A stretch of DNA of 64,000 nucleotides, taken from contig CAMDGV010000015.1 of NCBI GenBank assembly GCA_945898055.1, positions 1-64,000 on the forward strand. Reading direction: 5' to 3'. The translations under genes and the position numbers were made by a program. Under the pieces are notes generated by a model. The model made no database searches. It had not been told where the DNA came from and saw only the letters and a list, made by a program, of their open reading frames with translations. This document shows, in pieces, positions 1 to 64,000 of this stretch. The DNA is from Akkermansia muciniphila. GTDB taxonomy: Bacteria > Verrucomicrobiota > Verrucomicrobiia > Limisphaerales > UBA9464. How positions within the stretch are numbered: position 1 is the stretch's first letter; each line of letters opens with the position of its first letter.

Positions 1-1596
1 ACCAACTCCCCGGTGGCTGTCGCCGGATACGGTGAAGGCGCTGCCATTGCCCTGTATGCCGCGGCTTGCGATCCACGGATTTTCGCGACCCTCGTCAGCG
101 GATACTTCACCGACCGCCAGGGGCTGTGGAGCGAACCCATCGACCGCAATGTCTGGAGCTTGCTCAAGGAATTTGGGGATGCGGAACTCGTCTCGCTGGT
201 GGCTCCGCGCGCGGTGTTGATCGAGCACGCCTCCTTTCCCTCGGTGAATGGCGAGAAGGGGGGTATTTCGACTCCGGAACCTCGGATCGTTCGTACTGAA
301 TTCGAACGTATCGAAAGCCTGATCCCGAACAATTTCCAAGAGCGCCGCCTGCTGACCGGCCCAGATTGGGGGACGGTGGCCATGCCGCTCACCGACTCCC
401 TGTCCAACCTCGTACTCACCCTCGGCCCCTTCACCCTCGACCCTGCTGCCGTCTCAGCACCGCCGACCCATCACCGGAAAAATTTCAATGCCCATGACCG
501 GATGAAGCGGTTGGTCCACGGGTTGAGCGCTCTGATCCAACAGCGGGTCCGACAATCCGAACTGGAACGGGACAACCACTTCCTCGGGGTCCTCATGCCC
601 GATCGAATTAAGAGTTCCAGAGCCGGCGGATTGTCTCGCACCCACCGGGTAGCCCCCTTGCCCCCAGCTCCGTTCATCGAGGGCAGCCGACGGTTCCGGG
701 AGCAGTTCCGCCGCGAGATCGTCGGCGTTTTTGATGAGCCCCGGCTACCAACTCGGGCAAGGACCCGCGTGGCCTATGATCAGTCACCCAAGTGGGTTGG
801 GCACGAGGTGGTCATCGACGTCTTTCCGGAGTCTTTCGCCTGGGGATTCTTACTGCTGCCACGCGACCTGAAACCGGGTGAGCGACGGCCGATGGTCGTC
901 TGCCAGCACGGTTTGGAGAATGTTCCGGCCGAGACCATCGAACCTGGCAAATGGGTGGGAGCGAGTGACTTCGCAGCTCGATTGACCGAGCGGGGATTCA
1001 TCACCTTCGCCCCCCACAATCCTTACCGTCACGGGGAGCGCTTCCGACAACTCCACCGCAAAGCCAACACCGTGGGAGCGTCCTTGTATTCGATCATCAC
1101 CGCCCAGCACGAACAGTGGCTGTCGTGGTTGGCGACCCGGCCCGAGGTGGATCCCACGCGCATTGGTTTCTATGGGATTAGCTATGGCGGGACCACCGCC
1201 ATGTTCGTGCCGCCGGCAGTCGAGGGATACGCGTTGTCGATCTGTTGCGCCAATTTCAACCAATGGACCCGCATGGTCGCAGGTACTGAGGACATGGGCT
1301 ACATGTTCACCGGACAGTGGGAGTTCCCCCATTTCAACATGGGCAGCACCTTCAGCCATGCCGAACTGGCCTACCTGATGGTCCCTCGCCCTTTCATGGT
1401 CGAGCGCGGTCACCATGATTCCGTAGCCCTCGACTCGGAGGTCGCCAGCGAATTCGCCAAGGTCCGCTGGTTGTACGATCAATTGGGATTGGGCAATCGG
1501 ACCACGATGGAGGTGTTCTCCGGCGGACACTGTATCAATGGCGAAGAAACCTTCCGTTTCCTCCACCGTCACCTGAACTGGCCGGAACCCAAATAG
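1..1596 (+). CDS. Double alpha/beta hydrolase (acetyl-xylan-esterase/dienelactone-hydrolase-like), 5' end missing
   Basis: The frame is open from the first base, so the gene starts outside the window and the GTG at 13 is probably internal. Two hydrolase units are visible. The first, cut at the edge, has a G-Y-G-E-G turn (25-39) with Gly where the nucleophile Ser should be, so it looks catalytically dead. The second, from about 770, has an intact G-I-S-Y-G-G elbow with Ser codon 1180, a G-H-H-D segment that may carry the acid, and a late G-G-H with His codon 1528. Families of this shape hydrolyse esters of sugars or aromatic acids; the substrate here is unknown. No signal peptide can be judged because the start is missing. 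The double-domain layout resembles secreted acetyl xylan esterase-like proteins common in Verrucomicrobia and Planctomycetes. Alternative: a serine peptidase of the S9 type, less likely without a propeller. Confidence 0.8.
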   Translation, partial: TNSPVAVAGYGEGAAIALYAAACDPRIFATLVSGYFTDRQGLWSEPIDRNVWSLLKEFGDAELVSLVAPRAVLIEHASFPSVNGEKGGISTPEPRIVRTEFERIESLIPNNFQERRLLTGPDWGTVAMPLTDSLSNLVLTLGPFTLDPAAVSAPPTHHRKNFNAHDRMKRLVHGLSALIQQRVRQSELERDNHFLGVLMPDRIKSSRAGGLSRTHRVAPLPPAPFIEGSRRFREQFRREIVGVFDEPRLPTRARTRVAYDQSPKWVGHEVVIDVFPESFAWGFLLLPRDLKPGERRPMVVCQHGLENVPAETIEPGKWVGASDFAARLTERGFITFAPHNPYRHGERFRQLHRKANTVGASLYSIITAQHEQWLSWLATRPEVDPTRIGFYGISYGGTTAMFVPPAVEGYALSICCANFNQWTRMVAGTEDMGYMFTGQWEFPHFNMGSTFSHAELAYLMVPRPFMVERGHHDSVALDSEVASEFAKVRWLYDQLGLGNRTTMEVFSGGHCINGEETFRFLHRHLNWPEPK

Positions 1597-1713
1597 GCAT
1601 CAGGTCTGGCCGCCTCCATTCCTTCCTCGACCGCTTCCACCACCAATACGAATCGAAGCCCAAGACCCACAAATGTCGGTTGCGCGAACCGCTGGCGAGG
1701 TTATCATTGTGTT

Positions 1714-2400
1714 ATGCGCCGTTGGATTTCCATCGTGTCCCTTGTGACCGCCTCGCTGGTTCTCTTCCAGACCACCGTCGCCGCTGCGGACGCTCCTCAG
1801 AAAACTCCGTCTCCGAAAAAGACTACCATGACCGAACCCACCTCGATCAACGCATCGACCAACCCTGTGTCGTCGCTGCCGGCCGTTCCCCCGGCACCGC
1901 AGCTCTCTCCAGGATTGGAAACCATCTACCTCGCCGGCGGGTGCTTCTGGGGCATGGAAGAGATTTTGCGCAAGATTCCCGGCGTCCGGGAAACTCAGGC
2001 CGGATACACCGGCGGATGGCTGCCCAACCCGAAGTACGACGACACTCACAACAGCAAGTCGGGCCATGCCGAGTCGGTCAAAGTCGTCTTCGATCCCAAG
2101 ATCTTGTCGCTCGAAGAGTTGCTCGAGAAGTGGTTCTTCCGCATGCACGACCCCACCACGCTGAACCGTCAGGGTAATGACGTAGGCAGCCAGTACCGCT
2201 CCGCCATCTTCACCTTCAACGAAACTCAGAAAAAGACGGCCGAGACTGTCAAAGCCCGAGTCAACGCCTCCAGCAAGTGGCGACGCCCTGTGGTCACCGA
2301 GATCGCCACCGCCTCCATCTGGTATTCCGCAGAAGGCTACCATCAAAAGTACCTCATCAAAAACCCGGGCGGCTACACCTGCCATTTCCTGCGCGACTGA
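1714..2400 (+). CDS. msrA: Peptide-methionine (S)-S-oxide reductase MsrA, exported form
   Basis: Repairs oxidised methionine by reducing the S-sulfoxide of protein Met. The hallmark G-C-F-W-G is at residues 76-80 with catalytic Cys77. It is followed by the family blocks around G-Y-T-G-G, G-H-A-E and D-V-G-S-Q-Y-R-S. The protein has 228 residues, longer than the usual cytoplasmic enzyme. The extra N-terminus begins M-R-R-W with a hydrophobic stretch ending near V-A-A-A-D-A, a likely signal peptide, followed by a Pro/Ser/Thr-rich linker to about residue 66. It therefore probably works in the periplasm or at the envelope. The ATG at 1714 has no clear Shine-Dalgarno. A hairpin follows the stop. 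The family assignment is firm; the location is inferred. Confidence 0.95.
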   Translation: MRRWISIVSLVTASLVLFQTTVAAADAPQKTPSPKKTTMTEPTSINASTNPVSSLPAVPPAPQLSPGLETIYLAGGCFWGMEEILRKIPGVRETQAGYTGGWLPNPKYDDTHNSKSGHAESVKVVFDPKILSLEELLEKWFFRMHDPTTLNRQGNDVGSQYRSAIFTFNETQKKTAETVKARVNASSKWRRPVVTEIATASIWYSAEGYHQKYLIKNPGGYTCHFLRD

Positions 2401-2440
2401 GCCTTTGCTAAACAAGCCCGGCCAACGCCAAAGCCCCCCC

Positions 2441-2472
2441 TTTGACCGACCCGGACGGGCTGACCGGTCAAA
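2441..2472 (+). terminator. Hairpin downstream of msrA, possible terminator
   Basis: An 8-bp inverted repeat TTTGACCG (2441-2448) and CGGTCAAA (2465-2472) encloses a second small stem CCCG/CGGG. It lies 40 bases after the msrA stop. There is no T-run on the plus strand, so termination is uncertain; it could also be a protein-binding palindrome. Confidence 0.4.
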
Positions 2473-2922
2473 GAGACCTAAGACCTTTTCTCATCATCGT
2501 CTGGAACTGCGCTGTTCCGGTCTAACTTCACGTTGATCGAATTACTGAGCCCTCGCTTGGTTCGCGAGAAGTTCGCTGCGCTCCAAATGATCGACAGCCA
2601 ACCTGCCCACCAACGTCCCCAACCCTCGATAACCTCGCCTCTCAGAACAGCCTTTGCGTGACGACCTTTTGAGTTTTTTGGTCCATTTGCAGGCAATTAC
2701 GCAAAAATATGCCTCCAATAGCGGTCGTCGAGCTAGTGAGCATCCAACCGGAGCTGCTAGGGGTCATGCTCTCCGGTTTCCTTCGCCGGACGAAGATCGA
2801 GACCGCACGCGCGATCGGAATTCGGGAAGTTCGTCCGAAACCAAACACGTTCGAAGAGTTGATTTTCGTGTTGAGGCGGCATGTGTTGGCACTTTGGATT
2901 GAGCTACTCATTCGAATCAGGC
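2473..2922. other. Non-coding gap between msrA and the DUF1501 gene
   Basis: About 450 bases separate the convergent msrA and DUF1501 genes. Short open frames on both strands (for example 2709-2999 plus) show no recognisable domain and no convincing start. I see no RNA gene, IS end or repeat here beyond the hairpin at 2441-2472. Confidence 0.5.
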
Positions 2923-4311
2923 TCAAGCCAACAGCGCTCGCACCACGTTCCCATGCACGTCGGTCAGGCGGTAGTCGCGGCCGCCATGGCGGAACGTGAG
3001 CCTCTCGTGATCCAGGCCGAGCAGGTGGAGGATGGTCGCATGGAAGTCGTGAACGTGAACTTTATTTTCCACCACGGTCGATCCGATGTCGTCGGTGCTG
3101 CCGTAACTGGTGCCGCCCTTCACGCCCGCGCCGGCGAGCCATGACGAGAAACACGCGCTGTGATGACCACGGCCTTTGTCGCCATCCACACCCGGCGTGC
3201 GACCGAACTCAGTGGTCCAGACGACGAGAGTGTCTTCGAGCATCCCCCGCTGCTTGAGATCTCTGAGCAGACCGGCGATGGGCTGATCGATGCCCTTGGC
3301 GTGTTGGGCGTGCTCAGCCATGTCGCCGTGCTGATCCCAGTTCTTGCTGGAACTGCCGTCCACCAGTTCGATGAAAGGCACGCCGCGTTCCGCGAGTCGG
3401 CGGGCGACAAGACACGACCAACCGAAGCCATCCGTCTGTCCGCGCTGGATACCGTACAGCGCATGAGTCTCTTCAGACTCCTTACCCAAATCGAAGATGT
3501 CGCGCGCCTCGGTCTGCATGTGGAACGCTGTCTCGAAAGTGCGAATGCGCGCGGCCAGTTCGCTGTCGTTCCCGCGCGCCTGGAGATGGCGTTGATTAAA
3601 CGCCTCGGCGAGGCCAAGTTCCAGTTCCTGTACGGAGCTTTGACGCGTGCGGCGGTCGAGATTCGCAATCGGTTCCTTCCCAGGGACGACGCGCACGCCC
3701 TGATGATACGCGGGCAGAAAGTCGTTATTGAAAATCTGCGTGCCGGCATAGGGCGAACCGGAGGAGAGCACGATGAACGAGGGCAGGTTCTGGTTTACGG
3801 TGCCCAGTCCGAAGCTGACCCAAGAACCGATGCTGGGCCGCGAGAAAAAGAATGAGCCGGTGTGAATCGCGAGGGTCGCCTGATAGTGCTCGTTGTCGTC
3901 AGATTTCATCGACTTGATAAGGCAGATGTCATCCATGCACTCGCGCAGATGCGGAAACAGGTCGCTGACCCTCGTGCCGCATTTGCCGCCCGGCCTAAAC
4001 TCCCAGCCGGGCTTGAGCAGTCGACGTTGCTGATTCGAGAGACCGCCCCCGATGCCCATCGTCTTGCCGTCCGTAGCGAAGAGCTTCGGTTTGTGATCGA
4101 ACGTGTCCATGTGCGACACGCCGCCGTTCGAGAAGATGAAAATCACCCGCTTGGCCTTGGCCGGGAAATGCGATGGCCTCGATGCGAGCGGGTCGGCGGC
4201 GTTCGCAGGATCCGCAAGAAGGTTCGACACGATGCCCGGCAGCAGCAGTGAACTGCCGACGAGCGACCGGATGACTTCGCGGCGGCGATAGAGGCGGGGG
4301 ATTGTTTTCAT
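2923..4311 (-). CDS. DUF1501 family exported protein
   Basis: A 462-residue member of the DUF1501 family, which has an alkaline-phosphatase/sulfatase-like fold and is extremely abundant in Planctomycetes and Verrucomicrobia. It starts M-K-T-I-P-R-L-Y-R-R-R-E-V-I followed by a hydrophobic stretch, a Tat-like signal. Family landmarks include S-H-M-D-T-F-D near residue 66 and T-E-F-G-R-T-P followed by a G-R-G-H-H segment near the C-terminus. These genes are usually paired with a PSD1/cytochrome gene, as here, where the partner lies upstream on the same strand across a 270-base spacer. The biochemical role of the pair is not established; association with polysaccharide or sulfated-sugar breakdown is commonly suggested. 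Family assignment is firm, function open. Confidence 0.92.
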   Translation of the reverse strand: MKTIPRLYRRREVIRSLVGSSLLLPGIVSNLLADPANAADPLASRPSHFPAKAKRVIFIFSNGGVSHMDTFDHKPKLFATDGKTMGIGGGLSNQQRRLLKPGWEFRPGGKCGTRVSDLFPHLRECMDDICLIKSMKSDDNEHYQATLAIHTGSFFFSRPSIGSWVSFGLGTVNQNLPSFIVLSSGSPYAGTQIFNNDFLPAYHQGVRVVPGKEPIANLDRRTRQSSVQELELGLAEAFNQRHLQARGNDSELAARIRTFETAFHMQTEARDIFDLGKESEETHALYGIQRGQTDGFGWSCLVARRLAERGVPFIELVDGSSSKNWDQHGDMAEHAQHAKGIDQPIAGLLRDLKQRGMLEDTLVVWTTEFGRTPGVDGDKGRGHHSACFSSWLAGAGVKGGTSYGSTDDIGSTVVENKVHVHDFHATILHLLGLDHERLTFRHGGRDYRLTDVHGNVVRALLA

Positions 4312-4516
4312 GGACGTTGTTGGGCGATGCGGTAGGTCCGGAGGGTCGTCGGGCTATCAGCCGATGGCGTGAACCACCGGTCCGATTCCGGAAATAAATT
4401 CAGCCCCGGCAGGAGCAGTAGAAGTGCACCCATCGAATTCGGTGCCGATGAAAACCGACCGGACGAAAGGTGACACAAAATCGGGCCGCTCTTGCCGGAG
4501 CTGGCGTCCCCAACAA

Positions 4517-4554
4517 CGCCGATCCGGTGGCTCACGCCACCCGCTAATTCGGCG
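4517..4554. repeat. REP-like double-stem palindrome in the DUF1501/PSD1 spacer
   Basis: The spacer 4312-4584 carries a two-tier palindrome. The inner stem is GGTGGC (4526-4531), loop TCAC, GCCACC (4536-4541). The outer stem is CGCCGA (4517-4522) and TCGGCG (4549-4554), with an asymmetric internal loop. This resembles repetitive extragenic palindromes mobilised by REP-associated Y1 transposases, a degraded relative of which lies at 9709-10119. There is no T-run, so it is not an obvious terminator. Copy number in the genome cannot be judged from the window. Confidence 0.5.
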
Positions 4555-4584
4555 ACGACTTCTCGGGCCTGTGGACTTGGTGGG

Positions 4585-7506
4585 TCAATCCACATACACA
4601 AATTCGTTCAGACGAAAGATGACGCGCGCCATTGCGCGCCAAGATTCTGGTTCAATCTGGTCTGCAGCCATTCCGTCAGCGCAAAGTCGTTTACGGACCG
4701 AGGCGAGGAATTCCCGACCGCTGCCGAGTTCATCTGGCGCGGGTGGACGGGCCAGCGCCAATTGATAGGCACGCTGGAGGCGGGGGGTGTCATCCCTCGC
4801 TTCCTTCACTAAGCGCGCGGCGAAGGATTCCGATTGGTCATGAACGAACTTGTCGTTAAGCAGGAACAACGCTTGCAACGGAGTGGTGCTCGTGGTGCGA
4901 ACTGGGGTGCTCGTGGCAGGATCGGCACCGTCGAAAATCGCGAGATACGGATGGCGCTGGATGCGCTGGGTCATCAGGTAAACACTGCGCCGCTGGGAGT
5001 CATAAACGGCCTTGAACGGATTGTGCTGGGTAAACTTCCACTCGGTCTGCGGCGGGAAGGGATGCGAACCGGCGGGCGTCGTGTCGAGGCTGCCGCCGAG
5101 CGCAAGCAGCGTGTCACGGATGGCCTCGGCGTCCAGACGTTGGCGTGGAAATGAACTGATCAGCTCATTGTTCACATCGCGTGTCACAGCGTCTTCACTA
5201 CGCGCGCTCGCGATCTGATAAGTGTGCGAGAGCATGATGACTCGGTGCATTTCCTTCACCGACCAACCAGACGCGATGAACTTCACCGCGAGCCAGTCGA
5301 GCAGTTCGGGATGCGTCGGCGGCCTGCCTTGCTTGCCGAAATCATTCGGCGTCGGCACCAGACCTTTGCCAAAATGGTGGAGCCAGATGCGGTTCGCCAT
5401 CACGCGTGCGGTGAGCGGATTGTCGCGGGCCACGATCGATTCGGCGAGTTGGTGACGACCACTCGATTTGTCGGTGGCGAGAATCTCCGCGCCATTCAGA
5501 ACGGTGAGGAAGCGGCGGGGCACGATCTGACCGGGCTTAGCCGGATCGCCCTTCTGCTGAAGCGCGACGTTCTCAACCTTCTTCGACTCCGCAACGGCGT
5601 AGGCGAGTTCGAAGGGCAGCGGCCTGCTCTTCCACTCTTTCACAGCCTGCTCGGCCTCTTTGATCTTCACCTCGACGGATTTCTTTTCTTCGGTGGGCGT
5701 CTCCTTCATCGAGTCCTTGAGGCGCTGCACGACCTTCTCCAACTGCTTCACCTCCGTGCCGTGCGCCTTCCGGGCAGCCTCGGCCTCGGCGAGTTTCGCG
5801 GGCGCGACGAGCGGTACGAGGTCGCGCTGCTGCTGCTCCAACTCGATGCCTGGCCAAGGATAGCGCGTGCTGTGAAAAATGCCGTAGAGCGCGTAGTAAT
5901 CCGCGGCGGTGATCGGATCGAACTTGTGGTCGTGGCAGCGCGCGCAGTTGATCGTCAGGCCGAGGAAAGTGCGCCCGAGATTGTCGATGGTGTCCTCGAT
6001 GGTGAGGTGTTGCGGGTAATCATCCACGCGCGAACCGAAGCGCCGCGCGTTCGCGATGTAGCCGGTGGCAACGATGCGCTCCAGCGTCTGCTCGTTGTTC
6101 TCGCCGGGAAGCAGATCTCCCGCGATCTGCTCGCGCACGAACTGGTCGTAAGGCAGGTCGCGATTGAAGGCGCGGATGACCCAGTCGCGATAGCGGTGCA
6201 TCTGCGGGATGGGAAAGTCCGAGTTGTCGCCGGCGGAATCCGCATAACGCACCACGTCGAGCCAGTAGCGACCCCAGCGTTCGCCGTAGTGCGGCGAGGC
6301 CAGCAGACGCTCCACGACTTTCGCGAAGGCCTTCGATGATTTGTCCGCGAGGAAAGCTGCCACTTCCTCGGGAGTGGGCGGGAGACCGATCAAATCAAAC
6401 GTCGCGCGGCGGATGATTACGCGCTTCTCGGCATCGGCGGCGGGTTTAAGATTTCCCTTCTCCAATCGAGCGAGGATAAAACAGTCCACGTCATTCGCCA
6501 GCCAACGCTTCTGTGTCACGGAGGGAACCGGTGGCGCAGTGAGCGGACGGAACGACCACCATTCGCGCGCCTTCTTCCAGTCGATGGCGGACTTAGCCTG
6601 CGTGGACGTGACGGTGTCCTCGGTGCGCGGATCCGGCGCGCCCATACGAACCCAAACTTCGAGGTCGGCGATGGCAAGCGATGGAAGCTTCTTCTTCGGC
6701 ATCGCCAGATCGGCGTCAGTGTGGCGAATGGCTTGGATGAGCAAGCTGGCTTCGGGATCACCGGGCGTGATGAAGGCACCCGTATCGCCGCCCTTGATCA
6801 CGCCCGCGCGCGAATCGAGCACGAGACCTCCCTTAATCTTCTTCGCGCCCGCGCTGTGGCACTCATAGCAATACTCGACCAGCACGGGCCGGATCTTGCG
6901 CTCAAAAAATTCCGTGTGCGCTGGCGTAAGCGTCGTGACAAATTGCGTGCTCGTCGCCGCTGGAATCGCGCCCTCGCCTGACCACACTTCGAGACCGGAA
7001 AGATTCGCCGCGCCGTGGCTGGGCGTCCGCGCAGAGATCTTGAGCTTGCTGTCGCGGCTGGTGGTGAGCCACGGGCCAAGCTTCTTCCACGCGCCCGCCC
7101 TGCCGCCGTTGAATTTCTCGAGAACGAGCTGGTCGTTCACTAGGAGATTGAACTGCTCGTTGATCGTGTCCTCCCAGACGTAGAGGAAAATCTGATACGC
7201 GCCCTCGGGCACGGCGTCGAGCGTCACGTCAACCTTGTCGCCCCAGACGCTGCTGCGAATCATCCGTGCGCGCGCCTGATCAGTGGCCGGCTTGAGCGCG
7301 ACGGATTGATTCTCGAAAAACTTTCCGACCACGGAGAGGTTCACCGCGTTCGTCCCTTCCCATTTTCTTCCGTCGATCTCGAGTGCGGGACCGTTGAGGT
7401 TTATCGCGCGGTATAAGATGGCTTCTGCGGCGGCTAGGCTGGCAGACAGAACACAGGCACCTAGGACGGCAAGCCAGCGTGGCAAAGTTTTGGTCCGGCG
7501 GATCAT
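4585..7506 (-). CDS. PSD1 and planctomycete cytochrome c domain protein (DUF1549/DUF1553)
   Basis: A large secreted protein of the planctomycete/verrucomicrobial PSD1 class. The start M-I-R-R-T-K-T-L (7506) gives a good signal peptide ending near A-A-A-E; an upstream ATG at 7545 is possible but adds a poor leader. Order: a malectin/CBM-like N-terminal domain beginning A-I-L-Y-R-A-I-N-L; a cytochrome c-type domain with C-Y-E-C-H (about residue 210); a DUF1549 region with a second heme-like motif C-A-R-C-H; a Lys/Glu-rich helical segment; and DUF1553 with the H-F-G-K-G-L-V-P-T-P-N-D-F-G signature. Such proteins are thought to be periplasmic heme proteins acting with the neighbouring DUF1501 partner; substrate unknown. 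A dead ISKra4 element sits directly upstream and may have disturbed the original promoter. Confidence 0.93.
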   Translation of the reverse strand: MIRRTKTLPRWLAVLGACVLSASLAAAEAILYRAINLNGPALEIDGRKWEGTNAVNLSVVGKFFENQSVALKPATDQARARMIRSSVWGDKVDVTLDAVPEGAYQIFLYVWEDTINEQFNLLVNDQLVLEKFNGGRAGAWKKLGPWLTTSRDSKLKISARTPSHGAANLSGLEVWSGEGAIPAATSTQFVTTLTPAHTEFFERKIRPVLVEYCYECHSAGAKKIKGGLVLDSRAGVIKGGDTGAFITPGDPEASLLIQAIRHTDADLAMPKKKLPSLAIADLEVWVRMGAPDPRTEDTVTSTQAKSAIDWKKAREWWSFRPLTAPPVPSVTQKRWLANDVDCFILARLEKGNLKPAADAEKRVIIRRATFDLIGLPPTPEEVAAFLADKSSKAFAKVVERLLASPHYGERWGRYWLDVVRYADSAGDNSDFPIPQMHRYRDWVIRAFNRDLPYDQFVREQIAGDLLPGENNEQTLERIVATGYIANARRFGSRVDDYPQHLTIEDTIDNLGRTFLGLTINCARCHDHKFDPITAADYYALYGIFHSTRYPWPGIELEQQQRDLVPLVAPAKLAEAEAARKAHGTEVKQLEKVVQRLKDSMKETPTEEKKSVEVKIKEAEQAVKEWKSRPLPFELAYAVAESKKVENVALQQKGDPAKPGQIVPRRFLTVLNGAEILATDKSSGRHQLAESIVARDNPLTARVMANRIWLHHFGKGLVPTPNDFGKQGRPPTHPELLDWLAVKFIASGWSVKEMHRVIMLSHTYQIASARSEDAVTRDVNNELISSFPRQRLDAEAIRDTLLALGGSLDTTPAGSHPFPPQTEWKFTQHNPFKAVYDSQRRSVYLMTQRIQRHPYLAIFDGADPATSTPVRTTSTTPLQALFLLNDKFVHDQSESFAARLVKEARDDTPRLQRAYQLALARPPAPDELGSGREFLASVRKRLCADGMAADQIEPESWRAMARVIFRLNEFVYVD

Positions 7507-7609
7507 GTGTTCAAAGTGATTCGATGGCGGCAGACCGGCAAGCACTCAAAAGTCGACGGGGGGCGCGCCGAGTTCCATCGTATCCCCTTGCTGAAGGAAG
7601 AAGAGACTG

Positions 7610-8692
7610 ATGGAGGGATATTTGCGATCCCACTTGCGCTCGAAAGCCCTCTGGGCCCGTTACGGTCATTGCGTTGAACATCTGCCCGACTCGCGTGACA
7701 GGGGCTTGAAGCCCTACGAGCGAAAGAGTTCGGAGTTACAGGCGCGTTTGGCCTCTACCGCAACGGTGGTGGGTTCCTACGCCGAGGCCGAGCAGATGGC
7801 CACCACGTGGGGAACTCCCGTCAGTGATGGATGCATCCACCGCCAGGTCCAAGAGTTGGGACAAAAGGTGCCGACTTTGAAGTTACCGACCCCGACCCCG
7901 ATCAAAGACGAGCCACCCTTTAGTCTGGTGATCATGATGGACGGCTGGATGACGCGGGAGCGAGGCCTGGACTGGGGAGCCGGAGCGCGTAAAAAGGATC
8001 CGCAGAGGGTAGAGTGACGAGAGATCAAGTCGGCGGTGATCTATCGGCTGGAGCAGCGGGTTGAGAATGCGAGGGGACGCGGGTTGTTGTTGGAAAAGTT
8101 TGCCGTGGCGACGCCACCGGAAACTTCGCCCGTGGACTTTGGCAAAGCTGTGCATGCGGAGGCGCAACGCCGAGGGATGGGACGAGCCAAAATTATTTAC
8201 GTGGTGATGGACGGAGCGGTCTGGCTGTGGGATTTGGCGGAGGATCGCTTCAAAACAGCGGTTAAAACGCTCGACCTTCATCCTGCGCGTGAACATCTGC
8301 AGCCTCTCGCAGAAACATTGCAGGGTGCTGGAACCTAGGCCGCCCAAGCGTGGCTCAAAGAAATGTTGCACGGGCTGCGCCATGGCCGAGAGGCGCGGAC
8401 GGTTCGTCGATTGGAGGACCTATTGCAAACGCAAAGCCAACGGACGGCCGAAGATCAGAAGACCATCAACCGGGAGGTCAGCTACTTCCAAGATCATCGA
8501 GAACATCTGCAGTATCAACCGATGGAAAAAGCAGGAACTCCCATGGGAAGCGGCGCTGTCGAGTCCTTGGGTAAACAGCTTCAAGGCAGACTTCGAGGCT
8601 GTGGACAATTTTGGACCCGCGACGAACTCACTTCCTTGCTGCGGTTGGCCGTGCTGGTGAAAAATAACGATTATTCCCACCTTTGGAACTGA
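7610..8692 (+). pseudogene. ISKra4-family transposase, broken by two in-frame stop codons
   Basis: Reading one frame from 7610 to 8692 gives about 360 codons interrupted only by TGA at 8015-8017 and TAG at 8336-8338. The text on both sides is ISKra4-like: a metal-ligand Asp region M-M-D-G-W, the block R-V-E-*-R-E-I-K-S-A-V-I-Y-R-L in which the first stop replaces what is usually Trp, then V-V-M-D-G-A-V-W-L-W, and a C-terminal G-S-G-A-V-E-S segment. No frameshift is needed, so decay is recent and by point mutation. The N-terminus looks short compared with complete family members. Clear terminal inverted repeats were not found; only a weak GTTCCA match at both ends is visible. Confidence 0.85.
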
Positions 8693-8757
8693 ACTTTGCC
8701 AACAACATCGGGATGCACCGCCGCGACCCCTGCACCGCCGTTCGATCCAAAAAGCAA

Positions 8758-8791
8758 AACGCCGGAAAGTGGACACTCTCCGGCGTTGGAT
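8758..8791 (-). terminator. Rho-independent terminator of the fasciclin gene
   Basis: A 13-bp near-perfect inverted repeat has arms at 8758-8770 and 8775-8787, one mismatch and loop GGAC. It lies just past the minus-strand stop of the fasciclin gene. On the minus strand it is followed by a T-rich stretch (TTTTGCTTTTTGG), fitting an intrinsic terminator. Confidence 0.8.
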
Positions 8792-8801
8792 TTTTGAGGG
8801 T

Positions 8802-9293
8802 TTACTTCGGCAGCACCACGGTGTCGATGACGTGGATCACGCCGTTGCTGGCTGCGACATCGGCTGCGGTGACTTTGGCGCCGTTGACGGTGACCTTGCC
8901 GTCCCAAGCCTTCACGTTGAGATTAGCGCCGTTGACCGTTTTGACCATGCCGGTCTTGACGTCAGCGGCCATCACTTTGGCTCCGACCACGTGGTAGGTG
9001 AGGATTGCGACGAGCTTGGCCTTGTTCTCCGGCTTCAACAGGGATTCTACCGTGCCGGCCGGTAGTTTGGCGAAGGCGTCGTCGGTCGGGGCGAACACGG
9101 TGAACGGTCCCGCGCCCTGCAGGGTTTCGACGAGGCCGGCAGCCTTAACGGCGGCGACCAGTGTCTTGAAGCTGCCGTTGGCAGAAGCCACTGCGACGAT
9201 GTCTTTGGCGTCGGCGGCGTTGGCGTTTTGTCCGGCGAGGTTGAGGGAGAAGGCCACTAGGGCGGCGATTCCGATTGAGCGAAACGATTTCAT
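8802..9293 (-). CDS. Secreted fasciclin (FAS1) domain protein
   Basis: A 163-residue protein with a clear signal peptide (M-K-S-F-R-S-I-G, hydrophobic core, N-A-N-A-A-D-A) followed by one FAS1 domain. The FAS1 hallmarks are present: [13 protein letters not shown] near residue 85, L-T-Y-H-V-V-G near 120, and the closing [13 protein letters not shown]. Single FAS1 proteins of this length are common in bacteria and act in adhesion or extracellular matrix. It stands alone, with its own terminator, between two dead transposases. The upstream region is AT-rich, suggesting its own promoter, but I could not fix -35/-10 boxes. Family certain, ligand unknown. Confidence 0.95.
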
Positions 9294-9708
9294 GGATGCG
9301 TGGGGGAACTTTGTTTATTTTCGTATGAGGCGGAACTGTCCGCTTCATTACAAAGCACAAGTTGGTTGGGTAACCTTCATTGTCAAATAAGTGTCTATAA
9401 TTTGTTTAACATTCTGACTTTGTCCGAAAACCAGCTTCATTCGCCCGCAACTTGTGCCGCGTTGCGATTCTTGGCGGACTCCGGCTGCAATTTACTGATA
9501 CGAAATTGCTTTTTGACGGGGAGGGAAACCACCGGTTCACTCCGACCGACACCCATGGGCGCCACTCGCCCATTCCCCAGCAGACTCTCGCTCTGCTATT
9601 CAGCTGATTTGACTAACCCATTTCAAAAAGACTCCACCTCACTCTAACCCCCGCCAGCGCGCCGTAAAAACCACCTTCACTGAATCCCCCTTGGGCCGAG
9701 TTTTGAGA
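9294..9708. other. AT-richer intergenic region upstream of the fasciclin gene
   Basis: About 415 bases hold the presumed minus-strand promoter of the fasciclin gene and decayed DNA. An open frame at 9300-9647 shows no domain. No RNA gene or clear repeat was seen. Confidence 0.4.
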
Positions 9709-10119
9709 TCAGTTTCCCGCCACCGCCACCCGCAACCGCGCCGGATTCGAGTGGACGTAGTCGCCCACGCTCTTGCGCTAACCGATGCCCAATCCGTCCA
9801 CGATCAGCGACTTGGAGCGCCCGGAGAACAAGTGGACGAAGAGCTTGGGCCGCCGGATGAAGCGACTCGGGTCAGTGCCCGGCAACTATTTCATCCCCGC
9901 GACACGATTGGGCTGCGGCGTCTCGACCACCCAATGAAAATGATTCGGCCTGAAGACAGAGGCGTGAACCTGCCAGTCCCTCTTGGCGCAAACCTCGCGC
10001 AGCGTCTCGACGAAGCGCTGACGATCCGCAGCATCTATGAAGATCAACTCGCGCCGATCACCGCGATTCATGACGTGATAAATCGCGCCAGCCTACTCGA
10101 CTCTCAACTGAGGGGCCAT
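9709..10119 (-). pseudogene. Y1 (IS200-like/REP-associated) transposase remnant with three nonsense codons
   Basis: Read on the minus strand from ATG 10119 to TGA 9709, a single frame of 136 codons matches the Y1-transposase family found as single genes in Verrucomicrobia. It has A-G-A-I-Y-H-V-M-N-R-G-D-R-R-E, then the catalytic-pocket N-H-F-H-W-V-V-E-T-P, G-M-K and a later H-L-F-S-G-R and D-Y-V-H-S-N-P. Three codons are stops, at positions where relatives carry an aromatic residue: after R-V-E, after G-M-K, and after G-L-G-I-G. The remnant therefore cannot be active. The HUH pair is present as H-F-H. The C-terminal half found in longer relatives is absent. Confidence 0.85.
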
Positions 10120-10702
10120 CCCGAGCGAGTGGCTTTGGCCGCTTCACAGCTTAATATTAAGAACTGACTCCTTTATACGTTGAGACTAAAAATTCCCCGA
10201 GCGTTACACTGGCTGACGGCGCTTGAGAAGGGGCGGCTCAAACACAGCACCGAGCCGGACTGGGACGAAATCCTAGGCTCGGTGCGCAGGGCCGCGGCCG
10301 ACAATCTGCCGACGTGGTCCCAATGTTCTGTCGTTCCGATCCGCATCGGCCGGTTGTTTTTCGCCTACTGGTGCCGGAGCACGCCCGGACGGGCACAACC
10401 GGCGCGGCTACCGTTGGCGAATGTTCTGCTCGGACCTGCGGTTCGCGTGCGCGCTCGTCCACACCTCGGCCCTATGAAATGGCCCGTCCGCGTCGCCGGC
10501 TTCGAAGGTTCGTTTGGCCCGCTGCCACCCGCCAAGGAAGCGATGCTGCTCCGGTTCTTCCGTGTAAAGCTCCAGAGCCTGCACCACTGCGGACGGACGT
10601 TCCACGACCTGCCCTTGATCGAAGGGCTCCGCAGCCTAGCGATTTACCCTCCGCGTCAAAAAACAATTTACTATCGATCAATATCGCGGAATTACGGACA
10701 AC
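10120..10702. other. Degenerate region, no supported gene
   Basis: GC-rich DNA between the Y1 remnant and the CBM9/ThuA-like gene. A frame at 10180-10716 could encode 178 residues, but it overlaps the convergent gene's 3' end, shows no domain, and its composition looks like decayed coding DNA. I treat the stretch as remnant sequence. Confidence 0.4.
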
Positions 10703-12853
10703 TCAGTTCGCTTTGACGCGGTAATACTTATTTCCGGTCGGCGACGGTATTGTCAGAGGGCTTGCACCCGCTTCGTTGACAAAGGTTCCTTCGATCGTTG
10801 CCGAGCTCTGCAGTGTGCCGCCAGCGTAGTTGATCACGACAGTCGCACCGTTTCTCGCAATAGAAATCGCTGCCGGGACCGTCATGGTCTTGCCGCTGGC
10901 GTAGTTAAGCGTGTTCAACAGGAGCTTCTTGCCATTCGCATTCAGGTAGCCAAAGTCCGTGGGGAAGTTCGCCTCGGGAGTGCGCTTGACGACAATCGGA
11001 TCATAGCCTTGATCTCCCTCTTTGAGATCCCTTCCAGCGCCGGTCTGTCCAAGGAATAGGCAAATACGCTTATTGGGGGTGGTGGTGCCGTCGGACATTT
11101 TCTTGCCCTTGTCGTAACTCCACAACGTCGGGTAGGTGCCGTCCGCATTCACACTGGCAATGATGTCCGCTTCTGCCGAGGGCAGACCGAAGTTGAAGCT
11201 GTAAGGTTTCGAATACACCTGAACTTTGCCCGACGGCAACCCATTGGCGATGGGGTGGGTTGGCTTTTTGATATACAGCGAATCCAGAGGACCTGGATCC
11301 GTTCCCAAGTCGTAAACTTCGAACCGGGCGGTATTGCCCCAACCAATGAAGTCATTGCCACCCGTCCAATCCGAGGCGACTTTTACCCATCCTGCGTTGT
11401 CGAACATAAAAGCCTCGAACGAGATGATCGGAATGTTCGAATCGTGCAGCGACATTGCAGCCCCGCCCTGACCCGCTGGATCGTTGAGCGAGGTCGATCC
11501 AATGCTCTCCGAAATGAAGACCAAGGCCTTCCCGACGATGGCCGCCCGCGCAGCGTCGGGCTGAGTCGCATACCCCGTGGAATGGAACGGAACTACCTGA
11601 TACCCATTCGCATCGAAGAAGTTCATGAGATCCGCATCAGCGTTGGGCAGAGTCGCTGCGTTCGACGTAACGAACAGAATTTTTGGCGCGCTAGCTGGGA
11701 ATGGCACCAGCGGGCGCGTGCTATCGAAGACTAACTGGCCCCAGTTCGCCGTGTTGAACAGATTGGACGGCGTTGGATCCCCGGTGCAACCGCTCACCGT
11801 GGTGCTCTGTGCCCAATCGGCCCATTGGATTTTTGAATCCACATCCACATCACGCCAGAAAAGATCGAAACCCATGGTGGCAGGTTGGACAACCTGTTCG
11901 GAATCGCTTACCCGAGCCCTCTCAGCATTCAGGTCACTAAGGATTCTGCCCGCGAGGGGAACGCGCATTTCAATCACGTACCCTTTAAATGTCACATTAG
12001 GGTTGGCTAGGATTTCCGGGTTCAAGGCACCTGCCGCCCGCAGATCATCATATTTCATGGCCCCGATGTCGGCGCCCCCGTCGGAGGCCGTCGCTGCAGT
12101 CAAAGCGTCACGATAGCTGCCGCCGGGACCTCCCTTGCCGGAACTCTCCAAAACACCGTCCACAATGGGCCCAAGCATCGCCAGGGTACCGGACCGTTCT
12201 ATCGACTGCCGCGCGCCCAGCACGTTTGGACCGCTGCCCGCCGCTTTGAAATTAGCATTCAATGCCACCGTCGCTTGAAAGTCATCGGTGTTCGGCGTCG
12301 ACGCATCGGGCCCATCGATGTTTGGAAAACTGTCATCGGAAATGCAGTCCGTGCTATCTCCCTTGGCGTCGAGGAAAAACTCAAAACCATCGTTAAAAAA
12401 GCCGGTGGTACCAAACTGCGTCGTGTCGAGGTCATCTCGAATGGTGTTATCAATCACCACCGAGAGGATGTAGAGGAATTTGTGGTCGAAGGCGAAGTAA
12501 GTCGACACGCCGAAATCATTGATCCCGTCGGCGGTAAAACCGTCTTGCGCGGTGCCATTGAAAAGGCCCGCTCGTTTGTTGTCGAACACCAAGTGATCCC
12601 CATTGGCCGAGGTCGCAGTGGCGTTCTGTCCATCCGGGAACAGCGGCTGTTCCGCCACCTTCGTGAAGGCCGACAGCGGCCAATCGGCAATGTTGCCGTC
12701 CATGTTCAGGCTCTTGTTGCCCAAGGCACGAACATTGACGGTGCCCTTGGGACCGGCTTCCAATCCGGTAGGAAGCAATGACAATGCCGCGGCGATCATG
12801 CCGATCGAGTGGCCCCGTCGAAACGGTTGGGGGAAAGTGATAGACGTTTTCAT
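10703..12853 (-). CDS. Secreted protein with CBM9-like and ThuA/flavodoxin-like domains
   Basis: A protein of about 716 residues when started at M-K-T-S-I-T-F (12853), which gives a signal peptide ending near L-E-A-G; ATGs at 12877 and 12859 are alternatives. The N-terminal half reads like a CBM9/DOMON-type sugar-binding domain: D-G-N-I-A-D-W-P near the start, then N-D-G-F-E-F-F-L-D, and Y-V-I-E-M-R-V-P-L. The second half begins P-K-I-L-F-V-T-S-N and has a Rossmann/ThuA-like layout with H-P-I-A-N-G-L-P. The end resembles short C-terminal modules that close many verrucomicrobial exported proteins (F-Y-R-V-type ending, here Y-Y-R-V-K). Likely role: extracellular carbohydrate binding or turnover. 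No catalytic site can be named. Confidence 0.75.
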   Translation of the reverse strand: MKTSITFPQPFRRGHSIGMIAAALSLLPTGLEAGPKGTVNVRALGNKSLNMDGNIADWPLSAFTKVAEQPLFPDGQNATATSANGDHLVFDNKRAGLFNGTAQDGFTADGINDFGVSTYFAFDHKFLYILSVVIDNTIRDDLDTTQFGTTGFFNDGFEFFLDAKGDSTDCISDDSFPNIDGPDASTPNTDDFQATVALNANFKAAGSGPNVLGARQSIERSGTLAMLGPIVDGVLESSGKGGPGGSYRDALTAATASDGGADIGAMKYDDLRAAGALNPEILANPNVTFKGYVIEMRVPLAGRILSDLNAERARVSDSEQVVQPATMGFDLFWRDVDVDSKIQWADWAQSTTVSGCTGDPTPSNLFNTANWGQLVFDSTRPLVPFPASAPKILFVTSNAATLPNADADLMNFFDANGYQVVPFHSTGYATQPDAARAAIVGKALVFISESIGSTSLNDPAGQGGAAMSLHDSNIPIISFEAFMFDNAGWVKVASDWTGGNDFIGWGNTARFEVYDLGTDPGPLDSLYIKKPTHPIANGLPSGKVQVYSKPYSFNFGLPSAEADIIASVNADGTYPTLWSYDKGKKMSDGTTTPNKRICLFLGQTGAGRDLKEGDQGYDPIVVKRTPEANFPTDFGYLNANGKKLLLNTLNYASGKTMTVPAAISIARNGATVVINYAGGTLQSSATIEGTFVNEAGASPLTIPSPTGNKYYRVKAN

Positions 12854-12888
12854 AAGCATTGATGGGATTAATTCCATTAAATTGACGA

Positions 12889-13188
12889 GTGCCGTTTAGT
12901 CAACATAAAATTACTTTTCTCCTTAGCACTGATGGCACCGAAGGCTTGGACGAAGGTATCCGCCTACTCGTCAATGAGGCCATGCTTCAGGAGCGGGTTG
13001 CCGCCCTTCAAGCATTGCCTTACGAGCGCTCTGAGGCTCGCCTTGGCCACGCAAATGGGTTCAAGCCGAAGACCCTCGCCACGCGCACGGGCCCCATCGA
13101 ATTCCTCGAGATTAATCGAAGAACTCGCGTCGCCTCTATCTTCCCTCACGAACTTTCGCTCCTGCACCTAGTTTCAGCCATCCTTTGA
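12889..13188 (+). pseudogene. IS256-family transposase, N-terminal fragment
   Basis: From about 12931 the frame reads like the N-terminus of an IS256 (mutator-type) transposase: E-A-M-L-Q-E-R followed by P-Y-E-R-S-E-A-R-L-G-H-A-N-G-F-K-P-K-T-L and T-R-T-G-P-I-E-F. After that the match is lost, consistent with a frameshift or deletion, and the catalytic domain is missing. It differs clearly from the IS256 copy at 38611. Confidence 0.75.
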
Positions 13189-13292
13189 AAAACTACCGAC
13201 AAGTGACTAATCGGAAAAAATTACCTCAACAGACAATCACCTGTTCTGTCCCAAACCTAATTAGCACACTTTACAGAAAAAAAATCCGCTAC

Positions 13293-13493
13293 CTATCGTC
13301 GTGCAGTCACTAAAACCGCGTAAATCACCGCACTCCGCCATCCGACGTCCGGGTGCCCAATGAAGAGCCAGTTCTTCTTCCCAAGACAGGTGGAGCGAGT
13401 GGCGTTCTCAACCAGATTATTATCGATCTCATAAACGCCCTCTTCCAAATATCGCTGCAACGCTGTCCATTGCCCTAGGATATAGGTGATCAG
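13293..13493 (-). pseudogene. IS66-family transposase, C-terminal fragment
   Basis: On the minus strand 13493-13293 encodes 66 codons with the unmistakable IS66 block E-I-D-N-N-L-V-E-N-A-T-R, then L-G-K-K-N-W-L-F-I-G-H-P and G-W-R-S-A-V-I-Y. It is terminated by TAG where relatives continue with an aromatic residue. No other part of this element is visible upstream, so it is a small remnant. Confidence 0.85.
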
Positions 13494-13873
13494 TAGTCGG
13501 ATAAATTGGGAACTATGGGATTGGGCGTACGTTTACCCTCAGGGTGCCGGCGAAACGCCCTATGAAGGCTACCGCCAGATAAACTTTCTCGTCCGCCATT
13601 TGCTCGGCCGAGCACCTCGATGGAACTTGCACACGGTTTGCCAATAACCTCTATCGATGTAGACCTCAATTAAATCGATTCACGCCAAAACACAAAAGTG
13701 AACAACCTTCTTAGAAGGTACTACTCCAAGAGTCTCTTCTTCACCCAAATGAAACACCGACGAATCTTAAGGCCCTTTGGTCTTTCACGAAGTCATCACC
13801 TACCCCTACGGTTGCCTCATTCAATTCCGTCCGCGTCGATAACGCGGTCTCCATTCCTATCCCTGATCGCTCG
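13494..13873. other. Decayed DNA upstream of lplT
   Basis: Roughly 380 bases without a supported gene. A short plus-strand stretch at about 13527-13645 keeps an open frame (W-A-Y-V-Y-P-Q-G-A-G) that looks like a protein fragment, but I do not recognise it. The region must also contain the promoter for lplT. Confidence 0.35.
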
Positions 13874-15145
13874 ATGAATTCTCAGCGTAATTACCCCCTC
13901 CTGCTAGTCAGTCAATTCCTAGGTGCCTTTGGCGATAACGCCATTCTCGCTGTCATCCTCGGGCAACTTACCTATTTGAAAATGGCAGGCAAGATCACCG
14001 AAGAAGAACTCCGCACCAGCAACACTCTGTATACTAGTCTCCTTTTCATTCCCTATGTGCTACTGGCTCCGATCGCCGGTTTCTTAAACGATCGTTACTC
14101 AAAGACCCGATGGCTCGCGGGTGGTAACCTCATCAAAATACTCGGCACTCTTCTCTGCGCACTCAGTATTTCTTACGGCCAACTTTGGCAGGGTATTGGC
14201 TACTTCGTCGTCGGCATCGGCTCTTGCTTTTATGGGCCGGCTAAATACGGCATTCTCCCTGAAATTCTCCCCCGGGAACGACTCGTAAAGGCCAACGGAA
14301 CTATCGAACTCCTCACCTTGGTTGCCATCCTTGGCGGTGCGATCGCTGGTTCAATCATGGCGGATAGATGGAAGGATTCCGTAGCATCCTCCTACACGGT
14401 CTTGCTCGCTATCTTCAGCAGTTCGCTCTTGCTCAACTGGATCATGGAACGAACCCCAGAACGCCCTTCCACTCAACTCGCTTCCAGCGTTTCTGAGTTC
14501 ACTTTCCACTTTCGTGATCTCCTAACCGCCCCTCGTCTTTCTCGAATTCTTATCGGAACGGCCCTTTTCTGGATTTGTGGTGCAACTATGAAGATCAATT
14601 TTCAACCGTGGGGACTGGATGTTTTGAAACTACCCGACAATACTCAAATAGCCCTCCTCGGACTCTGGCTCAGTGTCGGAGTTATGATCGGCAGTATCCT
14701 CGCCGGCCAACTCTTTAAGGTGAGCGACCTCCGCTCGGTCCGAGTGTTTGGCTTCGCACTCGCTTCTTTTCTCGCTTTACTCTTTTCCGTAGCAAAACTC
14801 GATTTCTGGCGATCTTTTGTCGTCAAGGTCGGGGCATTTCAATTAATTATTCCGGTCATTCTGCTCCTCGTGGCCACGGGGATTGCTGCGGGTCTTTTTC
14901 TTATTCCATTGAATGCAGCCCTCCAGTCCGAATCGGATCCCCAGAAACTGGGTAAAACGATCGCCGTCCAAAACTTGGTCGATAATCTCGGAATGATTGT
15001 AGCTGGGCTCATTTGCTTCCTCAGCGCCAAAGCGAATCTCAGTGCTTCAAGTGTCTTTCTCCTACTCGCTTTTGTCACCGCTTCAGCGGTCGCTTGGCTC
15101 AAAATCTCACCGCCCTCGAACCGGCAGTCCCAATCTAAAGCCTGA
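13874..15145 (+). CDS. lplT: LplT-like MFS transporter (lysophospholipid flippase)
   Basis: A 423-residue major facilitator with about 12 hydrophobic segments. The N-terminus has F-L-G-A-F-G-D-N-A, typical of the LplT branch, and the loop between helices 2 and 3 reads G-F-L-N-D-R-Y-S-K. In enterobacteria LplT flips lysophospholipids across the inner membrane for re-acylation by Aas. The next gene downstream, 61 bases away on the same strand, is an Aas-like enzyme, which strongly supports this role. The ATG at 13874 is preceded by no Shine-Dalgarno. In some bacteria the two functions are fused into one protein; here they are separate. Family very likely; substrate inferred from the partner. 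Confidence 0.88.
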   Translation: MNSQRNYPLLLVSQFLGAFGDNAILAVILGQLTYLKMAGKITEEELRTSNTLYTSLLFIPYVLLAPIAGFLNDRYSKTRWLAGGNLIKILGTLLCALSISYGQLWQGIGYFVVGIGSCFYGPAKYGILPEILPRERLVKANGTIELLTLVAILGGAIAGSIMADRWKDSVASSYTVLLAIFSSSLLLNWIMERTPERPSTQLASSVSEFTFHFRDLLTAPRLSRILIGTALFWICGATMKINFQPWGLDVLKLPDNTQIALLGLWLSVGVMIGSILAGQLFKVSDLRSVRVFGFALASFLALLFSVAKLDFWRSFVVKVGAFQLIIPVILLLVATGIAAGLFLIPLNAALQSESDPQKLGKTIAVQNLVDNLGMIVAGLICFLSAKANLSASSVFLLLAFVTASAVAWLKISPPSNRQSQSKA

Positions 15146-15206
15146 ATTGTAATCTCGACCTTCAGTCGCCCCACTTCACCTCCAAATCCATCGCTTTCTT
15201 TTCTCT

Positions 15207-17432
15207 ATGCGCACTCTGGTCCGGCTCCTTTTTCGGATTCTCTTCCGCTTTCGAGCTTACAATACCCAAGTTCTATCGACCCCAGGTCCCGTTCTCCTCC
15301 TTCCTAACCATGTCTCGTGGCTCGACTGGATTTTCCTCGGAGCCATCCTCGACGACGATTGGCGTTTCGTGAGTAGTTCTACAACCGCCGAAACCAGTTG
15401 GATCCACCGTCGAATTATGATTAACCGACGGACTTTTCCTATCGATCCAGCGTCGCCGTACGCCGTTAAACGCATGGCCGAATTTCTTGCTGGGGGCGGC
15501 CGATTAGTTCTCTTTCCTGAAGGTCGCATCAGTACCACTGGCCGTCTGATGAAACTGTTCGACGGCACTGGATTCCTTATCCACAAGACTAAGGCCAAAG
15601 TAGTTACTTGCTACTTGCGCAATGCTGTTCGCATCCCTTTTGTGGCTCATAAGGGTTGGACACACTGGTTCCCAAAGATTTCGGTCCACTTTAGCGCTGC
15701 CCTGATTGCTCCGATCGTCGCTGATGTTTCCAATTCCATCGCCCGCCAACGGATCTCCGACTGGCTGCGCCAGAAAATGGTTGAACAGGAATTCAACACG
15801 GAAATGGAGATGGGACCCGAAACTGTCTTGGGTGCGATCGCCGAAACCGCGGCGCGGCTTCCTAAAAAAGAGGTCCTTGAAGATATTAACCAAAAGCCGC
15901 TCACCTACCGCAGTTTGATGGTGAGAACCGAACTGCTGGCAAAGCAGTTTGCACCCTTGGCGCGTCGCAAATCAGAATCAGCAATCCCGGCCTGTCGCCA
16001 TATCGGTATTCTCCTTCCAAATATCAATGGTATGCCGATCAGTGTCCTTGCTCTCTGGGCTCATGATCTCGTCCCAGCACTGCTTAACTTTTCAACGGGC
16101 ATTCCGACTATGCTGCAGTGCGCTCAGTTGGCAGGCATCCAAGACATCATTACCTCGCGGACATTTTTGCAGAAAGCCAAGCTGGATGTCACTCCGATGG
16201 AGGCCGCAGGTATTCGTTTTCATGCTCTCGAAGAGGTGGGGCGCAAAATTGGCGCTGGGCAGAAACTGGTGGCCTTACTTCGACACACCTTCTCTTGCGG
16301 TTCTGGCTTTCATTCCCCAAAAACCGGATCGACCCCCTCTCAGACGAAAGCAGTCATTCTTTTTACCTCAGGCTCAGAGGGTGTTCCTAAAGGTGTGGCC
16401 CTGAGTCACGCTAATCTGTTGGCAAATATTCGCCAAATGGACGCTTTTTTAGATATCTCTGATCATGAACGTTTTTTTAATGCTCTCCCCCTCTTTCACA
16501 GTTTCGGACTCACCGCTTGCACTCTGCTCCCGCTCGTTCGAGGTCTCTACACCTTTCTCTACCCTTCCCCTCTTCACTACCGAGTCATTCCCTCAGTGGT
16601 TTACGATAAGAATTGTACGGTAATGGTCGGCACCAATACCTTTCTCAATGGGTACGCTCGGAAAGCAGCTCCTTATGATTTTCAAACGGTTAAATTCCTC
16701 GTCGCCGGTGCCGAAAAAGTACAAGAAGCCACTGCCTTAACTTGGGCTCGTAAATTTGGTATCCGCCTCCTCGAAGGTTATGGAGCCACCGAATGTAGCC
16801 CGGTCCTTTGCGCCAATAATCGCATCGAAGCCCGCTTTGGTAGCGTTGGCCGATTTGTTCCGGGAATGGAATGGCGACTCGAAGCCGTCGAGGGTATCAG
16901 CGAACTCTCGCCCGAAGGCCAACTAATCTCCGGTCGACTTTTCGTTCGAGGCCCTAATGTGATGCTCGGTTACCTCAATCCCGAGGCAAATGCAGCCTTC
17001 CAAAAGTTAGCCGGATGGTACGACACAGGCGATCTCGCTCGAGTCGATACTGATGGCTTTGTTTTCTTGCTCGGTCGTATGAAGCGTTTTGCCAAAATCA
17101 GTGGCGAAATGGTCAGTCTCACCGCGGTCGAAGACGCCTTAGCAGGGGCCTTTCCTCAACACGGGCTCCGCTGCGAAATCGCGGTTGTTAGCGTTCCTGA
17201 CGAGGACAAAGGCGAAAGGCTCGTTGCTGTCGCCAACGTCTTAAAAGTATCGCTTGAGGAAATTCGGCAGGTGATCAAGGCCAAGGGTTTAGCCAATCTT
17301 TGTACCCCGCGAGAAGTGCTTTATGTGTCAGAAATTCCTAAATTAGGCACCGGTAAAATCAATCATCGCGCTCTAATGGAATCGGTTAAACAGCAAAAAA
17401 ACGCTGAGACACAAGGCCAAACGCTAGGATGA
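15207..17432 (+). CDS. aas: Aas-like bifunctional acyltransferase / acyl-ACP synthetase
   Basis: 741 residues with two catalytic units. The N-terminal PlsC-type acyltransferase has the H-x4-D motif N-H-V-S-W-L-D (His35, Asp40) and F-P-E-G-R at 103-107. From about residue 205 an AMP-forming ligase follows, with the phosphate loop L-F-T-S-G-S-E-G-V-P-K-G near 390, Y-G-A-T-E near 525, and W-Y-D-T-G-D near 605. Aas activates fatty acids on ACP and transfers them to 2-acyl-lysophosphatidylethanolamine, recycling membrane lipids. Length and domain order match the E. coli enzyme. The adjacent flippase-type gene completes the lysophospholipid salvage pair. The leader before the ATG is pyrimidine-rich. 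Confidence 0.9.
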   Translation: MRTLVRLLFRILFRFRAYNTQVLSTPGPVLLLPNHVSWLDWIFLGAILDDDWRFVSSSTTAETSWIHRRIMINRRTFPIDPASPYAVKRMAEFLAGGGRLVLFPEGRISTTGRLMKLFDGTGFLIHKTKAKVVTCYLRNAVRIPFVAHKGWTHWFPKISVHFSAALIAPIVADVSNSIARQRISDWLRQKMVEQEFNTEMEMGPETVLGAIAETAARLPKKEVLEDINQKPLTYRSLMVRTELLAKQFAPLARRKSESAIPACRHIGILLPNINGMPISVLALWAHDLVPALLNFSTGIPTMLQCAQLAGIQDIITSRTFLQKAKLDVTPMEAAGIRFHALEEVGRKIGAGQKLVALLRHTFSCGSGFHSPKTGSTPSQTKAVILFTSGSEGVPKGVALSHANLLANIRQMDAFLDISDHERFFNALPLFHSFGLTACTLLPLVRGLYTFLYPSPLHYRVIPSVVYDKNCTVMVGTNTFLNGYARKAAPYDFQTVKFLVAGAEKVQEATALTWARKFGIRLLEGYGATECSPVLCANNRIEARFGSVGRFVPGMEWRLEAVEGISELSPEGQLISGRLFVRGPNVMLGYLNPEANAAFQKLAGWYDTGDLARVDTDGFVFLLGRMKRFAKISGEMVSLTAVEDALAGAFPQHGLRCEIAVVSVPDEDKGERLVAVANVLKVSLEEIRQVIKAKGLANLCTPREVLYVSEIPKLGTGKINHRALMESVKQQKNAETQGQTLG

Positions 17433-17466
17433 AAAAACCTCTCTCTACCCCGGGGTTGCTCTGGTC

Positions 17467-18036
17467 TTAGGGGGCTTTTACCTGCGGACGTGACAGAATC
17501 CAATCTGCTGCCTCAGCCAAATTATCAACCACGATGGCTGGAGCTAAACCCTCCGCCTCCGCCTTTTCTAAGGCAGCCCCATAACCCGTCCTGACCAGCA
17601 AGGAGCCGGCTAATCCCGCATTCCATCCCGCCTCCAAGTCGACCCGTTTGTCTCCAATCATATAACTATGCGCCAAATCAAGACCGAGACTCTCCCGAGC
17701 ATCCCAGAAGAATTGGGGAGAAGGTTTACGGCCTCGGCTCGGTTGATCTGGGGCTTCGGGTGCAGAATAAATAGCGTCCAAAACGACGCCTTGAATTCTG
17801 AGTTCTTTGATCATTTGCGCATGAACACGGTCCACATCAGCCATGGTAAAATAACCACGACCCACTCCTGATTGATTCGTAATAACCACCAGTCGATAGC
17901 CCGCAGCCATTAACCGCAAAAGTGCTCCCGGGACTTCGGGGAAAATCTCAACCTCCTCAGGGCGATGCAAATAATGCTTTTCGGCAATCAAAGTGCCGTC
18001 GCGATCGAGAAAAATTGCCGGTGAAGAGTGAGTCAT
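17467..18036 (-). CDS. gmhB: D-glycero-beta-D-manno-heptose-1,7-bisphosphate 7-phosphatase GmhB
   Basis: A 189-residue HAD-superfamily histidinol-phosphatase-like enzyme. Motif I is F-L-D-R-D-G-T-L at residues 9-16, with the two catalytic Asp; V-I-T-N-Q-S-G-V-G-R-G follows near 52; the last motif is M-I-G-D-K-R-V-D-L near 140. GmhB removes the 7-phosphate during ADP-heptose synthesis for the lipopolysaccharide inner core. Its ATG overlaps the stop of hldA by four bases (ATGA), so the two are translationally coupled. Zinc-ligand cysteines found in the enterobacterial form are not evident in the central loop. HisB-type histidinol phosphatase is the alternative, made unlikely by the hldA neighbour. 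Confidence 0.9.
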   Translation of the reverse strand: MTHSSPAIFLDRDGTLIAEKHYLHRPEEVEIFPEVPGALLRLMAAGYRLVVITNQSGVGRGYFTMADVDRVHAQMIKELRIQGVVLDAIYSAPEAPDQPSRGRKPSPQFFWDARESLGLDLAHSYMIGDKRVDLEAGWNAGLAGSLLVRTGYGAALEKAEAEGLAPAIVVDNLAEAADWILSRPQVKAP

Positions 18037-19046
18037 GAATTCACTGGAAAAGTAGCCAGAAGTTCATCGGGGGTTACGACCGCTGTCCCTCTCTTTGCCA
18101 CGACCACACCGGCCGCATGATTTGAAATGACCGCCGCCTCGATCGGTGAGGCCCCACAGGCAATGGCGAGGGTGAATGACGCAATAACGGTGTCGCCCGC
18201 ACCTGAGACATCGAACACCTCACGGGCCACGGTGGGAATATGAAAGGGAGGCACGTCTCGTCGACAAAGTAACATCCCTAACTCGCCTAAGGTGACTAAT
18301 AAGAGTGCTGGACGAAACTGTTTCTGAATGGCGGTTACCGCAGTCAGTAGGGGAGTATCTTCGAGCGGATCTCGGTGACGTTTTGTGTCAGCAACGCCGG
18401 CGAGTTCAAAGATTTCCTTCCGGTTAGGGGTCAGCAGCGAAAGCCCAGTAAGGTCCAAGGAATGAACAGGCTTCGGATCTAAACTAATCCAGCGTCCGTG
18501 AATCTTACAACTCCGACGCGCCTCTTCCAACAGGGCTTGGCTTACCAACCCTTTACCGTAATCACCAATCACAACCGCATGCGCTCGTGGAATATCTTTC
18601 TCCAACCGCCGCAGAAGCCGTGCCCTCAGATCAGCTCCAATCTCTGATCGCGTTTCCCGATCTAGACGGGTGATTTGTTGTTGCCCAGCTACGATCCTCG
18701 TCTTGGTGGTGGTCATTCGCCCCGCACCTACAAGCAATCCCCCACAATCAACTGAATCCTCCTGCAACATCTCCCGAATTAGATCGGCTTGAGGGTCTTT
18801 CCCAACGACCCCGTACATCCGCGCACGCCCCCCCAGTGCCGTCACATTTCTCGCCACATTGGCGGCGCCGCCAGGCATAAAACTCTCCCGCTCAAAGTCG
18901 ACAATGGGCACCGGTGCCTCCGGCGATATTCGTGAAACTCTCCCCCAAACAAACTGGTCCAACATGACATCGCCCACGACCAAAACCTCGGTCTCGCGGG
19001 CGATCGTCAGTAATTCATGTAAGCGAACTCGGGACACGCTGGTCAT
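18033..19046 (-). CDS. hldA: Heptose-7-phosphate kinase HldA (PfkB family, kinase domain only)
   Basis: PfkB/ribokinase-family enzyme that phosphorylates D-glycero-D-manno-heptose 7-phosphate. I chose the ATG at 19046 (M-T-S-V-S-R-V-R-L), which aligns with the usual start before V-L-V-V-G-D-V-M-L-D; the frame stays open to 19106. PfkB signatures are G-G-A-A-N-V-A-R-N near residue 55 and D-V-S-G-A-G-D-T-V near 275, with the catalytic Asp in D-T-V. At 337 residues it contains only the kinase, not the C-terminal adenylyltransferase found in E. coli HldE, so a separate HldC-type enzyme is expected elsewhere. It is coupled to gmhB by a 4-base overlap. Confidence 0.9.
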   Translation of the reverse strand: MTSVSRVRLHELLTIARETEVLVVGDVMLDQFVWGRVSRISPEAPVPIVDFERESFMPGGAANVARNVTALGGRARMYGVVGKDPQADLIREMLQEDSVDCGGLLVGAGRMTTTKTRIVAGQQQITRLDRETRSEIGADLRARLLRRLEKDIPRAHAVVIGDYGKGLVSQALLEEARRSCKIHGRWISLDPKPVHSLDLTGLSLLTPNRKEIFELAGVADTKRHRDPLEDTPLLTAVTAIQKQFRPALLLVTLGELGMLLCRRDVPPFHIPTVAREVFDVSGAGDTVIASFTLAIACGASPIEAAVISNHAAGVVVAKRGTAVVTPDELLATFPVNS

Positions 19047-19175
19047 CCTCCGAACTTTACCTAATACCCCCTCCTGATAGCAATGCAACAGACCTTGCGA
19101 TTCCAACCTCCCGCGGTCCTCACCGCAGATCGAGATTCACCTTCGACCTCCTTTCTGTAACCTTCACTCTTTAGG

Positions 19176-20093
19176 TTGATTCCTCCGCATCTAGCCAGCG
19201 TCCGCGTCGCCGCCAACGCGATGGCCACTCGCTTCGAAATCATTCTGATCGAGGGTGATCCCGCACGGCTCCGCGCTGCTGCCGAAGAAGCTTTAGAAGA
19301 GATTCATCGGATCGAATCACTTTTAAGTCTTTATCGGTCTCAATCCGATATCGGCCGGATCAATGCTTCCGCAGGTCTTGAGCCGGTTCGGGTGTGTTCT
19401 GAAACTTTTAACCTGCTCCTGCGGGCGAGAGAAATCTCTGTTCAGACCGACGGTGCCTTCGACCCAACGGCCGGGCCGTTGATCCGCGCTTGGGGATTCA
19501 CCACGGGTCAGGGTATTCGTCCGTGCCCTGAAAGTCTCGCCCGTGCCAAGATGCTCTGCGGTTGGTCCCAAGTAGAGATGGATGAACCAACCTACCGGGT
19601 CGGACTGCGATCACTGGGGTCTTCGATCGATCTTGGAGCCATCGGAAAAGGCTACGCGCTCGATCGCGCAGCCACTCTTTTGCAGGAATCGGGTATTGGG
19701 AATGCTCTCCTCCACGGCGGTACTAGTAGCCTTTTAGGAATCGGCTCTGGCCCCACTGGAACAGGATGGAAAGTCGCTCTTCCTATCCCGGGCACCGAAG
19801 TTTCCTCCGACACAACCTTCGATCTTTTCAATACCTCTCTCTCGATCTCGGCGACTTGGGGCAAATACTTTCAAGATGGCGATTCGCGCGCAGGCCACGT
19901 TCTTGATCCGCGGACGGGTAACCCGATCCGAGGCACTCAATTCTCAACCGTTGTCGGATCAGAAGCCACTCTCACCGACGCCTTATCAACGGCTCTACTG
20001 GTGATGGGTGATTCCTCCCTTCCTTCCTTGCGCACGCATTTCCCAAGCTATCGCACTCTCACAGTCGGTAGTTCGCTCGCGGCCAACCCCTAG
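19176..20093 (+). CDS. apbE: ApbE-type FAD:protein FMN transferase
   Basis: About 305 residues. Family blocks present are A-M-A-T-R-F-E-I near the start, D-G-A-F-D-P-T-A-G-P-L near residue 90, and D-L-G-A-I-G-K-G-Y-A-L-D near 150. Later come G-H-V-L-D-P-R-T-G near 245 and a C-terminal S-E-A-T-L-T-D-A-L-S-T-A-L. ApbE attaches FMN to Thr of Rnf/Nqr subunits or other periplasmic flavoproteins. The start is uncertain: TTG at 19176 keeps the full conserved N-terminus, ATG at 19221 would cut into it. No signal peptide or lipobox is seen with either start, unusual for a periplasmic enzyme. No target flavoprotein is in the window. Confidence 0.9.
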   Translation: MIPPHLASVRVAANAMATRFEIILIEGDPARLRAAAEEALEEIHRIESLLSLYRSQSDIGRINASAGLEPVRVCSETFNLLLRAREISVQTDGAFDPTAGPLIRAWGFTTGQGIRPCPESLARAKMLCGWSQVEMDEPTYRVGLRSLGSSIDLGAIGKGYALDRAATLLQESGIGNALLHGGTSSLLGIGSGPTGTGWKVALPIPGTEVSSDTTFDLFNTSLSISATWGKYFQDGDSRAGHVLDPRTGNPIRGTQFSTVVGSEATLTDALSTALLVMGDSSLPSLRTHFPSYRTLTVGSSLAANP

Positions 20094-20110
20094 CTTTCAC
20101 ACCCACTTAT

Positions 20111-21367
20111 TCACTTCTCGACAACGGGCAATGGGACTTGTCCAGGCCGGCTTAGATAATAAATGAGGTCTCGAATTTGCGGGTCGCTCAACCCCGCAAT
20201 CAATCCTTCTGGCATCATCGAGACTTCAGTCATTTCCACTTTACTCACTTCGGATCGGGGCACTGTCACTGTCTCGTTGGCGGTCTGAATGACCAACGAA
20301 ACAGCATCCTGCGACCGCACTAAACCAGTAAGAACTCGATCGTCCTTTAATGCCACGGTGGATGCCCGGTATTCATTGGGAATCACCGCGTTGGGATACA
20401 AAATATTTTGGAGCAAATAATTAATATCACTTCGATTGGCGCCGGTGATGTCCGGTCCGACGACGCCTCCACTCTCAAAGAGTCGATGGCACTGCGCGCA
20501 AATCTGATTAAACACCACTCGACCTCTGGAGGCGTTTCCAGGAGTCGACCCACCGGCATTGTAAATCCGTTTGACCCGTTCCACCTCAGCGACCATGTCA
20601 GGGCTTGTTTCTCGGACGACACCCCAGATTTCACCCAACGTTCCCGTCACTCCGAGATCCTTCAAAGAACGCAATTGCCGCACCAAGTCTGCGGTCAATA
20701 ACGACTTGGGAACGACTTGGCTTCGAACAGCTTCGAGCAAAGGGCGCGCATAGGTGACTCGGGAAGCGAGGGTGTTCAAGGCGTCCCTCTGTTCTACCGA
20801 TTCCAGTCGCCCAAAAATGGAGAGGATAACTCCAGCGGTGCGTGGATCATCGAACCCGGCCAATCCGCGAATGGCCAATCCTCGGGTTACCGGATCTGCG
20901 GTCAACGTCTGTAAAAGTTCGACGAGAGAACTACTTCGGGTGCGCAACAGGGTCGTCAGGGCGACGTTACGATCGCCAGGTGCCGCGCCTTGATCTACCA
21001 CCGTCGATCTCAATGCTTCCAAGGCTAACCGACTCCCAAAGACGACTCCTAGACTTCGAACCAGCGATCGAGTTTCGGCGTCGCCACCCGAAGTAACCGA
21101 TGCCTCCAAAAGATCCCAACCTAAAGGAGCGGCCAATCCAATCCTTCCACGCAGAGCGGCCTCCATCCCCCGGAGGATATCTTTGCGCACCACCGGGTCG
21201 GTCGATTCAGTCGCCAGCACGGTTAATCGCCCCAACCCGCCCGCATCCAGCGCAACACACGGCCAAAGGATATTAAGAAACAGACTCAGTCCGATGGAGA
21301 AGAACAAAGAGGAGGTCTGCGTGAAGATCACGCGCTTAGAGTGACGCGGAATCGATGAGGCAATCAA
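20111..21367 (-). CDS. Exported Pirellula/Verrucomicrobium-type heme-binding protein, short form
   Basis: 418 residues. The N-terminus carries a hydrophobic signal (about 17-40). Residues 45-265 are helical, HEAT-like repeats. A cytochrome c-type domain follows with C290-A-Q-C293-H294, V-V-G-P-D-I-T-G-A, N-I-L-Y-P-N-A-V-I, and a closing L-S-D-P-Q-I-R-D-L-I-Y-Y-L. This matches the putative heme-binding domain that ends the very large planctomycete/verrucomicrobial membrane-bound dehydrogenases. Here the usual beta-propeller is absent, so the protein is a stand-alone HEAT-plus-heme unit. It may be an electron carrier in the periplasm. Convergent with apbE. Family firm, role inferred. Confidence 0.85.
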   Translation of the reverse strand: MIASSIPRHSKRVIFTQTSSLFFSIGLSLFLNILWPCVALDAGGLGRLTVLATESTDPVVRKDILRGMEAALRGRIGLAAPLGWDLLEASVTSGGDAETRSLVRSLGVVFGSRLALEALRSTVVDQGAAPGDRNVALTTLLRTRSSSLVELLQTLTADPVTRGLAIRGLAGFDDPRTAGVILSIFGRLESVEQRDALNTLASRVTYARPLLEAVRSQVVPKSLLTADLVRQLRSLKDLGVTGTLGEIWGVVRETSPDMVAEVERVKRIYNAGGSTPGNASRGRVVFNQICAQCHRLFESGGVVGPDITGANRSDINYLLQNILYPNAVIPNEYRASTVALKDDRVLTGLVRSQDAVSLVIQTANETVTVPRSEVSKVEMTEVSMMPEGLIAGLSDPQIRDLIYYLSRPGQVPLPVVEK

Positions 21368-21527
21368 GCAGGTGATTTAAAGGGATGACTTTAGCTTGCA
21401 CCCTGAAGGATGTTGAATCTCAGGATCTTATCATTAACTGATTGCACCCCATTGGTGCACTGTGACTAAGGTTTCCTTTCGACGACGTCAAATCTTCGAT
21501 TTAGCAACAATTTGGAGTGACCCGCCT

Positions 21528-21803
21528 ATGCAACGCTTTCGAATGCTCATCTTATACGAGGGACGTGTTCAAGGCGTCGGCTTCCGATATCAGACAAAAC
21601 GTCTAGCAACGGGCTATGAAGTGACCGGAGTGGTTCGGAACTTGCTAAATGGGAGGGTGGAATTGATCGCGGAGGGCGTTCGGAAGGAACTCGAGGAGTT
21701 TCAGACCGCCATTCGCGAGAGCGGACTCGGACCGATGATCCGAGAGGAAATTGTGACTTGGTCTGAGGCTACGGAAGGATTACGTGGTTTCAACATCGTG
21801 TAA
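21528..21803 (+). CDS. acyP: Acylphosphatase
   Basis: Small enzyme hydrolysing acyl-phosphates. I choose ATG 21528 (M-Q-R-F-R-M-L), giving about 91 residues, the family norm; the frame stays open upstream to GTG 21462, but that leader has no family match. The signature G-R-V-Q-G-V-G-F-R-Y holds the catalytic Arg; the catalytic Asn is in V-V-R-N-L-L-N-G-R-V-E. The next gene, a phosphoesterase, starts eight bases after the stop, suggesting co-transcription. Confidence 0.93.
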   Translation: MQRFRMLILYEGRVQGVGFRYQTKRLATGYEVTGVVRNLLNGRVELIAEGVRKELEEFQTAIRESGLGPMIREEIVTWSEATEGLRGFNIV

Positions 21804-21811
21804 CTGATCGA

Positions 21812-22534
21812 ATGAGGTACGCTATTATTGCTGACATCCATGGAAACCTTGAGGGTTTTCAAACGGTGCTCGCCGACATTAAAGAACAGAAATGCACCCA
21901 TATTATTTGCGTCGGTGACGTGGTCGGCTATGGCGCTAACCCCAAGGAGTGCCTCGATATTGTTCGGGGAATGAATATTCCCACGGTTAAAGGCAACCAT
22001 GACGAATATATTGGATTAGACGAAGATCCAGAGGGTTTCAATGACGCCGCTGCAGAAGCCGTTGCTTGGAGTCGGGCCCAACTCTCTCCCGACGATCGCA
22101 AATGGCTCCGTGACCTGAAGTATTTCCGGTTAGTTGCTAATTTTTCGATTGTTCACGCCACTCTTGATGGCCCTCAACGTTGGGGTTACGTGTTCGAAAA
22201 GTTGGAAGCGGCTTCTAGTTTTACCTACCAGAATACTCAGGTCTGTTTCTTCGGCCATACCCATGTGCCCGTCGCCTTTATTCGCGACACTGCAATCCGA
22301 GGCGGTCAGTACTCCAAATTAAAGATCGAGCCAGGTCGCAAGTATTTTATCAACGTCGGGAGTGTCGGCCAACCGCGCGACGGAGATCCCAGAGCGGGCT
22401 ATGTCATTTATGATATGCCCACTCAAACAGTCGAACTACGTCGACTCAACTACGATATTGCCACGGCTCAAAAGAAAATCCTGGCTGCCGGTTTACCTCA
22501 ACGTTTGGCTGATCGCTTAAGTGTCGGTAGATGA
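21812..22534 (+). CDS. Calcineurin-like metallophosphoesterase
   Basis: 240 residues with the complete metal-binding set: A-D-I-H-G-N at 7-12, V-G-D-V-V-G-Y-G near 38, G-N-H-D-E near 67, a middle His in I-V-H-A-T, and F-G-H-T-H-V-P near 150. The tail N-V-G-S-V-G-Q-P-R-D-G-D is typical of the YfcE/MJ0936-like bacterial subgroup. These act on phosphodiesters, often with unknown natural substrate. It follows acyP by eight bases with no Shine-Dalgarno. Confidence 0.92.
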   Translation: MRYAIIADIHGNLEGFQTVLADIKEQKCTHIICVGDVVGYGANPKECLDIVRGMNIPTVKGNHDEYIGLDEDPEGFNDAAAEAVAWSRAQLSPDDRKWLRDLKYFRLVANFSIVHATLDGPQRWGYVFEKLEAASSFTYQNTQVCFFGHTHVPVAFIRDTAIRGGQYSKLKIEPGRKYFINVGSVGQPRDGDPRAGYVIYDMPTQTVELRRLNYDIATAQKKILAAGLPQRLADRLSVGR

Positions 22535-22543
22535 GCGTCTTAA

Positions 22544-22569
22544 AATATCGTCCTAGAATATCGTCCTAG
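22544..22569. repeat. Perfect 13-bp tandem duplication
   Basis: AATATCGTCCTAG occurs twice head to tail (22544-22556 and 22557-22569) between the phosphoesterase and the GT9 gene. It is probably a slippage duplication or a residual insertion footprint. Confidence 0.85.
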
Positions 22570-22600
22570 TACGGCACTAAATCAGCACCCCTCGTTTTGC

Positions 22601-23635
22601 GTGAAGGTCCTCGTTCTAAAACCGAGTTCCCTCGGGGATATCATCCACGCATTGCCTGTTGTTAGGCACTTGCGCCGGCAGCACCCCTCTGCCCAGATCG
22701 ATTGGTGGATTCTTCCCTCTCTGATGCCGCTCTTAGCCGAAGATCCCGATATACATCGCCTCGTTCCTTTTGATCGAAAAGCTTGGGGGAAATGGACTCA
22801 CTGGCAACAAACTCTGAAACAGTTGCTTGCCCTTCGGCATCAACACTATGACCTCGTTCTCGACCTTCAAGGCTTGGCTCGAACCGCGTTGGTCGGCCGT
22901 TTCTGCGCAGCCCGCCGCTTTGTTGGTCTCAATGACTGGCGCGAATTCGCTCCACTCTTTCAAGGAGAATCGGTCCCGCGTCAAACCCCACAAACCCACG
23001 CGGTTGACTGGTATCTCGACGTGCTTCGGCATCTCGGTATCCCTCATACCGCTCCGATCGAATGGTTACCCGAACGTCCAGCAGGCCGCTCTCAAATTGA
23101 ACGCGACTTTCCATCTCTTAATTCTGGTGACTGGATTGGATTCCAACCGGGTGCACGCTGGAATAATAAACGTTGGCCCGCCGAGTCCTTTGCTCAATTA
23201 GCAAAGAGTCTTAACACCCGCCTGCCAGAGTGCCGAATCGCGGTTTTTGGCGGACCCGATGAAACTCAGTTAGGTCAACTAATCGCTCAAGCTCTACCCG
23301 GACGGATTCTAGATCTAACCGGTCGCCTTTCTCTTCCGGGAATGATCGAAGGCCTCCGACGCATGCGATTACTGGTGACCAATGACACCGGCCCCATGCA
23401 TGTCGCGACCGCTTTAGGCCGCCCGGTACTAGCCCTTTTCGGTCCGACTGCCGCAGAACGGACAGGTCCCTATGGCCAATTAGACAATGTGCTCCGGACC
23501 CCAAATCTTTCTTGCGCTCCCTGTATGAAGGATCGATGCAGCTACTTTGAACCTCTGGCTTGCCTCACTCGGATCGACCCAGAACGCGTTGCCACCGAGG
23601 TATTCCACCGTTTCAAAACGGGCTTCAAACTCTGA
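22601..23635 (+). CDS. Glycosyltransferase family 9 (ADP-heptose:LPS heptosyltransferase-like)
   Basis: 344 residues starting with GTG (V-K-V-L-V-L-K-P-S-S-L-G-D-I-I-H-A), the typical GT9 N-terminus. The nucleotide-sugar half has G-F-Q-P-G-A-R-W-N-N-K-R-W-P near residue 185 and T-N-D-T-G-P-M-H-V-A-T-A-L near 267, followed by L-F-G-P-T. GT9 enzymes such as WaaC/WaaF transfer heptose to the lipopolysaccharide core. The protein ends with a cluster of four Cys (L-S-C-A-P-C, then C and C) seen in many heptosyltransferase II-like members. It fits with the gmhB/hldA pair 4 kb away. Whether it is heptosyltransferase I, II or another cannot be told. Confidence 0.9.
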   Translation: MKVLVLKPSSLGDIIHALPVVRHLRRQHPSAQIDWWILPSLMPLLAEDPDIHRLVPFDRKAWGKWTHWQQTLKQLLALRHQHYDLVLDLQGLARTALVGRFCAARRFVGLNDWREFAPLFQGESVPRQTPQTHAVDWYLDVLRHLGIPHTAPIEWLPERPAGRSQIERDFPSLNSGDWIGFQPGARWNNKRWPAESFAQLAKSLNTRLPECRIAVFGGPDETQLGQLIAQALPGRILDLTGRLSLPGMIEGLRRMRLLVTNDTGPMHVATALGRPVLALFGPTAAERTGPYGQLDNVLRTPNLSCAPCMKDRCSYFEPLACLTRIDPERVATEVFHRFKTGFKL

Positions 23636-23648
23636 TTCACACTCGAAT

Positions 23649-24851
23649 TCAGGCCATCAACGCCGCATCCCAATCCTTCCAAACTGGCTCGTATCCCAAC
23701 TGACGGATTCGTAGAGCGACCTCTGCTGGAGTCCGGTCGTCGGCGATTTCAAATTGCCCCGTCGCTCCTGTTGCACGTCCCACGGGTGCAATACGATCGA
23801 GGGATCCTAACTCCTGCTCAATAATACGCCCTCGGACTGTCTTGTGGACCGCATCCTTACCGGCTCCCGTGTACCCCCCCGGTTCGGTATGGCTCCCTGC
23901 ACTCGCGTGGGTGATTCCCAAGGGCAAAAGATGATCCCGAAACGTAGCCGGTTCTCGAGTCGATAAGACTATACCCGCATCCGGTAGGAAGAGTCGAAAG
24001 GCAGCAATGACTTGCACCAACTCTCGATCTCCAAACGAGGTCAACGGTTGAAATTCACCGGCACAAGGTCGCAATCGAGGTAAAGCCAAAGTTAGTTGAG
24101 CCTTCCAACAATACTTCAAAAGCCAAACCGCGTGCGCTGCCACCGCTATAGCTTCTAGTCGCCAGTCAGCCAGACCGAACAAGGCCGCGATCCCCAAGCG
24201 CCGAAAACCCGCCGCATATGCCCTCTCGGGTGTCACTAAACGCCAATCAAAATCTCGCTTGGGACCCAAAGTATGCATTCGGCTGTACACGGCCCGATCG
24301 TAGGTCTCTTGATACACCACCAACCCCTCCGCTCCCGCTTCCACCAAGGGCAGATACTCCGCCGTTTCCATCGGGCCCACTTCCAAAGAGAGGGAGGGAA
24401 CAAATTTCCTCAAAGCTCTCACACACTCAGTCATATACCCGCTGGAAACGAACTTCGGATGCTCTCCTGCTACCAATAGAATACTCCGAAATCCTTGCTC
24501 GGCCAACGCCCGAGCCTCTCGCACAACTTCGTCCACCGATAAGGTGACTCGGAGAATCGGGTTATCCCGAGAAAACCCACAATAAGCGCAGTTATTGATG
24601 CACTCATTGCTGAGATACAGTGGCGCAAACATCCGAATAGTCCGACCAAAACGCTGACGTGTCACCGCTTGGGACCGCTGACAGAGCATTTCCAAAGACT
24701 GACCTGCCTCCGGCGAAAGGAGGGCAGCAAAATCAGCCAGTGACGAGGGGCCGTTTGCAATAATTCTTTCCACTGACGCCGACTCTGCGCCTCTGGCTCT
24801 TTCAATTAAATTACTGAAGGGCAAGGCGTTAAACGCCTCGGCAAAACTCAT
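23649..24851 (-). CDS. thiH: 2-iminoacetate synthase ThiH (radical SAM)
   Basis: Radical-SAM tyrosine lyase that makes dehydroglycine for the thiazole of thiamine. With start ATG 24851 (M-S-F-A-E-A-F) it has about 400 residues; the frame remains open to 24902. The iron-sulfur motif is C-I-N-N-C-A-Y-C near residue 80. ThiH-type blocks include L-L-V-A-G-E-H-P, E-V-G-P-M, V-Y-Q-E-T-Y, and R-L-R-P-C-A near 260. The C-terminal region has G-S-H-T-E-P-G-G-Y. No other thiamine gene is adjacent and no TPP riboswitch was seen upstream. HydG or CofH-type enzymes are relatives; the length and motifs favour ThiH. Confidence 0.9.
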   Translation of the reverse strand: MSFAEAFNALPFSNLIERARGAESASVERIIANGPSSLADFAALLSPEAGQSLEMLCQRSQAVTRQRFGRTIRMFAPLYLSNECINNCAYCGFSRDNPILRVTLSVDEVVREARALAEQGFRSILLVAGEHPKFVSSGYMTECVRALRKFVPSLSLEVGPMETAEYLPLVEAGAEGLVVYQETYDRAVYSRMHTLGPKRDFDWRLVTPERAYAAGFRRLGIAALFGLADWRLEAIAVAAHAVWLLKYCWKAQLTLALPRLRPCAGEFQPLTSFGDRELVQVIAAFRLFLPDAGIVLSTREPATFRDHLLPLGITHASAGSHTEPGGYTGAGKDAVHKTVRGRIIEQELGSLDRIAPVGRATGATGQFEIADDRTPAEVALRIRQLGYEPVWKDWDAALMA

Positions 24852-24942
24852 GATTGATAAAGGTAAGCACGACGAGTACCGGTGCAAGCCAAGGCTCCGC
24901 AACTCCCTCCAAGGCTAACGGTTTTTCGAGAATGATCACTGA

Positions 24943-25929
24943 TCATGCTTGGAGCAAATCTGCGACGAGCGCCTTTTCTTCTTTCAGTTCGTTCTCGGTG
25001 GCGGTGATCCGAGAGCGACTAAACTCGCCAACTGGCACACCTTGAATAATTTCCCACGTCGTTCCATTGCTCCGAATGGGAAAGGAGAATTGCAACCCTT
25101 TCTCAATCCCATAACTCCCGTCCGAATCCACAGCAACGCTAAAGCAGTCGTCAGGATGGGTCGGGGTGGTCAATGCACGAACGGTATCAACAACCGCATT
25201 CGCTGCCGAGGCGGCCGAACTTAATCCGCGTGCTTCAATAATCGACGCGCCCCGCTTTTGTACGGTCGGAATAAACGCCTCCTGAAACCAAACCGCATCG
25301 TCTATGACCTCAGTGGCAGGACGTCCCCCAATGCGTGCATTTGAAAAATCAGGGTACATCGTCGAACTATGATTGCCCCAGATCGCCAAATTTGAAATCT
25401 GGGTGACTGGGACCCCAGCCTTCCGAGCGAGTTGTGTAACGGCTCGATTTTGATCCAGCATCGTCATCGCAAACCAGCGGTTTGAGGGTATTTCCTTCGC
25501 CGCAGTCTTAGCGATAAGGCAATTCGTGTTACAAGGATTACCGACCACCAGTGTCCGGATATCCGAGGAAGCACTGCGTTGAATCGCCTGACCTTGACCG
25601 GTGAAAATACGACCATTGATACCTAACAAATCCTTGCGCTCCATTCCAGCCTTCCGTGGGACACTCCCCACCAACAAGGCCCAATTCACTCCACGAAAAC
25701 CTTCGTCTAAATCGGATGTTGCCACGACTCCTTGTAAGAGGGGGAAGGCGCAGTCATCCAACTCCATCACGACCCCGTTCAAAACCTTCAGCGCGGGCTC
25801 GATCTCGATTAAATGCAGGATCACCGGTTGCGCCGGGCCAAACATAGCGCCAGAAGCAATGCGAAACAGGAGGGAGTAACCAATTTGACCGGCAGCACCA
25901 GTCACAGCGACACGGATGGGAGCATTCAT
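24943..25929 (-). CDS. mdh: Malate dehydrogenase
   Basis: 328 residues of the cytoplasmic/NAD type found in many bacteria. [10 protein letters not shown] is the dinucleotide-binding loop at 9-18. Substrate-binding Arg residues are in G-S-V-P-R-K-A-G-M near residue 90, followed by [10 protein letters not shown] near 130 and [10 protein letters not shown] near 185 with the catalytic His. It interconverts malate and oxaloacetate in the citric acid cycle. No Shine-Dalgarno before the ATG. Confidence 0.96.
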
Positions 25930-26323
25930 TTGCGTTTAAAGGACCGATTATTATTGGAAAAGTCACAAAACGCAAAAAAGAAGACTCTGCAAATGTCTCT
26001 TTTCGATTGAACTCAAAAAGACGGCCACCCCAAGAGGGTGAATAAAGAGGATGTTCAAACGGCGCGACGGTCAGGCCCAAGCCCTTAAAAACAAAAACCA
26101 TCGACTAATTTACTGAACTGCGGGGAGAAAATTTCACCCGGATCGAGCGCACCAACCCCAAAGTTTAGACTGGCTGGCTCACCGACCATCCCTCGTTTAA
26201 AACAACCTCCAGAGCAGCCTCAACCGGACGGTAAGTTAATGGCCTCCGATGAAATGTTTAATTTTCCCTTTGATTCGACGCACTATTTCCTAGAAAACAA
26301 CCGCCTTTGATCTCAAAATCACA
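25930..26323. other. Divergent promoter region between mdh and lysC
   Basis: About 395 bases between divergently transcribed genes, relatively AT-rich. A small CACCC/GGGTG hairpin lies near 26022-26038. I see no lysine-riboswitch signature and no gene here. Confidence 0.4.
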
Positions 26324-27541
26324 ATGGCGCTGATCGTCCAAAAATACGGTGGAACTTCCGTTGCCACCACAGACCGCATCCGAAATGTGGCTCGACGCGT
26401 GGCAAAATACCGCGCCCAAGGCGATCAAGTCGTGGTGGTCGTCTCCGCTATGAGCGGGGTCACTGATCGCCTGATCGGGCTCGCAAAGGAAATTACTTCG
26501 CTGCCCGATGAGCGCGAAATGGATATGCTCTTGGCGACGGGCGAACAACAAACCATCGCCCTGATGGCGATTGCCCTCCAAGCCGAAGGCCAAAAGGCGA
26601 TCTCCTTTACCGGTGCTCAAGCGGGAATTGTCACCGATGGAACTCACACGAAAGCTCGAATCCAAAATATTACTCCCGACGAGGTCCATCGGGCGCTTAA
26701 CGACGGGAAGGTCGTGATTATCGCTGGCTTTCAAGGGCGGACCGAATCAGGGCAGATCACTACCCTCGGCCGTGGCGGATCAGACCTCTCGGCGATCGCC
26801 ATGGCCGCAGCTCTGAAGGCGGACCTTTGCCAGATCTACACCGATGTTGATGGGGTCTATACCGCCGATCCTCGCCTGGTTCCGGCCGCACGCAAAATCT
26901 CAGAAATCTCCTACGACGAAATGCTGGAAATGGCCGGCGCTGGTTCGAAGGTGATGCAATTGCGGTCGGTTGAGTTCGCCAAAAAATTTAATGTGGTCTT
27001 TGAAGTACGCTCTAGCCTTAACGACAATCCAGGTACTATCGTGAAAGAAGAATCTGCCAGTATGGAAGACGTCGTTGTTCGCGGCGTCTCACTCGACAAA
27101 AATCAAGCTAAAGTGACGGTCTGGGGCCTTCCAGATGTTCCAGGTCAAGCGGCCCGCATCTTTAACGCCTTAGCTGAATCAGCGATCAACGTCGATATGA
27201 TCGTCCAGAATGCCAGCCATGCGGGCGGCAATCCTGCCACAGATCTTACCTTCACCGTCGATAAGCCGGATCTACTCAAGGCCGATAAGGTCCTCGAGTC
27301 TCTTCAATCCTCCCTCGGTTTTCGAGAGGTCTCCACCGACGAACGTATTGGTAAACTCTCGATCGTCGGCGTGGGTATGCGCAGCCATAGCGGTGTCGCG
27401 GCGAAAATGTTCACTGTTCTTGCCGCTGAGGGGATCAATATTGGACTGATCTCTACCAGTGAAATCAAGATCAGCGTGGTGATCGATCTGGCCCAAGGCG
27501 AAGCCGCGATGAAAGCTCTTCATCGAGCGTTCTTGGAATAA
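26324..27541 (+). CDS. lysC: Aspartate kinase
   Basis: 405 residues, the LysC type with two C-terminal ACT domains. The kinase start is V-Q-K-Y-G-G-T-S at 4-11. The ATP/aspartate region includes [11 protein letters not shown] near residue 147 and [13 protein letters not shown] near 167. ACT domains occupy about 265-405 ([11 protein letters not shown] near 345) and normally give feedback inhibition by lysine and/or threonine. It is the first step toward lysine, threonine, methionine and diaminopimelate. dapA, the lysine-branch enzyme, lies at 58.6 kb. Monocistronic, with an upstream AT-rich leader and no Shine-Dalgarno. Confidence 0.96.
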
Positions 27542-27566
27542 AGCCGCCAACCAACGGCGCACCCCT

Positions 27567-28439
27567 TTAGGGAACCGGCCCAGCCCGCACAAACCCTGCG
27601 GCAATCCCCTCCGCTGCACTATCGTTCACTCTTTGGAGAATGACATCCGCCAACCGGGGTTCGTCTCCAATGCTCCGCGTGTACCATATCCGGCGTCCTT
27701 TCTTCTCGGTTGCATTCACCCAGGTGGGTTGTCCCTTCAAAAATCGCGCTCGAACGACTTCTTCCGATTCTCCCAACATCACCGGAATATCTTCAAAACT
27801 ATGTAACCCATCACTGATGAAAAAAGGAACGACCACAACGTTCTTGGTCTCTGCCAAGGAATGCACATCTTGGATCCGCGGATCTTCCTCCATAAAAATT
27901 GCGTGAACGTCGTGGTAGAGGCCCTGCCGACGTATCTCAAGAACTTGGTCCTCGATCGCGCGCCGAGAATTCTCGTTATTGCTGGTCCCGTGCCCCGCGA
28001 CAAACAAGGATGTGTCCGAAGGCTTTGGGGCGTCGCACCCCGTACCCACGACTTCTCCAGCACGTGCGATTAAAACACGACTCATGCTCGGATGGGTTCC
28101 TACGGGTCCACAATAGTGAATTTCTCGCCCATCGCGTTGCTGAATTTTTGCAAACTCTGTCTGCCCTCGCTCAGCCAATCCAAGTTCTCTCGGTATAATT
28201 TCCTCAGTAAAATATCCCTCGCTGATAAACAAGGGCACAATGAAAACACGAGGAGCAAAAACACCCCGTAAAACCCCGCAAAAATAGGGGTGCTCCTTCC
28301 AAAATCCAGTTACCACCTCAGCAAATAGACCGCGGCGCCGCAGTTCGTCCGCATGACGCCACGTCGGCGCAGATGAGTCGGCATTCAAGGTGGATCCATG
28401 CCCCAAAAGCACTAATGCAGCGTCAGTAAAATCATTCAT
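27567..28439 (-). CDS. CbiX/SirB-type tetrapyrrole chelatase, two-domain
   Basis: About 290 residues from ATG 28439 (M-N-D-F-T-D-A-A-L); the frame is open to 28472. Two homologous halves are visible, each starting with the metal-site motif: L-L-G-H-G-S-T near residue 11 and V-A-G-H-G-T-S near 160. Each is followed by the second-His/acid region of the class II chelatases (V-P-L-F-I-S-E-G-Y-F and V-P-F-F-I-S-D-G-L-H). CbiX inserts cobalt into sirohydrochlorin for B12; SirB inserts iron for siroheme. Which metal is used cannot be read from the sequence. It lies 1.1 kb from the cobalamin riboswitch on the opposite strand, which hints at cobalt but is only context. Confidence 0.82.
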   Translation of the reverse strand: MNDFTDAALVLLGHGSTLNADSSAPTWRHADELRRRGLFAEVVTGFWKEHPYFCGVLRGVFAPRVFIVPLFISEGYFTEEIIPRELGLAERGQTEFAKIQQRDGREIHYCGPVGTHPSMSRVLIARAGEVVGTGCDAPKPSDTSLFVAGHGTSNNENSRRAIEDQVLEIRRQGLYHDVHAIFMEEDPRIQDVHSLAETKNVVVVPFFISDGLHSFEDIPVMLGESEEVVRARFLKGQPTWVNATEKKGRRIWYTRSIGDEPRLADVILQRVNDSAAEGIAAGFVRAGPVP

Positions 28440-28584
28440 AAACCCGAGAGAGAATTGTCTGCATGAGTCCATTCCGCAAGGGTCAGACGACCCAATATTG
28501 ACTCCACTGTAACCAGCGCACCACTAACCAGTCTTCCTTGAGGTCCCGTACCCCCCTAAAACAAGTTCGTTCACTCCTTTTCCT

Positions 28585-29304
28585 ATGAGAAAAATACGCC
28601 TTATTCCTCTTCTAATCGCCTTCACCTCCTGCGCCTTGGCAGCCGACTCCAAGGACCTCGTCAAGGCCGCTGCAACAAAACTAGCGGCTCAATCCAATTA
28701 CAGTTGGAAGTCAACCGTCGAAACCCCTGCTAGTACCGGGGGACGTATGCGTTGGGGTCCTACGGAAGGTAAAACCGAAAAAGACGGCTACACCAGTCTC
28801 ACGATGACCCGAGGAGAAACCACTGTCCAAGCCGTCCTTAAAAACGGCAAAGGGGCGATAAAAACCGATGCAGGCTGGATTTCTGCAGCCGAAGCTGCCG
28901 CCAACGAAGATCGACAGAATCCGGCCCGTTTCGCTGCTCGACAGCTTCCTACTTACAAGATTCCCTCAGTCGAAATCGTCGATCTCGCCGAGAAAACAAA
29001 GGAATTGAAATCAGAAGGCGATTCGCTTCGTGGCGATCTCACTGAAGAAGGGGCCAAAGCTCTGATGAGTTTAGGGCGCGGCGGCGCAGCCGGTGCCAAT
29101 AGCCCCACCTACAGCAACGCCAAAGGCTCGGTCACCTTTTGGATCAAGGACGGATCTCTTTCCAAATATCAAATCAAGGTCCAAGGGACGGTCAGCATGA
29201 ATGGCAATGACCGAGAAGTCGATCGCACGACCACAACCGAAATCAAAAACGTGGGAACCACCCAAGTCGAGGCATCGGATGAAGCAAAGAAAAAGGCCTC
29301 CTAA
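28585..29304 (+). CDS. Secreted protein of unknown function
   Basis: 239 residues with a clear signal peptide: M-R-K-I-R-L-I-P-L-L, hydrophobic core, S-C-A-L-A-A-D-S. A Cys at about residue 13 is not in a good lipobox. The mature part is hydrophilic, Lys/Glu/Thr-rich and predicted mainly beta, with a Gly/Ala loop near 165-175 and a Lys-rich tail. I recognise no domain; a LolA/LolB-like beta fold is conceivable but unsupported. It is monocistronic with a strong terminator after it and a pyrimidine-rich leader before the ATG. Confidence 0.75.
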   Translation: MRKIRLIPLLIAFTSCALAADSKDLVKAAATKLAAQSNYSWKSTVETPASTGGRMRWGPTEGKTEKDGYTSLTMTRGETTVQAVLKNGKGAIKTDAGWISAAEAAANEDRQNPARFAARQLPTYKIPSVEIVDLAEKTKELKSEGDSLRGDLTEEGAKALMSLGRGGAAGANSPTYSNAKGSVTFWIKDGSLSKYQIKVQGTVSMNGNDREVDRTTTTEIKNVGTTQVEASDEAKKKAS

Positions 29305-29359
29305 TTCGACACTCTTTTGACACAGGAAAGTTTCCTTCTGTCGACTCTTCATTTTTCAG

Positions 29360-29390
29360 TGGGCTGGAACGTCTTCCGGCCCATTTTTTT
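29360..29390 (+). terminator. Rho-independent terminator after the secreted protein gene
   Basis: A 10-bp stem with one G-U pair (arms 29360-29369 and 29374-29383, loop CGTC) is followed by seven Ts. It lies 55 bases after the stop at 29304. Confidence 0.9.
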
Positions 29391-29482
29391 GCCCTTAATT
29401 CCCCGCTTTTTCAAACCGAGAATTCCGACTTTAATGCAAGCCGAATTCCACAGAATTCTATTGGGTAAAATAGCCCCCTCTT

Positions 29483-29498
29483 TTTTACTTTTGTAAAA
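29483..29498. promoter_or_regulatory. AT-rich palindrome upstream of the nrd leader
   Basis: TTTTAC (29483-29488) and GTAAAA (29493-29498) form a perfect inverted repeat around TTTT. It sits just before a TTGACG (29508-29513) that could be a -35 box; no good -10 is seen at normal spacing. It may be an operator for nrd transcription, but it does not match the NrdR-box pattern I know. Confidence 0.3.
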
Positions 29499-29584
29499 TA
29501 TTTTGAATTGACGAACCGCCTCGATAAGACCACGTATTGTGGCGTTCTTTTCATGAGGCCACTAGATGTTGTGCCTCTCACTCA

Positions 29585-29690
29585 ATCAAGCGCCTCAGAC
29601 CTCACTCTGAGGGAATTCGGGAAGCGGGTGAAAATCTCGCACGATTACGCCACTGATACAGGATCTATCTCTTAACGAAATGCCTTTGAT
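29585..29690 (+). ncRNA. Cobalamin (B12) riboswitch aptamer upstream of nrdBA
   Basis: The core reads like a cobalamin riboswitch. GGGAA lies at 29611-29615. A P5 hairpin follows with arms GCGGG (29624-29628) and CTCGC (29636-29640) around loop TGAAAAT. Next come GATTACGCCACTGATAC and GAAATGCC (29677-29684). A closing helix pairs ATCAA (29585-29589) with TTGAT (29686-29690), and a perfect hairpin CCTCAG/CTGAGG (29593-29598, 29607-29612) occupies the P3 position. The GATTAC...TGATAC...GAA-TGCC pattern is closest to the compact Cbl-II type. A distal B12-box loop was not identified. It is 280 bases upstream of nrdB, on the same strand, with no gene between. Confidence 0.78.
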
Positions 29691-29761
29691 CAAAAGCAGC
29701 AATTTCGACTGAAAAAGGGGTTCCGGAATCAGATTGCGCCTTGATTGAGCTCATCACAGCG

Positions 29762-29803
29762 GTTCGACTCAAAATCGAACACTAACGGTCTCGCCAAAGA
29801 CCG
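29762..29803 (+). promoter_or_regulatory. Two perfect hairpins in the nrd leader (expression platform)
   Basis: GTTCGA/TCGAAC (29762-29767, 29775-29780) and CGGTCT/AGACCG (29786-29791, 29798-29803) are each 6-bp perfect stems. They lie between the aptamer and the terminator-like hairpin, where the switching part of the riboswitch would be. Confidence 0.45.
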
Positions 29804-29906
29804 GATGGGAAAAGAGCCGATGCTGCGTTTCCGCTCGCTGTTACTAACTGGAGACGCTTCCTCATCATTACGAGTCGGATTCAACCTAAGACGATTGGGA
29901 CCGATT

Positions 29907-29936
29907 CAGCAGTGCGTTGACGCGCGCTGATTTTTT
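29907..29936 (+). terminator. Terminator-like hairpin just before nrdB
   Basis: CAGC (29907-29910) pairs with GCTG (29926-29929), with an inner GCG/CGC around TTGA, followed by A and six Ts (29931-29936). It lies 40 bases before the nrdB start and is the natural candidate for a riboswitch-controlled attenuator. Confidence 0.55.
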
Positions 29937-29973
29937 CGAATTTAAGTTCAGCTCAAAGAAGTGTTTGGATGTT

Positions 29974-31176
29974 ATGGAAATAATCATGGAAGTGCCGATC
30001 CTCAATGCCCCCGCCGCAGAGGTCCCTATCAACACCGCCGCTCCCCTCGACGATACGTCTCGATCAACGGTGATCGACCAGAACGATGGCCGGTATGTTA
30101 CTCACGAATTTCGCGGTAAAACCTTCCGACTAGATCGAGAGAAAGCGCGTGCGCGTAAGGAAGCAAAACGGGTCATTAATGGTCTTCGCACCGCCGAACT
30201 AAACGTCTTACCCCTAAAATACCCAGAAGCCTACCGCATCTACAAACAGATGAAGGCCAACCATTGGGAACCTGACGTCATCGATATGACCAAGGATTGC
30301 ACCCAATGGAACTCCGGAGCGCTCAAGCCCAAGGAACGTTGGATTATAGAAATGGGTGTCGGTTACTTCTCCGCCGCCGAAGGTATCGTGGGAGATAGTG
30401 TCCTCCATGCCATCGAAGACAACCTGACCGCCGCTGAACTCAAACACGCTGCCCTCCGCTGGATCGCCGAAGAATCCATTCATATGGATTCTCTGCTGCA
30501 CATCATCAGCAGCTTAGATATTGATCAAGATGAGGTGACGGCGCGCTTCAATGACATTCCGAGTATTCGCCGCAAAAACGACTTCATCACCCGGCAAATG
30601 CCCGCAGTGAAACGGGGGCTCGATCTAACTCAGACCGTCAATAAACAGATTTTTGCTAAAGCCTTATTCGGGATTTCTCAGGTCATGGAGGGCACCCAGT
30701 TCTATGGACTGTTCGCTATGATTCTTTCGCTCTACCGACAGAATAAAATGACCGGCATCGGTCAAATGTTTCAGTACACGCTTCGTGATGAATCGAACCA
30801 TATCGCCCTCGGCCGCTTCTTGTTTACTGAATTAATCCACGAAAACCCAGATATTTGGACCCCTGAGTTCCGTGAAGAATTACGCAGTTTCATGCGGGAA
30901 GGTGTCGAACTGGAAAAGGATTTCGTTTGCGATTGTCTCCCCGAAGACTCCGTGGGAATGACTCAGGCGGAGTTTATTACCTATGTCGATTATAACGCTG
31001 ATCGGCGCTTAGTCAGCGTTGGCCTCGAACCTCTGAGCCAAGTCACGGTTAATCCTTTTCCTTGGTTGGATGAAGTCATCTTCCTCAAAAAGGAGAAGAA
31101 TTTCTTCGAAACTCGGGTCACTGAATATCAGACCAGCGGTAGCGTAACCAATACAGCCGAAGACGACTTGGTCTGA
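29974..31176 (+). CDS. nrdB: Class I ribonucleotide reductase small subunit, chlamydial (Ic)-like, Leu at radical site
   Basis: About 400 residues from ATG 29974 (29986 also possible; a TTG at 29917 lies inside the leader hairpin and is rejected). Metal ligands fit the R2 family: Glu136 (A-A-E-G), Glu167 and His170 (E-S-I-H), Glu239 (M-E-G), Glu273 and His276 (R-D-E-S-N-H). The first ligand is Glu, not Asp. The position four residues after His170, where standard R2 proteins have the radical Tyr, is Leu174 (codon 30493-30495). Spacing of ligands matches the Chlamydia class Ic subunit, which has Phe there. The enzyme probably uses a metal cofactor such as Mn/Fe instead of a tyrosyl radical. It precedes nrdA by 62 bases and is led by a cobalamin riboswitch. 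Confidence 0.93.
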   Translation: MEIIMEVPILNAPAAEVPINTAAPLDDTSRSTVIDQNDGRYVTHEFRGKTFRLDREKARARKEAKRVINGLRTAELNVLPLKYPEAYRIYKQMKANHWEPDVIDMTKDCTQWNSGALKPKERWIIEMGVGYFSAAEGIVGDSVLHAIEDNLTAAELKHAALRWIAEESIHMDSLLHIISSLDIDQDEVTARFNDIPSIRRKNDFITRQMPAVKRGLDLTQTVNKQIFAKALFGISQVMEGTQFYGLFAMILSLYRQNKMTGIGQMFQYTLRDESNHIALGRFLFTELIHENPDIWTPEFREELRSFMREGVELEKDFVCDCLPEDSVGMTQAEFITYVDYNADRRLVSVGLEPLSQVTVNPFPWLDEVIFLKKEKNFFETRVTEYQTSGSVTNTAEDDLV

Positions 31177-31238
31177 TCTGTTCGCCTCCAGTTCTCTCGA
31201 CTCTCTTTCAAAACCTCCTTTCCGCATTCCTTACTTCC

Positions 31239-34061
31239 GTGACTGAACTGTTTCCGATCATCGTCGACTCCAACGGCGACCTGCCTCGACTCATAGAACC
31301 AGCGCTGCCCGGTGCGCCCGAACAAATCGTTCCTTGGCGGGGTGATAAAATCGAAGAGGCTGTGCAACGCGCCTCTATTCTCGCCGGAGCCCCCATCGGC
31401 CACCTTCCCGCTCAACTGCGGGCTGAAGTCGAATATCGACTCCGACAGGAACGCCCCTCTCTGCTCCATCACGAAGACCTTTGCACCTTGGTCGAAGATC
31501 TCCTGATCGAACTCGGTCATCCTCGGGTCGCTCTCGCGCATTCCCGAGAACGCGCCCGTCGAATCGCTCTCCGCGAAGTTGAAGCCGCCCGCCAATTCCC
31601 TGTCCTTGAGCAACCCGAACTCGTCCCGGCTGAACTCCTTGCCGATATTCGAGCACGTCTCGCTTTCGCTCGACTCGGCTTGCGTCTCGTCCTCGACGAA
31701 GACCGTTTGATGGAACGTCTTCTTCGCAGTGTTTCCCTCGATCTCTCATCTTCTGAACGACGCGAAACCATCATTCTTAACGCTAAATCCCTGCTCGATC
31801 TTGATGCCGATAGTCGGTTCTTTTCGGCTCGCATTCTCCTGACCTTTATCTACGAGGAAACTCTTCCTTGGGTGGTGACTGACGGCATGGCTCGACTCAA
31901 GGAAGCCCATCGACGCTCCTTCCTTGCGGCCATTCCACGGGGCATCGAAACAGGGCGACTTGACCGACGTCTGGCTGCCTTTGAACTTACCAAACTCGCC
32001 GATGCCCTCGACCCCTATGCTGATCTGGATTTCGACTTCCTCGGACTCCAAACCCTTTACGACCGTTACCTGATCCACGTCCGCACTGACACCGTCACCA
32101 ATCGCAAACAACGTCTCGAATCACCTCAGGTATTCTGGATGCGTGTCGCGATGGGATTATCCCTGCTGGAAACCGAAAAGGAACGTCGGACGATTGAATT
32201 TTATCAAGTCTTCAAATCCCGCCGCGCCTGCAGTTCTACTCCCACACTTTTCAACAGCGGCACCCCTCATAGCCAACTCTCTAGCTGCTACCTCCTCTAC
32301 TGCGGCGATAGTATCGAGGAGATTACCGAGACATGGCGACGTTTCTCAATGCTCTCCAAATGGGCTGGCGGCCTCGGTTGCTCTTGGACCGCTGTCCGTG
32401 GTACTGGCGCTCATATCCATGGGACCAATGGTGAGTCCAGTGGCGTGATTCCTTTCCTCAAAGTCAGTAACGATATCGCGCTCGCGGTCAATCAAGGCGG
32501 TAAACGCCCCGGCGCACTCTGCAGTTACCTCGAACTCTGGCACATGGATATCGAGGACTTTATCGACCTCCGCAAAGAGACCGGTGACGACCGGCGCCGC
32601 ACTCACAACATGAACACCGCCCACTGGATTCCAGACCTGTTCATGAAACGCCTCAAGGGAATCGCCGACGGTCTCCTTCCCAAGGATACCGCTTGGACTC
32701 TCTTCCGAAGTAATGACACCCCGGATCTTACCGAGTTGCACGGACGCGCTTTCGAGGATCGCTATCGACACTACGAGGCCATGCTCGAAGCGGGCCGGTT
32801 GGCCGGTCGCAAAATCCGAGTCCTCGCTCTCTGGAAAAAGATGCTGGAGGCCCTCTTTGAAACCGGTCATCCGTGGATCACCTTTAAGGATCCTTGCAAC
32901 GTTCGAAATCCGCAGGACCACGTCGGGGTGATTCATAATTCCAACCTTTGCACGGAAATTACCCTCAATACTTCAACCGACGAAGTTGCGGTCTGCAATC
33001 TCGCCTCCATCAACCTCGCTGAGCATCTCACTCCCACTGGCGCCATCGATCATCCCCGCCTGCGGACCACCATTTCAACGGTAATGCGGATGCTCGATAA
33101 TGTTATCGATCTGAATTTTTACCCAGTCGAGGCCGCCGCTACTTCCAATCTTCGACATCGCCCAGTCGGTCTTGGGGTCATGGGGATGCAGGATGCCCTG
33201 TACCTCAAGCGCCTCCCTTTCGATACCGAAGGTGCTATCACTTTTAATGACGAAATGATTGAAGCAGTGGCTTACTACGCTTACGAGGCGAGTGCGAATT
33301 TAGCCGTTGAACGAGGGGCTTACGCCAGTTTTCAAGGTTCTAAATGGGCTCGGGGCATGATGCCATTGGATACACTTGCTCTGCTCGAAAATGAACGAGG
33401 TATGCCCATTAAGGTGAATCGTGAGTCGCGCCTCGATTGGGATGGGCTACGCGGTCGGATCCGCAAACAAGGGATGCGCAACTCGAACTGCATCGCCATC
33501 GCTCCAACCGCGACCATCTCTAATATCCTCGGCACGACTCCGTGTATCGAACCGGTCTACAAACATATCCATACCAAGTCCAACCTCAGTGGCGATTTCA
33601 TTCGCACCACTGACCCACTGATCCGTGATCTGATGTCACAGGATCTTTGGGATGATTCATTGCGAGCAGAACTCAAAGCACACGACGGAAGTATTCAAGC
33701 GATTGAACGTATTCCAGCTGACTTAAAACGGCTCTACAAGACGGCCTTTGAAATCGCTCCTACTTGGATTCTGCAATGTGCCGCGGTTCGCCAAAAGTGG
33801 ATTGACCAAGCGCAGAGCACCAACTTGTGGTTGGCCGAAAACGATGCGCGCACCGCGAGCTTCGTTTATCGTGAAGCTTGGGAACGAGGACTGAAAACTA
33901 CCTACTACCTGCGAACTCTCAATCGCAGCGGTATTGATTCAGGGCATCGTGATGCTCCAAGGGTTTCACCCTCGGTCACTCCCAGTATCTCGGATGCTGA
34001 AAAGACCGCCTGTTCCATCGAAGCAATGCGCTCGGGTGGCACCTGTGAATCGTGTCAGTAA
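31239..34061 (+). CDS. nrdA: Class I ribonucleotide reductase large subunit
   Basis: 940 residues starting with GTG. It reduces ribonucleoside diphosphates with NrdB. The first ~130 residues hold an ATP-cone-like region (W-R-G-D-K-I-E-E-A-V near 33), the usual site of allosteric activity control. Catalytic residues are visible: Cys in L-S-S-C-Y-L-L, Cys and Glu in N-L-C-T-E-I, Cys in A-V-C-N-L-A-S-I-N-L, the Tyr pair in K-T-T-Y-Y-L-R-T for radical transfer, and the C-terminal redox pair C-E-S-C-Q. Gene order nrdB-nrdA is the reverse of E. coli. No nrdJ, nrdR or glutaredoxin gene is present in the window. The leader before GTG is pyrimidine-rich, with no Shine-Dalgarno. Confidence 0.96.
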   Translation: MTELFPIIVDSNGDLPRLIEPALPGAPEQIVPWRGDKIEEAVQRASILAGAPIGHLPAQLRAEVEYRLRQERPSLLHHEDLCTLVEDLLIELGHPRVALAHSRERARRIALREVEAARQFPVLEQPELVPAELLADIRARLAFARLGLRLVLDEDRLMERLLRSVSLDLSSSERRETIILNAKSLLDLDADSRFFSARILLTFIYEETLPWVVTDGMARLKEAHRRSFLAAIPRGIETGRLDRRLAAFELTKLADALDPYADLDFDFLGLQTLYDRYLIHVRTDTVTNRKQRLESPQVFWMRVAMGLSLLETEKERRTIEFYQVFKSRRACSSTPTLFNSGTPHSQLSSCYLLYCGDSIEEITETWRRFSMLSKWAGGLGCSWTAVRGTGAHIHGTNGESSGVIPFLKVSNDIALAVNQGGKRPGALCSYLELWHMDIEDFIDLRKETGDDRRRTHNMNTAHWIPDLFMKRLKGIADGLLPKDTAWTLFRSNDTPDLTELHGRAFEDRYRHYEAMLEAGRLAGRKIRVLALWKKMLEALFETGHPWITFKDPCNVRNPQDHVGVIHNSNLCTEITLNTSTDEVAVCNLASINLAEHLTPTGAIDHPRLRTTISTVMRMLDNVIDLNFYPVEAAATSNLRHRPVGLGVMGMQDALYLKRLPFDTEGAITFNDEMIEAVAYYAYEASANLAVERGAYASFQGSKWARGMMPLDTLALLENERGMPIKVNRESRLDWDGLRGRIRKQGMRNSNCIAIAPTATISNILGTTPCIEPVYKHIHTKSNLSGDFIRTTDPLIRDLMSQDLWDDSLRAELKAHDGSIQAIERIPADLKRLYKTAFEIAPTWILQCAAVRQKWIDQAQSTNLWLAENDARTASFVYREAWERGLKTTYYLRTLNRSGIDSGHRDAPRVSPSVTPSISDAEKTACSIEAMRSGGTCESCQ

Positions 34062-34157
34062 CTAACTCGGTTTCAGGTTGCTGACTCTCCTGAAAAAGAG
34101 ACTCCGCGCTCTGGGTTCCTGATTGCATTTGGTTCGCGAGCGGGAACACACTTTTGG

Positions 34158-35075
34158 ATGATTTCCCGTCGAAATTTCCTTTCAACCACCACCGCGACTG
34201 CGGCGGCTTTGGCCGCAACCGGTTGTCGCTCACTCAGCTCTAAACCAGTTCGAGTTCGAGTCTGGGATGAGCGCCAACCTGCTCAAAAAAAAGCCTACCC
34301 AAACTGGCTGGGCAATCAAATCGCCGAACACCTCCGGACCGTCCCAGGTCTTCAAGTAGAATCGGTCTGTCTCGACGACCCAGACCAAGGACTCAATCAT
34401 CTCGAAGATATCGATGTCCTTGTCTGGTGGGGCCATGTCCGCCAAATGGAAATCGAACGACCTACCGCTTTGCGCATCGTCGAACGGATACAGGCTGGAA
34501 AACTAGGGTTGCTCGCGCTCCATTCCGCTCACTGGTCACGTCCTTTCGTCGAGGCTATGAATGCTGTCGCTCGTCAACAGGCGATCGCCGCCCTGCCCGC
34601 AGCGGAACAAAAAGGGGTGGTAATCACCGAAACAGACCTTCTACCTCGCCCTTTAACCGCCCCCGCGTACACCGAACGTCGATCCCCTTCGGTTCTCTAT
34701 CGTCGCCCACCGAACGGCCCAACAGAAGCCCGATTGGTGCGTCCAAATTGCTGTTTTCCAGCCTATCGCCCAGATGGTAAACCAAGCGAAATGAGGGTCC
34801 TTCTCCCAAAACACCCCATCGCCCGCGGACTCCCTTCGTCTTTCCCAATCGAACAGACGGAAATGTACGATGAACCTTTTCATGTTCCCACTCCTGATGC
34901 CGTGGTGCTCGAAGAACACTGGGCCGCTGGGGAATGGTTCAGAAGCGGTTCCCTCTGGCGCCTCGGTGCCGGACGCATCGTCTACTTCCGCCCCGGTCAC
35001 GAGACCTATCCCGTCTACACTCGGCCTTTAGCCCTGCGTGTCGTCGAAAATTCAGTGCTCTGGCTGGGTTCTTAA
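34158..35075 (+). CDS. ThuA-domain protein, Tat-exported probable lipoprotein
   Basis: 305 residues beginning M-I-S-R-R-N-F-L-S with an Ala/Thr-rich hydrophobic stretch and A-A-T-G-C, i.e. twin-arginine signal followed by a lipobox-like Cys23. The rest is a ThuA (trehalose-utilisation, class I glutamine-amidotransferase-like) fold: V-R-V-R-V-W-D-E-R at the start, D-V-L-V-W-W-G-H near 95, L-L-A-L-H-S-A-H-W-S near 117, a C-terminal M-Y-D-E-P-F and G-R-I-V-Y-F-R-P-G-H-E. ThuA proteins are linked to sugar metabolism in Verrucomicrobia and Planctomycetes, but no reaction is established for this one. It ends close to the TPR/FG-GAP gene. Confidence 0.85.
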   Translation: MISRRNFLSTTTATAAALAATGCRSLSSKPVRVRVWDERQPAQKKAYPNWLGNQIAEHLRTVPGLQVESVCLDDPDQGLNHLEDIDVLVWWGHVRQMEIERPTALRIVERIQAGKLGLLALHSAHWSRPFVEAMNAVARQQAIAALPAAEQKGVVITETDLLPRPLTAPAYTERRSPSVLYRRPPNGPTEARLVRPNCCFPAYRPDGKPSEMRVLLPKHPIARGLPSSFPIEQTEMYDEPFHVPTPDAVVLEEHWAAGEWFRSGSLWRLGAGRIVYFRPGHETYPVYTRPLALRVVENSVLWLGS

Positions 35076-35136
35076 CTCACTCAGTTCCCTTTTAATCTCT
35101 CAATCAGGACGCTCTCACACCCGCCCACTCCCCAGT

Positions 35137-38100
35137 ATGTCTCGCCGCTCCGCCTCACCTCGGCCAATGCTCCAACGTTGGACTCTCATTGCCTTTACCC
35201 TCACGCTCCTCGGCGTCGGCGCCTTCTGGTGGTTCACCCAGGTTTCTACTGAGGGCCCCTCTTCGACCGATGCCTCTTTCGCCCGCATTATGTCCTCGGG
35301 CAAAATACTCTACGAACGGGGCGAACCCTCTCAGGCGGTTGAGATATTTCAACGCGGCCTCGCACTCAACCCAGCCAATCCAGATGCGCACCTCAATTTA
35401 GCCAACGCTTATCTGCTCGCAGGACAACCCATTCCAGCCGCACTCGAAGCCAACGAAGCGCTTCGCTACGAACCAGGCAATGCGGCAGCAAATTATTTGC
35501 TCGGTTGCGCTTTCCTTCGCCAAAATCAGTTCTCTAATGCCGTCCAAGCACTCTCCGAAGCGAAAGCAGCGGATCCTGCCGAAAATCCAGTCAGCTTCCA
35601 ACTCGGTCGAGCCTACCTCGGGTGGGGCCGGATGGAGGAAGCAACTGAACAGTTCCGCGAAGTTTTGCAGTTCGACACCAATCATCCCGCCGCCAGTTAT
35701 CTCCTCTCCCAATCGCTGCTCCGTCTCGGTCGCCGTCCCGAAGCCCAAGTCGCCCTCGCAGAACATCAACGAATCAGCGGCGGTAAATCCGAGCGTGCCG
35801 ATAATCCCGCTCTCTACGAAAGCTGTAAATATACGACAATTCGGGCCCCCTTCTCTCTCGAACAACCTGAATCTAAGGGCGTCTCGGTTCGCTTCGCTGA
35901 GGTTACCTCCACCGCTTTCAATGGCTCTGCAGCCTCCCTCCATGGACCGATAACTCTCCTTGATATCAATCGGCGGGGCGCCAATGACCTCCTCCTCCTC
36001 TCACCCGAGGGCGCCCGAATTTACTTTAATTCCAATGGCGTCTTTGCCCCTTCCCCACTCGCTGTTCCAGTCACTGGCTCAGCTTCGGTCTCTCAAGTCC
36101 TGATCGGTGATCTCCAAAACGATCGCTTTGAAGATGCTCTCCTCCTCTCACCCGAGGGCTTAACTCTATTTCGTTTTGCCACCAACGGTGCCTTTTTCGA
36201 TGCCTCCAATTTCTCCGGTCTTCGTCGCGAAAAAGCAACGGGGCGTGTTGGTGCTCTGGTCGATCTCGACTTCACTGGCAAACTCGGACTGCTCGTCGCT
36301 GGAATCGATGGGCGCCTTCGCAGTTTCACCAATATTGGCTCGGGCACCTTTCGTGAAAGTCGTGTTCCTCAGGGAATTCTTGATCCGTTCGACGTCGGAA
36401 ATGTCGCCCATATCACCATCGATGATCTCAATAACGACGATCTACCTGACGTTCTTCTCACTCGAAGCAATCTTCCACCCTACCTTCTCTTAAATCGGCG
36501 CGGTGGAGGGCTATCCGCTTCTAATCAACCTCCCGATTGGCCAGTAGCACGCGCCCTAACCACCGGCGATTTTAATAACGATCTCCGCACAGATGTTGCC
36601 TTGGTTACCGGTGATGGAATCGAACTCCGCTTCGGTGGACTAAAAGATCCACGACGGCTCGATGCCCATGGCCACCAGATTGAACAGGTCCGAGCACTCG
36701 ACTACGACAACGACGGATGGCTGGATATCGTTGCTTGGGGTTCGACGGGACTCCACCTCTGGCGGAACCAAGGGACGCGTGGATTCCTGAATACTACAAC
36801 CGCTCTCGGTCTGGCTTCCTTCCAAACCAAACACATTCTTCACCTCGCTGCCGCTGACTTTGACGGTGATTGCGACATAGACTGGATTATCGATGTCGCC
36901 GGTGAGGGTTTGAAATTTCTTCGTAACGACGGTGCCAATGCCAATGGGCTGATCAAGCTCCGCCTCTTCGGTAATCGCTCCAACGCCAGTGGGCTCGGGG
37001 TTAAGGTGGAACTAGCCTCCAGTGGTTGGAGAGCTCTCCGCATGGTCCAACAACTCCCCGTGGAAATTGGCATCGGTAAAAGAGCACAACTCGATCTAGT
37101 GAGCACCCGCTGGTTCGATACCAAACTCGATACCACCGGTATCGTTCCTGACTGTAAACAAGCTCTCACCGTCTTCGAATTGGTCATGCCCACCGGTTCC
37201 TGCCCCTACCTGTATGCTTGGGATGGTTCTCGATTCCGCTTCATCACTGATCTTTTGGGCGCGGCACCAATCGGACTGCCCGTCACTCCAGGTCATTGTA
37301 TCGAAGCCGATCCCGATGAATGGGTCCGCATCGGTGATGAACAGACTTTCCTGCCTCGCGCAGGTCTCTACGAAGTCCGACTCACCGAAGAATTACGGGA
37401 AATTCTCTACCTCGATACCGCCCAACTCCGAGCCATTGATCATCCTCTTGGAACTGAACTCTTTGCCACCAGTAAACTCGTGCCAAGCCGCCCCTTCCCT
37501 AAAGCGAGTCTGATCCAACTCGGTGGACGTCGCCCGCTTCTCGCTGCCTCTCTCGCCGCATCAACAACAGCCGCAACAAACGACAGTACTGATGTCACCC
37601 GCTCCCTCGCCGAAATCGATGAAGTCCGCGTTTCACCCCTCCGACTCCGTAACTCTCACTACCGCGGCCTCGCCGAACCGTTCTCTCTCATCCTCGATTT
37701 CGGACCTCTTCCCAATAATGGCCCACTCATCCTCGCTCTCACTGGATGGCTCCGATTCGGTGGTGGCATGGCCAATATAGCCGCCTCACATCAACCCGAA
37801 TTCCCCTTCCCCTTCCCTACGCTCGAGGCGGAAAACAGTTCGGGCTGGCACCCAGTCAAGGTCACGGTCGGCGCTCCAGCCGGCAAAACCAAAGGCATCG
37901 TCGTTGACCTCACTGGCCATCTCCCCCTAGGGACTCGGCGACTGCGCTTGACCCAAGCCTTTGAGCTTCATTGGGATCGTATCGCTCTCTTTACTGAAAG
38001 TACAACGGTCGAAGGCCAAGAGCTAAAGCGAGTGGCCAGTCATTTGCACTGGCGCGGCTACAGTGCCTTTGAACCCCGACCTTGGACGGATCCCTTAACC

Positions 38101-38496
38101 CCAGACTACACTCAAACCAAGACCGTTCCACCTTGGCATATCACGCCTTCCGGTTGGGCAACACGTTACGGCCCCGTAGATGCCCTCCTAAACGCCTCTG
38201 ACAATGGATTGGTGGTGATCGCTGGTGGCGACGAATTGTCCCTAAAATACGACGGATCAGGACTCTCAACAAAAGCCCCCGGTACGAACCGAGATTTTTT
38301 CCTTTTCACCACAGGATGGGATAAAGATGCCGACTACCACGTCATTAGTGGCACCACAATTGACCCGCTTCCTTGGCGAACCATGGATGATCAGCAGATC
38401 GGAGTGGAACCACGTCCACTCTTCCCGAGTGATACCCTGCACCACGAGTATAACACCCGCTGGGTTGGCGAGCGCACCTTCAGTCGTAAACGTTGA
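35137..38496 (+). CDS. Membrane-anchored TPR plus FG-GAP/VCBS repeat giant
   Basis: About 1,119 residues from ATG 35137 (M-S-R-R-S-A-S-P); an upstream frame from 35038 overlaps the preceding gene and is unlikely. One membrane segment at about 14-34 anchors it. TPR repeats follow to about residue 210 (L-A-L-N-P-A-N-P-D-A-H-L-N-L-A-N and similar). A beta-propeller of FG-GAP repeats then runs to about 620, with Ca-loop motifs D-L-N-N-D-D-L-P-D, D-F-N-N-D-L-R-T-D, D-Y-D-N-D-G-W-L-D and D-F-D-G-D-C-D-I-D. The final part is a UnbV/ASPIC-like region plus further beta domains without known name. Such proteins are common in PVC bacteria and Acidobacteria and are thought to act at the cell surface; the function is unknown. 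Confidence 0.85.
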   Translation: MSRRSASPRPMLQRWTLIAFTLTLLGVGAFWWFTQVSTEGPSSTDASFARIMSSGKILYERGEPSQAVEIFQRGLALNPANPDAHLNLANAYLLAGQPIPAALEANEALRYEPGNAAANYLLGCAFLRQNQFSNAVQALSEAKAADPAENPVSFQLGRAYLGWGRMEEATEQFREVLQFDTNHPAASYLLSQSLLRLGRRPEAQVALAEHQRISGGKSERADNPALYESCKYTTIRAPFSLEQPESKGVSVRFAEVTSTAFNGSAASLHGPITLLDINRRGANDLLLLSPEGARIYFNSNGVFAPSPLAVPVTGSASVSQVLIGDLQNDRFEDALLLSPEGLTLFRFATNGAFFDASNFSGLRREKATGRVGALVDLDFTGKLGLLVAGIDGRLRSFTNIGSGTFRESRVPQGILDPFDVGNVAHITIDDLNNDDLPDVLLTRSNLPPYLLLNRRGGGLSASNQPPDWPVARALTTGDFNNDLRTDVALVTGDGIELRFGGLKDPRRLDAHGHQIEQVRALDYDNDGWLDIVAWGSTGLHLWRNQGTRGFLNTTTALGLASFQTKHILHLAAADFDGDCDIDWIIDVAGEGLKFLRNDGANANGLIKLRLFGNRSNASGLGVKVELASSGWRALRMVQQLPVEIGIGKRAQLDLVSTRWFDTKLDTTGIVPDCKQALTVFELVMPTGSCPYLYAWDGSRFRFITDLLGAAPIGLPVTPGHCIEADPDEWVRIGDEQTFLPRAGLYEVRLTEELREILYLDTAQLRAIDHPLGTELFATSKLVPSRPFPKASLIQLGGRRPLLAASLAASTTAATNDSTDVTRSLAEIDEVRVSPLRLRNSHYRGLAEPFSLILDFGPLPNNGPLILALTGWLRFGGGMANIAASHQPEFPFPFPTLEAENSSGWHPVKVTVGAPAGKTKGIVVDLTGHLPLGTRRLRLTQAFELHWDRIALFTESTTVEGQELKRVASHLHWRGYSAFEPRPWTDPLTPDYTQTKTVPPWHITPSGWATRYGPVDALLNASDNGLVVIAGGDELSLKYDGSGLSTKAPGTNRDFFLFTTGWDKDADYHVISGTTIDPLPWRTMDDQQIGVEPRPLFPSDTLHHEYNTRWVGERTFSRKR

Positions 38497-38523
38497 ATAA
38501 CTTTTTAAAACTTACCGGACCAC

Positions 38524-38551
38524 CCAATTCTTTAATCCCAATTCTTTAATC
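38524..38551. repeat. Perfect 14-bp tandem duplication upstream of IS256
   Basis: CCAATTCTTTAATC is repeated head to tail (38524-38537, 38538-38551) shortly before the IS256 gene. It may mark the insertion boundary or a slippage event. Confidence 0.85.
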
Positions 38552-38610
38552 GAAAGCTTGGGGGCTTTAAATTAAATCGGGTAAATGGTTTAACGAGAGG
38601 ACAATTAAAT

Positions 38611-39531
38611 ATGGCTATTACCGATGCAGTATTAAACGAATTAATTAAAGACTATCAGAAGCCCGAAGATTTGTTAGGCAAGGATGAGTTGTTCAAGCAG
38701 TTGCAAAAGCGGCTGCTGGAAAGAGCGATGGACGCCGAGTTGACCGTCCATTTGGGCTATGACAAACACGATGCGGCCGGCGACAACACCGGCAACTCCC
38801 GCAATGGCACCACCCCCAAGACGCTGAAGGGAGACTTTGGGAAGCTGGCGCTGAAGACGCCGCGGGATCGCAACGGAACCTTTGAGCCCCAGATCGTGGC
38901 CAAAGGGCAACGGCGTTTTGAGGGTTTCGACCAAGCCATTCTGAGCCTGTATGCGCGCGGCCTGACGACGCGCGAGATCGAAGGACATCTGTTGGAGATC
39001 TACGGAGTCGAGGTCTCTCCGGGGTTGGTGTCGCAAGTGACCGAGGCGGTGTGCGCGGATGTGAAGGTCTGGCAGCAGCGGCCCTTGGAGGAGGTTTACT
39101 CGATCGTGTATTTTGACGAGTTATCGGGCAAAGTGCGGACTAACGGCCCGGTCGTCAAAGTGGCGATCTACCTAGCCTTGGGGATCAAGAGCGACGGTCA
39201 CAAGGAGGTGCTGGGGATGTGGGCTGCCGACAGCGAAGGGGCCAAGTTCTGGCTGCACGTGTTAACCGAACTCAAGAACCGCGGAGTGCGCGACATCTTC
39301 ATCGGCTGCGTGGATGGGATTAAGGGCTTTCCCGAGGCGATGGAAACGGTCTTTCCCGCGACGCAGGAGCAGTTGTGCCTGGTGGATAGGGTGCGCAATT
39401 CTTTGGGCTATGTGAGCTGGAAGGAACGTGAGGAGGTGGCGGCCGATCTGAAGGCCATCTATCGGGCAGCCACGGAGGCCGAAGCGGAGCAGGCGCTGCG
39501 GGCTTTCGAGCGCAAGTGGGATCGCAAATAG
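38611..39531 (+). pseudogene. IS256-family transposase, C-terminally truncated
   Basis: 306 residues, about three quarters of a normal IS256 transposase. The Mut-type catalytic region has the first acidic residue in V-Y-F-D-E-L and the second in G-C-V-D-G-I-K-G-F-P-E-A. The residue usually His in the C-I-V-H-M-V-R-N-S block is Asp here (C-L-V-D-R-V-R-N-S). The protein ends at W-D-R-K, in the middle of a conserved block, so the last third with the catalytic Glu is missing. A 15-bp tandem repeat containing the stop codon lies at the break. It has a real Shine-Dalgarno (AGAGGA), unlike most genes around it. Probably inactive. Confidence 0.85.
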
Positions 39532-39545
39532 TGGGATCGCAAATA
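39516..39545. repeat. Perfect 15-bp tandem duplication at the IS256 break
   Basis: GTGGGATCGCAAATA occurs twice (39516-39530, 39531-39545), each copy followed by G so that W-D-R-K-stop is encoded twice. It sits exactly where IS256 homology ends and IS66-like DNA follows soon after. Confidence 0.9.
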
Positions 39546-39557
39546 GCCCTCTAGCAC

Positions 39558-39776
39558 GTGGGAGGAGAGGTCAGCGGAGAACAGTCCGCCAACCTGTTTT
39601 CCCTGATGATCAGCTGTCACCGATTGAAGGTGGAACCGTACGCCTACCTGTGCGACATCGTGCCGCGGTTATCGAGTCACCCACAGCGGGAAATCTGGAA
39701 ACTGACCCCGCGCGGATCGCGCAACAGTCGAACCCTGGTAGCGGCCGAAGCCGCCGATCCCACCGGCACCGGGTGA
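39558..39776 (+). pseudogene. IS66-family transposase, C-terminal tail fragment
   Basis: The frame from about 39573 reads S-A-N-L-F-S-L-M-I-S-C-H-R-L followed by V-E-P-Y-A-Y-L-C-D-I-V-P-R-L and L-T-P-R-G. This is the C-terminal tail of an IS66 TnpC-type transposase. The rest is absent. It follows the truncated IS256 directly, so the two are joined remnants. Confidence 0.75.
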
Positions 39777-40036
39777 CCTCGCCCATTGCTGTAAACCGGC
39801 GAAACCGTCCGGACAGCGGTCAGCCCCAATGTGCACTCAGCTTCCCAGTCAAGGCCATTTTGCCTCCCAACAATACGGGAGGGCCGGACGGTTACCCTGC
39901 GCCATAACTTCTAACGGAGGTTGCTGAAAATTTAAGGCCATCTATCAAGCTGAAAGGTTCTAGTCTGAATCTGGGTCCTCTCACTCTTGAAATGACCGCT
40001 CCGGTTGGAAATCACTCTTTGAAATCCACGCAAATC
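39777..40036. other. Non-coding DNA after the IS66 tail
   Basis: About 260 bases, the first part probably the right end of the IS66 element, without a recognised terminal repeat. No gene or RNA is evident. Confidence 0.4.
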
Positions 40037-40072
40037 GAACGGCCCAGAACCCTCTCAAGGTTCCAGGCCGTT
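40037..40072 (-). terminator. Strong hairpin downstream of the LRR-cytochrome gene
   Basis: GAACGGCC...GAACC (from 40037) pairs with GGTTC...GGCCGTTC (to 40072), interrupted by a two-base mismatch and a 7-base loop. It lies between the minus-strand cytochrome gene and the IS remnants. The U-tract is weak on both strands, so terminator function is tentative. Confidence 0.45.
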
Positions 40073-40129
40073 CCACAAAATCTCTGCGGTAATCTCAGCG
40101 TTCGTTTCCAACTACCGCCGTGGCGATCC

Positions 40130-41143
40130 TTATTTCTTAGGCTCAACTTTCTTCGTTTCGTCTTTCTTCACTTCCTCTTTTTTGACCTCAGGTGGAGCGA
40201 CCCAACCCGTATTGATATCCACGCCTGGAAGGGCGGCCTGCAAAATCTTCACGCCTTCCGGAGTCACCTGCGTCTGCCACAAATACAAATTACGCAATGA
40301 CTTAAGTCCCGTCAGTCGCGCCAATCCCGCATCAGTTACTTTGGTGCCGTATAAATTCAAATAAACTAGATTCTCCAAGCTTCGAACATGCTCCAATCCA
40401 GCGTCGGTGATGCCAGTCAATTCAAGACCGAGAACCTGAAGATGCTTCAATCCACTCACCCCCTTGAGCCCAGCATCGGTGATTTTTGTGTTACCAAGCC
40501 GTAATTCAACCAAACTCCCCAAATCCTTCAACGGAGCCACTGTCGCATCAGTAACCTCAGCGCCTTTCAGACGAAAGTTTGCTTCTTTCCAAGGAGACCC
40601 TTGGGCTAAAGGATGAGGTTCAATCCCAGCCTTAGTAAGAATACCGACGGCAGCAGCTTCGGAAGGCGCAGGTTTGAAGTCTTTGGGTAACTCAGGCAGC
40701 GGCGGCACGGGGCGGGCCGGCAATAAAGACGCTCGGGGTGCCGATGACCCTGCTGGCGCGACAGTCGCAGCAACAGCGATGACCCATCCATCCGGCCAAA
40801 CAGCACCGGCCTTTACCCATTCCTTCAACTTGTTTCGTAGTGCCTCCGGCAGGGGGCCCCCTTCCGGTGGCATCGCCTCGTCATTGTCCTTGGCTAAATT
40901 GATCCGATGAATGATCTCACTTTTATCCGGATCCCCAGCCACAATCGAACTCTTGTCACTCTTTCCTCCCTTAAACGCGGCCTCCTTGGAGTCCATCCGA
41001 AATTTACCCTTTTGCTTTTCCGGCCCGTGACATTTCAGGCAATGCTCCGCCAATATCGGCGAAATATCTTGCTTGAAATCAACGGCGGCGTGGGTGGTTA
41101 CAACGGCCAGCAAAGCGGCCAAGGCGGGTCTCAAAGAATTCAT
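40130..41143 (-). CDS. Exported cytochrome c-type domain plus leucine-rich repeat protein
   Basis: About 337 residues from ATG 41143 (M-N-S-L-R-P-A-L); the frame is open to 41194. A signal peptide ends near T-T-H-A-A. A planctomycete-type cytochrome c domain follows, with H-C-L-K-C-H near residue 35 and M-P-P-E-G-G as likely Met ligand region near 92. From about 195 there are five leucine-rich repeats of the T-D-A-G-L type (T-K-I-T-D-A-G-L-K, G-I-T-D-A-G-L-E, K-V-T-D-A-G-L-A). The tail is a Lys/Glu repeat (E-V-K-K-E-E-V-K-K). It is probably a periplasmic heme protein with a protein-binding surface. Partner unknown. Confidence 0.88.
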   Translation of the reverse strand: MNSLRPALAALLAVVTTHAAVDFKQDISPILAEHCLKCHGPEKQKGKFRMDSKEAAFKGGKSDKSSIVAGDPDKSEIIHRINLAKDNDEAMPPEGGPLPEALRNKLKEWVKAGAVWPDGWVIAVAATVAPAGSSAPRASLLPARPVPPLPELPKDFKPAPSEAAAVGILTKAGIEPHPLAQGSPWKEANFRLKGAEVTDATVAPLKDLGSLVELRLGNTKITDAGLKGVSGLKHLQVLGLELTGITDAGLEHVRSLENLVYLNLYGTKVTDAGLARLTGLKSLRNLYLWQTQVTPEGVKILQAALPGVDINTGWVAPPEVKKEEVKKDETKKVEPKK

Positions 41144-41301
41144 GGTCGGAAAATTATGGATCCAACCCTGTGGCTCTTCAGTGTCAGGACACATTCCAGA
41201 ACAGCGATTACCTCTCAGGGTGTTTTTGAGAGTACACCATTTGCCCGTTCGACTGCAAACGCTCCGTTGCCTTTATCTCACTATCGCGTCTGGATTTCAA
41301 A

Positions 41302-42204
41302 ATGAACGTTCACCATCTCGAACTGTTTTACTATGTCGCACAGCACGGAGGTATCATGGAAGCTGTTCGCAAGATGCCCTATGGCATTCAGCAACCCGCT
41401 ATCAGTGGCCAGATTCTTCAACTTGAGGCCGATCTCGGGGTTAAATTGTTCCATCGCCGCCCCTTTAAGCTCACAGCATCTGGCGAAGAACTTTACCATT
41501 TTATCTACCCTTTCTTCAGCAATGTGAACCAATTCGGTAATCATCTCCGTGGCGGCACTTCTCAGTCCCTTGTCTTAGCCGCACCGGTCATGGCTCTTCG
41601 TGACTACCTTCCTACAGTTCTGCACTCTCTTCGACATCAGTTCCCAAAACTTAAACTAACCCTGCGTGCCGGACAACAACCTCAAGTTTGGAATTGGCTG
41701 GAACGGCGTGAAGTCGACATCGCTATCACCCTTCTCGAAGAGCAATCAACCCTAGGCCTCCATCAAATCCCTATTTTAGAACTTCCTATTATCTTTCTCG
41801 TTCCGAAATCATCTCCCTTCCGCTCCACCAAAAACATCCTAGAAGCCATCACCAATGGTACACTCTTGGAACCTCTCATCACCCTGACTGAAGGAGAATT
41901 AGTTCCACGGTACTTTCGGGAATTACTCGCTAAAAATGGCCTAGATTGGCCACCAGAAATCGAAGTCACCGACATAGAATTAATCGATTCGTATGTGAAA
42001 AACAGCTTCGGTATCGGCCTGACACTCGATATTCCTGGCAAAATCCTTCCGACAACAATTAGGAAAATCCACATCGATACGATTCCTCCACTCCGCCTCG
42101 GCGTCGTCTGGCGCGGTCACCCCACTTCGGTCATGCAGGCTCTGATTGATTCTCTCAAATCGATCGACAAAACCCTCAAATCGCCAATCTCACTACCCTC
42201 TTAG
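41302..42204 (+). CDS. LysR-family transcriptional regulator
   Basis: 300 residues. The winged helix-turn-helix occupies about 1-60 (H-H-L-E-L-F-Y-Y-V-A-Q-H-G-G-I, then Q-Q-P-A-I-S-G-Q-I), followed by a periplasmic-binding-protein-like effector domain from about 90. The usual R-x-L-x-R pattern reads F-H-R-R-P-F-K-L-T-A-S-G. The divergently oriented neighbour is the LRR-cytochrome gene, 160 bases away, which makes it a candidate target. Its stop codon overlaps the stop of the convergent CNB gene (TTAG). Confidence 0.92.
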   Translation: MNVHHLELFYYVAQHGGIMEAVRKMPYGIQQPAISGQILQLEADLGVKLFHRRPFKLTASGEELYHFIYPFFSNVNQFGNHLRGGTSQSLVLAAPVMALRDYLPTVLHSLRHQFPKLKLTLRAGQQPQVWNWLERREVDIAITLLEEQSTLGLHQIPILELPIIFLVPKSSPFRSTKNILEAITNGTLLEPLITLTEGELVPRYFRELLAKNGLDWPPEIEVTDIELIDSYVKNSFGIGLTLDIPGKILPTTIRKIHIDTIPPLRLGVVWRGHPTSVMQALIDSLKSIDKTLKSPISLPS

Positions 42205-42914
42205 CTCATCGCAGACTGCATGGCGGCAATTTCGCACAGGTGCTTGTCATCATTGCGGATTCGGGTCGCGAGGGATTTACCAAGCCCGAGCACAATTGGC
42301 ACCGCAAGATCCGGCGCTGATTGGCAAAGACGGCGGAAATCAAAATCTGTAATTCGAACACAGGTGATGTCCGATTCGGCGATCGCATCGGTCACTCGCG
42401 GTCCCTTGTCAAAGAGGGATATCTGTCCAAAGACCCCACCGGGTTCAATCTGGTTGATCGTCAGTTCTCGGCTCTTCAATGAAATCTTTAACCGAACTCG
42501 GCCGCTCAGAAGGAACAGTATAAAATCCCCGATCGTCCCCGTCCGAGTAACGACGGTCCCAGCAGGTATGTGCTGCAGATCGACGAACTCAGTGAGTCGG
42601 GCCAACTGATCTAAGGATAATTCAGAAAAGGCGCGGACTCGCCGCAGACTGTCGGGTTGCAACTCCGCCGGAAGAGTTTTAGCACTTGCCTGCAAATGGG
42701 CGAAATACGGTTTCAATTCCTGGACCTCAGCAGCCAACATCCACGTACGGTTGGTCAGGGATAAAAGCCACGAGTCAGCTAGGATCCGTTCGTCTTGAGC
42801 CCATTCAACCAACTGGCTCATTTCCACTGGACCATACAACTCATCGTCGAGTCCGAGTACTTTGTAATCTGCTTGGGCCATCGCAGTGGGTAGTATTACC
42901 TGTAATTGAGACAT
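42201..42914 (-). CDS. GYF_2 plus cyclic-nucleotide-binding domain protein
   Basis: 237 residues; ATG 42881 is an alternative start. The N-terminal part (about 15-70) is a GYF_2/DUF4339-like domain: Y-K-V-L-G-L-D-D-E-L-Y-G-P-V with later W-M-L-A-A-E-V. Residues about 95-215 form a cNMP-binding beta-roll: H-I-P-A-G-T-V-V-T-R-T-G, F-I-L-F-L-L-S-G-R-V-R, G-G-V-F-G-Q-I-S-L-F-D. The phosphate-cassette Arg that contacts cyclic nucleotide is not obvious (S-L-F-D-K-G-P-R-V-T-D). There is no helix-turn-helix, so it is not a CRP-type regulator. It may be a sensor or adaptor. Convergent with the LysR gene. Confidence 0.85.
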   Translation of the reverse strand: MSQLQVILPTAMAQADYKVLGLDDELYGPVEMSQLVEWAQDERILADSWLLSLTNRTWMLAAEVQELKPYFAHLQASAKTLPAELQPDSLRRVRAFSELSLDQLARLTEFVDLQHIPAGTVVTRTGTIGDFILFLLSGRVRLKISLKSRELTINQIEPGGVFGQISLFDKGPRVTDAIAESDITCVRITDFDFRRLCQSAPDLAVPIVLGLGKSLATRIRNDDKHLCEIAAMQSAMS

Positions 42915-43088
42915 AAATAGCCTTTGGGATAGAATTCATTCGGGGTAAGTAAAACATTGGAACCTCCAGAAACTAAGATGCTTTGAAGAAAAAGCATCAG
43001 AAATCTACAGAAGAAATGAACGCTAAAGGCGTCAACAATAACGGCGGCATCGCCCCTAAGACGACACTCCGTGACGGACGCCCCAATC

Positions 43089-43592
43089 TCAGACCGAATC
43101 TAACTTCGGAAGCGTTCGATTTGCCAAAACATTGGCAGTCTGTTCCGAACGAAAAACCTGATACGCGGCACGAAAAGCAGGATATTTAATGCCCAAAATT
43201 GCTGCAGCCATCAAAGCCGCATTGACCGCCCCCGCTTTACCAATAGCCATCGTTGCCACCGGAACACCTCCCGGCATCTGGACAATGCTCAACAACGAAT
43301 CCATCCCACTCAAGGCTTTCGATTGCACAGGGACGCCAATCACTGGCAGCGGGGTCTTGCTCGCGCACATTCCGGGCAAATGTGCCGCCCCACCGGCGCC
43401 AGCAATGATCACTTCTAATCCTCGTTCCGCAGCCTCAACCGCGTACTGAAACAAAAGATCCGGCGTCCGATGCGCACTTACCACCGAGGCTTCAAACGGA
43501 ATCCCCATCGATTCCAATTGACGAGCCGAATGCTGCATCGTTTCCCAATCTGACTGAGAACCCATAATGATGCCAACAAGAGGAAGTGTCAT
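43089..43592 (-). CDS. purE: N5-carboxyaminoimidazole ribonucleotide mutase PurE
   Basis: About 167 residues from ATG 43592 (M-T-L-P-L-V-G). It has the PurE class I core: I-M-G-S-Q-S-D-W at 9-16, V-V-S-A-H-R-T-P near 38 with the catalytic His, [10 protein letters not shown] near 68, and V-P-V-Q-S near 90. It moves the carboxyl group to the C4 of the imidazole ring in purine synthesis. purK is not next to it. The frame is open five codons upstream to 43607. Confidence 0.95.
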
Positions 43593-43650
43593 GCTGTGTG
43601 AGTTCAACCTTCAGCCGAACTTGGCATCAAGTCAGCTAATTAATGACCTA

Positions 43651-45006
43651 TCACAAAAGCACCCTCACTGCAGCAAAGCGTTGCGCCACTTTTTCGCGAC
43701 CTAACACCTCTAACAAATGATAAAGGCTAGGGCCCACCAGCTTCCCAGTGCAGGCAATTCGACAGGGCTGAACCAACGCGCCGACTTTGATCCCAAGTTC
43801 CACCGCAAGCGCCTTCAATGCTCCTTCGAGCGCTACCGCCGTGAAATCAGGTAAAACCATAAATGCCCCGAGTAACTTCTCTAGAATTGGACCCGTTGTC
43901 GGAATCAACCCCTTCACTCGAGCCTCTGGGTCCATAGGAACCGCGTCGTCTGCTGCAAAATAAAAATCCACAAACCCCGGTAATTCCTTGAAAAGCTTCC
44001 CTTTCTCACGCGCGGTTCCCAAGGCCGCCGCAATATACTCGTCGGAAAACCCACTTGTCTCAATTCCCGCACGATTTAAAAAAGTGACCCCTGTTTGCAC
44101 AAAATACCGAGGTTCCTGGATTCGTGTGTGCTCGAAGTGCAATGCCTCCAACTTCTTCGTGTCAAACTTCGCAGGACTCCGATTCACACGGTCTAGTCCA
44201 AATCGTTCGACTACCTCAGCGATCGATAGAAACTCCTTCCCGTCGGACGGAGCCCACCCCAGCAACGCCAGATAGTTAAGCACCGCCTCAGGTGTAAATC
44301 CGTCATCTAGATAATTAGTCACATGCGCTCCATGATCGCGTTTCGACATCTTCGAGCCGTCAGGATTCAAGATCAGCGGGATATGAGCATAGTGAGGTGG
44401 TTCCACGCCAAACGCGCGGAAAAGAGCAATATGTTTGGCTGTATTAGCCAGATGATCTTCTCCACGTATCACGTGGCTGATTCTCATCTCCAGATCGTCT
44501 ACCACATTCACCAAATGAAACACGGGCATCCCATCGCTCCGCACCAATACCCAGTCCGGATCCAAAACTTCACGGTCAGTTAAAGGCCGCACCACATCCC
44601 CAATAATTAGATCGGGAATGGTAACCGGTTCGCGGGTCATTCGAAAATAAACCGCTCCATCTCGGTCATAGGCTAGTCCCTTGTCTCGAAGTTCCTCGAT
44701 CCGACGCTGATAATTCTCTCCACGCCGACTCTGAAAATAGGGACCGCACTCGCCTAAGCTTTCGCCGCTGGGATCGCCACTGGCCGGTCCCTCATCCCAA
44801 TTTAATCCCAACCAACGCAACCCTTTCAGGATCACATCGATCGCTTCTTGACTGTTACGCTGAGTATCGGTGTCTTCGATTCGTAGAATGAAGGCTCCCC
44901 GGTGATGGCGAGCGAACAGCCAGTTGAAAAGCGCCGTACGGGCCCCGCCAATATGCAGGTACCCGGTGGGAGAGGGAGCGAATCGGACTCGAATCGGTTG
45001 TGACAT
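43651..45006 (-). CDS. gltX: Glutamyl-tRNA synthetase
   Basis: 451 residues from ATG 45006 (M-S-Q-P-I-R-V-R-F); an open leader extends to 45090 but has no family match. The HIGH motif is Y-L-H-I-G-G-A-R near residue 15, followed by E-D-T-D-T-Q-R. The second signature is S-K-M-S-K-R-D near 250. It is a class I aminoacyl-tRNA synthetase charging tRNA-Glu and, in many bacteria, also tRNA-Gln for later amidation. The C-terminal anticodon-binding part is complete. Convergent genes are absent; purE follows 60 bases downstream on the same strand. Confidence 0.96.
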   Translation of the reverse strand: MSQPIRVRFAPSPTGYLHIGGARTALFNWLFARHHRGAFILRIEDTDTQRNSQEAIDVILKGLRWLGLNWDEGPASGDPSGESLGECGPYFQSRRGENYQRRIEELRDKGLAYDRDGAVYFRMTREPVTIPDLIIGDVVRPLTDREVLDPDWVLVRSDGMPVFHLVNVVDDLEMRISHVIRGEDHLANTAKHIALFRAFGVEPPHYAHIPLILNPDGSKMSKRDHGAHVTNYLDDGFTPEAVLNYLALLGWAPSDGKEFLSIAEVVERFGLDRVNRSPAKFDTKKLEALHFEHTRIQEPRYFVQTGVTFLNRAGIETSGFSDEYIAAALGTAREKGKLFKELPGFVDFYFAADDAVPMDPEARVKGLIPTTGPILEKLLGAFMVLPDFTAVALEGALKALAVELGIKVGALVQPCRIACTGKLVGPSLYHLLEVLGREKVAQRFAAVRVLL

Positions 45007-45177
45007 GTGCCTAGAGACCTTAACAACCTGAGTCGCCACTGGCCAGTACTCCAGTGGACAGACTGACGCTTTGCCAAATCCCCCTTTCATTTGAGCACTT
45101 TTGAGCCGCTACGATCCATTCGGTTGAGCGCCACCCCATTGGACTAAAATCCTTGGCAAGGTTCTGCGGTCCCTCTC

Positions 45178-45750
45178 ATGAACGGCAAATCTTTCACACA
45201 AGACCTTGCCGACAGAGACTTCCCAGTTTTCAGTCGTGGGGTGCCGCTGCCGTACAAAATCGCTACCCTGCTCTACTGCTTTAATGATCGTGACGATGTT
45301 CTCCTTCTTCAACGCTCACAGGAGCCTAACCGAAATAGATTCAGCCCTCCCGGCGGCAAACTAAAAACCGAAATAGGAGAGTCTCCCTACGCCTGCGCTT
45401 GCCGTGAAGCATCCGAGGAAATCGGAGCCGTCTTAACCGCGTCAGATTTGCACCTCACCGGTTTAATCAGCGAATATGGTTACCAAGGACAAACCCACTG
45501 GCTGATGTTTCTTTTCGAGGTGAAAACTCTCGTGAAAAGGGTTCCGCCGCCTCATCCCGAGGGTACGTTCGGATTTTATAACCGAGCTGAACTCGGACTG
45601 CTCGACTTACCCGACACCGATCGTGATCAAATCTGGCCACTCTTCTGGCGCCACCGTGGCGGATTTTTTGCGGCCCATGTCCACTGCCATCCCAACGGCA
45701 CTTCTGACTGGACAGTCGAACAAAGCAACCCGTTTCATCCCCATCGATGA
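45178..45750 (+). CDS. NUDIX hydrolase
   Basis: 190 residues. The Nudix box is P-G-G-K...G-E-S-P-Y-A-C-A-C-R-E-A-S-E-E-I-G, with the R-E-x2-E-E core intact; the loop before it is two residues longer than the standard G-x5-E spacing. The fold cleaves nucleoside diphosphate-linked compounds; MutT-like 8-oxo-dGTP cleanup is one option. Its last four bases overlap the start of tadA, so the two are coupled. Substrate unknown. Confidence 0.9.
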   Translation: MNGKSFTQDLADRDFPVFSRGVPLPYKIATLLYCFNDRDDVLLLQRSQEPNRNRFSPPGGKLKTEIGESPYACACREASEEIGAVLTASDLHLTGLISEYGYQGQTHWLMFLFEVKTLVKRVPPPHPEGTFGFYNRAELGLLDLPDTDRDQIWPLFWRHRGGFFAAHVHCHPNGTSDWTVEQSNPFHPHR

Positions 45751-46265
45751 CGACCTCTGATCTACTAACGACACCCGATCCGGAGAACGATCTCGTCTTT
45801 ATGGACGAAGCCCTTCGTCAAGCGAGCAAAGCCGGGAGGGCTGGAGAAGTCCCGGTCGGAGCGGTCATTGTCCGAGCAGGACGCATCATTGCCCGCGCTT
45901 GGAACCAAGTCGAAATGCTCAATGACGCGACAGCTCACGCCGAAATGCTTGTACTCACCATGGCTCAGGAGGCAGTAGGAAACTGGCGCCTCACCGACTG
46001 CACTCTCTACGTCACCAAAGAACCCTGTCCGATGTGTGCAGGCGCGGCTGTCCACTGCCGACTCGAGCGCGTTGTATTCGGTGTTTCGGATATTAAAGGC
46101 GGCGCGGCTGGCGGCGCCTTAAACCTCCTTCAATTCCCGACTCTCAATCACCGATGCGCGATCAGTGGGGGGGTTCGCGAGGACGAATGTCGTCATATTC
46201 TGAAGGCTTTTTTTGCCGAACAACGCTCTCGAAAAAACAAGGCTGTCGATCCAGAGGACAACTAA
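45747..46265 (+). CDS. tadA: tRNA-specific adenosine deaminase TadA
   Basis: 172 residues with the cytidine-deaminase-fold zinc site: H-A-E near residue 65 and P-C-P-M-C near 95. It has F-M-D-E-A-L near the N-terminus and V-V-F-G-V-S-D-I-K-G-G-A-A-G-G, typical for TadA. It deaminates A34 of tRNA-Arg to inosine. Translationally coupled to the Nudix gene by a 4-base overlap. Guanine deaminase is an alternative but shorter and without this block. Confidence 0.92.
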   Translation: MTTSDLLTTPDPENDLVFMDEALRQASKAGRAGEVPVGAVIVRAGRIIARAWNQVEMLNDATAHAEMLVLTMAQEAVGNWRLTDCTLYVTKEPCPMCAGAAVHCRLERVVFGVSDIKGGAAGGALNLLQFPTLNHRCAISGGVREDECRHILKAFFAEQRSRKNKAVDPEDN

Positions 46266-46357
46266 TCAACCTTACTATCCATCCAAACTCCCGCCCGAAA
46301 CCGATCTCCAATCGGTGCGGCAAAACTGTCGTTTCTTTAACCCCTCCTCCATGGGGT

Positions 46358-47395
46358 GTGATCTTCTTGTTCCTCTGGTTGTTTCTCGGATCACTGTTGC
46401 CGAATCTCCAAGCGATCATCCTTTTTGGCACCGATGATCCTACCCAGAACACAACTGCGCCGACAGGCAAACTGGCACTCGCGGGTTGGCAATGGGAAGG
46501 TAGTTGGCCCTTTGCCCTCGGCACGGTCATTGGGCCTCACCATGTGATTACCAGCACCCATCTGAAAATCGATATCGGAGAAATATTCCGATTTCGTGGT
46601 CTGTCCTATCGTACCATCGGTAAAGCTCACCTCACTGGAACAGATCTTGAAGTGTTCATTATTGATGGTCACTTCCCTGACTTTGCTCCCTTATCGAACA
46701 CTCGGCGAGAAATAGGCCGCCCAGTCATGCTCTTCGGACGAGGCGGACAAAAAGGTGCTCCCTTTGAAGGCCGAGGTTGGCTCATCGGCGCTTTTGATAA
46801 CCTCCAACGTTGGGGCACCAACACCGTCTCAGACATTATTCCCCCCGAACGTTCCTCTGGTGGTGAACTTCTGGCCATGGATTTTAATCCGGCGGCCGGT
46901 CGTGATGAAGGTTTTTTCTCATCGGGAGATTCCGGCGCTGGCACATTTCTGCTTGATCGCGACGGACTTTGGAAACTGGCAGGAGTCAACTTCGGCGTTG
47001 ATGGGCCCTTCACTCTCGATACCAACACTCCTCCCTTTTTTGCTGCGATCTATGATGCTCGAAAGCTCTGGATTGGTTTTCAAGGATTCCAAGAGTTGAT
47101 TCCGGACGGTCCCAACCCTTTGGTAGCTCGTAGCTTTGCCACACGAGTTTCATCCTATCTCTCTTGGCTGGAAGCCCGCCGCTCCGATCCACGACCAGCG
47201 GACGCTCTAGTCCTTGAATCCTCCAGCAACCCGTTAGTCAATTTCTCTGAGGAAACCGCCTATGCCGTCGATACAGCCGCCTTGGAAATCCGAAGTCTCC
47301 AATCTCAATCCCAGCGCTTTTACCGAATCCGCGGGGCCCGACACCTGACTCTCGTTAAGGTGCAAGACGGAGTTTGCCTTCTTCACTATAACTAG
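46358..47395 (+). CDS. Exported trypsin-like serine peptidase
   Basis: About 345 residues if started at GTG 46358, which begins a clean signal peptide (V-I-F-L-F-L-W-L-F-L-G, cleavage near L-Q-A). The open frame reaches back to 46154 inside tadA, but that part has no signal-like content. A chymotrypsin-like triad can be assigned: His68 (T-S-T-H), Asp96 (G-T-D-L-E-V), Ser192 in S-G-D-S-G-A-G. The C-terminal 100 residues have no clear domain and end in a short beta module. Substrate unknown. Frame context: 92 bases after tadA's stop on the same strand. Confidence 0.75.
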   Translation: MIFLFLWLFLGSLLPNLQAIILFGTDDPTQNTTAPTGKLALAGWQWEGSWPFALGTVIGPHHVITSTHLKIDIGEIFRFRGLSYRTIGKAHLTGTDLEVFIIDGHFPDFAPLSNTRREIGRPVMLFGRGGQKGAPFEGRGWLIGAFDNLQRWGTNTVSDIIPPERSSGGELLAMDFNPAAGRDEGFFSSGDSGAGTFLLDRDGLWKLAGVNFGVDGPFTLDTNTPPFFAAIYDARKLWIGFQGFQELIPDGPNPLVARSFATRVSSYLSWLEARRSDPRPADALVLESSSNPLVNFSEETAYAVDTAALEIRSLQSQSQRFYRIRGARHLTLVKVQDGVCLLHYN

Positions 47396-47431
47396 TCGTT
47401 GCATCGCCTTCATTTAACTGTACCGACTCAA

Positions 47432-48928
47432 TTAATGTCCTAAAGGGCCATTATAAGCCGCCAATGTCTCCACCCATCGGTCCATCCGTGCTCGGGATTT
47501 CGGATCAACCGAGGCTTGGTTAGCATAAATTGCAAAAGTTAATTCCTCACCGAAAGCGGTTGTCACATAGCCACCCAAGGCAATAACCCCACGGAGGGTT
47601 CCAGTCTTTGCCCGCACCTTTCCAGTGGCTGGGCTTTTACGAAAACGATTCTTCAATGTGCCGTCCACCCCAGCAATCGGCAGAGCTTCCATCCAACTGA
47701 CCGATTCCCTGTGGCCACGCATAAATCGCAAGAGAGCCACTGTCGCCGCCGGGCTCACCGCGTTGGCTCGCGACAAACCAGCCCCTTCCTCAAAGCGTGC
47801 TGAACCTTCTTTAATTCCCGCTCGCTGAAAGAACTCAGGGCAGGCGAGTAACCCCTTCGCATCATCGGATAAAAACGATTCCAGACCGCCGCCAGGGAAT
47901 CTTCTCCCTACTTGGACCAAGAGCAATTGGGCCTGCAAATTTTGTGACATCTTGAGACAGTGACGAACGCGCACTCCAAGCGTCTCTGAGGTCCAATCAA
48001 CTAATTCCACAGAGGGAATTCCTTGGGTGCTATGAACGACTCGATTGGTCCCTGTCAACACGAGTCCCCGCCGCAGCAAAGCGGCGCGCCAGCAGTCGCC
48101 AAAATAACGAGGGGCATCATTGACTGCTAAGTCGACCAACCAAGGCTTACTCCCAAGAGGAATTCGACCCTTAAAACGGACGCTATCTGTCGCTAAATCG
48201 CGCTCATAGGTCAGTGAGGCAAGGAGGTTAGTGGCGGTTTGGACCAACCCTTCCACCCGAGTTGAAGGGAGATCTGGTTCGCTTCGAAACAGGGCGGGAG
48301 CCCCAATCTGCATTGATGGCGTTACAGTGACCCGAAAAGTATTATCACGAACAATCAACCCCGACACAGGGGCTCCGTAGGCTTCAATTAGATCTTCTGA
48401 ATCCCAACCCGAACCAGCGGGCGAAGTTCGCAAAGCTCCATCGCAGACGACCAAATCGCCTTCAATTCGGCGGACCCCACGATTTAGCAACTGGCTCGCA
48501 AGCGCACCGAGTGATTCACCGAAAGCAGACGCTGTTGGGTCATCACCCAAGGAGGGGTCTCCTTGTCCGATGATCCACAGATCCGACCGCAAACAACCCG
48601 CAGCATCGGGCTCTACCGTCGCCAAAATCGGGGTGTGAAGTGTGTTCGAATTTCCCAATCGATCGAGAGCTAAGGCAGCAATAAAGAGTTTGGTATTGGA
48701 GGCTGGAATAAACATTCGATCCGAATTGGTCCCAAAAATCTCCCTTCCCCCAGCATTGACCACCAGTGCACCCCAGTCGGCTGACGGTCCTGCTTCAACA
48801 CTCAGTGCTACCTGCAAGTTGAAGCGGAGGTTCTCCACGGTCGCAGCGCAAACCGATCCGAACAGCAAGAAAAGTAAGCCCAACCTTTCAAAGTTTCTTA
48901 TGCAACTCAGTCTCCTTATCAGCCTCAT
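47432..48928 (-). CDS. dacB: D-alanyl-D-alanine carboxypeptidase/endopeptidase (PBP4, S13 family)
   Basis: About 498 residues if started at ATG 48928, which gives a signal peptide (M-R-L-I-R-R-L-S-C, core L-L-F-L-L-F, cleavage near C-A-A); ATGs at 48937 and 49003 are alternatives. Penicillin-binding motifs are all present: S-x-x-K in P-A-S-N-T-K-L-F, S-x-N in M-S-Q-N-L, and K-T-G in R-A-K-T-G-T-L near the C-terminus. S13 enzymes trim peptidoglycan cross-links and stem peptides in the periplasm. The start region contains a short repeat of a GGCAGATGA-like unit. Convergent with the peptidase gene. Confidence 0.93.
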   Translation of the reverse strand: MRLIRRLSCIRNFERLGLLFLLFGSVCAATVENLRFNLQVALSVEAGPSADWGALVVNAGGREIFGTNSDRMFIPASNTKLFIAALALDRLGNSNTLHTPILATVEPDAAGCLRSDLWIIGQGDPSLGDDPTASAFGESLGALASQLLNRGVRRIEGDLVVCDGALRTSPAGSGWDSEDLIEAYGAPVSGLIVRDNTFRVTVTPSMQIGAPALFRSEPDLPSTRVEGLVQTATNLLASLTYERDLATDSVRFKGRIPLGSKPWLVDLAVNDAPRYFGDCWRAALLRRGLVLTGTNRVVHSTQGIPSVELVDWTSETLGVRVRHCLKMSQNLQAQLLLVQVGRRFPGGGLESFLSDDAKGLLACPEFFQRAGIKEGSARFEEGAGLSRANAVSPAATVALLRFMRGHRESVSWMEALPIAGVDGTLKNRFRKSPATGKVRAKTGTLRGVIALGGYVTTAFGEELTFAIYANQASVDPKSRARMDRWVETLAAYNGPLGH

Positions 48929-49125
48929 CTGCCTCATCTGCCTACCTTCAATCATCAACCGCCGACTAGCAACCCTCCTCCCTAAGCCGTCATTTATTCC
49001 CAACCGAAGAAGAGAGATCCGCTAAACCAAGTTCTTAAATTTTCCACAAGTAAATCCGATCCAGTATTGAACTAGCACGGGCTCCAGTTGTTTACTTAAG
49101 CGCGTTAGTCTTACCCTCTAAAATT

Positions 49126-49221
49126 ATGGCCAAAGGAAACAATAGTCAGAAAAAAGAAACCAAAAAGCCCAAGAAGGAAAAGCCCAAGGCTCCACCTGCT
49201 CCCTCTCGACGCACTCCTTGA
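49126..49221 (+). CDS. Lysine-rich microprotein (31 residues)
   Basis: ATG 49126 to TGA 49219-49221 encodes 31 residues. It begins M-A-K-G-N-N-S-Q-K-K and has repeated K-K-P-K-K-E-K-P-K blocks, then P-P-A-P-S-R-R-T-P. It is strongly basic, with no hydrophobic segment. Similar short M-x-K-G-N-N-S-Q-K-K peptides are, to my recollection, found in other PVC genomes. It may bind nucleic acid. Preceding bases (TCTAAAATT) show no Shine-Dalgarno. It lies between dacB and kdsD and is easily missed. Confidence 0.65.
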   Translation: MAKGNNSQKKETKKPKKEKPKAPPAPSRRTP

Positions 49222-49306
49222 AGGCCCTCGTCGATCTGAGCGATTTCAAGGCTCGAAATCTGCTCCTCGATTGCGCGACTCACGCTGTAACCGCTACAAA
49301 CGTCCG

Positions 49307-50278
49307 GTGACCTCTCTCCAACGGGCAAAGGACGTCTTTGCCATTGAAATTGCTGCTCTTCAGGCGGTGCAAAGCCGACTCGACGAATCGTTTGATCAGG
49401 CCGTTGGAATCCTCGTGGAGAGCCTTGGTAAACGAGGTAAAATCGTGGTCGCTGGCATCGGAAAATCGGGCACTATCGGCCGCAAAATTGCGGCGACCCT
49501 CAGTAGCACTGGATCTACCGCTGTGGTTTTAGATCCTGTTGATGCTCTTCATGGCGATCTGGGTGTTTTGGATGAATTAGATATCCTCCTCGCTCTCAGT
49601 TATTCCGGCGAATCGGAAGAACTTGTCCACCTCCTTCCTGCAGTTAAACGGTTTGGCACCCGCATCATTGCCTTAACCGCTGGCTCAAAATCAACCCTCG
49701 CGCGCCATGCCGATGTGGTCTTGAACTGCACGGTTCCCAAAGAAGCCTGCACCTTCAATCTCGCCCCCACTTCCAGTACGACTGCAACCTTGGTAATGGG
49801 CGATGCCCTCGCTATGGCCGTGATGGATGCTCGAGGATTCAAACTAAAAGATTTTGCCCAACGCCACCCTTCCGGATCTATCGGACGCTCCCTGCTCGTT
49901 ACGGTGGAAGATATTATGCGTCAAGGCGATCGTAACGCCATCGCTCCCGAAATCCAAACCGTCAAGGAAGCTCTCATCGCGATGACCCGCGCCAAATCAG
50001 GTTCGGTCGCCGTCGTCGATCGCCGCGGCAAACTTGTCGGTGTCTTCACCGACGGAGATCTCCGCCGCTGGTTGGCCACAGATTCAGATCTCTTATCACG
50101 ATCACTCAAAGAAGTAATGACCGGGCACCCGATCTCCATCCGATCGGACGCCTTGGCCACGGTCGCCGTCCGGATCTTTCATGAACGGAACATCGACGAC
50201 CTTATTGTGGTCAATTCTCGGCGAGAACCCGTGGGTCTTATCGACTCGCAAGACTTACCAAAACTGAAACTCATGTAG
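49307..50278 (+). CDS. kdsD: Arabinose-5-phosphate isomerase KdsD/KpsF
   Basis: About 323 residues starting at GTG 49307 (V-T-S-L-Q-R-A-K-D); TTG 49271 would add a poor leader. An SIS domain holds G-I-G-K-S-G-T-I-G-R-K-I-A-A-T near residue 50, D-A-L-H-G-D-L-G near 80 and S-Y-S-G-E-S-E-E near 101. Two CBS domains follow from about 205 (V-E-D-I-M and L-K-E-V-M-T-G-H-P). It converts ribulose 5-phosphate to arabinose 5-phosphate for Kdo, the inner-core lipopolysaccharide sugar. Fits the heptose genes at 17-23 kb. Confidence 0.94.
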   Translation: MTSLQRAKDVFAIEIAALQAVQSRLDESFDQAVGILVESLGKRGKIVVAGIGKSGTIGRKIAATLSSTGSTAVVLDPVDALHGDLGVLDELDILLALSYSGESEELVHLLPAVKRFGTRIIALTAGSKSTLARHADVVLNCTVPKEACTFNLAPTSSTTATLVMGDALAMAVMDARGFKLKDFAQRHPSGSIGRSLLVTVEDIMRQGDRNAIAPEIQTVKEALIAMTRAKSGSVAVVDRRGKLVGVFTDGDLRRWLATDSDLLSRSLKEVMTGHPISIRSDALATVAVRIFHERNIDDLIVVNSRREPVGLIDSQDLPKLKLM

Positions 50279-50443
50279 ATTCGATCGAGCTTGGCGAATG
50301 ATTTTTGACAAAAACTAGCGTGAAAAGCCCGGTTCCAGATGAAACAACGACCGAATTCGAACGTATTTATTTCAACATCAACAGCCCTGTTCCTCAACTC
50401 CCTCTTGTTCCCAAGAGATGTCTGCAGTTAATCTCCCACGATC

Positions 50444-51193
50444 ATGCCGGCTGAGGCTCTCATTATTGTCCCGACGTATAACGAGTGCGATAATTTATCG
50501 CCACTCATCCGTCGTATTATGGCCCAACCGGCAGAGGTTGATGTTCTAATTGTCGACGATAATTCACCCGACGGCACCGGAGCCTTAGCGGACACTATTG
50601 CCGCCCAAAATCCGCGGGTCCAAGTCTTGCATCGCAAAGAAAAGGACGGATTAGGGCGCGCCTATTTAGCAGGCTTTCAATGGGCTTTGAAGAGAGAGTA
50701 CTCGTTCATTTTTGAAATGGATGCCGACTTTTCTCATGATCCTGCCGATATTCCGCGTTTTCTCGAGGCAGCACAGAAACCAACCGCTGACCTCGTGCTA
50801 GGCTCTCGGTATTCGGGCGGTATTCGGGTGATTAACTGGCCGCTCGGCCGACTCCTCCTCTCGCTCTGGGGCGGATTCTACACTCGAACCATTACCGGTA
50901 TGCCCTTCTCCGATCCAACCGGTGGTTTCAAATGCTTCCGCAGGAAAACTTTGGCTTCAATCGATTTGCACACCGTCGCTTCTAACGGTTACAGCTTTCA
51001 AATCGAACTGACTCACCGAGCTTGGCGACGAGGGCTCACCATCGCCGAAATCCCCATCGTTTTCACCGATCGCGAACAGGGAACCTCGAAAATGTCGCGA
51101 GATATCGCCATCGAAGCTGCAACAATGGTCTGGCGTTTACTTTTCCAAAATGGATTTCGGCGTCATCCGCTCCCGATTAATCCGGAGGCTTAA
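50444..51193 (+). CDS. Polyprenol monophosphomannose synthase-like GT2
   Basis: 249 residues of the Dpm1-like GT2 branch: I-I-V-P-T-Y-N-E near residue 7, V-D-D-N-S-P-D-G-T-G near 37, E-M-D-A-D-F-S-H-D-P near 87 (metal-binding DxD), and G-S-R-Y near 117. It has no C-terminal membrane domain. It transfers a sugar, commonly mannose, from a nucleotide to a polyprenyl phosphate. Its stop codon overlaps that of the convergent ribD (TTAA). Confidence 0.9.
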   Translation: MPAEALIIVPTYNECDNLSPLIRRIMAQPAEVDVLIVDDNSPDGTGALADTIAAQNPRVQVLHRKEKDGLGRAYLAGFQWALKREYSFIFEMDADFSHDPADIPRFLEAAQKPTADLVLGSRYSGGIRVINWPLGRLLLSLWGGFYTRTITGMPFSDPTGGFKCFRRKTLASIDLHTVASNGYSFQIELTHRAWRRGLTIAEIPIVFTDREQGTSKMSRDIAIEAATMVWRLLFQNGFRRHPLPINPEA

Positions 51194-52338
51194 GAAGCTC
51201 TCGGCGACGGATTCGGTTTTCCAACCCGGCCGCTCACAAACAGGTCTCCTCCAAGCCAACGGCTCTCGATACAATTGAGAACTGGGGCGGCGCTTAACGA
51301 GCGAAATCCCGCACCGGCGACGGCTTTTGTGTCGTTTTTGCCCCCTAGAATCAGGGGGGCATAGAAGAAAGCGGTCCGCTCAACCCGACCTATCTCGAAG
51401 AAGGAACCTAGAACAGTTCCGCCTCCTTCAACCAACAAATGAACCACCCCCGCCGCACCTAACTCCGCCAGTAACCAGCGAAGATTAATCCGCCCGTCGA
51501 TTTCTGGGGCAATCAAGACAGTCACTTGTTTTTTCAAGGCTGCAACGCGATCAATCGGAGCGGATTCGCCAACCACAATTCGGGTATTCGGAGCTTCTGA
51601 ATCGACGACTAAGCGGGCCGTGAGCGGTGTCCGAGCTTTACTATCTAACACGATGCGCAACTTAGGCGGAAACCAACGTGGGGGTCGAAATCCAGGCACC
51701 GCACGTACGGTCAGCGCCGGATCATCGGCCAAAACCGTGCCTATACCGACCAAAGTGGCCTCCGCCCGCAAGCGTAACCTCAAAGCGAATGCGCGTGCTT
51801 GGGGTCCGGTAATCCATTTGGAATCACCGGTTTCCGTCGCGATTTTACCATCCAAAGTCATCGCCGCTTTAGCGGTAACAAAGGGAGTTCCCTGCACAAT
51901 CCAATGGTTGAAGGCTTCATTCAACCGCTCAGCAGCGGGCGCTAAGATTCCGACTTGAACCTCAATCCCAGCCTCTTTTAGTAAACCAAACGCGCGACCT
52001 GCATGAACGGGATTCGGATCCACCGCAGCCACCACCACTCGGCGGATTCCTGCTTGGATAATGGCCGCTGCACACGGCGGCGTACGACCGTGGGTACAGC
52101 ACGGTTCCAAGGTGACATAGAGTGTCGCATCTCGCACCGAGTGCCCCATTGCCTCAGCGTCTCGAAGAGCTTCAATCTCAGCGTGAGGTTCACCGGCCCG
52201 CCGATGCCATCCACATCCAATCACCCGCCCTTCTCGCACTAACACCGCACCCACCATGGGATTGGGGGCCGTCAACCCTAGCCCACGTCGAGCGAGACGC
52301 AGGGCTCGGGACATGTGAATCCGGTCATCGGTGGGCAT
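51190..52338 (-). CDS. ribD: Bifunctional riboflavin deaminase/reductase RibD
   Basis: 382 residues. The N-terminal deaminase has the zinc site H-A-E-I-E-A-L near residue 52 and P-C-C-T-H-G-R-T-P-P-C near 77. A C-terminal DHFR-like reductase follows (F-V-T-A-K-A-A-M-T-L-D-G-K-I-A near 150, V-E-G-G-G-T-V-L-G-S-F near 302). It catalyses two steps of riboflavin synthesis. It is last in the run nusB-PHP-ftsY-ribD on the minus strand. No FMN riboswitch precedes it. Confidence 0.95.
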   Translation of the reverse strand: MPTDDRIHMSRALRLARRGLGLTAPNPMVGAVLVREGRVIGCGWHRRAGEPHAEIEALRDAEAMGHSVRDATLYVTLEPCCTHGRTPPCAAAIIQAGIRRVVVAAVDPNPVHAGRAFGLLKEAGIEVQVGILAPAAERLNEAFNHWIVQGTPFVTAKAAMTLDGKIATETGDSKWITGPQARAFALRLRLRAEATLVGIGTVLADDPALTVRAVPGFRPPRWFPPKLRIVLDSKARTPLTARLVVDSEAPNTRIVVGESAPIDRVAALKKQVTVLIAPEIDGRINLRWLLAELGAAGVVHLLVEGGGTVLGSFFEIGRVERTAFFYAPLILGGKNDTKAVAGAGFRSLSAAPVLNCIESRWLGGDLFVSGRVGKPNPSPRAS

Positions 52339-52380
52339 GAGTAAAAGTGGAGACTCGTTCCATCGAGTCGAGTGACTCGG

Positions 52381-53298
52381 CTACTCTCGCGAAGCGAATA
52401 AAGCCTCGGAGAACTCCTTTGCATTGAAGGGTTGGAGATCATCAGGTTGTTCCCCGATCCCGATAAATTTGACCGGAATACCTAGTTCCCGCTGAATGGC
52501 GACCACGGCTCCTCCCTTGCTAGTGCCATCGAGCTTAGTAATGACCAACCCAGTGATCCGAACCGCTTTATTAAATTCACGGGCTTGAACGACCGCGTTC
52601 ATACCCGTGGACCCATCTAAAACCAACAAGACCTCATGAGGTGCCCCCGGAAACTTACGATCCACCACCCGATGAATCTTTTGCAATTCCTGCATCAAAT
52701 TGTGCTTCGTATGCAAACGACCGGCGGTATCGATAAATAACCAACGTGCCCCACGAGCCTGAGCTGCCGTGATCGCGTCATGCGCCACTGCCGCAGGATC
52801 AGCTTGATAGGCTCCCGCAATCACTGGCACCCCCAAACGCGTCCCCCATAACTGCAACTGCTCAATAGCCGCGGCCCGAAAAGTATCGCAGGCCGCCAAA
52901 ATGGCCGGTTCGCCTCTCTGCGCCATCCGATGAGCCAACTTAGCCGTCGTGGTTGTTTTCCCAGTTCCGTTGACTCCAACGATCGAAACCACGGTGACCC
53001 CGTCTGGCCGCGCCACTAACCCAGCATTCAATCCATTCAGACTCTTCTCCACTTCGCGTGCCGCGATCGACACCAGATCTAAACCAGACGATCCTTGGGT
53101 CTCATAGGCCGCTCGCACCGCTCCCATGATTTGTTGGGTCATAGGAAGTCCGAGATCAGCGCCGAGCAATGCGGCCTCCAATTCCTCGATACTGGCGGCT
53201 GTTAATCGGGGCGACCGAGTGACGATACGCTTGAATTCGTGAGCCAAGGAGGATGTCGCCTTGGTAAAAACTGTTTTAAGTTTATCAAAAAATCCCAT
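52381..53298 (-). CDS. ftsY: Signal recognition particle receptor FtsY
   Basis: 305 residues: an N domain and the G domain, without the acidic A domain of the E. coli protein. GTPase motifs are G-V-N-G-T-G-K-T-T-T near residue 108, D-T-A-G-R near 190, T-K-L-D-G-T-S-K-G-G near 252, and F-I-G-I-G-E-Q near 280. It docks SRP-ribosome complexes at the membrane. It follows the PHP gene by eight bases. Confidence 0.96.
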   Translation of the reverse strand: MGFFDKLKTVFTKATSSLAHEFKRIVTRSPRLTAASIEELEAALLGADLGLPMTQQIMGAVRAAYETQGSSGLDLVSIAAREVEKSLNGLNAGLVARPDGVTVVSIVGVNGTGKTTTTAKLAHRMAQRGEPAILAACDTFRAAAIEQLQLWGTRLGVPVIAGAYQADPAAVAHDAITAAQARGARWLFIDTAGRLHTKHNLMQELQKIHRVVDRKFPGAPHEVLLVLDGSTGMNAVVQAREFNKAVRITGLVITKLDGTSKGGAVVAIQRELGIPVKFIGIGEQPDDLQPFNAKEFSEALFASRE

Positions 53299-53306
53299 AG
53301 GAAAAC

Positions 53307-54134
53307 TCAGTCAACCACCGAAGGACGTCGTTCCTTCAACTCTTCTACCTGCTGATAAGGCAGCTTAACCCGGCCAATCAACGGACACCCTTTAGCCATT
53401 CCATGACAGTCACTGCCGCCGGTGGCCACGAGGCCAAGATTAGCCGCTTTACGAATGAAAACGTTACTTTCAGCCTCCGAATGCTTGGTATGCCAACATT
53501 CCAAACCGTCGATACCGACTTCCTTTAATCGAGGAATAATGCCGCCATTCCGATACAATCCAGGGTGAGCAAGAACTGAGACCCCGCCAGCTTCATGAAT
53601 GAGAGCTACGGCATCTCCCGCACTCATGCGTGGCTTACTAACAAAGCCAATGCGCCCCTTTTTAAGAAACCGTTCAAAGGCATGATCACAGTCTCGAGCA
53701 TACCCCTGTTGCACCAAAGCCCTCGCCACATGCAACCGCCCCGGGGCCTCGCAAACTGCCAAAGTACGGACGACAGATTCACTCAATCCGACGCCGTTTT
53801 CATTGAGTCGAGCGACGATTTCTTGGACACGATTTTGTCGAACCTCTTGAAGGCGGACGAGTTGACTCCTCAACGCCTCCGACCGGGTGTCCAACCAGTA
53901 GCCGAGGATATGAACCTCTTGCCCATCAACTTCTGCGGTAATTTCAGAACCGGGTATAAATTCAATCCCTTCGATCACACAGGCCACTTCCATCCGCTCG
54001 CAGCCATCGACACTATCGTGGTCGGTCAATGCCACCGCATCCAATCCGTGGGCACGTGCCTGACTTGCCAGTTCTTCCGGCGACCATGTGCCGTCGGAAA
54101 AACAGGTATGTAAATGCAAGTCAGCCAGTTTCAT
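53307..54134 (-). CDS. PHP-domain phosphoesterase (RNase AM/YciV-like)
   Basis: 275 residues with a PHP metal-binding site: D-L-H-L-H-T-C-F-S-D-G-T near residue 4, A-L-T-D-H-D near 35, and a C-terminal G-G-S-D-C-H-G. In E. coli the relative (RnaAM, TrpH) is a 5'-3' exonuclease acting on short RNA and 5'-end maturation of rRNA; related enzymes act on nucleoside 3',5'-bisphosphates. Its place after nusB fits an RNA role. Assignment to family firm; exact substrate inferred. Confidence 0.9.
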   Translation of the reverse strand: MKLADLHLHTCFSDGTWSPEELASQARAHGLDAVALTDHDSVDGCERMEVACVIEGIEFIPGSEITAEVDGQEVHILGYWLDTRSEALRSQLVRLQEVRQNRVQEIVARLNENGVGLSESVVRTLAVCEAPGRLHVARALVQQGYARDCDHAFERFLKKGRIGFVSKPRMSAGDAVALIHEAGGVSVLAHPGLYRNGGIIPRLKEVGIDGLECWHTKHSEAESNVFIRKAANLGLVATGGSDCHGMAKGCPLIGRVKLPYQQVEELKERRPSVVD

Positions 54135-54159
54135 GAGTGTCTAAAGCCGCCTGCTAACC

Positions 54160-54672
54160 TCAGGCATCAGCACTGTCCTTAGCCGTACGGGCAGGTCTCA
54201 AAATCTCTGCTTTCACCTTATCCAAAATGCCATTCACAAACTTGCCGCTATCCGCCGTAGAAAACTTTTTGGCCACATCTACTGCCTCATTAATGCTCAC
54301 TACCGGCGGAATATCATCGCGATAGAGCATCTCGTAGACCGCCAAGCGCATCACATTCCGATCGACAACCGCCATTCGATGCAAATCCCAATTTTTTGCA
54401 TGCTTCATGATCGCAGCATCGACCGCCTCAAGATGGCTCAACACACCTCGAATCAAGGCATCACCAAACAGTTGGGTCGCTGCATCCTCCGCATCCGCTG
54501 GCGGCAACTGGACCTGCTCCCCCCAAGTCGGCCCTTGCGACTCCATATAGGCATTCATCCTCTGACCCTCCCAAAATTGACTAAGGGCCAACTCGACGTT
54601 CTCCAAGGGATTCATGTCGTGCTGGAAAAGAAATTGGATAGCCCTTTCACGGGCTTCGCGACGCTTACGCAC
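54160..54672 (-). CDS. nusB: Transcription antitermination factor NusB
   Basis: 170 residues of the all-helical NusB family. R-R-E-A-R-E-R-A-I-Q-F-L-F-Q-H-D is near the start, V-D-R-N-V-M-R-L-A-V-Y-E-M-L near 108, and S-I-N-E-A-V-D-V-A-K-K-F-S near 128. The loop around residues 30-60 is longer than in E. coli. NusB with NusE binds boxA for rRNA antitermination. It is first in the minus-strand run that ends with ribD. Confidence 0.94.
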   Translation of the reverse strand: MRKRREARERAIQFLFQHDMNPLENVELALSQFWEGQRMNAYMESQGPTWGEQVQLPPADAEDAATQLFGDALIRGVLSHLEAVDAAIMKHAKNWDLHRMAVVDRNVMRLAVYEMLYRDDIPPVVSINEAVDVAKKFSTADSGKFVNGILDKVKAEILRPARTAKDSADA

Positions 54673-54828
54673 AGAGAGACTCTAAACGAAAGTCGACCGA
54701 GGGAAGAGTGTTTTCAGTGTCTACCCTCAAAAAAAACACCAAGGTTCTCGTTGCCTCTCCTTCCTTGTTGATCGCTTCACTTGCCGCTTCTTTCTGCATC
54801 CTGCTTTTTGTAGCCTGCCCCAACAGCC

Positions 54829-57800
54829 ATGGATTCAACTTTTCAACGCCCCTTTTTTCGGCGGATCTTTTGTTTGCTGCTCCTTCAATTCCGACTCTTA
54901 GCCGAGACCGAGACAATTCGACCCACCGTCGACGCGGTTTTTCCTGAACCCGGAGCCATCCATCATTTGGCCTTTGTGGAGATTCATTTTAGTGAATCCG
55001 TGACCGGCCTCGACGCCAAGGATCTCCTCGCCAATGGAGTGCCCTGCCTTGATGTACGGCAGGTTGCTGCAGAGATTTACGTTTTCACCTTGCCCGCACT
55101 CATTTTTGGGGAAGTCCGCTTAACTTGGAATCAAGCCAACCAGATCCAAGACAAAGCCGATGTCCCCAATTCCTTTAAGGATCGAAACGCTGCTGATTAT
55201 TTCTTGCTGCCACCCCCTCGACCGAGCGGAGTGATTATCTCGGAGATTATGGCGACTAACGAAAAATCTCTCCGCGATGAGGACGGTGATTATGCGGATT
55301 GGATCGAGCTCCAGAACATCTCCGGTGAGGACATTCAACTCACCGGTTGGCATTTGACCGACGACCCCGCGATTCCGAGCAAATGGACTTTTCCTGAGGT
55401 GCTTTTACCCAGTCGAGGCTATCTGGTGGTCTTCGCTTCCGCTAAAGACCGGAGTTCACCCACCAATCGACTCCACACTAATTTCAAACTCGCTAACTCA
55501 GGGGAATATCTCGCGCTCACCGCTCCAGACGGTGTGATCGTCAATGGTTTCTTACCTCGCTATCCGGCGGTCCCACCTAATATCGCCTACGGTCGAGCGA
55601 ATGGAGATCCCGATCACGCGGGTTATTTCGCCACACCCACCCCAGGCAGCGCCAATTCCATTTCCGGTGTTGGATTTGCTTCCGAGGTCCTTTTCTCGGC
55701 ACTCGGGGGATTTATCCCCAATCCCCGACTCAATATCACCTTGGCTCTTACTCTCGCCGCCCCCGCCACTAATACCCTCATTCGCTATTCAATCGACGGC
55801 CGTATCCCAACTCTGACCGAAGGATTGACCTATCTGTCCCCCCTCCTTTTGGTGACCACAAATGCCATCATGGTTCGGGCCCGCGCCTTCAAAACGGATT
55901 TGCTTCCTGGCCCAATCCATACCGAATACTACACCCCCCTGTTTGTCTCCACCAATCGAGCAGGATTACCCCTGCCGCCGGTGTTAAACACCAACATCCA
56001 ACAGTTCCGTTCCGACCTACCTTTACTGGTCATTAACACCTTTGGTCGAACCCTCAATGAATCGGCAAATACAGTGGTCAATTTCACCCTTTTCGAACCC
56101 AAAGACGGGGTGACTATGGTCACGCGCCCACCCGATTTCACCACCCGCGGTTCGATGAAGATCCGAGGTTCCAGTAGCGCGTCCGAAGCTAAAAAACAGT
56201 ACGCCATTCAATGGACTGATGATTACAATCTCGATCGGGAACTGCCGGTCCTCGGAATGCCGGAGGAATCGGAATGGGTCCTCTATGCTCCCAATTCTTT
56301 TGAACCGGTCAGTATCCATAATCCCTTCATTCATCAACTCGCTCGCGATATCGGCGAATACTCTCCGCGCACTCGTTTCGTCGAAGTCTTCATTAACCGC
56401 GTCGGGCCTCTCATCACCAATCACTACGAAGGTCTCTACGTTTTAATGGAAAAACCAGGAACGGGTCGTAAACGTATTCCGGGTCCCAAAATGCAACCGG
56501 AAGATTCCACTCTACCCGATATTAGCGGTCCCTATATTATGAAAATCGACCGATTAGACCCGGGAGATTCGGGCGTCACCATGGGCGGCATGATCGCAGC
56601 CATGGTCGTTCCCAAAGAAAAGGAAATTAAAACCACCCAGCGCGCCGCTCAGCGGGCCTATATCGTTAACTACGTCTCGTCGATGAGCCGAGGATTTCTT
56701 TCCATCAACCGTCGAAACCCGACCAATACCTACGAAAACTACATCGAGATGGGGCGATCGATCGACTTCCATATCTTGGAGATGCTTTCCGGCAATGTCG
56801 ATACACTGGTTTTAAGCTCCTTCTTTTATAAAACGCGCGACCAAAAATTAATCTTTGGGCCTCACTGGGATTTTGATCGCGCCCTAGGATCCACCGACGG
56901 ACGTGACACTAATCCTCGAATTTGGGCGTGTGGCCCTATTTTCGCCGGATGGTTTGGTTTAATGTTTCAAGACATCGAAGCATGGCAACGTTGGGTCGAT
57001 CGTTTCCAAGAACTACGAACACGCCAACTGTCAACGCCGTCGACTTACCAACTGATGGATCGGTTAGCGAATGAGATTCGCCAAGCTGAAAAACGGGATT
57101 TTCAGCGCTGGAAAATCGTTCGGCGAGGCGGCAGTTACCAAGCAGAACTTGAATCGATGAAACGGTGGGTCTCGAACCGACTCGATTTCGTCGATCGACA
57201 ACTCACTCAACCCCCAGTCCCTCTCCTACCCTCCAGTATCGTTGATCCCGGGACTCAAATCACCCTCAATCTAGCTCCTTCCTCCACCGCCAGTGCCGTC
57301 ATTTGGTACACCTTAGATGGCACGGATCCCCGAGCACTCGGCCTCACCAATCGATCCGCTTCCGCCCGACGTTATACCGGGCCAATTACCCTAGATCAAT
57401 CGTCGAGACTCGTCGCTCGCTCCTTTGATAGCTCACGCCGTCAATCCAGTGGGCCGCCTACCAGCACCTCTTGGTCTGGCCCCGTTTTCCGAACTTACCG
57501 AACGACACCTCCGAGTCTAACCCTGACCGAAATTCATTTTCACCCGATCGACGCCGATGGTTCCGCCAAATCAAATCCAGAGGATTATGAGTTTCTCGAA
57601 CTTAAAAACACCTCCAGTAGTTCTCTCGACCTCGCTGGCTTTAAACTGCAGGGCGAAGTCCAGTTTGATTTCGCAACTGCCTCTTTTCAACGTTTTCTGC
57701 TCCCCAATGCCCGCATCGTGATTGCTTCTAATACCAATCAGTTTGTCGCTCGTTACGGGCGCCAAGCTGGATTAGCCGGAGAGTTCACCGGCCACTTAAA

Positions 57801-58413
57801 CGATGATCTCGGACGCCTTATTTTAACCGACAAAAAGGGGCTTCCAATCTTTGATTTTAATTATTCTGACCTCTGGGTGAAGCCCTCGGACGGCGATGGT
57901 TTCAGCATGGTAATCCGGTCAGAGATCTTGCAAGCCTTCGACCTCGATAACCCAGAAGCGTGGAGAGGCAGCGCCAGTCTGCACGGATCACCGGGGGTCG
58001 CTGATCTTGCCTCGGATGTCGGACCTGATACCGATTCCGACAACGATGGTCTCCCCGACGTCTGGGAACGAAATCACTTTGGCACTCTTAATTTCCGAGG
58101 TGATCAAGATAATGACGGAGATGGTGCTTCCAATCGGGCCGAGTTTCTTGCCGGGACCCTCCCCAGTTCGGCCGACAGTCGTCTACTACTGTCGGCCGCC
58201 CCTTCCCCGTTCGGCGGTAATCCAGTCCTTAGCTTTCCTCGCACTGGAGCTCGGTCCTACACTGTTTCCTATCGAGACTCACTCGCCTCAACCAACGTTC
58301 CACCTTGGAGGGAACTAATCCGTTTCCCCTCCCAATCAGCAAAGGTCATTGAACAATTCCGCGATCTCACCATGACTAATGCCTTCCGATTTTACCAAGT
58401 GTCGACCCCCTGA
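54829..58413 (+). CDS. Exported CotH / lamin-tail / chitobiase-domain giant
   Basis: 1,194 residues with a signal peptide (F-C-L-L-L-L-Q-F, cleavage near L-A-E). Order: an Ig-like N-terminal part (about 25-115); a lamin-tail domain from about 135 (I-I-S-E-I-M-A-T-N); a chitobiase C-terminal-type repeat near 319 (S-I-D-G-R-I-P-T); a CotH kinase-like domain about 400-750 with H-W-D-F-D-R-A-L-G-S near 679; a second chitobiase-type repeat near 825 (Y-T-L-D-G-T-D-P); a second lamin-tail domain near 900; and a Ca-binding tail D-T-D-S-D-N-D-G-L-P-D near 1067. CotH relatives phosphorylate spore-coat proteins; here the kinase site is buried in an exported scaffold. Substrate unknown. Confidence 0.88.
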   Translation: MDSTFQRPFFRRIFCLLLLQFRLLAETETIRPTVDAVFPEPGAIHHLAFVEIHFSESVTGLDAKDLLANGVPCLDVRQVAAEIYVFTLPALIFGEVRLTWNQANQIQDKADVPNSFKDRNAADYFLLPPPRPSGVIISEIMATNEKSLRDEDGDYADWIELQNISGEDIQLTGWHLTDDPAIPSKWTFPEVLLPSRGYLVVFASAKDRSSPTNRLHTNFKLANSGEYLALTAPDGVIVNGFLPRYPAVPPNIAYGRANGDPDHAGYFATPTPGSANSISGVGFASEVLFSALGGFIPNPRLNITLALTLAAPATNTLIRYSIDGRIPTLTEGLTYLSPLLLVTTNAIMVRARAFKTDLLPGPIHTEYYTPLFVSTNRAGLPLPPVLNTNIQQFRSDLPLLVINTFGRTLNESANTVVNFTLFEPKDGVTMVTRPPDFTTRGSMKIRGSSSASEAKKQYAIQWTDDYNLDRELPVLGMPEESEWVLYAPNSFEPVSIHNPFIHQLARDIGEYSPRTRFVEVFINRVGPLITNHYEGLYVLMEKPGTGRKRIPGPKMQPEDSTLPDISGPYIMKIDRLDPGDSGVTMGGMIAAMVVPKEKEIKTTQRAAQRAYIVNYVSSMSRGFLSINRRNPTNTYENYIEMGRSIDFHILEMLSGNVDTLVLSSFFYKTRDQKLIFGPHWDFDRALGSTDGRDTNPRIWACGPIFAGWFGLMFQDIEAWQRWVDRFQELRTRQLSTPSTYQLMDRLANEIRQAEKRDFQRWKIVRRGGSYQAELESMKRWVSNRLDFVDRQLTQPPVPLLPSSIVDPGTQITLNLAPSSTASAVIWYTLDGTDPRALGLTNRSASARRYTGPITLDQSSRLVARSFDSSRRQSSGPPTSTSWSGPVFRTYRTTPPSLTLTEIHFHPIDADGSAKSNPEDYEFLELKNTSSSSLDLAGFKLQGEVQFDFATASFQRFLLPNARIVIASNTNQFVARYGRQAGLAGEFTGHLNDDLGRLILTDKKGLPIFDFNYSDLWVKPSDGDGFSMVIRSEILQAFDLDNPEAWRGSASLHGSPGVADLASDVGPDTDSDNDGLPDVWERNHFGTLNFRGDQDNDGDGASNRAEFLAGTLPSSADSRLLLSAAPSPFGGNPVLSFPRTGARSYTVSYRDSLASTNVPPWRELIRFPSQSAKVIEQFRDLTMTNAFRFYQVSTP

Positions 58414-58592
58414 GGGTGCATCTCTCCGCCTACTTTGGGTACCTGCCGCCTTCGCCTGAGATCAGTCTCAATCGAGATTAAACCCACCCGATTTATTGTT
58501 ACTCGTCCCAAATTTCCAGCCTCATAAGATTGCTTTTCTGTCTTCCGGCTTTCCTTCTGAGGCTGCTGCTCGTTAGTCTAATCACCAGAAGT

Positions 58593-59468
58593 ATGTTCAC
58601 CGGTACGTTTACAGCCTTGGTCACCCCCTTCCGCGACGGTCTTCTCGACGAACCTGCCTTCGAGGCACTCGTCCACTCCCAACTCAAAGGAGGCGTCGAT
58701 GGCATTGTCCCGATGGGGACCACCGGAGAATCGCCGACCCTCGATTACGATGAGCACATCTGGGTCATTGAACTGGCTGTGAAGTTTGCCAAGGGCCGAA
58801 TCCCAGTCCTCGCCGGTGCCGGAGCTAATTCCACTAAAGAGGCTGTATATCTCACCCAACGCGCCGCAGAGGTCGGAGCAACGGGTACCCTTCAGGTCGC
58901 GCCTTACTACAATAAACCGACTCAAGAAGGGGTTTACCGGCATTTCGCCGAAATCGCTCGAGCCACCAAACTTCCTGTGCTTCTTTACAGTATTCCTGGG
59001 CGCTGCGGCATCGAGATCGCCGTGGAAACTGTTAAGCGCTTGGCCTCCGATTTTCAGACAATCGTTGGCATTAAAGAAGCGGGCGGGTCCTGCGATCGCG
59101 TCAGCCAACTGCGAGCGGCCTGTGGACCAAAGTTCCAAATCGTCAGTGGCGATGACTCACTGACCTTGCCTTTTATGTCGATCGGCGCCCAAGGGGTTAT
59201 TAGTGTCGCTTCGAATGTTGCTCCGAAAGAAGTCTCCAAAATGGTATCCTCCTTCGCCAAGGGAGATTTAAAGACCGCAATGAAACTACACGCGCGTCTC
59301 TATCCCCTCTTTCGAAATTTATTTGTGGAAACCAATCCTGTCCCCTGCAAAGCCGCTCTCGCTTTAATGGGCCTAATGACTGAAGAAGTCCGCTTACCGT
59401 TGGTTTCAGTCTCTGACGCAACGCGTACCCTCATACGTTCCACCTTAGAACAAGCCGACCTTCTCTAA
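58593..59468 (+). CDS. dapA: 4-Hydroxy-tetrahydrodipicolinate synthase DapA
   Basis: 291 residues from ATG 58593 (M-F-T-G-T-F-T-A-L-V-T-P-F); the frame is open back to 58530 without match. The TIM-barrel aldolase residues are visible: G-T-T-G-E-S-P-T near residue 43, Tyr in L-L-Y-S-I-P-G-R near 133, and the Schiff-base Lys in G-I-K-E-A near 161. It condenses pyruvate with aspartate semialdehyde toward lysine and diaminopimelate; lysC is at 26.3 kb. About 100 bases separate it from argG. Confidence 0.95.
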   Translation: MFTGTFTALVTPFRDGLLDEPAFEALVHSQLKGGVDGIVPMGTTGESPTLDYDEHIWVIELAVKFAKGRIPVLAGAGANSTKEAVYLTQRAAEVGATGTLQVAPYYNKPTQEGVYRHFAEIARATKLPVLLYSIPGRCGIEIAVETVKRLASDFQTIVGIKEAGGSCDRVSQLRAACGPKFQIVSGDDSLTLPFMSIGAQGVISVASNVAPKEVSKMVSSFAKGDLKTAMKLHARLYPLFRNLFVETNPVPCKAALALMGLMTEEVRLPLVSVSDATRTLIRSTLEQADLL

Positions 59469-59568
59469 GTGATCGTTGCGGGGGTGTTCGAACGGTAAAA
59501 TCCGTCGAGAACTAGGAAATTTCCTTTCCAGCCCAGCCTCCCTGCCGTTCACTCTGCCGCGTTTCAAG

Positions 59569-60819
59569 ATGAAAATTGTCCTCGCATACTCTGGCGGCCT
59601 CGACACCTCGGTGCTGCTTTCCTGGATTAAAGAAAACTACGACAACGCCGAAATGATCGCTTTCTGCGCCAATGTCGGACAGGAAGATGAATTAAAAGGC
59701 CTCGAAGAAAAGGCTAAGAAAACCGGCGCTTCCAAGATCTATATCGATGATCTCCAAGAAGAATTTGCGCAGGATTTTATTTACCCAATTCTCCGAGCCG
59801 GCGCTATTTACGAGGGACAATATTTTCTGGGCACGAGTATTGCCCGACCCTTGATCGCCAAAAGAATGGTGGAAATTGCTAAAGAAGAAGGGGCGGATGC
59901 GATCGCACACGGCGCGACAGGTAAGGGCAATGATCAGGTCCGCTTTGAATTAACGGCAGCCGCACTCGCCCCTGGTTTAGATATCATCGCGCCTTGGCGT
60001 GATGATCGTTTCCGCGCTGAATTTCCCGGTCGCCAAGAGATGATTGATTATTGCGCTGCTAAAGGAATTCCAGTTCAGGCAAGCGCCAAGAAACCTTATT
60101 CGATGGATCGCAATCTTCTTCATATTTCTTATGAGGCTGGAATTTTAGAAGATCCTTGGTACGACAGTTTTGATCTGAAAAACCGCGACTATTTTACCAC
60201 TCTTTCGGTCATGCCAGAAGACGCGCCGGACAAACCAGAATTTGTCACGCTCGACTTCGAACGGGGCAATTGTATTGCTGTGAATGATGAAAAATTGAAT
60301 CCCCTTCAAGTGATGAAGTTACTCAACAAGATTGGAGGTAAACACGGGGTGGGCCGCGTCGATATGGTGGAGAACCGTTTCGTGGGCATGAAGAGTCGCG
60401 GTGTCTACGAGACCCCCGGTGGAAGTATCCTTCACTATGCTCATCGGCAAATGGAGAGTCTCACCATGGACCGCGAAGTCATGCACCAACGAGATGGCTT
60501 CATTCCTAAATACGCGAGCTTGGTTTACAACGGTTTCTGGTATGCCCCCGAGCGGCTTGCCCTGCAAGCATACGTTGAAGAAAGCCAAAGAAACGTCACT
60601 GGTACTGTGCGGGTCAAACTATACAAAGGCGGTATGTATGTCGCCGGCCGGAAATCTTCAGTCAGCCTTTACAATCCCCAGATCGCCACGATGGAGGCGG
60701 ATCCGACTAAAGCCTACAATCAGAACGATGCCACCGGTTTTATCCGCTTAAATGGATTACGTTTGAGGGTAAATTCAACGGTCAACGGTCCCGAGACACT
60801 CAAATCGTCTCGCCCCTGA
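59569..60819 (+). CDS. argG: Argininosuccinate synthase
   Basis: 416 residues from ATG 59569 ([14 protein letters not shown]). The ATP-binding P-loop S-G-G-L-D-T-S sits at 8-14. [14 protein letters not shown] is near 116, and the C-terminal arm ends after R-L-N-G-L-R-L. It joins citrulline and aspartate in arginine synthesis. A strong terminator follows. The frame stays open to 59476 upstream, without family match. Confidence 0.96.
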
Positions 60820-60851
60820 TCTCAGGTCGATCTTCCAGTCCTAGTTGCAAG

Positions 60852-60886
60852 AAACCGGCACCCCCTTGGTCGCCGGTTTTTATTTT
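60852..60886 (+). terminator. Rho-independent terminator of argG
   Basis: AAACCGGC (60852-60859) pairs with GCCGGTTT (60872-60879), with an additional ACC/GGT inner pairing. It is followed by TT-A-TTTT, 33 bases past the argG stop. Confidence 0.93.
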
Positions 60887-61484
60887 GGATTTACTGCTCA
60901 AAACGCGTGACTCAGCTTGGTTGCAAACTGGGTTAGCGTCGGACAATCAGGCCGATGGCCAATCCATCCAAAAGGGACTCCTCATCTCGCTCCGGCTTCT
61001 GCGGTGATTTCTCCCTCCGCCAATCCAATACTACCTCCAAACAATCGCACTCTTCCAAATCCCTCGAGCCGCCGACTCCGCTTTCGCCTCGCGCACCGTT
61101 CGGAACTCGACCTCAAAGTCCGGATTGGAACCTGAGCAATCCTCAGCAAAATTACCTGAAATCGAGGGATTTGAAGTCTCACCTAATTTTGGAGATTTAC
61201 CCGGAATTTTCTGAGGTCTGAAGATGCTTCCGCGTCTCTCAGGGCTGGAACTCCGGAGTGTTGAAGCTGATAAGAACCACCGATTGCCAGCCAGTCACGG
61301 TAATAGACTGTCAAGGAGTATTGACTGCCCCCAATTTACGGGGTGGCAGCCCATTGGCAGCGAAAACCACACCCAAAAGTCCTTGTCCGAGTCGCACGGC
61401 AAGTATAACGCTTTTAAGCAGACTTAAAACGGCACGGCACAACTGTGCCGATCGCCGAGCTTCAAAAAGCAAATCCCCATCAAT
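60887..61484. other. Non-coding gap with one palindrome
   Basis: About 600 bases with no supported gene; several short frames overlap and show no domain. CGGCACA (61435-61441) and TGTGCCG (61444-61450) form a palindrome with a 2-base spacer, possibly an operator or hairpin. No tRNA or IS was seen. Confidence 0.45.
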
Positions 61485-62069
61485 ATGTCCGGCTCAAGAC
61501 CTAGATCAATGCATCGCTGGGCGCTGTTTCCGACGCTCGGTGGACTGGTGCTGGTGGTTGGGTTGCGATCCGCGGACATCCGCGTTGAGACGCCTGGAGG
61601 GCGGCACCACTTCCTGTTCAACGGGACCAACGCCGGGACCCTGACCTTGGTCCGTGGTCAGACCTACACCTTCGATGTCGATACTTCGTCCCAGCATCCG
61701 TTCCAGATCCAGAGCCCCGGGGTGTTGAACAACGAGATCAACACGGGCCGGTTAACCTATACTGTTCCAACCAACAACGCCACGTACATCTACGTCTGCC
61801 CCATCCATCCATGGATGTTCGGCGACATCTTCACGGTTCCGCCACCTGAAGTCCGGATCCTGAGCCTCGAGTTGGGCAAGGACTTGGTTTTGAGCTCGAC
61901 CCTGATTCCCGACTGGAGGCTGCAGGCCGAATTCGCCACCAACCTTCATCAGGGCGAGTGGAGTGTTTTACCCATCGCCACCAACCGCGTCTCTAGCAAC
62001 CGGGTCGACTCGATCTGCGGCCGGCCCGAGGGGGATTCCATCTACATCCGCCTGAAAGCCAGCCGATAG
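61485..62069 (+). CDS. Exported cupredoxin-domain (blue copper) protein
   Basis: 194 residues; ATG 61509 (M-H-R-W-A-L-F) is an alternative start. A signal peptide (L-F-P-T-L-G-G-L-V-L-V-V-G, cleavage near R-S-A) precedes a plastocyanin-like fold. Copper ligands are His71 (S-Q-H-P-F) and the C-x2-H-x2-M cluster Cys105, His108, Met111 (V-C-P-I-H-P-W-M), a variant of the type-I site. The C-terminal 70 residues form a short beta module typical of verrucomicrobial exported proteins. It could carry electrons or bind copper. This segment is richer in GC than the surrounding genes. Confidence 0.85.
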   Translation: MSGSRPRSMHRWALFPTLGGLVLVVGLRSADIRVETPGGRHHFLFNGTNAGTLTLVRGQTYTFDVDTSSQHPFQIQSPGVLNNEINTGRLTYTVPTNNATYIYVCPIHPWMFGDIFTVPPPEVRILSLELGKDLVLSSTLIPDWRLQAEFATNLHQGEWSVLPIATNRVSSNRVDSICGRPEGDSIYIRLKASR

Positions 62070-62578
62070 AAGGGATTCGGGGAGGCCCTTCGGTGGGCAG
62101 GAAATGGATCGATTTGCTCGGTCAGCGTCCGGGATGTCCTACCCAGGGTTCGCGGAGCGGTCGGAGGTAGGCGGAATGGAATGTTGGAATCGTATCCGAT
62201 GACAGCGCGAGGTGAGCGGTTCAGGGTGCCTTGGGTTCCAGATGCCTCAACCAGCCACCCTCCTCGTGATCGACGACCTCCCGGCGAACCTTTGAAACCC
62301 ACTGGGGCGGTGCCCGGAACTCCTTATTATCGTCCCAGCGAGTTTTAGCAAAAATGGGGTTCCAAAATCCGGATGAAGCGGGAATTGGACATTGCCGATC
62401 ATGTTTGCCGAACCCGGCCGCTTTGGTCGAGGTTCACGCCATGATTGAAAGGGGGCACCCTCTGCCCTCCGTGACTTGGACATCCCAGTGATCTTTCAAC
62501 TCAGAAGTTCCTCGACCAAACGAGCTCCTCCTCAATTCCGCCATTGCCGGACAAACGGGTTCAGCGCAATTTCCAGTC
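62070..62578. other. Non-coding gap before the glutamine amidotransferase gene
   Basis: About 510 bases, GC-rich in the first two thirds. Minus-strand frames at 62042-62302 and 62247-62483 have no recognisable product. No RNA gene or repeat was seen. Confidence 0.4.
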
Positions 62579-63337
62579 ATGGTTCGTCCGATCATTCTGG
62601 TGACACCCAGCCAACAGGCATCGGGTGTGGAACTTCTCGATCCCTCGATCAGCGTCGGTAACAGCTACCTCGAGACGCTGAGCCAAGCCGGTGCACTTCC
62701 TCTAGCACTTCCTCTCTCCACCAATAGAACTCAACTCGCGGCCTATTTAGAGCGTGCGGACGGACTCTTACTCACCGGCGGTGACGATTTGGATCCGCGC
62801 CTTTACTGGCCAGATGTCTCTTCTGAACTGCTCGCCAAATGCGATTGCGAAGGACCGATTCGAGACACGATGGAATTGACCTTGCTCGACCTGTTATTTC
62901 GTAATCCAAAACCGCTTCTCGCCGTTTGCCGAGGGCATCAACTGGTGAATGTAGCCCTCGGTGGCACCTTATATGTCGACCTGCCGACTCAACGAACCGG
63001 CAGCCTTGACCATGCCCAAATGGAACGTCGGTTTGAACCGGTTCATCAGGTCGATATTCTCCCTTATTCCTTGGCCGCAGAAATTTGGAACCAAAAGCGA
63101 CTCTCAGTGAACAGTACTCATCATCAGGCTATTCAACGCATTGCCGACCCACTTCTGCCCTCACTCATGGCCACCGACGGAGTCATTGAAGGCACGGAGT
63201 TAAGACCCGAATACACACAAATTCTTCCTTGGTATCAGTCAGTTCAGTTTCATCCGGAACGTCTTGCCAACAGCTATCCGGTGCATCAACGACTCTTTCA
63301 AGCCTTCGTCGGTGCTTGCGTCTCTTCTCTAAAGTAA
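62579..63337 (+). CDS. Class I glutamine amidotransferase, PuuD-like (gamma-glutamyl-GABA hydrolase family)
   Basis: 252 residues. Blocks: G-L-L-L-T-G-G-D-D-L-D-P near residue 59, nucleophile Cys in A-V-C-R-G-H-Q near 122, S-V-N-S-T-H-H-Q-A near 179, and V-Q-F-H-P-E-R near 221 with catalytic His and Glu. The family hydrolyses gamma-glutamyl amides such as gamma-glutamyl-GABA. No putrescine pathway genes are adjacent, so the substrate is open. The ATG follows a GC-rich spacer; the next gene begins ten bases after its stop. Confidence 0.88.
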   Translation: MVRPIILVTPSQQASGVELLDPSISVGNSYLETLSQAGALPLALPLSTNRTQLAAYLERADGLLLTGGDDLDPRLYWPDVSSELLAKCDCEGPIRDTMELTLLDLLFRNPKPLLAVCRGHQLVNVALGGTLYVDLPTQRTGSLDHAQMERRFEPVHQVDILPYSLAAEIWNQKRLSVNSTHHQAIQRIADPLLPSLMATDGVIEGTELRPEYTQILPWYQSVQFHPERLANSYPVHQRLFQAFVGACVSSLK

Positions 63338-63346
63338 ATTCCTGAC

Positions 63347-64000
63347 ATGACTCTTCAACCACTCTCCCGCCCCATCGATCACCTGAAGCTCGGGGTCTTC
63401 TTAAGGGTCGTCTTCCTCCTAACGGCCTCTCTTCGACTCGCCCAAGCCGAAATCAACCCCAGCACCAACACTCTTCCGACCCCGATTGTTTACGAATATA
63501 AAACGGCGTCGTTCGACGGGGTTGGCAAGTGGTTTCTCGGGCGCGAGATCGCTCACTTTATGTCGCATCAAGGGGCGCCTTGGCTCGAACGCGAGGAAAG
63601 GGACACCGAGGAACAACCGTCCCGCCTGATTGCCGCACTAAATCTCAAACTGGGGCAGCAGGTCGGCGACGTCGGAGCGGGAAGCGGGTATATGAGTTGG
63701 CGGCTAGCCAAGGCTGTTGGTCCTTCGGGTCGAGTTTATGCCAATGACATCCAACCTGAGATGATCGAAATCCTCAAGACCACTGTCCTCAACCGAGGTC
63801 TCAGCACTGTTCTGCCTGTTCTTGGCACCGTGACCAATGTCAACCTCCCCAAAGCGGCTCTCGACCTAATTCTGTTGGTGGATGTCTACCACGAGTGCGA
63901 TCACCCTTTTGAAATGGTTCGTAGCATGGTGGACTCATTGAAACCGAACGGCCGCTTAGTGTTGGTCGAATATCGGGGCGAAGATCGCTGGGTTCCCATC
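63347..64000 (+). CDS. Exported class I SAM-dependent methyltransferase, 3' end missing
   Basis: The frame from ATG 63347 is open to the window's edge (218 codons). The N-terminus M-T-L-Q-P-L-S-R is followed by a hydrophobic stretch L-R-V-V-F-L-L-T-A-S and an A-Q-A-E cleavage-like site, so it looks secreted. After that come family blocks G-R-E-I-A-H-F-M, Q-G-A-P-W-L-E-R, and the SAM loop V-G-D-V-G-A-G-S-G-Y near residue 109. Later are N-D-I-Q-P-E-M and L-L-V-D-V-Y-H-E. Similar signal-bearing methyltransferases occur in Planctomycetes and Verrucomicrobia. How SAM would be available outside the cytoplasm is unclear. It starts ten bases after the amidotransferase gene. Confidence 0.85.
   Translation, partial: MTLQPLSRPIDHLKLGVFLRVVFLLTASLRLAQAEINPSTNTLPTPIVYEYKTASFDGVGKWFLGREIAHFMSHQGAPWLEREERDTEEQPSRLIAALNLKLGQQVGDVGAGSGYMSWRLAKAVGPSGRVYANDIQPEMIEILKTTVLNRGLSTVLPVLGTVTNVNLPKAALDLILLVDVYHECDHPFEMVRSMVDSLKPNGRLVLVEYRGEDRWVPI

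Follow-up and report, generated by a model that had tools for sequence, protein, structure and literature searches.

The window (the whole stretch of 64,000 nucleotides of DNA that was analysed) contains an nrdB gene that probably encodes a working class Ic-like R2 protein, the radical-generating subunit of a ribonucleotide reductase (RNR), in which the radical would be centred on metal, most likely as Mn(IV)/Fe(III), and which would work together with the NrdA encoded downstream. Judging from sequence comparison, we place the probability of this reading at about 0.75. A metal-centred radical in R2s of this type is very probable, and Mn and Fe are probably the metals by analogy to the single case of Chlamydia trachomatis.

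In the proposed mechanism, six carboxylate and histidine ligands would bind a dinuclear metal site, next to which leucine (Leu174) stands where most other R2s have their radical tyrosine, so that a tyrosyl radical could not form there. With no tyrosine at position 174, the oxidising equivalent would most likely be stored on the metal pair, most likely as Mn(IV)/Fe(III), and the glutamate in the first ligand position would be the matching adaptation to this form of storage. The radical would then pass through Trp98 and Tyr385 of NrdB to Tyr890, Tyr889 and Cys571 of NrdA. In class Ic enzymes a Mn(IV) ion takes the place of the tyrosyl radical (PMC8463856; PMC4118035).

Metal site and class of the nrdB product

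The nrdB product belongs to class I R2, as indicated by its match to PF00268 (220.9 bits in a profile search), a fold match with Z of 40, the metal ligands, the C-terminal tyrosine and the adjacent nrdA. It also matches the NCBIfam model NF005550 (PRK07209) with 313.5 bits, at a cut-off of 309. Site residues were mapped by aligning the window NrdB to its counterparts from E. coli (NrdB) and C. trachomatis (R2; Table 1). The ligands pair, in the order window/E. coli/C. trachomatis, as E136/D84/E89, E167/E115/E120, H170/H118/H123, E239/E204/E193, E273/E238/E227 and H276/H241/H230, while L174 aligns on Y122 of E. coli and F127 of C. trachomatis. The sequence context in translation is YFSAAE136GIVGD and E167SIH170MDSL174, and the CTG codon of Leu174 is at least two changes away from any tyrosine codon. 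The alignment bears out an earlier note on this DNA, which had placed Leu174 (codon 30493) at the radical-tyrosine site, Glu136 as first ligand and Glu167/His170 as the E-x2-H motif, and had noted that the ligand spacings 136-167 and 239-273 equal the chlamydial 89-120 and 193-227; from one ligand pair to the other, the separation is one residue off the chlamydial value. A Phe243/Phe247 pocket is common to the window NrdB and C. trachomatis R2. The only candidate NrdR box 5' of nrdB is a site with 3 mismatches (29559-29574, minus strand), which is no better than chance.

Table 1. Genes, site codons and second R2 copies, with positions counted in the window unless a locus is named
Feature	Position	Strand	Basis
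nrdB, Leu-type class I R2 radical-generating subunit, 400 aa	29974..31176	+	PF00268 and NF005550 matches
Trp98 codon (E. coli W48, Chlamydia W51), radical/electron transfer	30265..30267	+	alignment; clade comparison
Glu136 codon, first metal ligand (Asp84 in E. coli, Glu89 in Chlamydia)	30379..30381	+	alignment; Glu in 133/133
ExxH Glu167...His170, metal ligands	30472..30483	+	alignment; invariant in clade
Leu174 codon CTG, radical-tyrosine position	30493..30495	+	alignment and codon readout
Gln236, Thr241, Gln242, clade-specific polar residues around ligand Glu239	30679..30699	+	
Glu239 codon, metal ligand	30688..30690	+	alignment; clade comparison
Tyr268 (Chlamydia Y222, electron relay), then clade-specific Thr269 (Ile in E. 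coli and Chlamydia)	30775..30780	+	
ExxH Glu273...His276, metal ligands	30790..30801	+	alignment; clade comparison
Tyr385 codon (E. coli Y356, Chlamydia Y338), inter-subunit radical transfer	31126..31128	+	alignment; clade comparison
nrdA, catalytic subunit, 940 aa	31239..34061	+	profile matches
Second divergent R2 (G437)	L311:4955-6013	+	
Second divergent R2	L312:5447-6529	+	
Second divergent R2	L313:4396-5424	-	

Among solved structures the best sequence match is the C. trachomatis Mn/Fe NrdB (E about 1e-77), and the predicted model of the window NrdB (mean pLDDT 81) gives its best fold match with C. trachomatis R2 (Z 40.3), followed by the R2s of S. erythraea (38.6) and Aquifex (36.2). These matches, the combination of Glu with a non-Tyr residue and the failure of the other classes on their signatures agree with the class Ic-like assignment that the note had proposed. 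Class Ia, with Tyr and an Asp first ligand, is ruled out by Leu174 and Glu136; class Id (NrdBi), which keeps the Tyr and has a Glu ligand with Lys four residues on, by Leu174 and Gly140; class Ie, with ligand carboxylates replaced and a DOPA-forming Tyr, by the presence of all six ligands and the absence of the Tyr; and R2lox, with its Tyr-Val cross-link, Ala for Phe and no RNR C-terminus, by Ile234, Phe243 and Tyr385. For class Ic itself, Leu174 is an inert residue in place of the radical tyrosine, which agrees with the class unless it is defined by Phe only, and the first ligand is Glu (Glu136; 133/133 in the clade described below). The wider definition has precedent: in PMC6370689, Phe, Leu or Val at the radical site defines class Ic in RNRdb-based work (citing Lundin 2009), and PMC3824934 credits Leu/Ile/Val in R2c to Hogbom 2010. 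Many class Ic-like sequences have been noted in NrdAz and NrdAq (PMC9669993). The Leu substitution itself is thus already known and is not new.

Fixation, activity and distribution of the Leu type

Relatives were taken as loci from whole genomes and viral contigs. After alignment, each was assigned a type from its first ligand and the residue at the radical site: 135 were Glu/Leu, 31 Glu/Phe and 119 Asp/Tyr, and beyond these there were a degenerate Leu copy that has lost ligands and three fragments in which not all sites are covered. In the 135 Leu, 31 Phe and 119 Tyr sequences, all of them complete, a Glu first ligand always accompanies loss of the Tyr and Asp always accompanies the Tyr. Two divergent second copies were set aside from the 135, leaving a Leu clade of 133 members (126 distinct sequences) in which Leu174, Glu136 and the remaining ligands are invariant and Tyr occurs at the radical site in none. 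Over the 126 distinct sequences, Leu174 is encoded by CTC 50 times, CTG 45, TTG 13, CTT 11, CTA 4 and TTA 3. All six Leu codons are in use, yet Leu174 and Glu136 never vary among the 126 distinct sequences, which points to selection on the amino acid. The six synonymous codons also rule out a sequencing error or frameshift at Leu174, and a check for close relatives with the Tyr restored, which the note had named as a sign of such an error, found Leu in all 126.

At more than 30 positions the Leu type has a residue that is at least 95% fixed in it and that occurs in under 10% of Phe-type sequences and likewise of NrdBz Tyr-type sequences. Those that flank metal ligands in the sequence are Y131, G137, D141, S173, Q236, T241, Q242, T269 and N275; Gln236, Thr241 and Gln242 are each at 100% in the Leu type and below 10% in the other two, and the position of Tyr131 is occupied by Phe in Phe-type sequences and in almost all NrdBz Tyr-type ones. 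In E. coli the Ile that T269 replaces packs near the radical Tyr.

The radical-transfer path of NrdB and NrdA is intact as far as residue conservation can tell. Y268, D272, E379 and Y385 are invariant in the Leu clade, as is W98 in the 132/132 members covering that position. The window NrdA, which starts 62 bases 3' of nrdB, has the catalytic Cys350/Cys571/Cys586, the radical-path Tyr889/Tyr890 and the C-terminal Cys936/Cys939, and C350, C571, C586, N569, E573, Y889, Y890, C936 and C939 are the same in 17/17 NrdAs of the clade. Its N-terminal ATP-cone is weak (20.2 bits, below the cut-off); five other NrdAs of the clade score 34-96 bits for this domain, and its sequence suggests that dATP activity regulation may have been lost in the window's species. 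The order is nrdB-nrdA at all 45 Leu-type loci that yielded a single copy of both genes, compared with nrdA-nrdB at 20/20 Phe-type and 63/65 Tyr-type loci, and two Armatimonadota genomes have the two genes unlinked. Chlamydia also has the order nrdA-nrdB (PMC3019208).

Other RNRs were searched for (PF02867, NrdD) in 36 genomes with a Leu-type R2. A second PF02867 protein was found in 7 of them, including the window's genome, and class III NrdD in 4. Twelve single-contig genomes, 97-100% complete (G076, G094, G115, G146, G149, G198, G282, G310, G313, G330, G333 and G378), contain a single R2, which is of the Leu type, and a single PF02867 protein, and they lack NrdD. RNR is essential, and since the Leu-type RNR is the only one detected in these 12 genomes, their Leu-type R2 must be functional. 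The second PF02867 protein of the window's genome is a B12-dependent class II NrdJ (TIGR02504; G000 C72:6812-8494, L097), an oxygen-independent backup in this species.

R2s of any type are present in 126 of the 388 sampled Verrucomicrobiota genomes, and the 113 that were typed comprise 79 Leu, 20 Tyr, 13 Phe and 1 degenerate. Within the window's own genus the distribution is patchy, with any R2-like match in 10 of 19 genomes, the window's genome counted. Armatimonadota have the Leu type in 12 of 16 typed R2s; the proposal in the earlier note that the Leu variant forms a further subgroup stands, given its monophyly, own residues and own gene order, and the proposed confinement to the PVC superphylum does not. 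Among the typed viral-contig matches the Leu type is absent, and these are mainly Tyr types together with a Phe type (L212). One MAG labelled Chlamydiae (L022, JABDCW010000015.1) has a Leu-type R2 with 73-79% identity to the window's, unlike Chlamydia's own Phe type; either the bin is mislabelled or the gene was transferred.

Some genomes contain additional R2 genes. In three Verrucomicrobiota genomes a second, divergent R2 adjoins the Leu-type R2 and nrdA (Table 1). The one in G437 has partly lost its ligands (Gln, Arg, Val and Arg instead), and the pair of an intact and a degenerate R2 recalls yeast Rnr2/Rnr4, while those in G174 and G266 keep the ligands and have an altered NFFE C-terminal motif. 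Genome G404 has a Leu-type R2 and two Tyr-type R2-like genes (L098, L128), and a second NrdA was not found in it.

Descent and closest known systems

The Leu clade is monophyletic with a support of 100/100 in the R2 tree with near outgroups and of 99/98 in that with distant ones, except that the degenerate Leu copy falls inside it in the latter. It is also monophyletic in the NrdA tree (100/99), which does not settle how it branches relative to the Phe-type lineages. When the R2 tree is rooted on distant outgroups, the Leu clade lies outside the clade of Phe and NrdBz types. With near outgroups it is sister to the Krumholzibacteriota-type Phe R2s (98/96), and these two form one Glu/non-Tyr clade with the chlamydial Phe type (98/93). 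Consequently, whether the Leu clade and Chlamydia share their loss of the Tyr depends on the outgroup used, and we dropped independent loss as a firm claim because the branch is long and its placement shifts. A single clade of all Leu and all Phe types is rejected (p-AU 0.007 in the distant-outgroup set, 0.011 in the near-outgroup set) because Phe R2s of the S. erythraea type are embedded among the Tyr types; without these the union is not rejected in the distant-outgroup set (p-AU 0.105). The pattern implies repeated loss, or regain, of the Tyr across the wider family, and given the distant-outgroup placement class Ic chemistry may not be common by descent.

Of the known systems, C. trachomatis R2c (PDB 1syy, 4d8f, 4m1i) has the same six ligands including the first Glu, likewise lacks the radical Tyr, and has in W51/Y222/Y338 the counterparts of W98/Y268/Y385. 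It differs in having Phe rather than Leu, in the reversed gene order, in an identity of 36-38% in structure alignment and in the more than 30 residues specific to the Leu clade. The Phe-type R2s of the Krumholzibacteriota/Patescibacteria-like group (L049, L054, L058, L280, L290) share the Glu first ligand, the absence of Tyr and, in their HTDTF motif, the Asp of the Leu-type HxDSL, but have Phe, nrdA-nrdB order and about 40% identity. A similar identity (about 40%) is found with the NrdBz Tyr type, the class Ia of Pseudomonadota that resembles the one in P. aeruginosa (e.g., L050); its NrdA is in one clade with the Leu-type NrdA (99/97), and its R2, by contrast, combines Asp as first ligand with a radical-site Tyr. 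The R2 of Saccharopolyspora erythraea (PDB 6y2n), whose Z of 38.6 comes next after the Chlamydia entries, has the Glu/non-Tyr pair but with Phe, and its nesting among Tyr types points to an independent change.

Alternative readings and significance

Because the polar residues Gln236, Thr241, Gln242 and Thr269 lie beside the ligands, the cofactor of the Leu clade could, from its sequences, differ from the chlamydial one. In the strongest form of this idea, the Leu-type R2s of Verrucomicrobiota and Armatimonadota would be a separate subclass that lost its Tyr independently and whose polar residues would support a non-chlamydial cofactor or activation route, which we regard as unlikely. The same residues would suit a metal-centred oxidant other than Mn/Fe, either Mn2(IV,III) as in class Id, which pairs a Glu first ligand with a dimanganese site (PMC8463856, PMC6754362), or high-valent di-iron. 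We consider this rather improbable, as the Lys (Gly140 here) and the retained Tyr of class Id are both absent and the nearest structures are those of the Mn/Fe Chlamydia R2.

A stable radical on nearby Tyr131, Tyr244 or Tyr268 instead is very unlikely: Tyr131 is specific to the Leu clade, but E. coli has Y79 and Y209 at the positions of 131 and 244, Chlamydia has Y222 at that of 268, none of these is a stable radical site, and the Glu ligand swap tracks the loss of the Tyr. We give hardly any credence to a decayed or non-catalytic R2, or an error of sequencing or assembly. Although the NrdJ of the window's genome means that this genome alone is no proof that the class I enzyme is needed, the 126 distinct intact relatives with six Leu codons and all ligands, and the 12 genomes where the Leu-type RNR is the sole one detected, already refute decay or error for the Leu clade. 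The chance that nrdB encodes an R2lox protein is negligible; the two have the Glu first ligand in common and NCBIfam R2lox models match weakly, but at about 50 bits or less, far under their cut-offs, while the RNR C-terminus with Tyr385 is kept, nrdA is adjacent, the cross-link Tyr is missing (Ile234) and Phe243 stands where R2lox has Ala. We still prefer to read the window NrdB as class Ic-like, with its radical most likely centred on metal.

In the open-access literature searched we found no biochemistry (metal, EPR, activity) of any Leu-type R2 and no description of the Leu clade, its gene order or its status as sole RNR. What appears to be undescribed is therefore a coherent, monophyletic Leu clade with its own residues and nrdB-nrdA order that extends beyond the PVC superphylum. 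Class Ic chemistry in the papers cited here is that of Chlamydia, an obligate intracellular organism whose R2 is of the Phe type. For in vivo tests of a tyrosine-less R2, the Leu clade has free-living species in culture, among them Haloferula luteola (L033) and Cerasicoccus arenae (L040). As the commonest R2 (79/113 typed) in Verrucomicrobiota, a phylum rich in free-living bacteria, the Leu type bears on the proposal that tyrosine-less R2s are an adaptation to host nitric oxide, and the natural Leu/Phe/Tyr series with matching ligand changes provides a handle on what sets the choice of metal and radical.
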